Under the pieces are notes generated by a model. It saw only the letters and a list, made by a program, of their open reading frames with translations, was not told the DNA's origin and made no database searches. The position numbers were made by a program, and so were the translations under genes. 24,375 bases of DNA from a virus: positions 1 through 24,375 of IMG/VR virus record IMGVR_UViG_3300009181_000324, one strand, 5' to 3'. Positions 1 through 24,375 of the stretch are shown here, piece after piece. Position 1 is the first letter of the stretch. Every line of letters starts with the position of its first letter.

Positions 1-1155
1 CGGCGTGCCGTGGCTGAACTCTCCAATGACGATTTTGCGCGACGGGTTCTTCGCCCACACGTTCTGCGCGAACGCCTTCTCGTACTCGAACCGCCGCCTC
101 ATCTCGTCAGGCGAGCCATATCCAATCCAGTCACCTTCATTCGCACAGGTCGTCCACATGTTGCCTGGAATGTCCATCAGCCCAGCGCCAGCGTGATCGG
201 CTAGGAATTTAGGGTCAGGAGCATTTTGGAACCAGAAGCGCGCCATGATACGAGCGTCCGGATACTGACGCGCTGCTGCAACTGCGCCCATCAGGTTATC
301 CATGAACAACACGCTGCGACAGCCGCGCGCGAGTGCGTCCATGCCAGCGTTGCCGTCGTTCAGGCAGTTCACACCGAGCAGATATTTTGCGTGCTTCCAG
401 TCAGCTGGAATCACTGGCGGGATAACAGGCTGCGGGACGACGGGCGTCGTCGTCGTCATCCATTGCCAGCCGTCGGAGCGGACGTAGCCGTCGCCGACGC
501 GGACGTTGCCCGCCGTGACGCTGATGCGGCCCCACGACTGCTTGTCTGCGCCCGCTGCCGTCGAAAGAACTTCAAACTCCGCACCTGCGGGAAGCAGGTA
601 TCCCGTCGCAGTCGAAGCCGAAACGCTCGGCGCGGTGCGGACGTTCCACGGCGTGCCCTTGATGCGCGCCTTGCCGGAGGTTTGTGTGGTCATAGGCTCC
701 TTGAGAGTGACTCGGTTGGGAACAATGGACGACCAGCGCCGCGCGCCGTTTTCGGCTTGATCGAGCGCAGCTTTCGTCGCGTTCAGATTTGCGCCGCCGT
801 TGCCGCGGAACAGCGGGTCGTGATACGCCGTGTCCGACAGGCGCACAATCCAGTGCGCGAAGTCGCCGCGCGACTGCAGGCGCACGGGGAGCAGCCGGTA
901 ATCCACCAGGGCGATATACGGGTATTCAGCGGTGGTCGTCGTGCGCAGCTGGACGCCGACGGACTGCCCCATCGCAAGCAAATCGCGCTGCGTAGTGCCA
1001 TCCTGAGGAGGATCGAAGCGCATCGACAGCTCGGTCACAGTCGCGCCGTTGGCGAGCGCAGGCTTGGATGATCCGCACAACATCGCGATGCATGCAGGCC
1101 CGCAGTCATTACCGCGCGGTGCGTTGTCGAGCTGATTGACATAGGGCACGTTCAT
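1..1155 (-). CDS. C39-like peptidase / SH3 / hydrolase-like phage lysin (3' end outside window)
   Basis: The frame is open from ATG at 1155 to base 1, giving 385 residues with no stop, so the C-terminus is missing. Residues 1-115 resemble the C39-like papain-fold peptidases: a DCGPAC motif with Cys18 as likely nucleophile, His101 in FAHWIV, and Asp113 in YHDP. Residues about 155-230 look like a bacterial SH3 domain (KGTPWNVRTAPS). From about 245 a third domain (GVNCLNDG, KIVIGEF) resembles a TIM-barrel hydrolase. The likely role is cell-wall cleavage at lysis, supported by the adjoining holin-like genes. The start is chosen for GCAGGAGG 7 bases upstream and an ATGA overlap with the methyltransferase stop. 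No signal peptide is visible, so export would need the holin. The domain order is inferred by eye; a tail-associated hydrolase is an alternative. Confidence 0.7.
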   Translation of the reverse strand, partial: MNVPYVNQLDNAPRGNDCGPACIAMLCGSSKPALANGATVTELSMRFDPPQDGTTQRDLLAMGQSVGVQLRTTTTAEYPYIALVDYRLLPVRLQSRGDFAHWIVRLSDTAYHDPLFRGNGGANLNATKAALDQAENGARRWSSIVPNRVTLKEPMTTQTSGKARIKGTPWNVRTAPSVSASTATGYLLPAGAEFEVLSTAAGADKQSWGRISVTAGNVRVGDGYVRSDGWQWMTTTTPVVPQPVIPPVIPADWKHAKYLLGVNCLNDGNAGMDALARGCRSVLFMDNLMGAVAAARQYPDARIMARFWFQNAPDPKFLADHAGAGLMDIPGNMWTTCANEGDWIGYGSPDEMRRRFEYEKAFAQNVWAKNPSRKIVIGEFSHGTP

Positions 1156-2234
1156 ACAAATGCCTCCTGCGTAGCGCGCTCTCGCGTCCAATGCTCCAGC
1201 CGCGCGCGTGCGATTCGCGCGTAGTCAGCTTCGCGTTCTACACCGACGACGGTGTGCCATCCTGCGAGCGCGGCTCCGATGCACTCCGATCCGCTGCCAG
1301 CGAATGGAACGAGGATCCTCGATTCGACGTGCTGAGGAGGCAGGATGAGCGCTGCGAGATATTGCGTGAGCGTGAGAGGCTTTACGGTCGGGTGATAATT
1401 GGCCCTTGGGATTGTCGGAGGCAGCCCAGCCTCAGCGCGCTTCCGGGAGCCTTCTCCGTATTGATTACCGGGATTCGTTGAGTCACGACCGCTCGCCTCG
1501 TCAACGTTACCGACACTAGCGACGCAAAATTCAAATCCATCCAGCCCCTCTTCTTTCTCGCGTCTCCCAGCCTTCGCGCAGTAGAAAAATCGCGCGGCGT
1601 CTCCGAGGACTTCCGCCGTCTCATCGCTGCCGTCGTGGATGATGTTCGCTGGCCAGCGACCAAGGCCTTCATGACGCGGTGATGACGTTGCAATGTTTAG
1701 GCCTTTGCCGTAAATATTGTTAGAAGTGCTAGAAAGTTCTTTCTTGATTAGCCTGCACCCGCCTTCTTCGCCGACTCTTCCTCCATCGACGTTGATCGCG
1801 CCCGCGCCGTGCTCCAACGCATTCTGCGCCACAGTGCCGACGAGCGGGTTCCTCGCGACGATGACAGGCTCCCACGCAGGCTTCAGCGCTGTGCCGTAGC
1901 CCTGCCATGCATCGTGCAGATTATGACCTTTTGGAAATCCTGAACCGTAGAGCCAACCGAGCGTATCGCGAATCTCAAAGCCTGAATCTTCAATGGCAAC
2001 TGCAATCCGATGAAACGTGCGAGTGCCGCCGAACGCCAGTAGATGCGCGCCGGGCAAAAGCAGAGAGCGAATTGCGGCCCACGTCTCAGCGCGAAAAGAT
2101 ACACCGCGCGAATCCCACGACTTGTTCATGAACCCCAGCTCATACGGAGGATCGCAGAGCACGGCGTGAAATTTCGGCCCGTGATAGTGCGCTGCTAAGC
2201 GCATGATGTCGCCGTTCACGATTCGATGCATCAT
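1152..2234 (-). CDS. DNA N4/N6 methyltransferase, beta-type motif order
   Basis: This 360-residue protein should transfer a methyl group from S-adenosylmethionine to an exocyclic amino group of adenine or cytosine in DNA. The catalytic DPPY is at residues 28-31 and the AdoMet-binding FAGSG at 311-315. Motif IV therefore precedes motif I, as in beta-class enzymes of the N6_N4_Mtase family. The middle (about 120-270) probably holds target recognition; the sequence does not say which site. It lies between holin and lysin genes and is coupled to both by 4-bp overlaps, so it should be made late, perhaps to protect the phage genome from host restriction. No partner endonuclease is adjacent, so it is probably an orphan enzyme. 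Two ATG codons occur in tandem at the start, and AAGGA precedes them. Confidence 0.88.
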   Translation of the reverse strand: MMHRIVNGDIMRLAAHYHGPKFHAVLCDPPYELGFMNKSWDSRGVSFRAETWAAIRSLLLPGAHLLAFGGTRTFHRIAVAIEDSGFEIRDTLGWLYGSGFPKGHNLHDAWQGYGTALKPAWEPVIVARNPLVGTVAQNALEHGAGAINVDGGRVGEEGGCRLIKKELSSTSNNIYGKGLNIATSSPRHEGLGRWPANIIHDGSDETAEVLGDAARFFYCAKAGRREKEEGLDGFEFCVASVGNVDEASGRDSTNPGNQYGEGSRKRAEAGLPPTIPRANYHPTVKPLTLTQYLAALILPPQHVESRILVPFAGSGSECIGAALAGWHTVVGVEREADYARIARARLEHWTRERATQEAFV

Positions 2235-2461
2235 TCGTCCTTCCGTAGACGATCGATTTCGCGCACGAGAGAGTCGAGCTGGCTGGAAATGCGCATGATT
2301 GTTTGCGACAGGTCGTCCAGCTTCGCCAGCACTTTTTCTTCGCGTGCCATGAGCCGCTCTTCGCGTTTGTTGCTTGTGATGAGCGTGTACATGAGCAGCG
2401 TGGCGAACATCGCAGGAATGCCGCCATTCGTCAAAATCTGAATGATGGAGGCTTCAGCCAT
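2231..2461 (-). CDS. BhlA/UviB-like small holin
   Basis: A 76-residue protein with one hydrophobic segment at about 10-30 (GGIPAMFATLLMYTLI) followed by a charged helix rich in Glu, Arg and Lys with heptad-like spacing (LAKLDDLSQTIMRISSQLDSL). This plan matches the BhlA/UviB holin-like family: an N-terminal membrane anchor and a cytoplasmic coiled coil. The expected role is membrane permeabilisation at lysis, letting the lysin reach the wall. It overlaps the upstream membrane-protein gene by 8 bases, with GGAGT just before its ATG, and overlaps the methyltransferase start by 4 bases. Assignment rests on architecture and position. Confidence 0.72.
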   Translation of the reverse strand: MAEASIIQILTNGGIPAMFATLLMYTLITSNKREERLMAREEKVLAKLDDLSQTIMRISSQLDSLVREIDRLRKDE

Positions 2462-2753
2462 TGGTTACTCCCGATCGGCGCGCGGCGTGCGTGAACTGCT
2501 GTACCAAAATTGATACGGCCGTGATGGCGATCTGCGCGTACGGCGTCATCTCAGCCAGCGCCGCAGGATTCACCGAGAGCCAGTCACGCGCAGCCATCGC
2601 GGCGACGGCAATCAGCACGGCGACCACCATGGCGATCGTCTGCTTGCCGTTGGGCGAAAGCGAAGCGAAGCCGTCGATGCGGTCGAGCACAAACGACGAG
2701 ACAGCGCTGAGCCCCGCGCCTGCGAGCCACGTGAGAAGGGAGACGATATCCAT
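2454..2753 (-). CDS. Small membrane protein, second holin-like candidate
   Basis: A 99-residue protein with hydrophobic segments at about 2-22 (IVSLLTWLAGAGLSAVSSFVL), 37-58 (TIAMVVAVLIAVAAMAA) and 75-90 (AQIAITAVSILVQQF), so two or three membrane spans. A longer upstream ATG at 2843 keeps the frame, but the ATG at 2753 has GGAGG six bases before it, and the longer form would begin upstream of the terminator at 2771-2803. It is the first gene of the lysis group and overlaps the BhlA-like gene. Holin or antiholin is the natural guess. Two small membrane proteins next to a lysin is a common arrangement, but which one forms the lethal hole cannot be read here. Confidence 0.65.
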   Translation of the reverse strand: MDIVSLLTWLAGAGLSAVSSFVLDRIDGFASLSPNGKQTIAMVVAVLIAVAAMAARDWLSVNPAALAEMTPYAQIAITAVSILVQQFTHAARRSGVTNG

Positions 2754-2770
2754 GGAACCTCCGGGGAAAA

Positions 2771-2803
2771 CAAAAAAGCGGCACCTCGGAATTGAGATGC
2801 CGC
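2771..2803 (-). terminator. Intrinsic terminator before the lysis genes (leftward)
   Basis: On the minus strand a 10-bp stem (GCGGCATCTC / GAGGTGCCGC, one G-U pair) with a 6-base loop is followed by six U. It ends 18 bases before the ATG of the first lysis gene. Only the minus strand has the T-run, so it acts on leftward transcription. It would stop transcripts from the 2901-2909 promoter or from upstream genes unless read through. Confidence 0.85.
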
Positions 2804-2842
2804 ACAAGCGGTTGGTATTTAGTTGATTCTCACGCCGGCCCA

Positions 2843-2892
2843 CAGGCCTGCACTTTCAAAATTTTGGCGTTCGCGTTAAGGACTGCAGGCCA
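2843..2892 (-). repeat. Hairpin element in the late leader, diverged copy of the 23.4-kb terminator hairpin
   Basis: On the minus strand GGCCTGCA pairs with TGCAGGCC across about 30 bases. The 3' arm with part of the loop (2843-2869) matches 24 of 27 bases of the plus strand at 23386-23412, including CGCCAAA and AAGTGCAGGCC. Here the inner stem is imperfect and no T-run follows, so it is not a good terminator itself. It starts almost at the predicted transcript 5' end. Confidence 0.55.
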
Positions 2893-2900
2893 GCTTTGAC

Positions 2901-2909
2901 AGTATAGCA
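2901..2909 (-). promoter_or_regulatory. Extended -10 promoter for the lysis operon leader
   Basis: The minus strand reads TGCTATACT: an extended TG motif and a 5/6 match to TATAAT, in the 170-base gap upstream of the lysis genes. No good -35 is seen at 17 bases, which is tolerated with an extended -10. The predicted start near 2895 gives a leader of about 124 nt ending at the 2771-2803 terminator. Confidence 0.5.
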
Positions 2910-2925
2910 CTACAAACTGCCGCCG

Positions 2926-3135
2926 TTATGAGCGCAAACTATAAGGCTTTGCACGCGGCAAGTTCTCTGACGCGTGAACGGAAATCTCAACCTTTGTGCC
3001 GTTTGCCGTCATGACGATGCGCAGCTCAACCAGGGCGCCTGCGCGATGTGCGGCCGAAGCCTGTGCGCGCTCCCACTGCGCACGCAGCGCGGCGATGAGC
3101 TGCGCTTCGTTCGGAAGCGGATCCGGTGTCGTCAT
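2926..3135 (-). CDS. Small unknown protein
   Basis: A 69-residue protein I do not recognise. The N-terminal half is Ala/Arg-rich and probably helical (NEAQLIAALRAQWERAQASAAHRAGAL). The C-terminal half is likely beta (VELRIVMTANGTKVEISVHA). A longer frame begins at 3183, but the ATG at 3135 overlaps the stop of the winged-helix gene as ATGA, so coupling favours it. It is the last gene before the predicted late promoter. In lambda this position is held by the antiterminator Q, but no similarity to Q is claimed. Confidence 0.55.
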   Translation of the reverse strand: MTTPDPLPNEAQLIAALRAQWERAQASAAHRAGALVELRIVMTANGTKVEISVHASENLPRAKPYSLRS

Positions 3136-3431
3136 TCCGCGTCCACCATGCGCCAGTACGTCACATCGCGCACGCTCCGACATGTCACCAGATTTTCAGC
3201 GAGCATTTCAGCAAGAATCCGCGTTGCCGTTTGGTGCGACACGCCTTTTAGTCGGCTGAACGCGTGCGCCGTGAACTCGCCCGCTTCGGCTTTGCGGACG
3301 GAATATCGATTTGCGATTTCAAGGAGCCGCGCGACGTCAAAACCGCCGCCATGATTCGCGGCGCTTCCGGCACCGTCCACATCAACCGTTCTTTTTCCCA
3401 TTCGCCGTCTTTTTGGATTTCGATTAACCAT
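3132..3431 (-). CDS. Winged-helix DNA-binding protein
   Basis: A 99-residue protein. Its last 70 residues look like a winged helix: FDVARLLEIANRY, then SRLKGVSHQTATRILAEMLAENL as helix-turn-helix, then a short wing (VTCRSVRDVTYWRM). It probably binds DNA and regulates transcription. The start is uncertain: ATG at 3431 has GGTGGGG just upstream, and ATG at 3401 (89 residues) has a weaker site. Either way the first 150-180 bases overlap the end of the phosphoesterase gene in another frame, which is unusually long. Its location just before the predicted late promoter makes a late regulator plausible. Confidence 0.6.
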   Translation of the reverse strand: MVNRNPKRRRMGKRTVDVDGAGSAANHGGGFDVARLLEIANRYSVRKAEAGEFTAHAFSRLKGVSHQTATRILAEMLAENLVTCRSVRDVTYWRMVDAE

Positions 3432-4171
3432 GTCCCCACCGTGAACGCTTCTCGCCTCGTGACGCGATGCGTGAACGCAGTCTTCAGCTGCCATGCCGGG
3501 ATCACGGCACCCCAGCGCTGCAGGCCGTACGCTTCGCCGGTGTCGGCGACGCGGTGCACGTGTCCGCGCAGGACGACGTGCGTGTCCGGGCGCTCCATCA
3601 GCATTGCCGCCGTTTCTCGCCGAATCGCTCCGCCGTAGAGCCGCGGGTCGTCGCCCCCGCCTCCGACGTGGTGCGCCACATCGAAATGAACGCCGGCCAC
3701 GGTGAGCAGCAGTCGGTAGAACGCGTGCATGCCCGTCGACGGATCGCGCCGTGCGCCGAGCTCCCGGCCGATGGCGTAATCCGATGCTGAGCCCTTTCCG
3801 CTGTGAGCTTCCGTGCCACGCAGGACGTACAGCTCATGCGCAAGCGCCGCGAGCGGCTGCATGACGTCAAGCGCGGCCGTCGCCTGGATTTCGGGTGCCT
3901 GGCTCAGCAGCTGCGACGACTCGTGGTGTCGGCCGTCGACGAATTCGCCCAGGCTCACCACGACGACGTGATAGCCGCGCCTGCGCAGCGCACGCACGCG
4001 CGCCGTCATCTCGAGCCAGCGCTCCCATAGCCAGCGCTGCGCCTCGTTCGGCGTGTATCGCCCGCCGTCTTCGAGGCGCACGCCGTGCGCCGGGCACAGC
4101 GCGACGGATGAGCCGACGTGCAGGTCTCCGACGGGCACCACGACGATGGGCGACCGGGCGTAGCGCGTCAT
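3248..4171 (-). CDS. Calcineurin-like metallophosphoesterase
   Basis: The 307-residue protein has the layout of the two-metal calcineurin-like phosphoesterase superfamily: GDLH at 15-18, a GEFVDGRHH segment at 75-83 where the family has GDxxD, RGTEAH at 118-123 in place of GNHD, a His pair at 167-168 and GHVH at 203-206. It should hydrolyse phosphodiester or phosphomonoester bonds, perhaps in DNA. The substrate cannot be inferred, and the second and third motifs are non-canonical. The basic tail from about residue 265 overlaps the winged-helix gene, so the true end of the fold is probably near 260. Its ATG overlaps the stop of a 21-codon upstream frame. Confidence 0.8.
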   Translation of the reverse strand: MTRYARSPIVVVPVGDLHVGSSVALCPAHGVRLEDGGRYTPNEAQRWLWERWLEMTARVRALRRRGYHVVVVSLGEFVDGRHHESSQLLSQAPEIQATAALDVMQPLAALAHELYVLRGTEAHSGKGSASDYAIGRELGARRDPSTGMHAFYRLLLTVAGVHFDVAHHVGGGGDDPRLYGGAIRRETAAMLMERPDTHVVLRGHVHRVADTGEAYGLQRWGAVIPAWQLKTAFTHRVTRREAFTVGTWLIEIQKDGEWEKERLMWTVPEAPRIMAAVLTSRGSLKSQIDIPSAKPKRASSRRTRSAD

Positions 4172-4233
4172 ATAGAGCGCCTGTCGTCGGCCAGGTGCGC
4201 GGTGTGCCGCGGATCGGATTCGGTGTTTTCCAT
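4168..4233 (-). CDS. Possible 21-residue leader peptide
   Basis: ATG at 4233 opens a 21-codon frame (MENTESDPRHTAHLADDRRS then Ile). Its TGA overlaps the phosphoesterase ATG as ATGA. The phosphoesterase has no clear ribosome site of its own, so translational coupling is plausible. The ribosome site of the leader itself is weak, and a frame this short can occur by chance. Confidence 0.3.
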   Translation of the reverse strand: MENTESDPRHTAHLADDRRSI

Positions 4234-4238
4234 ATGTT

Positions 4239-4261
4239 ACTTAGATAATCAATTTCTAAGT
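4239..4261. promoter_or_regulatory. Inverted repeat in the divergent promoter region, operator candidate
   Basis: ACTTAGA and TCTAAGT form a perfect 7-bp inverted repeat with a 9-base A/T-rich spacer. It lies between the divergent phosphoesterase (leftward) and 4367 (rightward) genes, in an A/T-rich patch within high-GC sequence. The spacing suits a dimeric repressor. No T-run follows, so it is not a terminator. Confidence 0.45.
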
Positions 4262-4270
4262 GAAATCTAA

Positions 4271-4299
4271 TTTATATGCGGCGTCAATCGGCGTATAGT
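4271..4299 (+). promoter_or_regulatory. Putative promoter for the 4367 gene
   Basis: TTTATA (4/6 match to the -35 box), 17-base spacer, then TATAGT (5/6 match to the -10 box). It lies 68 bases before the start codon and just right of the inverted repeat at 4239-4261. Confidence 0.4.
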
Positions 4300-4366
4300 C
4301 ATCGCATCAGACACACCCGACCAGCGGCCAAGCGCGGACGGGCACTCAGCAGGAGACACAAAAATC

Positions 4367-4885
4367 ATGAACACCAACGACCGCACAGTCACCATCGACA
4401 CCCGCACGCAGACGCCTGCGCAGATCGTCGAGCGCATCGCAGAGCTCGCCGGGATCAAGCGGCCCGACGATGCCATCAGCGTCTGCTACCTGCTCGACCG
4501 ACGTTACGACATCGTCGACCACGACGGCAAGGTCTTGAGCGCATTCCAGTGGCGCGACGCGTGGCGCGCGCTGCTGGGCGTCGAAGAACGGCACCTGAGC
4601 TCCTACGGCGACACGGCGCAGAGCCTGCGGCGCTACGCCACGACGCAGGGCTACATCTACGTCGACCAGCACGCGGCAGCGCTCGCCGAAGCCTGCGACG
4701 ACGAGGCGCTCGCGCTCAACGGAGAGGTGTGGGACGCAGAGCTCGAGTCGGACTGGGGCGACGCCGACCCGGACTGCAAGGGCAGTGACGACGGCTGGGA
4801 TTACGCCGAATGGCGCATGATTTGCGCCACCGCTGCAGCCTACGCCTGCGAGCGGGCGTATCGCGCCATCGTTGCCAGCCGCTGA
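4367..4885 (+). CDS. Unknown acidic protein
   Basis: The 172-residue product is not recognised. It is acidic, with Asp/Glu-rich stretches near the end (ELESDWGDADPDCKGSDDGWDYAEW), and probably soluble: no signal or membrane segment is seen. The N-terminus resembles a small alpha/beta fold (RTVTIDTRTQTPAQIVERIAEL). The start has a strong GGAG 11 bases upstream, in gcaggagacacaaaaatcATG. A promoter lies upstream and a strong terminator follows directly, so it forms its own transcription unit against the flow of the flanking leftward genes. This is the arrangement of a separately controlled accessory gene. Acidic phage proteins sometimes mimic DNA, but nothing here proves that. Confidence 0.65.
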   Translation: MNTNDRTVTIDTRTQTPAQIVERIAELAGIKRPDDAISVCYLLDRRYDIVDHDGKVLSAFQWRDAWRALLGVEERHLSSYGDTAQSLRRYATTQGYIYVDQHAAALAEACDDEALALNGEVWDAELESDWGDADPDCKGSDDGWDYAEWRMICATAAAYACERAYRAIVASR

Positions 4886-4899
4886 TTCACACACACACG

Positions 4900-4932
4900 A
4901 CGCCGGGCGTTTAGCGCGCCCGGCGTTTTTTT
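4900..4932 (+). terminator. Strong intrinsic terminator after the 4367 gene
   Basis: A perfect 10-bp GC-rich stem (ACGCCGGGCG / CGCCCGGCGT) with a 7-base loop is followed by seven T on the plus strand. It starts 15 bases after the stop codon of the 4367 gene. It ends only 5 bases before the next start codon. Confidence 0.9.
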
Positions 4933-4937
4933 GCACT

Positions 4938-5471
4938 ATGAACCAAGACACACCAACCCCTGAAGAGTCCGCGCAGATCTGGCTCCGCGTCCACCGCAGG
5001 CGCTCGCGCGTGCAGGCGCATCGCGACATCAACGAAGCGGAGCGCATCATCGCCGAAGCGCACCGCTGCGCCGACGTGATCCGCGATTCCGGCGCCGCGC
5101 CCGGCGTCGCCGCGTGGGCGAAAGAAGCCGCAGGCCAGATCGCCGCGACGGCGCGCGAGCACATCGAACGCACGCTGCGGCCGGTCGCCGTGCGCAGGGC
5201 CGCGCGCGAAGCTGCGGACGCTGAAGACGCGCGCGCGGCAGAAGCGTCTGCGCACGAGCAAACCAATCGAGCCCGTGCGCGAGCGCGCGACGCGCTGCTG
5301 AGCCTGGCCGGGATGGACGTCGTGATCGACGTCGACGGCGAGCGCATGAAGGGCAGCGTAACCAGCGTCACGCACGGGCCGCTCGTGCACGTCGCGCTGG
5401 CGGACGGGCGCGAAATGACGCTGCGCCTTGCGCGCGCCATCGACGTCACGGACGCATCTCCCGAATCGTGA
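4938..5471 (+). CDS. Unknown Ala/Arg-rich coiled-coil protein with C-terminal beta domain
   Basis: A 177-residue protein I cannot name. Residues about 10-125 are strongly helical and rich in Ala, Arg and Glu (EAERIIAEAHRCADVIRD). The last 50 residues look like a small beta barrel, perhaps SH3-like (MDVVIDVDGERMKGSVTSVTHG). The ATG at 4938 comes 5 bases after the T-run of a strong terminator and has no Shine-Dalgarno site. Either the message reads through that terminator or translation is leaderless. Long minus-strand frames over the same bases lack recognisable content. The gene converges on the VRR-NUC gene with a 26-base overlap. Confidence 0.55.
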   Translation: MNQDTPTPEESAQIWLRVHRRRSRVQAHRDINEAERIIAEAHRCADVIRDSGAAPGVAAWAKEAAGQIAATAREHIERTLRPVAVRRAAREAADAEDARAAEASAHEQTNRARARARDALLSLAGMDVVIDVDGERMKGSVTSVTHGPLVHVALADGREMTLRLARAIDVTDASPES

Positions 5472-5793
5472 CAATGTCCGCGCCGGCTTCGTGCTTCTGC
5501 AAGAAGTCGGCGAATTCGTCTACGTCGCTCGCCTGCGTGCTGGCGAGCGTGAGCCGCTCATGCGGGCCGATTTCTTCGGCGAACTGGCGCTGCGATTCTC
5601 GCATCTTGCCGCCGCGCCGCTTGCACTCGATGAGCAGCGTGTGGCCCATCTTCCAGGCAATGACATCCGGCACGCCGACCAGTTCGCGCGTGACGGCCTG
5701 CGGCTGCGACAGCTCACGCACCATCCATCCGTGCCAGCGCAGGCGCGCGACGACGGCCTCCTGAATGTTTCGCTCAGAGACTTTCGCTTTCAT
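5446..5793 (-). CDS. VRR-NUC domain nuclease
   Basis: A 115-residue protein matching the VRR-NUC branch of PD-(D/E)XK nucleases: Glu12 in the first helix, GVPDVIA (Asp43), LIECK (Glu56, Lys58) and a following Gln68. Stand-alone phage VRR-NUC proteins are small nucleases thought to act on branched or structured DNA during recombination or replication. ATG at 5793 is preferred to the TTG one codon upstream because GGAGG sits 6 bases before it. It is the last gene of the leftward replication operon and overlaps the end of thyX by 20 bases. All catalytic residues expected for the family are visible. Confidence 0.85.
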   Translation of the reverse strand: MKAKVSERNIQEAVVARLRWHGWMVRELSQPQAVTRELVGVPDVIAWKMGHTLLIECKRRGGKMRESQRQFAEEIGPHERLTLASTQASDVDEFADFLQKHEAGADIVTIREMRP

Positions 5794-6481
5794 CAAATGC
5801 CTCCATCGTCCACGGCATCACGTCGCGCATGATTGCGCGCATCGCCTGAGCATAGACGCGGATTTCGTGCTGCGCATGATCGTGATCGCGCAGGCGGATA
5901 AAGCTCATCAGGTTGTGCGCGTCGATGCTAGCCACGGCCGTGTAGTAGGCCGAAAAGCCGGACAGGAAGAGCCGCGCCATCTCGCGCGCCGCGCCTAGCT
6001 TCAGCGCTTCCTGGTAGAGCTGATATCCGCGTGCTGCATGCACGCTGAGCATATAGCCGAGTTCGCGAGAATCCTTCTCATTAATCGGCCCGTCGCTCGC
6101 CTGCTTGTTTGACTTCGACTGCTGCCGCCAAACATCGGGCACGTAGAAGTCCTGTTCGTCGAACTCAGTGTAGCGGCCGCTCTGGAAATTGAACGACCAC
6201 GTGCGGTGCCGCACCCATTGCCACCACGCAACAAGCGGCGCGCGCACGCGGAACTTGAACACCACCTGCTCAAACGGCGACGTGTGCCGATTGCGCAGCA
6301 GGTAGCGCAGCAGCCTGCGGTCCTGCTCGTCGCCCTTGCTCTCTCCCAGGAACGACACGCGCGCTGCGTTGACGACGGCGAGATCGGCGCTTACGCCCGT
6401 GCCCGGATGCGGCATCAGGTCGAGCAGCTCAACGCAGCCCTTGTCAAGCACGTCGATACGCCTGCCGACGGGGCTGCTCAA
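5774..6481 (-). CDS. thyX: Flavin-dependent thymidylate synthase
   Basis: The 235-residue protein makes dTMP from dUMP using methylene-tetrahydrofolate and FAD. The family signature RHRxxSxNxxSxRY appears as RHRTWSFNFQSGRY at 91-104, and the upstream HTSPFE motif at 66-71 is also typical. Length fits the family. The start is TTG at 6481, overlapping the ssb stop as TTGA. The next Met is within the conserved N-terminal strand, so TTG is likely correct. With dcd it would raise the thymidine nucleotide supply for phage DNA synthesis, giving a dCTP to dUTP/dUMP to dTMP route. Confidence 0.97.
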   Translation of the reverse strand: MSSPVGRRIDVLDKGCVELLDLMPHPGTGVSADLAVVNAARVSFLGESKGDEQDRRLLRYLLRNRHTSPFEQVVFKFRVRAPLVAWWQWVRHRTWSFNFQSGRYTEFDEQDFYVPDVWRQQSKSNKQASDGPINEKDSRELGYMLSVHAARGYQLYQEALKLGAAREMARLFLSGFSAYYTAVASIDAHNLMSFIRLRDHDHAQHEIRVYAQAMRAIMRDVMPWTMEAFDESESL

Positions 6482-6906
6482 AACGGAAAGTCCTCGCTGC
6501 GCACGGCAGGCTTGCTGCCGCCCGGCGCCGCGCTCGGCCTAACGGATTCGTCGCCCTGCTCGCTCGCCGAAAGGAAGCGCACGGTGTTCGCCACGATCTC
6601 GAAGCTCGTGCCCGTTTTGCCGGCTGTGCCCGTGAAGAGCTTCGGCCCGCCGGTAGCAGGGTCAACGCCCATGCGCCCTTCGACGAGCACCATCTTCCCC
6701 TTGCTCAGATACTGATTGCAGGTCTCGGCCTGCTTGCCGAACACCGACACGCGGAACCACGTCGTCTCTTTCTGTTTCGCGCCGGCCTTGTCGTTGTAGA
6801 CGCGGTCTGTCGCGACGCTGAACGATGTTACCGGGTCACCGTTGGCCATGTGGCGCATCTCAGGATCGCGTCCGAGTCGTCCGATTACAGTGATGCTCTG
6901 ATACAT
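6478..6906 (-). CDS. ssb: Single-stranded DNA-binding protein
   Basis: A 142-residue protein with the N-terminal OB fold of bacterial SSB (ITVIGRLGRDPEMRH, then TTWFRVSVFGKQAE, and VLVEGRM). A short Ser/Pro/Gly-rich linker follows, ending in the acidic-hydrophobic tip DFPF that docks partner proteins. It coats single-stranded DNA during replication and can cooperate with the Bet/RecT-type protein encoded rightward. AGGAGA precedes the ATG. The final TGA overlaps the thyX TTG start. Confidence 0.97.
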   Translation of the reverse strand: MYQSITVIGRLGRDPEMRHMANGDPVTSFSVATDRVYNDKAGAKQKETTWFRVSVFGKQAETCNQYLSKGKMVLVEGRMGVDPATGGPKLFTGTAGKTGTSFEIVANTVRFLSASEQGDESVRPSAAPGGSKPAVRSEDFPF

Positions 6907-6915
6907 GATGTTCTC

Positions 6916-7494
6916 CTAGATTCGCGCAGCCACGGGGGCCGCGTGCTGGTCCTGATACTTGCCGCCGCGATCCGCGTACGTTGTTTGCGGACGCTGATCG
7001 AGGGGCATGAATATGAGCTGTGCAATTCCCTCTTCGGTGTAAACGCGAATTGGCAGCTGGCCGACGTTGCTGAGTTCGAGCGTGATGTGCCCACGCCACC
7101 CGGCTTCAATCGGCGTCGCGTTGACAAGAAGTCCGCAGCGCGCATACGTTGACTTGCCGATGCACAGTGCCATCACGTCATCGGGCATGTCGATGTGTTC
7201 TACCGTGGAACCCAGCACGCATTCACCTGGCCGCAGTTCAAAAAATCTGTTTTTGCGATCGAACGTGAACACGTCGTCCCATTGCATGTCGTCTGGATTT
7301 TTTGGATCGATAGTCGCCTTGCCAAAAAAACTTTGCACCTTCACCTGGCGCGACAGGCGCACGTCATAGCCATTGCATGATGTGCCGTAGCTGATTACTT
7401 TTTTGAATGTTTCATCGATGCGCACCTGCTGCGGCATGAATGGTGTAATGCGTTCGCTCATTCGTTCGATAATTGTTTTGTCAGACCAGACCAT
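6916..7494 (-). CDS. dcd: dCTP deaminase
   Basis: A 192-residue member of the dUTPase/dCTP deaminase fold, about the length of E. coli Dcd. Conserved segments are GKSTYARCG (113-121), TPIEAGWRGHITLEL with the catalytic Glu at 140, and the C-terminal GGKYQDQ before a short Ala-rich tail ending in ARI. The reaction is dCTP to dUTP plus ammonia. Whether it also hydrolyses dUTP to dUMP, as in bifunctional enzymes, cannot be decided by eye. The start has GGAG five bases upstream. It is followed after 9 bases by ssb and then thyX, so it feeds dTMP synthesis. Confidence 0.92.
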   Translation of the reverse strand: MVWSDKTIIERMSERITPFMPQQVRIDETFKKVISYGTSCNGYDVRLSRQVKVQSFFGKATIDPKNPDDMQWDDVFTFDRKNRFFELRPGECVLGSTVEHIDMPDDVMALCIGKSTYARCGLLVNATPIEAGWRGHITLELSNVGQLPIRVYTEEGIAQLIFMPLDQRPQTTYADRGGKYQDQHAAPVAARI

Positions 7495-7948
7495 TTTTCT
7501 CCTTATGGACTTTGCCGCCCCGCGGAAGCGCGGACGCGCTCCAAAAAAACGCGCATTCCCGCAGCGAAGAGAGTACGCTGAGAAGCGCGGCGCGAGAAGA
7601 CTCGGTGGTGTGCTTCGACGCCGTCATAGCGCGCTTGAGATCGACAATCATTCCGTCAATGTCGAGGATGTGCTGACGGCACGCGCCAAAGCTTTCGTTG
7701 CTGGGCGCGCCGCGTGTGGCCGTGTTGTGCACTGCGATGCAGGACTCAATGATGTATGCGGTGAAATCAAAAGCCGCGTCGCCGGATTCTCGGCGCACAA
7801 TTTCGACTCCTGTTTCTTTTGCAGCAATCGAGGCGATCTTGTTTCGCGCGCGGCTGTCTTTCCCCTGGCACCGTTCCGAGCAGTACATTTGCTTTCCGGA
7901 GCGAGGCTCAAACGAATCGCCGCACTCCGCGCAGTTTTTTTTGTTCAA
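7481..7948 (-). CDS. Zinc-knuckle protein of unknown function
   Basis: A 155-residue protein that starts with a CxxC...CxxxC zinc knuckle (Cys6, Cys9, Cys23, Cys27; CAECG...CSERC), matching the repeated knuckles of the next gene upstream. The rest is mostly helical with no known motif. The start is TTG at 7948, preceded by AGAGGA and overlapping the stop of the multi-finger gene as TTGA. A nucleic-acid-binding role is likely from the knuckle, but the target is unknown. It overlaps dcd by 14 bases within the replication operon. Confidence 0.72.
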   Translation of the reverse strand: MNKKNCAECGDSFEPRSGKQMYCSERCQGKDSRARNKIASIAAKETGVEIVRRESGDAAFDFTAYIIESCIAVHNTATRGAPSNESFGACRQHILDIDGMIVDLKRAMTASKHTTESSRAALLSVLSSLRECAFFWSASALPRGGKVHKEKNGLV

Positions 7949-9165
7949 CCGATCCTCTCCTTTTTGACAAACTCGCCGGCTTTGTTGCGCTGTCTGTACG
8001 TCTCTTCGCGCTCGCCGGCGATTCTGAGCTTGATGCGCTGCACCGCTCCGACGGTGCGCTCGATTTCGTCGGCGGAGAAGTCCAGCATGCGGCCGACGCT
8101 TTCGACTCGCACGCTGCCGCCGTCAATCGCGACGATGCGCCCGGCGTCGGACGCTTCAATCAAACGTTCACGGCCACCGATGCTCATTGCGCGCGCCGAC
8201 CGCACGAGCACCGGCGCGCCGACGCTGATTTCGTCGACCAGCGCCTTAACGAAGATGCGCTGCATGACGGCATCAGCACACGCCGCACTGCAGCAGTCGA
8301 GCACGGCTGCGTTACGCTCCACCGTGCGCCCGCATCCGCGGCAGCAGATCGTCGCCGGCGTTTCCCAGACTGTCACCGGCTTCGTCTTCGGCTTCGGCGC
8401 AGGTTTTAGCTCGGTGCGCGCAGGTATTGGTGCGCGCAGGTCTTGGCGCGCGATGTAATCGGCAACGAACCTGTCTCGATTTTCTGCGCCGCGAATTCCG
8501 TAATAAATCGCCGCGTGCAGCGCGTTTCGGCGAAGATTTTTGCATTTATCGCTGCACACGACGCTGCGCCGCGACACGGATTTTTGTTTGTACAGATTTC
8601 CGCACACCGCGCAGGTGGTGCTGGCGACTTCGGCAGGTGTCTTTAGTTTTGCCGGCAATCGCACGCGTCCTGAGCGCCTTCTTTCTTCGGCTTTAAGCTC
8701 TTGCCGCCGTTTATACCGGCACGCGGTTCCACACGTGACTTCTGCGCCGTTGCTTTTTTTGGTGAACCTCACGCCGCAGACAATGCACGTCTGCTTTTTT
8801 GCATCTTTGGTGCCCGCGGCGCCGATTCGAATTCTTTTCAGTCGCTCATGTCGTGCGCGCTGGCACCGCTTCGAGCACGCGTGATGATTGACGCGCGACT
8901 TTGCAAACTTTGCGCCGCACTCCGAGCAGGAAGATATTTCCTGACTGTGCCCTGAAATTATTTTCACGCCAAGCGCTTCGTTGCGGCGCTTGTGCCACTC
9001 GCGCTGATAGATTCTGTTGTTGGCGCTGTAGCACGTCGGGCCGCACAGTGCGTGCAACCTGTTTTTCGGCGTAAAAAGATTTCCGCAGATGGCGCAGGCG
9101 CGTTTTTCATTCTCTGCCGCCGCGCCTAAGGCCTGCTGATGGTGCGGCTGTTGTGATGTCTCCAT
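7945..9165 (-). CDS. Five-knuckle zinc-finger protein
   Basis: A 406-residue protein with five CxxC...CxxxC knuckles: Cys 24/27/41/45, 80/83/97/101, 127/130/145/149, 185/188/204/208 and 275/278/292/296. The spacers are very basic. About 90 C-terminal residues (from 315) contain a beta-rich segment (GAPVLVRSARAMSIGGR) and end in a basic tail. Knuckles of this form occur singly in phage and HNH-type proteins; five in tandem is unusual. The ATG at 9165 is preferred because a longer frame would run into the preceding gene, though its ribosome site is poor. Likely nucleic-acid binding; specific role unknown. Confidence 0.78.
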   Translation of the reverse strand: METSQQPHHQQALGAAAENEKRACAICGNLFTPKNRLHALCGPTCYSANNRIYQREWHKRRNEALGVKIISGHSQEISSCSECGAKFAKSRVNHHACSKRCQRARHERLKRIRIGAAGTKDAKKQTCIVCGVRFTKKSNGAEVTCGTACRYKRRQELKAEERRRSGRVRLPAKLKTPAEVASTTCAVCGNLYKQKSVSRRSVVCSDKCKNLRRNALHAAIYYGIRGAENRDRFVADYIARQDLRAPIPARTELKPAPKPKTKPVTVWETPATICCRGCGRTVERNAAVLDCCSAACADAVMQRIFVKALVDEISVGAPVLVRSARAMSIGGRERLIEASDAGRIVAIDGGSVRVESVGRMLDFSADEIERTVGAVQRIKLRIAGEREETYRQRNKAGEFVKKERIG

Positions 9166-9190
9166 AAATGTAAAGTACGGATATACGCAG

Positions 9191-9835
9191 TCACTGGTAT
9201 TGCGTGAAAAGGAACTCCCAGTAGCACTCCTGCGTCTCATCCAGCATGTTCAAGATTTTTGTTTCGCGCGCATATTGCTGCGGACGCAGCCGCTCGAGTT
9301 CTTCGTAACCGGCAAGCCACAAAAGGCAGTTTGAGTCCCAATACACCATGCCGTGCTGCTGCCCGCGCATTGGCTTCGTCCACTGGTGGTCTTCGTGCTG
9401 AGACAGGTAGGACAGCGGGCGCGCAAACAGTCCCGTTGGGCTTTTCCCTTTCAGTTGGTCGGGCGTATCTTTTGCTTCGTTTCCGGGCTTATGCAGAAAA
9501 TACATCCACACGGGGAACGGCGTCGACTCCTGCACGCTCATGTAGTGCTCGTAGTGGTGCAGGTCAATGCCCGTCGTCCATCTTTCGCGCGTTCGATTCC
9601 ACGAAAACGCGCTCTTGTGTTTCGCCTCCACCCAGAACGTTCGCTCGCTGCCCATCACCAGCATGTCGGGAGCGACCAGCGTGCGCTCCATCTGAAACAG
9701 CGTCGGCCCTTTGTAGTCCCCGGTCTGTTTCTCGTAAACAGGAAGCACGCTGTATCCCTGCGACATGAGCCAGAGCGCAATCAGGCTCTCGCCCACTTTG
9801 CCGCCTTCCAGCGACGTCTCAAAATTGCTACGCAT
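9191..9835 (-). CDS. PD-(D/E)XK superfamily nuclease-like protein
   Basis: A 214-residue protein with a restriction-nuclease-type core: Glu16 in GKVGESLIA, APD at 55-57, then WVEAKHK with Glu70 and Lys72. Aromatic-rich sequence follows (HHYEHYMSVQESTPFPVWMYFLHK), as in Holliday-junction-resolvase-like or Vsr-like members. It may cleave or process DNA in replication or recombination. The ATG at 9835 has GGAGG five bases upstream and overlaps the end of the ParB-Dam gene by 8 bases; the longer upstream frame is only a shadow of that gene. Specific family membership is uncertain. Confidence 0.75.
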   Translation of the reverse strand: MRSNFETSLEGGKVGESLIALWLMSQGYSVLPVYEKQTGDYKGPTLFQMERTLVAPDMLVMGSERTFWVEAKHKSAFSWNRTRERWTTGIDLHHYEHYMSVQESTPFPVWMYFLHKPGNEAKDTPDQLKGKSPTGLFARPLSYLSQHEDHQWTKPMRGQQHGMVYWDSNCLLWLAGYEELERLRPQQYARETKILNMLDETQECYWEFLFTQYQ

Positions 9836-11006
9836 CAATCCTCCGGACAACTGCGCCGTGCTTGCCAAATGCCTCAGCAAATTTCTGCACGTTTTGCCCA
9901 AGATACACGACCGCGTTGGAGTGCGTCGGCGCGCCGGAGCCGTTGATGAAATGGATGCGCCGATAAACGAAGCAGACGGTGTGCTCCCAGAGCGGATGAA
10001 ACCACTTGTTGCCGGGCACTGCGTTGACGAGCACCATCGCCTCGGTGATGTTGCCTGCTGCGTATTCCTCGCAGGCGCGTCGCACCCAGCGCGCCTGATT
10101 GGTTTCCGACTCGCCTTCGTCCTTGCCATACGGCGGATTCATCCACACGCGGCCGGCCCACGGCTTGCTGAATCCGTCTTCGTCGATGGTGTAGTAGGTT
10201 TCGGCGCGGACGTTGGCGTTTGCCTCTGCGCAGCTGGCCGGGTCAAGATCAACGCCGCCCATGACTTCGCGCGCGGAGTCGAGGAACTCAAGCGGCGTGT
10301 AGTACTCGTTGGATTTGGAGGAGTTGATGAGCTGGTGCGAAGACACTTGCTTGAATGCTTCTTTTGGCGTTACGCCTTCGTCCAGTTTGCCGATGAATTC
10401 CCGAATAGCAGCCGGTGTTTTAGCTGCCACTTCTTTCGCCTGCGGAATCGTCAACTCGCCGCTGCGCACACGTTCGAGCAGTTCAGGCGCTTCGTCGCGC
10501 AAGCGTTTCGCGTCGCTAACGTACTGGCGATTCGTGCCGACTAGTTGCGCGGCTTGTTGCACGGCTTCGTTAGTGTGTTGTTCGCGCGGCTCCTCAAACC
10601 CTTCCCCAATTAATTGGGGAAGGGTTTTTGCATTTCCGCGTCCGCCTTCGTTTCCACGTTCTCCCGCTGCACGCTGCCGTTCCTTCGCCTCCGCCTCCAG
10701 CATCGGCAACACGTCCATAGCCACCGTCGCTTTCTGCGACGACGACAAATGCCGACGCTGCAAGTTCAGCGACACCACGAACGACACCAGCGAGCCTGCG
10801 CCGTCCCACACGCGCGTATCCGGCTCAATGCCGAGCTGCTGGCACGCGCGGTAGCGGTTGCGCCCGTCGATGATCTGGCCGTCGTGCACGTAGATGGGCT
10901 GACGCTGCCCGTTCAAGCGAATGTCTTCGACGAGCGCGGAGAACTCGTCGTCGCTCATCATCGGGAAGATGTTGGCGACTTCGTGGAAGGTGTATTGAGT
11001 TGTCAT
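9828..11006 (-). CDS. ParB/Srx-like domain fused to Dam-type DNA adenine methyltransferase
   Basis: A 392-residue two-part protein. Residues 1-105 resemble the ParB/sulfiredoxin fold (PIYVHDGQIIDGRNRYRA at about 37-54). A helical segment with NRQYVSDAKRL at 159-169 is typical of ParB-like helix-turn-helix linkers. Residues 233-392 are the phage Dam family: YYTPLEFLDSA, DLDPAS at 253-258, catalytic NPPY at 290-293, and a C-terminal block FYRRIHFINGSG-like. It should methylate adenine N6 in DNA, perhaps guided by the N-terminal module. The start overlaps the stop of the replication gene as TGATG. A 32-bp perfect palindrome lies inside the linker region of the gene. Confidence 0.88.
   Translation of the reverse strand: MTTQYTFHEVANIFPMMSDDEFSALVEDIRLNGQRQPIYVHDGQIIDGRNRYRACQQLGIEPDTRVWDGAGSLVSFVVSLNLQRRHLSSSQKATVAMDVLPMLEAEAKERQRAAGERGNEGGRGNAKTLPQLIGEGFEEPREQHTNEAVQQAAQLVGTNRQYVSDAKRLRDEAPELLERVRSGELTIPQAKEVAAKTPAAIREFIGKLDEGVTPKEAFKQVSSHQLINSSKSNEYYTPLEFLDSAREVMGGVDLDPASCAEANANVRAETYYTIDEDGFSKPWAGRVWMNPPYGKDEGESETNQARWVRRACEEYAAGNITEAMVLVNAVPGNKWFHPLWEHTVCFVYRRIHFINGSGAPTHSNAVVYLGQNVQKFAEAFGKHGAVVRRIDA
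10596..10627. repeat. 32-bp perfect palindrome inside the ParB-Dam gene
   Basis: Two 16-base arms, 10596-10611 and 10612-10627, are exact reverse complements with no spacer (core CCCCAATTAATTGGGG). It encodes the TLPQLIGEGF stretch, in the linker between domains, where the protein sequence is probably free to vary. On the plus strand a T-run follows (five T from 10625), so it could also end antisense transcription. It could be a binding site for a dimeric protein, possibly the encoded ParB-like protein itself. Confidence 0.85.
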
Positions 11007-12052
11007 CAGTTCGTCTCTTCTTCGAGTTCGCGCCGGGCGCGCTCTTCGTTGGCGCGGCGCTGCTCGTCGGTGAACGTCACCTGGGCGCGCCGGAACTTCC
11101 CGTTGCTGCCGCCGTTGTTCGCCGTCGTCGTCGCAGGCTTCGGCGAGTGCCTGGATTCTTCAAACTGCACCCAGAGCTCGGTGATGCGCTCAGGAGTCGG
11201 CTTGTCGCCGCGCTTGCCGCGCCAGTCGTTTGCGTGCCACCACGCCGCGAAGTCGGCGACGGCCGCAGGGTCAATCCCGCGCTGCGCCAGGTATTTCGCG
11301 GCAACGCTGATGCGCTTAGCCGACATCGGAGCCTTCGCGTCCATGACGCAGGCCTTGCCGACCGCGGCGAAGCAATCGCCGTAAAGCGGTGACTTCGCCG
11401 GGCGCTCAGGGCGTACCGGTTCTTCGCAAGCGGGAGCGTCTGGAATGGATTCGGCGCGCGGCTGTTCTGGAGTCGGCGTCGGTGCAGGTATTGGCGCGCT
11501 TGCAGTCTGCTGCACCTGAACGTCCATTGAAAGGCGAGAGGTCGAAGGCGTCGCGCCAGCGGCGCGAGAGCTTTCTTTCTCTTTCTTTGTTTTCTTTCCT
11601 TTCTTTTGTGTGTGGAGTTTTTCCACTGGTAGCGGTGTACTTTCTCCACTGGTAGCGGTGGAGTTTTTCCACTCCTTCCAGTGGAGTTTTTCCACTAGTG
11701 CAGAATTTCCACTAGTGGCGTCGTCGCTGTCTTCTGCCGCCACGCGGAACTCGTAGACGTAGGAAGCGCCGCGGTCCGTCATCACCTCGCGGCGCGCAAT
11801 CCACTTCAAGCGCAGGGCTTCGTCGATGGCGCTGATAACCGTTTTGCGGGACATTCCGGTCTGCGCTTCCAGCTGAGACAGGCTAATCAGGTCGGCCTGA
11901 CGGTGCCACCCGCGCGTTCGCCGGAGGACGACGCACACGACGCGGAACGCGGCGTTGCTCAGGCCCTGCCCGCGGTCGAGCAGCGCGTTGGGAATCTGCG
12001 TGTAGTTCGGCTTTTCGCCGGTCCACTCTTCGGGCTTTCGTTCGTCGGTCAA
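11006..12052 (-). CDS. Phage O-like replication initiator
   Basis: A 348-residue protein. Residues 15-105 match the Phage_rep_O-type winged helix (NYTQIPNALLD, LSNAAFRVVCVVLRRTRGWH, LEAQTGMSRKTVISAIDEAL). A low-complexity, Ser/Thr/Lys-rich middle (110-250) is followed by a C-terminal part (RISVAAKYLAQRGIDPAAVADFAAWW) that may contact a helicase or loader. It is expected to bind the origin and recruit replication proteins. The start is TTG at 12052, with AAGGAG seven bases upstream. The gene contains 23-bp iterons in its middle, the arrangement of lambda O and its origin. No helicase or polymerase gene is visible in the window. Confidence 0.8.
   Translation of the reverse strand: MTDERKPEEWTGEKPNYTQIPNALLDRGQGLSNAAFRVVCVVLRRTRGWHRQADLISLSQLEAQTGMSRKTVISAIDEALRLKWIARREVMTDRGASYVYEFRVAAEDSDDATSGNSALVEKLHWKEWKNSTATSGESTPLPVEKLHTQKKGKKTKKEKESSRAAGATPSTSRLSMDVQVQQTASAPIPAPTPTPEQPRAESIPDAPACEEPVRPERPAKSPLYGDCFAAVGKACVMDAKAPMSAKRISVAAKYLAQRGIDPAAVADFAAWWHANDWRGKRGDKPTPERITELWVQFEESRHSPKPATTTANNGGSNGKFRRAQVTFTDEQRRANEERARRELEEETN
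11571..11610. other. Polypyrimidine A/T-rich tract beside the iterons
   Basis: The plus strand here is almost only C and T (ctttctttctctttctttg and similar); the minus strand is purine-rich and encodes the Lys/Glu-rich KKGKKTKKEKE segment. It directly abuts the iteron array. In lambda an A/T-rich stretch next to the iterons is where the origin melts, so this is a candidate unwinding region. Confidence 0.5.
11611..11718. repeat. Origin iterons, four 23-bp units plus a partial fifth
   Basis: TCCACT recurs at 11622, 11645, 11668 and 11691, exactly 23 bases apart, and again at 11708. Each main unit contains the dyad GTGGA-GTTTT-TCCAC or a close variant; the second unit is the most diverged on its left arm. 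The first two share TCCACTGGTAGCGG. Since 23 is not a multiple of three, successive copies are read in different frames, so the repetition is selected at DNA level. The last unit ends in the palindrome CCACTAGTGG. These are likely binding sites for the O-like protein. Confidence 0.85.
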
Positions 12053-12062
12053 GAATTGCTCC

Positions 12063-12091
12063 TTGCCATCTGCCGCCGACCGTGATACAGT
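12063..12091 (+). promoter_or_regulatory. Promoter of the OOP-like antisense RNA
   Basis: TTGCCA (5/6 match to -35), a 17-base spacer, then TACAGT (4/6 match to -10), reading rightward in the gap between the XRE and O-like genes. The spacer and -10 contain CCGTGATA, a half-site of the shared operator seen at 13130-13145, so the same repressor might act here. Confidence 0.55.
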
Positions 12092-12097
12092 CAGTAG

Positions 12098-12186
12098 CGC
12101 ATGGCTCTTTGGTTGCTAGACCACAGAGTTCTGTGTCTCCGGCGCGGATTCCGACTTGGTCGTTGGGAATCCGCGCTTTTCTTTTT
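12098..12186 (+). ncRNA. OOP-like antisense small RNA
   Basis: A transcript of about 89 nt is predicted from the 12063-12091 promoter to the terminator at 12142-12186. It would contain a short hairpin CACAGA-GT-TCTGTG at 12122-12135 and then the terminator stem. It overlaps and is complementary to the last 71 bases of the XRE gene at 12116-12394, which reads leftward. In lambda, OOP RNA (77 nt) starts between cII and O and is antisense to the 3' end of cII, reducing its expression. Position, orientation, size and two-hairpin form all agree here. Sequence homology to OOP is not claimed. Confidence 0.65.
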
Positions 12187-12394
12187 CCAGCATTCCCGCA
12201 AGACGCAGCTCATGCATGGGTTCCAAATTGAACGCAAGCGCCATGCGCACTACGAGCTGCGCGCTAGGGTTTTTTCGCCTGCGCTCGACGTTGCATATCT
12301 GCTGCTGAGTCACCCCGGTCGCCCGCGCCAGATCGGCCTGTGTCATGCGCCGCGCTTTGCGCAGTTCTCGGATTCGTTGTGAGTAGCCGGTCAT
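12116..12394 (-). CDS. XRE-family regulator, first gene of the replication operon
   Basis: A 92-residue protein with a Cro/CI-type helix-turn-helix at about residues 17-45 (MTQADLARATGVTQQQICNVERRRKNPS). A short amphipathic helix and a hydrophilic tail follow. It has no protease or ligand domain, so it is Cro- or CII-like in size. The ATG at 12394 is chosen because the longer frame would start within the operator/promoter. A promoter with a shared operator lies just upstream. The 3' end carries, on the opposite strand, the terminator of an antisense RNA. It probably controls the early switch together with the repressor at 12631-13074. Confidence 0.82.
   Translation of the reverse strand: MTGYSQRIRELRKARRMTQADLARATGVTQQQICNVERRRKNPSAQLVVRMALAFNLEPMHELRLAGMLEKEKRGFPTTKSESAPETQNSVV
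12142..12186 (+). terminator. Intrinsic terminator of the antisense RNA
   Basis: A perfect 11-bp stem (GCGCGGATTCC / GGAATCCGCGC) with a 13-base loop, then TTTTCTTTTT, reading rightward. It lies inside the XRE gene, which is on the other strand. The minus strand has no T-run after the stem, so it does not block the leftward operon. Confidence 0.88.
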
Positions 12395-12406
12395 TGGTCT
12401 GTGATG

Positions 12407-12437
12407 ATATAACACTACGGTAATAAACACAAGTCAA
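12407..12437 (-). promoter_or_regulatory. Leftward early promoter with operator O1
   Basis: On the minus strand TTGACT (12437-12432, 5/6) is followed after 17 bases by TGTTAT (12414-12409, 4/6); TTATAT two bases further on is an alternative -10. The operator TAACACTACGGTAATA (12410-12425) overlaps spacer and -10 and matches 14 of 16 bases at 13130-13145. It would drive the XRE and replication genes leftward. Confidence 0.6.
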
Positions 12438-12471
12438 AGAAAAGCCGCTGCTGGAATTTCAGCAGCGGCTT
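12436..12471 (-). terminator. Terminator of the repressor gene
   Basis: A perfect 12-bp stem (AAGCCGCTGCTG / CAGCAGCGGCTT) with a 6-base loop. On the minus strand it is followed by TTTTCTTTG. It ends leftward transcription of the 12631-13074 gene and lies immediately before the -35 box of the leftward promoter, insulating the two units. Confidence 0.85.
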
Positions 12472-12518
12472 GACGTGACTTGGAGTGTCACTGCCGCCAA
12501 GGCAGCTTTATATCTCAA

Positions 12519-12552
12519 GTAATTAAGCTGCAAACTTAATTACCCCCCCCCC
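12519..12552. promoter_or_regulatory. 9-bp inverted repeat and C10 tract downstream of the repressor gene
   Basis: GTAATTAAG (12519-12527) and CTTAATTAC (12535-12543) form a perfect inverted repeat with a 7-base spacer, immediately followed by ten C. The 200-base gap 12431-12630 also holds the terminator and a weak CTGCC/GGCAG hairpin at about 12491-12505. No T-run follows the repeat, so a protein-binding site is more likely than a terminator. Its role is unknown. Confidence 0.5.
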
Positions 12553-12630
12553 GACATAACTATTTTATGGTTGACGCGTGCGCTGGCCACCGCGTTGATT
12601 TGTTCAAGCAACTTTGCCGCTTTAGCAGCT

Positions 12631-13074
12631 TTACCGTGCCTTGCCAGTTTGAGAATTGCTGCCACCAGTCGAATCAGCATCTGCGCCCCCATTGTTCAGC
12701 ATGGCTTCGAGCATTGCAACTGCGACCGCCATGCGTTGCTTGTCGTGCATCATGAGCCGCACGGCTCTTACGAGCCGGATGGCAACGGGATCGCTGCTCC
12801 CGTTCACGACAATTGCATCAGTTATAGGCGCATAGCCCGCAAGTTGCAACAAGGTGTTTACGTCCTCCTCGAGGAAGTTCGCAATGCCAATTACCACTTC
12901 TGCGGATGGGCGTCGTTTGCCCGTTACCAGGTTATGCACCTGTGCCTGGGCGATGCCCGCAGCGGTGGCGAGGTCCTGCTGTGTGTAGAAGCGTTTCGTG
13001 GCCGAATTAACGCGCGTGCGGATGATGCGCATCAGCCACGCGCTGAACGGCGTTTCGAATGTGATGTCCGACAT
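12631..13074 (-). CDS. XRE-family repressor in the immunity position
   Basis: A 147-residue protein with an XRE helix-turn-helix at about residues 29-57 (FYTQQDLATAAGIAQAQVHNLVTGKRRPS). A short helix-rich part and a polar tail (GGADADSTGGSNS) follow. There is no visible S24 autoprotease domain, so induction by RecA-stimulated cleavage is unlikely. It sits alone between outward promoters that share an operator, as lambda cI does. The frame extends to 13098, but ATG at 13074 (MSDITF) is taken; no Shine-Dalgarno site is evident, so a leaderless message is possible, as for lambda cI made from PRM. It has its own terminator. Confidence 0.78.
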   Translation of the reverse strand: MSDITFETPFSAWLMRIIRTRVNSATKRFYTQQDLATAAGIAQAQVHNLVTGKRRPSAEVVIGIANFLEEDVNTLLQLAGYAPITDAIVVNGSSDPVAIRLVRAVRLMMHDKQRMAVAVAMLEAMLNNGGADADSTGGSNSQTGKAR

Positions 13075-13122
13075 ACAGATATGGTAGCAGAAAAACAACT
13101 GCAGTAAGTGTCTAATTGGCTA

Positions 13123-13151
13123 TTGACAGTATCACTACGGTGATATAAAAT
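13123..13151 (+). promoter_or_regulatory. Rightward early promoter with operator O2
   Basis: TTGACA (6/6), a 17-base spacer, then TAAAAT (5/6) form a strong promoter for the long rightward operon, with a predicted start near 13158. The spacer holds TATCACTACGGTGATA (13130-13145), with 6-bp half-sites TATCAC and GTGATA around TACG. A bound repressor would cover the region between the -35 and -10 boxes. Confidence 0.82.
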
Positions 13152-13212
13152 CACAGCCATCGACGGGCGAACGACCAACTAACCAGCCCGGCGACGTGAA
13201 GGAGACACACAG

Positions 13213-13707
13213 ATGAACACCAAAACCTACACCCAGCGCAGCAAGGGCGGGCGAACGACGGCGCGCCTCGGACGGATGCATGACGGTGCAGTGCTTGCCC
13301 GCGCATTCGATGGAGACGTCACCGACGAGGCGCGTGTCACCATGGCGCGCGAGATCAAGACCGCGCTGAAGCGGTTCCGGGCCGCTGCGGCCGGCGAGTT
13401 CGACGCGCTGGCGCAGGCCATCCCGGGCCGCTGCGAAGGCGACCAGCGCAGCGCCACAACGATCCTGCGCGAAGTTGCGCGCGCGAACGGCGACGCGGCT
13501 GCGCTCGCTGCGCTCATGAACGAGTGGATTGCCCGCGCCGTGCAGGCCGAGCTCGCATCCGACGAAGCGCGCAACGGCTGGCGCGGCGCGGGCAAGACGT
13601 GGGCACAAGTAGAGCCGGTGGCCGGCGCGGCCGACGCCGAGCGCGCCAACTATGCGACAGCATCGCGCATGGCGCGTCTGATGCTCATGACGGGGGTGGC
13701 AGCATGA
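13213..13707 (+). CDS. Unknown protein, first gene of the rightward operon
   Basis: A 164-residue Ala-rich, mainly helical protein not recognised. It has a basic, Thr-rich start (YTQRSKGGRTTARLGRM) and repeated helix-forming stretches (ALKRFRAAAAGEFDALAQAI). No membrane segment is seen. AAGGAG lies 9 bases before the ATG, and the leader from the promoter at 13123-13151 is about 55 bases, so it should be one of the first rightward products. In lambda this place holds N, but nothing here resembles an arginine-rich antiterminator beyond the basic N-terminus. The stop overlaps the next start as ATGA. Confidence 0.68.
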   Translation: MNTKTYTQRSKGGRTTARLGRMHDGAVLARAFDGDVTDEARVTMAREIKTALKRFRAAAAGEFDALAQAIPGRCEGDQRSATTILREVARANGDAAALAALMNEWIARAVQAELASDEARNGWRGAGKTWAQVEPVAGAADAERANYATASRMARLMLMTGVAA

Positions 13708-13934
13708 GCCGCTCTACCGGCATCACTGGCCGCGCGATGGCCGTCGGGGTAGCGCGCGCGTGGCTCCGGCACGCGGCAGACCGCGCGCAGGTCCTGATGA
13801 GCCACGAGGCGCGTATTTGCCTGGCAGCCGCAGAGCGCGCCACGCAGAGCCCGGCACTGACGGCGGAAGACCGCGCGCAGCTCATGAGCGAGCGCGCAGC
13901 CGTGGTGGCTGCGATGCCGTGGGGGCGAGCGTGA
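13704..13934 (+). CDS. Small unknown helical protein
   Basis: A 76-residue Ala/Arg-rich protein (VGVARAWLRHAADRAQVLMSHEARICLAAAERA), predicted helical, with no recognisable motif. The ATG overlaps the previous stop (ATGA) and the TGA overlaps the next ATG (TGATG), so it is translationally coupled on both sides. That coupling and its codon pattern support a real gene. Confidence 0.55.
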   Translation: MSRSTGITGRAMAVGVARAWLRHAADRAQVLMSHEARICLAAAERATQSPALTAEDRAQLMSERAAVVAAMPWGRA

Positions 13935-14101
13935 TGCCGAGCACACCAAAGGGATGGGCCATCAGCGCGCTCGTGCTCTGCGCAATCTGGGGCGTCATGA
14001 TCCTGATCGGATCGTGGGACGCCGAAAACAACGCCGCGTATGCGCGGCACCAGAACTGCCGCGTTGCGCAGGTCGCAACCTGCGCGGAGGCGTCGAAATG
14101 A
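13934..14101 (+). CDS. Single-span membrane peptide
   Basis: A 55-residue product with one membrane segment at about residues 8-28 (WAISALVLCAIWGVMILIGSW) and a short polar tail containing two Cys (NCRVAQVATC). The start overlaps the preceding stop as TGATG and the stop overlaps the next start as ATGA. Function unknown. Small early membrane peptides of phages can affect superinfection or host membrane proteins, but nothing specific is shown here. Confidence 0.55.
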   Translation: MPSTPKGWAISALVLCAIWGVMILIGSWDAENNAAYARHQNCRVAQVATCAEASK

Positions 14102-14202
14102 AAATCGGCATCGGCTATGTGATCGCAATTGCGTTGAGCGTCGTGTTGTGCGTTGGCTTCACCGTCGCTGCGGCGTCGGGGCTTGCCGGGGTGGCGCGAT
14201 GA
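14098..14202 (+). CDS. 34-residue membrane peptide
   Basis: A very small product that is nearly all one hydrophobic segment (IGIGYVIAIALSVVLCVGF, then Ala/Gly-rich). It is coupled by ATGA overlaps to the genes on both sides. It could also be a signal-like or non-functional spacer frame, but three successive 4-base overlaps in one run argue for translation. Confidence 0.48.
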   Translation: MKIGIGYVIAIALSVVLCVGFTVAAASGLAGVAR

Positions 14203-14492
14203 GCGCGCGTGCGCTGTCGGACATCGTCGCGGAAATGCGCGCGCTGCGTGAATCTGCCGATACGGATGAGCCGATGTTTAGTTCAAGCTATTTCGACGCG
14301 CTGCACGCGCAGGCCTGCACCGCAGCCGACGCCGAGGAGGCCGCGGCGTGGCGGGCCTACAACGATTACGTCATCGATGAGTGCGCGTGGCAAGCGCGCA
14401 CAGCAGCGATTGATTCGCTATGGGACACCGTGCGGACGCTCACGCGCTACAGCATGGCGCACCGGGCGGACATGGAACAGGACCTGGCGTAA
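14199..14492 (+). CDS. Small unknown acidic helical protein
   Basis: A 97-residue acidic protein (LSDIVAEMRALRESADTDEPMF; AADAEEAAAWRAYNDYVIDECAW), predicted all-helical, not recognised. The ATG overlaps the stop of the 34-residue membrane peptide as ATGA. It is the last gene before the Bet/RecT-type gene, 22 bases away, and is likely co-transcribed with it. Confidence 0.6.
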   Translation: MSARALSDIVAEMRALRESADTDEPMFSSSYFDALHAQACTAADAEEAAAWRAYNDYVIDECAWQARTAAIDSLWDTVRTLTRYSMAHRADMEQDLA

Positions 14493-14514
14493 GCCGGCCC
14501 AAGAAGGATAAAAA

Positions 14515-15417
14515 ATGGGACAGATGGAAATCACAGGCAGCTCGCAGGCTCTTGCGCCGGTGCGCGACTTCTCGGCGGCAGAGATGGACGTCATCAAAAC
14601 CGTCATCGCGCGCGGCGCGTCCGACGTTGAACTCAAGATGTTCGTGGCAATGGCCACCAAGCTTGGCCTCGACCCGCTGAGCAAACAGATCTACTGCGTC
14701 AAGCGCCACGTGAAGCAGGCCAACGGCCAGTGGGTCGACGCAATAACGATTGTCGTCGGCATCGACGGCTACCGGCTGGCGGCGGACCGCACCGGGCGCT
14801 ACTGCCCCGGCCGTGCGCCGACCTACGAATACGACGACGACGGGCGCGTGACGTCGGCCACGGCGTACGTGCTCAAGCTCGCCGGTGGCGCGTGGCACGA
14901 AGTGTCGGCCGTCGCATTCTGGGACGAGTACGCGCAGACAAACAAAGAAGGCGCGCCGACAGCAATGTGGGTCAAGATGCCGCGGCTCATGCTGGGCAAG
15001 TGCGCCGAAGCGCTTGCGCTGCGCCGGGCCTTCCCGGCTGAACTCTCGGGCGTCTACACCGAGGATGAGATGGCGCAGGCGCAAAACGACGCGCCTCCTG
15101 CGATGGTCGCGCATCCCGTCGTCAACGCGCCACCGGCCATCACGGCGCCGGCGGCAACGGCAAAGCCGCACAGCGGGAATGTTGGTGACGCCATGTGGAA
15201 GATGGAAATCTCCGCGCTCGGCGTCAAGGCGAAATCAATTATCAAAGAAGTCGCCGACTTGCCCGACGAGCAGCGCGAGCGACTGGTGAACGCGATGAAG
15301 ATCGCGCGCGACGTGCTGAGCCAGAACGGGTCCAGCACCGCAGACCATCGCGCGTTCGCGATCTCGGCGCTCAAGCGCGCCATCGGGATCGAGAAGGAAA
15401 AATCGCAGCAGGCGTAG
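14515..15417 (+). CDS. bet: RecT/Bet-type single-strand annealing protein
   Basis: A 300-residue protein with the lambda Bet/RecT-family core. Landmarks are MFVAMATKLGLDPLSKQIY (42-60), an IDGYRLAADRTGRY segment (83-96), then MWVKMPRLMLGKCAEALALRRAFP (151-174) followed by LSGVYTEDEM. The family anneals complementary single strands and promotes recombination with a partner exonuclease and SSB. No exonuclease of the lambda Exo type is next to it; the VRR-NUC or PD-(D/E)XK proteins of the leftward operon could serve, but that is a guess. The C-terminal third is Ala/Pro-rich and then helical. AAGGA lies 7 bases before the ATG. Confidence 0.93.
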   Translation: MGQMEITGSSQALAPVRDFSAAEMDVIKTVIARGASDVELKMFVAMATKLGLDPLSKQIYCVKRHVKQANGQWVDAITIVVGIDGYRLAADRTGRYCPGRAPTYEYDDDGRVTSATAYVLKLAGGAWHEVSAVAFWDEYAQTNKEGAPTAMWVKMPRLMLGKCAEALALRRAFPAELSGVYTEDEMAQAQNDAPPAMVAHPVVNAPPAITAPAATAKPHSGNVGDAMWKMEISALGVKAKSIIKEVADLPDEQRERLVNAMKIARDVLSQNGSSTADHRAFAISALKRAIGIEKEKSQQA

Positions 15418-15467
15418 ATCGGCCAGGGCTTCGGCGGCGCAGGCTGTCGGAGCATTCAGGAGAAAAA

Positions 15468-15776
15468 ATGATTCAGGAAACGATTCAGGAAATGATCGAC
15501 TACGACAAAGACCTTATCGAGCCCGGCCGCGACTGGGGCAACGTGTGGCGACGTAACGCCGTCGCCCTGCTCACGCGCACCAACATGGATCTGCACTGGC
15601 TGTACACCATGCGCGACGTCGACGCGGCGTGCGATGAGCTGCTCAGCAGCACAGAGCCCGTGCGCGTGTCGTTCAACGCGTTTATGCGCGCGCCGGAGCG
15701 CATCAGGCACCTGTGCGTGGACGACCTTGAATGCAAGCACGCGAATGCGGCATACCGGGCGTTTTTCAACCGCTAG
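15468..15776 (+). CDS. Small unknown protein
   Basis: A 102-residue protein not recognised, acidic at the start (IQETIQEMIDYDKDLIEPGRDWG) and helical, with a Cys/His-containing end (RIRHLCVDDLECKHANAAYRAFF). The ATG is chosen for CAGGAG 7 bases upstream and lies 50 bases after the bet stop. A longer upstream frame only mirrors the end of bet. The gene ends just before a GC-rich hairpin. Confidence 0.65.
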   Translation: MIQETIQEMIDYDKDLIEPGRDWGNVWRRNAVALLTRTNMDLHWLYTMRDVDAACDELLSSTEPVRVSFNAFMRAPERIRHLCVDDLECKHANAAYRAFFNR

Positions 15777-15777
15777 T

Positions 15778-15813
15778 TGATTTGCCCGGCGGCACAGGTC
15801 GCCGGGCGCATCA
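15778..15813. other. Intergenic GC-rich hairpin
   Basis: GCCCGGCG and CGCCGGGC pair perfectly (8 bp) around an 8-base loop, with flanking TTGAT/ATCAA extending the dyad. No T-run follows on either strand, so it is not a standard terminator. It fills the gap between two genes and leaves no room for a Shine-Dalgarno site before the next ATG, so it may limit translation or mark an RNA processing site. Confidence 0.55.
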
Positions 15814-15817
15814 AATC

Positions 15818-16198
15818 ATGGACACGAAAAGATTCACCCGCAATTACCTTGGCAGCCAGTGGCACACACAGGAAGGCGCGTTCCGCTGCATATCGCACGT
15901 GCTGGCCGGCATCGCGCTCACGATTTCGCGCGGCGATTTGCTCGACGAAGCGCAGATTGCCGACCTGGAGGAAATTGCAAAAGAGAAGTCGCTCTGGCCC
16001 GAAACGCGCAAAACGGTCAACAAGCTGTTTGCCGAAAACAAAGCGCAAAACGAAGAAACTCAAAAGATGCAAGACACCCTTTTGGCGCTCGGAGAGCACC
16101 AGCGCGAACGCAATCGCATTTTCATAGAACGGGCGCGCGCCGTATTTCGCGCGGCCGACGATGACAGCAACGACAACAAGAGCGCTTCGGAGGCTTAG
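15818..16198 (+). CDS. Unknown helical protein
   Basis: A 126-residue protein not recognised. It appears helical with a charged coiled-coil-like second half (LFAENKAQNEETQKMQDTLLALGEHQRERNR) and an acidic Ser/Asn-rich tail. There is no signal or membrane segment. The ATG at 15818 lies just after a strong hairpin and has no clear ribosome site; the longer frame from 15731 overlaps the previous gene and is less likely. Confidence 0.6.
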   Translation: MDTKRFTRNYLGSQWHTQEGAFRCISHVLAGIALTISRGDLLDEAQIADLEEIAKEKSLWPETRKTVNKLFAENKAQNEETQKMQDTLLALGEHQRERNRIFIERARAVFRAADDDSNDNKSASEA

Positions 16199-16217
16199 GT
16201 CGCCGGCATTACTCACC

Positions 16218-16607
16218 ATGAACCACGAAGACGCAAGACGCATCATTGACGAGCTGAGCAACGCGCGCACCGCGATCGACGCAGCAACCGTTGAGCGCGA
16301 CATGCTCATCGACTCCCTGCTTACGCTCGAACAGAAGGCGCAGATCCAAGAAATCCGCGACGAGTTCGACGAGCGCATCGACGCCGCGCGTGCCACTGCG
16401 GAATTGATGGAAGCGCAGGCGAAAGCCGCGGTGAAGGAAATCGGCGAGTCGGTCAAGGGCGAGCGCATGACGGCCGTGTGGTCCAGGCCGCAGGTGACGT
16501 GGGACGGCGACGGCCTGCTCGCCATGGCTAAAAATCCAGAGTTTGTCTGGCTCAAAGAATTCATGAAATGCGGAGAGCCGCGAATCTCCATCAGGACGCG
16601 ATCATGA
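16218..16607 (+). CDS. Coiled-coil protein, possibly Gam-like or recombination accessory
   Basis: A 129-residue protein. Residues about 5-80 form a long charged helix (LSNARTAIDAATVERDMLIDSLL ending MEAQAKAAVKEIGESVKGERM). A compact end with AVWSRPQVTWDGDGLLAMA and KCGEPRISIRTRS follows. This ending resembles small phage proteins found near recT-type genes, some described as host-nuclease inhibitors of the Gam type, but I recall this only in outline and cannot confirm it. Location two genes after bet fits a recombination accessory role. The stop overlaps the next ATG (ATGA). Confidence 0.6.
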   Translation: MNHEDARRIIDELSNARTAIDAATVERDMLIDSLLTLEQKAQIQEIRDEFDERIDAARATAELMEAQAKAAVKEIGESVKGERMTAVWSRPQVTWDGDGLLAMAKNPEFVWLKEFMKCGEPRISIRTRS

Positions 16608-17167
16608 CACCAGAACAAATCGAAGTCACCACGGTTTCGGCCACGTGGAATCCTGAACGCGCTGATAAAGCCTTCGCAGATGGCCGGCATGCCGTCAGTC
16701 TCGCCTTTATGGCGAATCCGGATTCACTCAAGGGCGTTCAGCGTGTCGTCGTGGACGCCGACGCGTGGTCCATGCATATCTACCGCTCAGGAGAACCGAG
16801 CGACGAGCAAATGCATTTGTGGGAAGAGGTGCGGGAAGGCGCGCGGGAAGGCGCGCGGGAAGGCACGGAAATCTATTGGTATGACGTATCGGAGTTGTGG
16901 ACCAACGCAAAAAGTTTTCGGGATCAACACGGCGTAATTGAAAGTTTAGACGTAAGCCTGCACGGACTGATTGAAACCTTTCAAAGGTTTATAGGCGGCA
17001 AATGCCAAGACGATGACGCGTTGGGCGCGTCTTATCTTTGTTTTTACACAGACGCTGTTATTCATCCGCTTATTTACGACATCGTGAACGCCATCGCGTT
17101 GCAGACACACCTGCGCATGACGGCGCTGCAGAAGCGCGCCATTGGCGACAAGGACATCGCGCAATGA
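16604..17167 (+). CDS. Unknown protein with a short internal repeat
   Basis: A 187-residue protein not recognised. The N-terminal half looks like an alpha/beta fold (VQRVVVDADAWSMHIYRSG). An RE-GA repeat (REGAREGAREGT) encoded by three 12-bp units follows, then a helical C-terminal half rich in aromatic residues (LYDIVNAIAL-type stretches). Expansion or loss of the repeat would keep the frame. It is coupled to both neighbours by 4-base overlaps. Confidence 0.6.
   Translation: MTPEQIEVTTVSATWNPERADKAFADGRHAVSLAFMANPDSLKGVQRVVVDADAWSMHIYRSGEPSDEQMHLWEEVREGAREGAREGTEIYWYDVSELWTNAKSFRDQHGVIESLDVSLHGLIETFQRFIGGKCQDDDALGASYLCFYTDAVIHPLIYDIVNAIALQTHLRMTALQKRAIGDKDIAQ
16831..16866 (+). repeat. Three tandem 12-bp units
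   Basis: GCGGGAAGGCGC occurs twice, followed by one copy with a single change near its end. The repeat lies in frame within the 16604-17167 gene and encodes REGA units. Likely a slippage product that makes a flexible charged linker. Confidence 0.85.
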
Positions 17168-17436
17168 GTTTCGGAATATTTTGCATTGCTTGCGGCGCAA
17201 CTGACTGCGATTTTGAAAAACATCACTATCCGGTTCCAAGACTTGCAGGCGGAAAGAGCACCATATCGCTGTGCAGAACGTGCCACAACCTGGTATCTCG
17301 CATTCCTTTGAAAGACTGGCCGTGGGAAGTTTACAAAGCGGTAATTGAGTCCGACTTTCGCGGGCCTGCGTTGCTGGCGTTTTTGAAAATCGTTGAAAAG
17401 TATTACAGAGAGCCGGAGAACCATGACAACCAATGA
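17164..17436 (+). CDS. HNH-like small zinc protein
   Basis: A 90-residue protein with Cys7/Cys10, a His-His pair at 20-21 (KHHYPVPRLAGG) and LCRTCHN with Cys37, Cys40 and His41. This is the pattern of phage HNH endonucleases, in which the HH pair and the final His bind the catalytic metal and the four Cys hold zinc. The usual Asn and last His are not obvious (Thr33, Ser45), so activity is uncertain. Phage HNH proteins may act as nickases in packaging or recombination, or be homing remnants. It is coupled upstream (ATGA) and overlaps the next gene by 14 bases. Confidence 0.78.
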   Translation: MSFGIFCIACGATDCDFEKHHYPVPRLAGGKSTISLCRTCHNLVSRIPLKDWPWEVYKAVIESDFRGPALLAFLKIVEKYYREPENHDNQ

Positions 17437-17656
17437 AAGACTCCTGCTGGAAATGCTTCGCGCGGTAACGCTCGTGCTGCGCGTGCTGCTCGGGCACACG
17501 GAAATGGCGCACGCGCAATCGGCGCGCAACATCGCCACGGACGTATTTACCGACGATTCGTATCGCGCGCTCACACCTGCGATGCGCGCCGTATTTGCCG
17601 ACGCGGGCACAGCCATCACCGACGCCGCAGGCGCGGTGAAAGGATTGAAGCCGTGA
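17423..17656 (+). CDS. Small unknown helical protein
   Basis: A 77-residue protein, helical with Leu/Ala-rich segments (RLLLEMLRAVTLVLRVLLGH), not recognised. GAGAACC precedes its ATG, which lies inside the end of the HNH-like gene. Its TGA overlaps the GTG start of the next gene, indicating a translated pair. Confidence 0.58.
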   Translation: MTTNERLLLEMLRAVTLVLRVLLGHTEMAHAQSARNIATDVFTDDSYRALTPAMRAVFADAGTAITDAAGAVKGLKP

Positions 17657-17889
17657 CTCCGCAGCAGAAAGACATCGTAATCCGCATGCTCACCGAGTCG
17701 CTGCAGGCGCTCTCCTGCCCGCACGCTCACGCAAGAAAAATTATTGCGCAGCATCGCGACGACATCGGACGGCTTCGCGCGCAGATTGTGGCTGAGCCGA
17801 CGGACGAAGGCGCGGGGCTGTTGCTTGTGCACGAAGCGCAGCTCGCGCTGTGGGCCGCGTGGAAATCGGCGACGGACGCCGCGCAATAA
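17653..17889 (+). CDS. Small unknown helical protein (GTG start)
   Basis: A 78-residue, fully helical protein (QQKDIVIRMLTESLQALSCPHAHARKIIAQH) with no recognised domain. The GTG start overlaps the previous stop as GTGA. It precedes the clamp-like gene by 12 bases. Confidence 0.58.
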   Translation: MTPQQKDIVIRMLTESLQALSCPHAHARKIIAQHRDDIGRLRAQIVAEPTDEGAGLLLVHEAQLALWAAWKSATDAAQ

Positions 17890-17901
17890 ACCGGGAATTT
17901 T

Positions 17902-18705
17902 ATGAGTGAAGAAAATTTCGAAATCGGCGTGCTGCCATTTGGAAAACTGGCGGCAATGGTGAACAGCGTTTCGTATCTCGCCAGGCTCAACCGCGAGTGC
18001 TACCGCTCTGTTTATTTTGCCGTGAAGGACGGCGCGCTGCGCCTGTTCGCCACCGACGGAATATCGGCCGCGTGGATTACGCACCCGGTTGAAGCCGGCG
18101 ACTGCGAGAGCATCGCCGCAAACAACGCGGAGCTGGAAACGGCAGTTGCTTCGTTTAAAAAAGACGCCGCAAAGCAGAACGTGTTTTTGTCGCGCGTTGG
18201 CAACGAGCTCGTGCTGGAATCGTACGGCCTTGCGCAGCGGCGCGCGTCGATTGCAAGCAGCATTAAGTACGAGTCTCTAACGGCGCACAAGATCCCGGCG
18301 GCAAGCGCGCACGTCAACGTCAAAGACGCTTTGAAGGCACTGACTTCAATTTCAAAAAATCACAAAACCATTGCGATTCACTTTCAGCGCGGCGACGAAG
18401 CAACTGCGGCGTGGATGGACGTAAAAATAAAAACCGTCAACACCGAAGCTTCCTTTAAATCGCACGCCACGTGGAGCCCGGTGCTCGCGCTCTCAGGCGC
18501 AGCGGCCTGCCCTGCTCTCGGCGACGGCAAAAGCTTTCGCTTGTATTTTCAGACAAAATTTTTTATAGACGCGCTGAGGCATTCCGGGAAAGAAGCCATC
18601 GTGCGTATGTTTCCATCGCATCCGACGGGATACGGCGGCGTGTCTGTAACGGGCGACAACGAATGCACGCATCTCATCAGCCCGGTCAAGGAAACGGCGG
18701 TTTGA
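17902..18705 (+). CDS. Putative DnaN-like sliding clamp
   Basis: A 267-residue protein. The early segment VKDGALRLFATDGISAAWI (41-59) resembles the strand-helix region of beta clamps (typically LxLxATDxExxI). The end (NECTHLISPVK) resembles the clamp C-terminal strand (YVVMPMRL-type). A central VFLSRVGNELVLES repeats the beta-hairpin style. The family wraps DNA and tethers polymerase. At 267 residues it is shorter than bacterial DnaN (about 370, three domains), as if one domain were lost or it were a diverged phage clamp. No polymerase or loader is seen in the window. The match is by pattern only; the alternative is an unrelated beta-rich phage protein. Confidence 0.45.
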   Translation: MSEENFEIGVLPFGKLAAMVNSVSYLARLNRECYRSVYFAVKDGALRLFATDGISAAWITHPVEAGDCESIAANNAELETAVASFKKDAAKQNVFLSRVGNELVLESYGLAQRRASIASSIKYESLTAHKIPAASAHVNVKDALKALTSISKNHKTIAIHFQRGDEATAAWMDVKIKTVNTEASFKSHATWSPVLALSGAAACPALGDGKSFRLYFQTKFFIDALRHSGKEAIVRMFPSHPTGYGGVSVTGDNECTHLISPVKETAV

Positions 18706-18706
18706 A

Positions 18707-18937
18707 ATGAACATCGACGAAATCATTATCCAGATGAACCGCACGGCTGCGCCCGCTCGCAGCGAGTCTATCGAGTCCGTCGCCGCGCGGATCGAAGTCA
18801 TGCATTCCCTTCTCGCACGCGCGAAGGAGCTGGGCCGCAGCCCTGAGATGCGCGCGCGAATTTTGCACAACACGCTCGTGCCGCAGATGCGCGTACGCAT
18901 GCGCGAGCTGTTTTGCGCGGAAGGAATCCAACTGTGA
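18707..18937 (+). CDS. Small unknown helical protein
   Basis: A 76-residue helical protein (ESIESVAARIEVMHSLLARAKELG), not recognised. The ATG follows the previous stop by one base. Its TGA overlaps the GTG of the next gene. It has no Cys cluster, signal or membrane segment. Confidence 0.58.
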   Translation: MNIDEIIIQMNRTAAPARSESIESVAARIEVMHSLLARAKELGRSPEMRARILHNTLVPQMRVRMRELFCAEGIQL

Positions 18938-19179
18938 AAAAAGAAATTGCCAGCAACCTGCTCATCGAAGAAATCCGCGCCGTCAGTCGTCACACTCGCG
19001 GCGACGCCACCGACGTGCTCGCGCAAAAATTGCGCCGCGTTCTGGAAATTGAGCGCGAAGCCCGCATCGGAAACAGGATCGACGCGGGCGTTCGCGCCGA
19101 AATTGAACGGGCGCACGACCAGCTTCAGCGCGGCATCCTGCATCGTTTGGGAATCACGCGCACGGAATGGTGGTACTGA
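18934..19179 (+). CDS. Small unknown helical protein (GTG start)
   Basis: An 81-residue helical protein (SNLLIEEIRAVSRHTRG; LRRVLEIEREARIGNRIDAG). GTG at 18934 is preferred over an upstream TTG at 18913 because AAGGA lies 7 bases before it and it overlaps the previous stop as GTGA. The stop overlaps the next start as TGATG. Function unknown. Confidence 0.58.
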   Translation: MKKEIASNLLIEEIRAVSRHTRGDATDVLAQKLRRVLEIEREARIGNRIDAGVRAEIERAHDQLQRGILHRLGITRTEWWY

Positions 19180-19562
19180 TGCCAACGCGCTACGTCAACC
19201 TTACGACGCATGACGTGCGCGTGTATACCGGACACTGCCACGATCCATACTCCGACCGGAATTTGGAGAACTGGATCATGCTCCCGTATACCGGCTTGGT
19301 AGCGCGCGTGGATTCAATCTCAGAGACGACCAGCGTTGGCGGCGTCCAAACGCTGCGCATGCACATGGGCGCAACCGTTGGAATTCCAGGCGCTCAGCCT
19401 GGCGTTGTCTATGTCACGTCTTCGCTCAGCGCGCGCACTGCAATGCGCATCGACGTTGTCAGCCCGGACATTGACCGGAGCCCGGTGCTCGACAGTCAGG
19501 ACAGAATTTACGCCGTGCGCGGCTGGAAGCAGTGGATTGAAAAGGAAAGCGAAGGCGAATGA
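19179..19562 (+). CDS. Unknown beta-rich protein, possibly a known mobile-element family
   Basis: A 127-residue protein with strand-rich sequence: PTRYVNLTTHDVRVYTG at the start, LPYTGLVARVDSISETTSVGGV in the middle, and AVRGWKQW near the end. It recalls a family of unknown function found on plasmids and phages that begins YxNLTPH and has a GxVARV block, but this is from memory and untested. The ATG overlaps the preceding stop as TGATG. Confidence 0.6.
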   Translation: MPTRYVNLTTHDVRVYTGHCHDPYSDRNLENWIMLPYTGLVARVDSISETTSVGGVQTLRMHMGATVGIPGAQPGVVYVTSSLSARTAMRIDVVSPDIDRSPVLDSQDRIYAVRGWKQWIEKESEGE

Positions 19563-19828
19563 ACCGCGACGAACTTCTTTCTGCGCTCAACGCGTGCGGG
19601 TGGCGCGCAAAAGCGGCGGCGGAGATGCTGCACTTTTCGCCTCACACTGTAAACCTTTACACCCGCATTTACCGGCTGTATGCGCTGCGCCCGTGCTCCG
19701 TGTGCGGCAGGCAGTGGGAGCGCACAAACATGCGCCGCGTGTGCAGCGACGGGTGCCGCGTGCAGGCCAATCGCAAAAGAGCGAGCGCGTACAAACGACG
19801 ACGCGCCGCGGCACAGGTGCGATGGTGA
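19559..19828 (+). CDS. Helix-turn-helix plus zinc-knuckle DNA-binding protein
   Basis: An 89-residue protein. Residues about 4-35 resemble a Fis/HTH segment (LLSALNACGWRAKAAAEMLHFSPHTVNLY). A CxxC...CxxxC knuckle (Cys46, 49, 62, 66) and a basic tail (KRASAYKRRRAAAQ) follow. The knuckle matches those in the leftward zinc-finger genes at 7481-9165. It is probably a small DNA-binding regulator. Coupled upstream by ATGA; overlaps the secreted protein gene by 7 bases. Confidence 0.7.
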   Translation: MNRDELLSALNACGWRAKAAAEMLHFSPHTVNLYTRIYRLYALRPCSVCGRQWERTNMRRVCSDGCRVQANRKRASAYKRRRAAAQVRW

Positions 19829-20202
19829 TCGCAGCTGTGCTCACCCTGACGCTCAGCATCAGCGCCTACACCCCATCCGCTAACGCCATCAGCAGCGGGC
19901 GCATCATGGCGGACGGACGCGCGCCTTTCTTCGGCGCGTTCGCCTGCCCGCACAACATCCCGCTCGGTTCGCGCGTCACGCTCATCGGCCGCATCGCCGA
20001 ACGCGCGCGCGCAATGCGCCTGCCCGTCGTCGGCGTGTGCGCAGACCGATTCTCGCGGCAATACGCGAGCGGGCATCTTGATATCTGCATCCCGCAGTCC
20101 TATGCGGGATTTGGGAATTCGGCGCGCCTGCGCTGGGCGTATCTCTGGGGACGCGCGCGCGGACAGGTCGTCATTGACACCAGCACAATGGAGAACAGAT
20201 AA
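19822..20202 (+). CDS. Exported 3D-domain (double-psi beta-barrel) protein
   Basis: A 126-residue protein with a hydrophobic signal sequence at 1-22 (VIAAVLTLTLSISAYTPSANA) and a compact domain with ACPHNIPLGSRVTL (41-54), VCADRF (72-77) and HLDICI (85-90). This pattern of PLG and two aspartates fits the 3D domain of MltA- and RlpA-like barrels, which act on or bind peptidoglycan. It would work outside the membrane, perhaps on the wall during infection or in a lysogen. It is unusual for it to lie in the early rightward operon. The ATG has no strong ribosome site but overlaps the upstream gene. Confidence 0.68.
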   Translation: MVIAAVLTLTLSISAYTPSANAISSGRIMADGRAPFFGAFACPHNIPLGSRVTLIGRIAERARAMRLPVVGVCADRFSRQYASGHLDICIPQSYAGFGNSARLRWAYLWGRARGQVVIDTSTMENR

Positions 20203-20375
20203 TGGACGCAGAGATTGAAACGTGCGACGGCGGCGAGATGTTGCCGTGGGTGGTCGCCATCGAAAAGCCTTCCTACGGCGACGACCCATGGTTCCGCTCT
20301 TTCTGCCGCGCGATGGCCGAAGGTTTGCTCCACTACAAAAAACAAGATGAACACCTCGAACAGCGAGACGAATGA
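20202..20375 (+). CDS. 57-residue unknown protein
   Basis: A short acidic product (MDAEIETCDGGEMLPWVVAI at the start; GLLHYKKQDEHLEQRDE at the end). The ATG overlaps the previous stop as TAATG, and the end overlaps the recombinase gene by 29 bases. Not recognised. The coupling supports translation; it may only serve to bring ribosomes to the recombinase. Confidence 0.5.
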   Translation: MDAEIETCDGGEMLPWVVAIEKPSYGDDPWFRSFCRAMAEGLLHYKKQDEHLEQRDE

Positions 20376-22041
20376 ATACTGGCGCTCCGGCGAAATATTC
20401 GCGTACGTGCGCAAGTCGCTCGTACTCGGAGAAGAAGATCGCATCAGCGAAGTCAAGCAGCGCGACTCGATTGCCAGCGAATGCGAGCGCCTTGGGCTTC
20501 CGGAGCCGCAGTGGTATTCCGACGTCGACGGACACCGCAGCGGACGGTACGAACACACGCGGCCCGGCTGGCGCGCATGCAAGTCGCGCTTCCTTGCGTC
20601 GCCGCGTTCGGTGCTTGTCGTCTACGAGCTCGACCGCTCGAACCGAAACGTGCAGGCGATGGCAGGACTCATTGAGCGGCTCCGCGTCGCGCCTGAGCGG
20701 CACCGCATGGTGATGGTGATGAACCGCTACGACTCCGCACGCGATGGATACGGCGCGCGTGAAGTTCGAGACCTGCTCGCCGAGTCCGTCAGCGCGCAGT
20801 ACGAAAGCGACAAGGCGAGCGAGCGGATGGCGGCAACAATCGCGACGCTCAAACGCCATAAGCTTCCGTGGGGGCAGCCCGCTTACGGATTCGATCGAGT
20901 CGGAAGCGGCATGAAGTCGCGGCTGAATCCTGCACCGTTTGCCGAACAGGTGAGATTCATTTTTCGCGAGTGGGTTGCTGGCGCCACATTCCGCGCAATT
21001 GTTCAGCGCCTGAATTCCGAAGGGCACCACTATCACAAGAGCCGCATGACAGGGCGCGCCTCTTACCGCTCGCCTGAGCCGTGGACGTATGCACGCGTCG
21101 CCACTTTGCCGGAGATGGTGATGCTCTACGCCGGATACGTGAGCACGGAAAAAGGCGCGACGGTAAAACATGACGTCAAAGACTGCGATCCGGAAACAAT
21201 TCTTGCCGACCACGCGCGCCGATACAGATACACCAGGACCGACGCAGTCACGTCCATCATCGACGACGACATGTGCGCGCAGGTGCTGCGCACGCGGATG
21301 GCGTGGGCGCAGCGCAACTCGAGCGGCCACATGCCTAAAGTCCCCCTGCTCTCCGGGTGCGCGCAACACCTTGGGCAACGCATGCGCTCGCAGACAATGC
21401 GCGGGAAGCGCGTCTATCGCACGCGCTGCGTCGGCTCAGTCGTCATCGACGCCGAGACAGTCGAGAAAGATTTTCTCGGGCACATGGCGGGAATCCGATT
21501 CCCGATCGGCGTCGTCAGCGGCATTCGGGCGGCGCTTGAGGAGCTGGTACCGAGCAAGCGCGATCGCACCAAGGCTCAGACGTCAATCCAGAAATACACG
21601 CGCGGCCTTGCGCAAGCCGAGCGCCGCTACACGCTGGGGGAGATTGACCGCGCTACGTACAATGCACTGCGGGGCGATTTCTCGCAGAGCATTCTGGAGG
21701 CCGAGAAGCTGCTGCGGCAGCCGAGCAGCGCAGACCGCGCCATCGACGCGCTCGAGCAGGTCGGCGAAGTGCTTGCCGCTGCGCCTCCGATTGTGCGCCA
21801 GCGCGCAGTGACGGCGCTGTTTGAGCGCGTGCAGATTTCGCGCGAAGGCCGAGTTGTGGAGCTCGTGCCGCGCCCGTGGGCGCGCGAAGCGTTCGGCCTG
21901 TTGTCGAATGCGTGGGAGCGTTACCAGGCTCACGAAGAACGACCATTAAACCGGGGCGTGGTAACAGACGACGACCACATCGCCGCCGAGTCCATACAGT
22001 GGGTAATCGACAGGCTCCGGCCTGTCGTAGTTCCGAAATAG
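20347..22041 (+). CDS. Large serine recombinase (phage integrase type)
   Basis: A 564-residue protein of the large serine integrase plan. The N-terminal resolvase domain (about 15-160) has YVRKS with nucleophile Ser24, GHRSGRYEHTRPGW (62-75) and YELDRSNRN (93-101, with catalytic Arg). A recombinase domain follows (PWGQPAYGFDRVG), then a coiled coil and C-terminal region. The zinc ribbon expected near 345-385 is degenerate: GCAQH...RTRC retains only two Cys and one His. It should cut and exchange attachment sites to integrate or excise the phage. It sits in a packed operon with no flanking attP visible. The ATG is chosen over an upstream frame because the family starts near this residue. Confidence 0.92.
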   Translation: MNTSNSETNEYWRSGEIFAYVRKSLVLGEEDRISEVKQRDSIASECERLGLPEPQWYSDVDGHRSGRYEHTRPGWRACKSRFLASPRSVLVVYELDRSNRNVQAMAGLIERLRVAPERHRMVMVMNRYDSARDGYGAREVRDLLAESVSAQYESDKASERMAATIATLKRHKLPWGQPAYGFDRVGSGMKSRLNPAPFAEQVRFIFREWVAGATFRAIVQRLNSEGHHYHKSRMTGRASYRSPEPWTYARVATLPEMVMLYAGYVSTEKGATVKHDVKDCDPETILADHARRYRYTRTDAVTSIIDDDMCAQVLRTRMAWAQRNSSGHMPKVPLLSGCAQHLGQRMRSQTMRGKRVYRTRCVGSVVIDAETVEKDFLGHMAGIRFPIGVVSGIRAALEELVPSKRDRTKAQTSIQKYTRGLAQAERRYTLGEIDRATYNALRGDFSQSILEAEKLLRQPSSADRAIDALEQVGEVLAAAPPIVRQRAVTALFERVQISREGRVVELVPRPWAREAFGLLSNAWERYQAHEERPLNRGVVTDDDHIAAESIQWVIDRLRPVVVPK

Positions 22042-22049
22042 AAAACCAA

Positions 22050-22442
22050 ATGACAACCACACACACCACCACCCTGCCGCTTGAATCGTGGCTTCTCATG
22101 ACGCAGGTTATCGACAAGCTGCTGTCTGCGCCCTACTCCGGCCGCGAGTCCGTGGCCGCAGCGTCGCGGCTCATCCGCATGCAGCGCGCCATTGAACGCG
22201 CGAAGGATGACTCCGGCCTTGAGCCGGTGACGACAAAAGCCGCAAAGGAATACGGCGAGCTTGACGAGAAGAGTCAGCGCTACGCGTTCATCGACCGCGA
22301 GAAATACGCGCTGTATGTGCAGGCGCGGCGCGCCGTTCTCGAACAGGACGTGACGATTGAAGCGCCGGCGATTGCCGAGTCGGACATCTCAATTTCGCTG
22401 AACGCTGCGGAACGCGCGGTGATTGAACCGATCGTGAAGTAG
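22050..22442 (+). CDS. Unknown protein after the recombinase
   Basis: A 130-residue protein, largely helical, acidic in its second half (ALYVQARRAVLEQDVTIEAPAIAESDISISL), not recognised. It begins 8 bases after the recombinase stop and is part of the same transcript. Recombination directionality factors are sometimes encoded next to large serine integrases, so that role is possible but unsupported by sequence. Confidence 0.6.
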   Translation: MTTTHTTTLPLESWLLMTQVIDKLLSAPYSGRESVAAASRLIRMQRAIERAKDDSGLEPVTTKAAKEYGELDEKSQRYAFIDREKYALYVQARRAVLEQDVTIEAPAIAESDISISLNAAERAVIEPIVK

Positions 22443-22484
22443 CACATTTGCGCGATTTGGTTTTGCCGCCTAAAGTTTTGAGCT

Positions 22485-23213
22485 ATGAACACGCTAAAAA
22501 AAATATTGTCAGGGCTTCGTGCACTATGGAGCCGAAATGTTTTTGGCAAGCTGCTGGTCGGATTCATCGTCATCGCCGCATGCTGCATTCTGACGTTTGC
22601 GTTTGCCGCACTTCAGCCGGCACGGCCGGCGCAAATTCGACGGACTCCGATGCCTGGCGGAAGCGTGTTTATTGCGCCGACGATTCCAGCGCAGCCATCT
22701 GCAACACCGGAACCGACGTTGATTCCGGAGCCTACCGAAATTCCTATTCCGACGCCTGAGCCAACTGCGACGCCTGAGCCAACTGCGACGCCATCTCCAG
22801 ATGATGCGGTAAAAATGGCTGCGCAGAGCGTGTGCGCAGAACGTTTTTTGAGCGCAGAAATCGGCGATGGAGCCGAAATCGTCTGCGCCATGAAAGACGA
22901 GCCGATTGTCGGGTTGGTGGTTAACGACGTCCGCAAAGACTTCTACAAAATCGTAAGATCTGCGTGGGCTGCGAAGCCGGGGCTTGCGTACGTCAAGTAC
23001 CAAGTCGTTGGAAAGTTTTCAACCAAGTACGGCGAAACAATAGAAATGCCTGCAATCACTTTGACGATGCGCGACGTGTTGTTCAAAAAAATAGTATGGG
23101 ACAAGCTGAGCGAGTATCAGGTAATTGCTCTCATTACAAATAAAAACCCGGAAGAGTCGGCAATCGAAGTCCACCCGTCTCTTGCAAAAGAATGGGTGGA
23201 CATGGTGAAGTAG
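22485..23213 (+). CDS. Membrane-anchored protein with Pro/Thr linker
   Basis: A 242-residue protein. A basic N-terminus (KKILSGLRALWSR) leads into one membrane span at 21-43. A Pro/Thr/Glu linker (63-105, PTPEPTATPEPTATPSP) and a 130-residue domain follow, probably outside the cell (VKMAAQSVCAERFLSAEIGD; YVKYQVVGKFSTKYGETI). Such linkers are common in surface proteins of Chloroflexota, which hints at the host. A surface role such as lysogenic conversion or superinfection exclusion is possible. Base composition is slightly A/T-richer than upstream genes. The ATG is 43 bases after the previous stop, with no clear ribosome site. Confidence 0.68.
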   Translation: MNTLKKILSGLRALWSRNVFGKLLVGFIVIAACCILTFAFAALQPARPAQIRRTPMPGGSVFIAPTIPAQPSATPEPTLIPEPTEIPIPTPEPTATPEPTATPSPDDAVKMAAQSVCAERFLSAEIGDGAEIVCAMKDEPIVGLVVNDVRKDFYKIVRSAWAAKPGLAYVKYQVVGKFSTKYGETIEMPAITLTMRDVLFKKIVWDKLSEYQVIALITNKNPEESAIEVHPSLAKEWVDMVK

Positions 23214-23218
23214 CGCAC

Positions 23219-23247
23219 TTGCCGCCAGTAAACTTCTCGTATATACT
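23219..23247 (+). promoter_or_regulatory. Promoter of the structured RNA
   Basis: TTGCCG (4/6 match to -35), a 17-base spacer, then TATACT (5/6 match to -10), immediately after the stop of the previous gene. The predicted start is near 23254, exactly at the 5' end of a long RNA stem. Confidence 0.65.
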
Positions 23248-23253
23248 TCTTCT

Positions 23254-23422
23254 TGCAGCGCGATTTCCACGTGCTACTAAACGGTGCTGGCCGGGTACGT
23301 GGCTCCGCCGGACTTGAAATCCGGCTCCAGCATCGCGCTGCACAAGCGGCGAACGCTGCGTACTGCCGGCCTGCACTTCTTTTGTCGCCAAACTTTTGGA
23401 AGTGCAGGCCGGATTCTTTTTT
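23254..23422 (+). ncRNA. Structured non-coding RNA with its own promoter and terminator
   Basis: About 170 nt lie between promoter and terminator with no convincing reading frame. Predicted helices: P1, 11 perfect bp (23254-23264 with 23332-23342); P2, 9 bp with two G-U (23267-23275 with 23294-23302); P3, 6 bp with loop CTTGAAA (23307-23312 with 23320-23325). The P2 loop GCTGG (23286-23290) can pair with CCAGC (23327-23331), giving a pseudoknot. P3 looks like the anticodon arm of a tRNA-Ser(UGA), but there is no T-arm (no GTTCRA) or matching acceptor, so this is not a normal tRNA. The 14-bp terminator stem closes the transcript. Known ribozyme and riboswitch motifs were not recognised. Confidence 0.6.
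23366..23422 (+). terminator. Strong intrinsic terminator with repeated hairpin sequence
   Basis: A perfect 14-bp stem (CCGGCCTGCACTTC at 23366-23379 with its complement at 23399-23412) and a 19-base loop is followed by ATTCTTTTTT. The 3' arm and loop (23386-23412) match 24 of 27 bases of the minus strand at 2843-2869. Confidence 0.9.
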
Positions 23423-23440
23423 CCGTGCGGCAATGGCACA

Positions 23441-23716
23441 ATGGACGGCGTGAGAATTACAGTGGGCCTTGTCCAGTATCCGGCGATGATTCCTGCGCCT
23501 GCTGCGCGGTCGTGGCTGTGCGCCGTTGTCTGCGGAGCAGTGATGTGGCTCGACGGCACGCCGCAGAGACTCAGCCGCGCCGACATGCTGCACCTTGAGC
23601 GCGCGTGCGCCGACTACGCAGCGCGTTGCGCGCGCGACGACGAGGCGAGATGCTATGCGCAGGTGCGGGACGCCGACGATCGCAGGCACGTGTTCTTCGA
23701 GATTGCGGGTCGCTAG
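23441..23716 (+). CDS. Small unknown protein
   Basis: A 91-residue protein not recognised. It has a hydrophobic patch around 24-37 (SWLCAVVCGAVMWL) and a charged, Cys-containing helical second half (LHLERACADYAARCARDDEARCYA). The ATG follows the terminator T-run by 18 bases and lacks a Shine-Dalgarno site, so expression would need read-through or a leaderless start. It ends 4 bases before the converging fibre gene. Codon use resembles neighbouring genes, which is the main support. Confidence 0.5.
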   Translation: MDGVRITVGLVQYPAMIPAPAARSWLCAVVCGAVMWLDGTPQRLSRADMLHLERACADYAARCARDDEARCYAQVRDADDRRHVFFEIAGR

Positions 23717-23720
23717 GCGA

Positions 23721-24375
23721 TCAGATGTAATAGCCAATAACACGGATAAGGCCGTTGGACACAGACGCTCCGGCCACTTCAACCACAATGCTGCTACCTG
23801 CGCCAACGTTAACCACGCCAACGTTGTCAATTGGGATGTTGGCAGCCTGCGCCGTAACAAGAAGTTGATTAGTTCCAAGAGTTAAATCAGAAGTTGAAGC
23901 GCAATTTCTAATATTAATTCTATTAGAGGCGCTTGCTGTTGTCCATGAACCGCGGACAGCAAGAACCACGGCTTTTATTGAACCGTTTAAGCCGTTTGCG
24001 GCGGCGTTTAAATTTATCTGATAATTTCCAACGGCTCTTGTTGCAGAACCAGCCCACTGAGTTCCTGCACCGGTAGAACCATCTGTAAGGTTTGTGTACG
24101 CAGTATTGGGCACGTAAATATAACCGGTGATAAAAACACTGCTAACACCAACAACCAAAGTTCTGTTTGCAGTCAAATCACCACTATAGTACACGTCGCC
24201 GCCACTTGCGCCGGTTATCGAAGAGCCTACGTTCAAGCCGGCGCTTGTGGAAAGAGTAGAGCTGAACGTGCCCGTTGTGGCGCTTAAGCCGGCCAGTGTC
24301 GTTGCTCCAGTAACGCCCAGAGTCGAGCTGAACGTGCCCGTTGTGGCGCTTAAGCCGGCCGACGCCTTGATCTGC
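23721..24375 (-). CDS. Tail fibre or other repeat-rich virion protein (5' end outside window)
   Basis: The frame is open to the right edge and ends at 23721, giving the last 218 codons of a larger gene. At the edge the protein has tandem 22-residue repeats (GLSATTGTFSSTLGVTGATT, then LA), typical of beta-structured trimeric fibre shafts. The final 170 residues are rich in Gly, Ser, Thr, Asn and Val (YYSGDLTANRTLVVGVSS; NVGAGSSIVVEVAGASVS), resembling a receptor-binding or fibre tip. The gene is visibly A/T-richer than its neighbours, which fits modular exchange of host-range genes. No chaperone or collagen motif is seen. Its leftward direction matches the late genes at the left end. Confidence 0.72.
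   Translation of the reverse strand, partial: QIKASAGLSATTGTFSSTLGVTGATTLAGLSATTGTFSSTLSTSAGLNVGSSITGASGGDVYYSGDLTANRTLVVGVSSVFITGYIYVPNTAYTNLTDGSTGAGTQWAGSATRAVGNYQINLNAAANGLNGSIKAVVLAVRGSWTTASASNRINIRNCASTSDLTLGTNQLLVTAQAANIPIDNVGVVNVGAGSSIVVEVAGASVSNGLIRVIGYYI
24253..24360 (-). repeat. 66-bp tandem repeat in the fibre gene
   Basis: Two copies begin at 24253 and 24319, exactly 66 bases (22 codons) apart, with a 42-base core that differs by one base. They encode the GLSATTGTFSSTL unit. More copies may lie beyond the window. Confidence 0.88.

Follow-up and report, generated by a model that had tools for sequence, protein, structure and literature searches.

Does the junction between an XRE-type regulator gene and an O-like replication gene encode an antisense RNA of the kind known as OOP in phage lambda? 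This question was raised by the phage recorded in IMG/VR as IMGVR_UViG_3300009181_000324, of which the whole 24,375-nt stretch analysed is called the window here. OOP is antisense to cII and acts via RNase III, and its promoter pO is also a replication factor (excerpts of PMC3985674 and PMC5869508). So far OOP has been described as a lambdoid-phage RNA, and whether the RNA or the promoter is the more important is still argued. Excerpts of other reports record an OOP in prophage BTP1 (PMC7067206) and present YdaS/YdaT as equivalents of Cro/CII without sequence similarity (PMC9986795, PMC8630535). In the excerpts given for the matches listed from the open-licence PMC literature, no OOP-like RNA outside the lambdoid phages was recognised.

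Promoter, terminator and gene context

The preliminary description of this locus had proposed a rightward promoter, a perfect 11-bp terminator with a T tail and an RNA of about 89 nt complementary to the last 71 bases of the XRE gene, and at the sequence level all of these were borne out, the RNA as a prediction. As shown in Table 1, the promoter was found at 12063-12091, with 9 of the 12 consensus letters (5/6 in the -35 and 4/6 in the -10 element), counted on a consensus that may not be that of the host. The terminator stem has its arms at 12142-12152 and 12166-12176, is followed by TTTTCTTTTT at 12177-12186 and has a U-tract in the + direction only; promoter and terminator are spaced by 49 nt. 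The RNA start was placed 7 nt after the -10 element and the 3' end is predicted near 12184-12186, which together give the size listed. When the same start rule was applied to lambda it returned 38676, the published 5' end of OOP (-10 from the O start, excerpt of PMC3349717), and it fell within 1 nt of the 5' end annotated in phi80. Since the XRE stop codon lies at 12116-12118, the predicted RNA and the gene overlap over 12116-12186, or 71 nt. The predicted 5' end is about 18 nt beyond this stop, the terminator stem lies 25-61 nt upstream of it, and the -10 element is placed 34 nt upstream of the O-like start.

Table 1 Features of the locus, with positions in the window unless survey loci are named.
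Feature	Position	Strand	Remarks
O-like replication initiator	11006..12052	-	TTG start, AAGGAG upstream; phrog_678 3e-19, PF04492 3e-8
Five 23-nt iterons	11612..11720	-	inside O-like gene
pO-like promoter TTGCCA-17-TACAGT	12063..12091	+	TGn extended -10; score 10.5
5' hairpin, 40 nt	12097..12136	+	takes in the XRE stop codon and some of the XRE/O spacer; from fold
Predicted antisense RNA, about 87-90 nt	12098..12186	+	start inferred 7 nt past -10
Intrinsic terminator	12141..12186	+	perfect 11-bp stem, 13-nt loop, tail TTTTCTTTTT; within XRE coding sequence
XRE/HTH_3 regulator, putative target	12116..12394	-	92 aa; HTH_3 E 2e-12
pR-like promoter of XRE, TTGTGT-17-TATCAT	12404..12432	-	operator 12410-12425 within
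Terminator	12442-12471		between repressor-like gene and pR-like promoter
Repressor-like HTH protein	12631..13074	-	38% identity to XRE over 53 aa (HTH)
Perfect operator palindrome TATCACTACGGTGATA	13130..13145	.	within rightward promoter TTGACA-17-TAAAAT, 13123-13151
Large serine recombinase	20215-22041		phrog_95 integrase
Acinetobacter/Moraxella-type units	L023, L052, L065, L081, L095, L102-L104, L300, L310, L316, L322, L323, L329		predicted antisense promoter-terminator units at stop codons of Cro/CII-position regulators

An operator half-site had also been reported within the promoter, and this claim was not upheld: the window contains C[CG]GTGATA 4 times, which is chance level, and the full palindrome (up to 3 mismatches) matched at 13130 and 12410 only. 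LexA-like boxes, searched with three patterns, were absent near the promoter, and Rfam gave no match at gathering score for the predicted RNA.

The leftward order of genes and signals is repressor-like gene, terminator, pR-like promoter with operator, XRE and O-like initiator. On the way from the repressor-like gene to the terminator at 12442-12471 there is a run of ten C (12543-12552), which might be a slippage tract or an assembly-sensitive site. The O-like gene has the make-up of a lambda-type replication module, namely an O-family initiator with iterons within its gene. A pyrimidine tract on the + strand (11571-11607) adjoins the iterons, and the two likely form a replication origin like ori-lambda; the first iteron is 332 nt into the O-like gene, and iteron 1 of lambda is 348 nt into O. 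Given its serine recombinase, its HTH repressor-like protein with operators and its O-like gene with iterons, this is probably a temperate phage whose control and replication genes are ordered as in lambda. All ORFs between 1152 and 12052 with a PHROG match lie on the minus strand (small + strand ORFs left out). The ORF at 9828-11006 joins a ParB-like N-terminal part to a Dam-type adenine methyltransferase part.

The putative target shows no match to the Pfam CII families PF05269 and PF06892 at E 0.001. The RNA overlap encodes XRE residues 70-92. In a single-sequence model (mean pLDDT 68.5, used for domain limits only), five helices extend to residue 75 and confidence is below 50 at residues 75-89, so that residues 76-92 are outside the helices; this disordered tail may be a place where coding tolerates an antisense terminator. 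CI/Cro pairs often share similarity. Because XRE resembles the repressor-like protein encoded by the same phage, a Cro-like role is at least as likely for it as a CII-like one, and the switch therefore cannot be assumed to work in the direction seen in lambda.

The unit against chance expectation

The elements and the geometry of the unit are real features of this DNA, and their arrangement is not random. The RNA (12097-12188) folds as two hairpins with -42.4 kcal/mol, and 0 of 200 shuffles were equally stable (z -5.40); a run with 50 shuffles gave z -6.6. A sliding fold scan was performed over 2112 windows with 6 shuffles each, and the best 150 were repeated with 40. Ranked above the antisense unit were the iterons (11616-11639) and the terminator on the repressor side (windows 12398-12421); for the unit, the nearest grid window, not aligned to the unit ends, gave -4.0. 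In a recoding test the XRE protein was kept fixed and codons were redrawn from the phage's own usage (n = 3000). None of the recodings reached the terminator score of 30.5 or the folding energy, the best scored 30.0, and 22 scored at least 25.

Promoter matches of this quality are rare as well. Of random 115-nt segments taken from the window, 0.5% reach a score of at least 10.5, and the two strands of the 24 kb together carry 4 such promoters. Terminators scoring at least 30 number four in the window, and a promoter match (score at least 8, at most 115 nt upstream) accompanies only the one in XRE. Two other T-tailed hairpins on the + strand lie inside minus-strand ORFs, at 10596-10627 (score 35) and 4899-4927 (30.0), both at a distance from gene ends and lacking a promoter match, so strong T-tailed hairpins alone are not special in this genome. 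The former is a perfect 32-nt palindrome, AAACCCTTCCCCAATT/AATTGGGGAAGGGTTT, with a T-rich + side, and is located before the Dam part of the ParB-like/Dam ORF. Among the 35 ORF ends in the window, which were called mechanically (at least 60 aa, overlaps filtered, some doubtful), an antisense terminator of at least 20 was found at one, the end of XRE, and this one has a promoter. A count over 88 loci (1.11 million strand-bases) gave 12 pairs of a terminator of at least 25 and a promoter of at least 10, among which the window phage appears twice and lambda OOP once. The pairs in L006 and one of the three in L004 were set aside, since they are not at comparable gene ends.

A probable antisense RNA and competing explanations

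We consider it probable that the segment encodes a self-terminating, OOP-like antisense RNA of about 87-90 nt which would lower the regulator mRNA. The transcription, pairing, RNase III step and phenotype that we infer would run as follows. The RNA would start between XRE and the O-like gene, oppose the regulator-O operon and end at the strong terminator inside XRE. Its partner would be the XRE-O mRNA, at the 3' end of the regulator portion, in cis and also in trans from replicated genomes, and RNase III, by analogy with lambda, might cut the 71-nt duplex, whereby the regulator message would be lost and the O part spared. Convergent transcription from the pO-like promoter may in addition weaken the pR-like operon and act on the origin inside O. 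The outcome would be a dosage-dependent brake on an early regulator, which would favour lysogeny if the regulator is Cro-like or, as in lambda, lysis if it is CII-like.

The same DNA could be read as a terminator only, whose hairpin stops stray rightward transcription before the pR-like region, with an incidental promoter match and no regulatory RNA. This is unlikely. In its favour, the terminator is the stronger element and is unidirectional, the two other T-tailed hairpins on the + strand inside minus-strand ORFs have no promoters, and 22 of the 38 antisense terminators in our survey lacked a promoter of at least 9.5. However, only 0.5% of segments in this genome would offer a correctly spaced promoter of 10.5, the 5' hairpin belongs to a structure with z -5.4, and no source of rightward transcription to be stopped is known between 1152 and 12052, where the scanned ORFs with a PHROG match (small + strand ORFs left out) are all on the minus strand. 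We see a slim chance that the pO-like promoter outweighs the RNA, with convergent transcription interfering with the XRE-O operon or remodelling the origin, as proposed for lambda pO. Such an effect would suit the iterons inside the O gene, and in lambda a pO mutation alters replication and raised oop RNA had no considerable effect on plasmid copy number (excerpt of PMC3985674). Yet the long XRE overlap and the stable structure would be unnecessary for interference alone, and the -10 element is 34 nt upstream of the O start, not over the start as in lambda.

It is very improbable that the inverted repeat CACAGAGTTCTGTG and the 11-bp repeat are DNA sites bound by the regulator or the initiator. 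Inverted repeats do exist here and the phage has palindromic operators elsewhere, but neither repeat matches the operator TATCACTACGGTGATA within 3 mismatches, and the U-tract and the spacing suit termination. That hairpins and a promoter-like string simply coincided in a GC-rich gene end is scarcely credible: although this is a single genome and 22/3000 recodings reach 25 (best 30.0), 0/3000 attain the real score, and the z of -5.4, the promoter rate of 0.5% and the near-OOP geometry all speak against coincidence.

Recurrence among O-bearing loci and comparison with OOP RNAs

If the antisense RNA that we prefer is real, a distant analogue over XRE, together with an excess of such units at regulator ends, would make it possible to ask by comparison whether selection keeps the RNA itself, the promoter that faces the operon or a place close to the origin. 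Relatives of the window phage itself were few. The P0002 search found one close relative among viral contigs, 100% identical over the stretches compared, and no relative among genome contigs; the XRE search returned the same identical contig and 12 loci alike over the HTH only. Among ParB-Dam and RecT relatives, tblastn revealed no further XRE-O pair, and the three loci found in this way that had an XRE-like match showed no comparable module. The sequence of the RecT relative L206 (65%) ends at the end of its repressor gene, and its record is without an O-like match. Three weak O matches were obtained from 369 genomes sampled from one class. No match was found by distant blastn of window 10000-15000 against the phage collection, or by a DNA search of window 11900-12500 against plasmids.

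The survey covered 67 representatives of 268 O-bearing loci, picked by shared 12-mers near O, with phi80 outside it. Many of the loci come from Acinetobacter/Moraxella-type phages and are thus not independent lineages, their hosts being partly inferred from likeness. The promoter-terminator module was located directly at the O junction in 4/67 loci, all four lambdoid, and in 0/63 non-lambdoid O junctions; it was present at 7/201 other plus-strand junctions and at 16/483 plus-strand gene ends. These counts overstate independence because the loci are partly related (the 483 ends form 281 protein clusters and the 16 modules form 10), and L016 670-855, counted among the 16, is a spurious ORF. Antisense terminators were found at 34/219 gene ends upstream of O versus 4/264 for O and downstream (Fisher 5e-9), where lambda cII was counted via the overlapping ORF 3368-3727 and hence placed in the downstream class. 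A promoter of at least 9.5 accompanied 16 of these 38 terminators and was missing from 22, against expectations of 1.35 (random segments drawn from these loci) and 2.79 (shuffles of the tested segments themselves); on the opposite strand of the tested segments the count was 1, and at the mirror position 0. A sense terminator was also present at 10/38 ends, in 9 cases the same hairpin, which is possibly bidirectional.

Family scans were performed for 22 proteins, i.e. those of 21 of the 38 gene ends plus L052, and the others were judged by their first residues. Regulator or DNA-binding families matched at E 0.01 or better in 19/21 (none for L312 and L378), some of the matches, namely L018, L024, L334 and L377, lying under the Pfam cut-off. 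All 10 of the 16 modules that were scanned matched regulator families (Phage_CII, CP76/CII-like, YdaS/Cro-like, HTH_3 and others). For two of the 38 (L307, L315), the gene that ends is itself O-like.

The predicted Acinetobacter/Moraxella-type units mostly carry two terminator types, AAGCCTGA..TCAGGCTT and GCCCCTAG..CTAGGGG, and 19/37 clusters have a promoter of at least 9.5. Hairpins of the form AAGCC...GGCTT may be widespread as terminators in these hosts. As in the window unit, the promoter of these modules is antisense; its spacer is 17-18 nt, it precedes by 35-72 nt a terminator at the regulator stop codon, and several regulator families are represented. They differ in that the terminator is on or beside the stop codon with little coding overlap, further genes lie between regulator and O, and roughly one in four terminators seems bidirectional. 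In Pasteurella phage Pmp13, a terminator with a weaker promoter (8.5) lies at the CII-like stop; no unit was found at the CII/O region of Citrobacter phage Chris1, Aeromonas phage pAEv1818 or Paraburkholderia phage IPK, the one Burkholderia-group phage looked at. Loci L107-L114, of which three are contigs close to 48.5 kb, are identical to lambda over 210/210 bases at the start of O, under assembly names of Chromatium, Shewanella, Pseudomonas, Leeuwenhoekiella, Neobacillus, Streptomyces, Oceanobacillus and Bradyrhizobium, and are probably lambda DNA contamination of these assemblies.

Antisense units of the OOP type may recur in the early regions of phages, where they have perhaps evolved repeatedly, although we put this forward tentatively and on predictions. 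Such a unit would tend to be fixed at the 3' end of whatever regulator, of any family, holds the Cro/CII position before a lambda-type replication region, with the window phage as an instance that has near-lambda geometry and no sequence similarity. The survey also supplies candidate RNAs to seek in existing Acinetobacter and Moraxella RNA-seq.

The scanner used here also recovered lambda OOP, the P22-type oop and the M3 RNA of phi80. For lambda OOP it reported a terminator of 25.5 and a promoter TTGAGT-17-CATAAT with extended -10, 53 nt apart, and the P22-type oop that it found is close to the sequenced P22C-oop (excerpt of PMC13397905). The likeness to lambda OOP held in part. At the sequence level, the window unit has the regulator/O junction, the antisense orientation, the promoter type and the similar size (a sigma-70 promoter and an intrinsic terminator for a 60-90 nt RNA), the two-hairpin form and the stem-to-stop distance of OOP; it lacks similarity in RNA sequence and a CII target. 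Both units sit at the junction of an early regulator with O, antisense to the regulator 3' end, with a 17-nt spacer, an extended -10 and a 5' hairpin followed by the terminator, and in both the origin iterons are within the O gene. The near edge of the stem is 25 nt from the regulator stop here and 24 nt in lambda, where the stem lies 24-51 nt upstream of the cII stop. The predicted window RNA and lambda OOP fold alike into two hairpins, and the sequenced P22 oop likewise folds with two stems. The stretch of cII that OOP overlaps encodes the last 17 aa of the protein, a tail dispensable for CII activity (excerpt of PMC3349717), and the tail of XRE is unstructured in the model. The differences are an overlap of 55 nt in lambda and 71 nt in the window phage, an RNA start predicted 23 nt beyond the regulator stop versus about 18 nt, a promoter over the O start codon versus upstream of it, and Phage_CII as the target versus XRE/HTH_3.

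The suggestion of a conserved control was not supported, as no sequence similarity was found to the lambda, P22-type or phi80 RNAs. When the RNAs alone were compared, the score was reached by 127/1000 shuffles for window-lambda, 315/1000 for window-P22-type and 768/1000 for window-phi80. Sequence similarity, on the other hand, does not define the OOP group well, because lambda-phi80 also fails (240/1000) and lambda-P22-type (locus L380) is modest (10/1000); the lambda-phi80 similarity appears when flanks are included and resides in the flanks with the start of O. According to the excerpt of PMC13397905, P22 oop is likewise antisense to the end of the CII analogue C1, as a promoter-terminator unit beside the replication genes. 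It differs from the window RNA in its 63 nt, its Phage_CII target and some sequence similarity to lambda OOP. The phi80 M3 RNA, annotated as 'homolog of lambda oop RNA', also lies beside an O-like gene and a YdaT-type regulator that has no relation to lambda CII, and it shows no similarity to lambda OOP when the RNAs only are compared; it differs in being 60 nt long and wholly intergenic, with flanks that include the start of O and resemble those of lambda. By its layout, the window RNA would be an analogue of OOP, and the missing similarity does not separate it from the phi80 M3 RNA.
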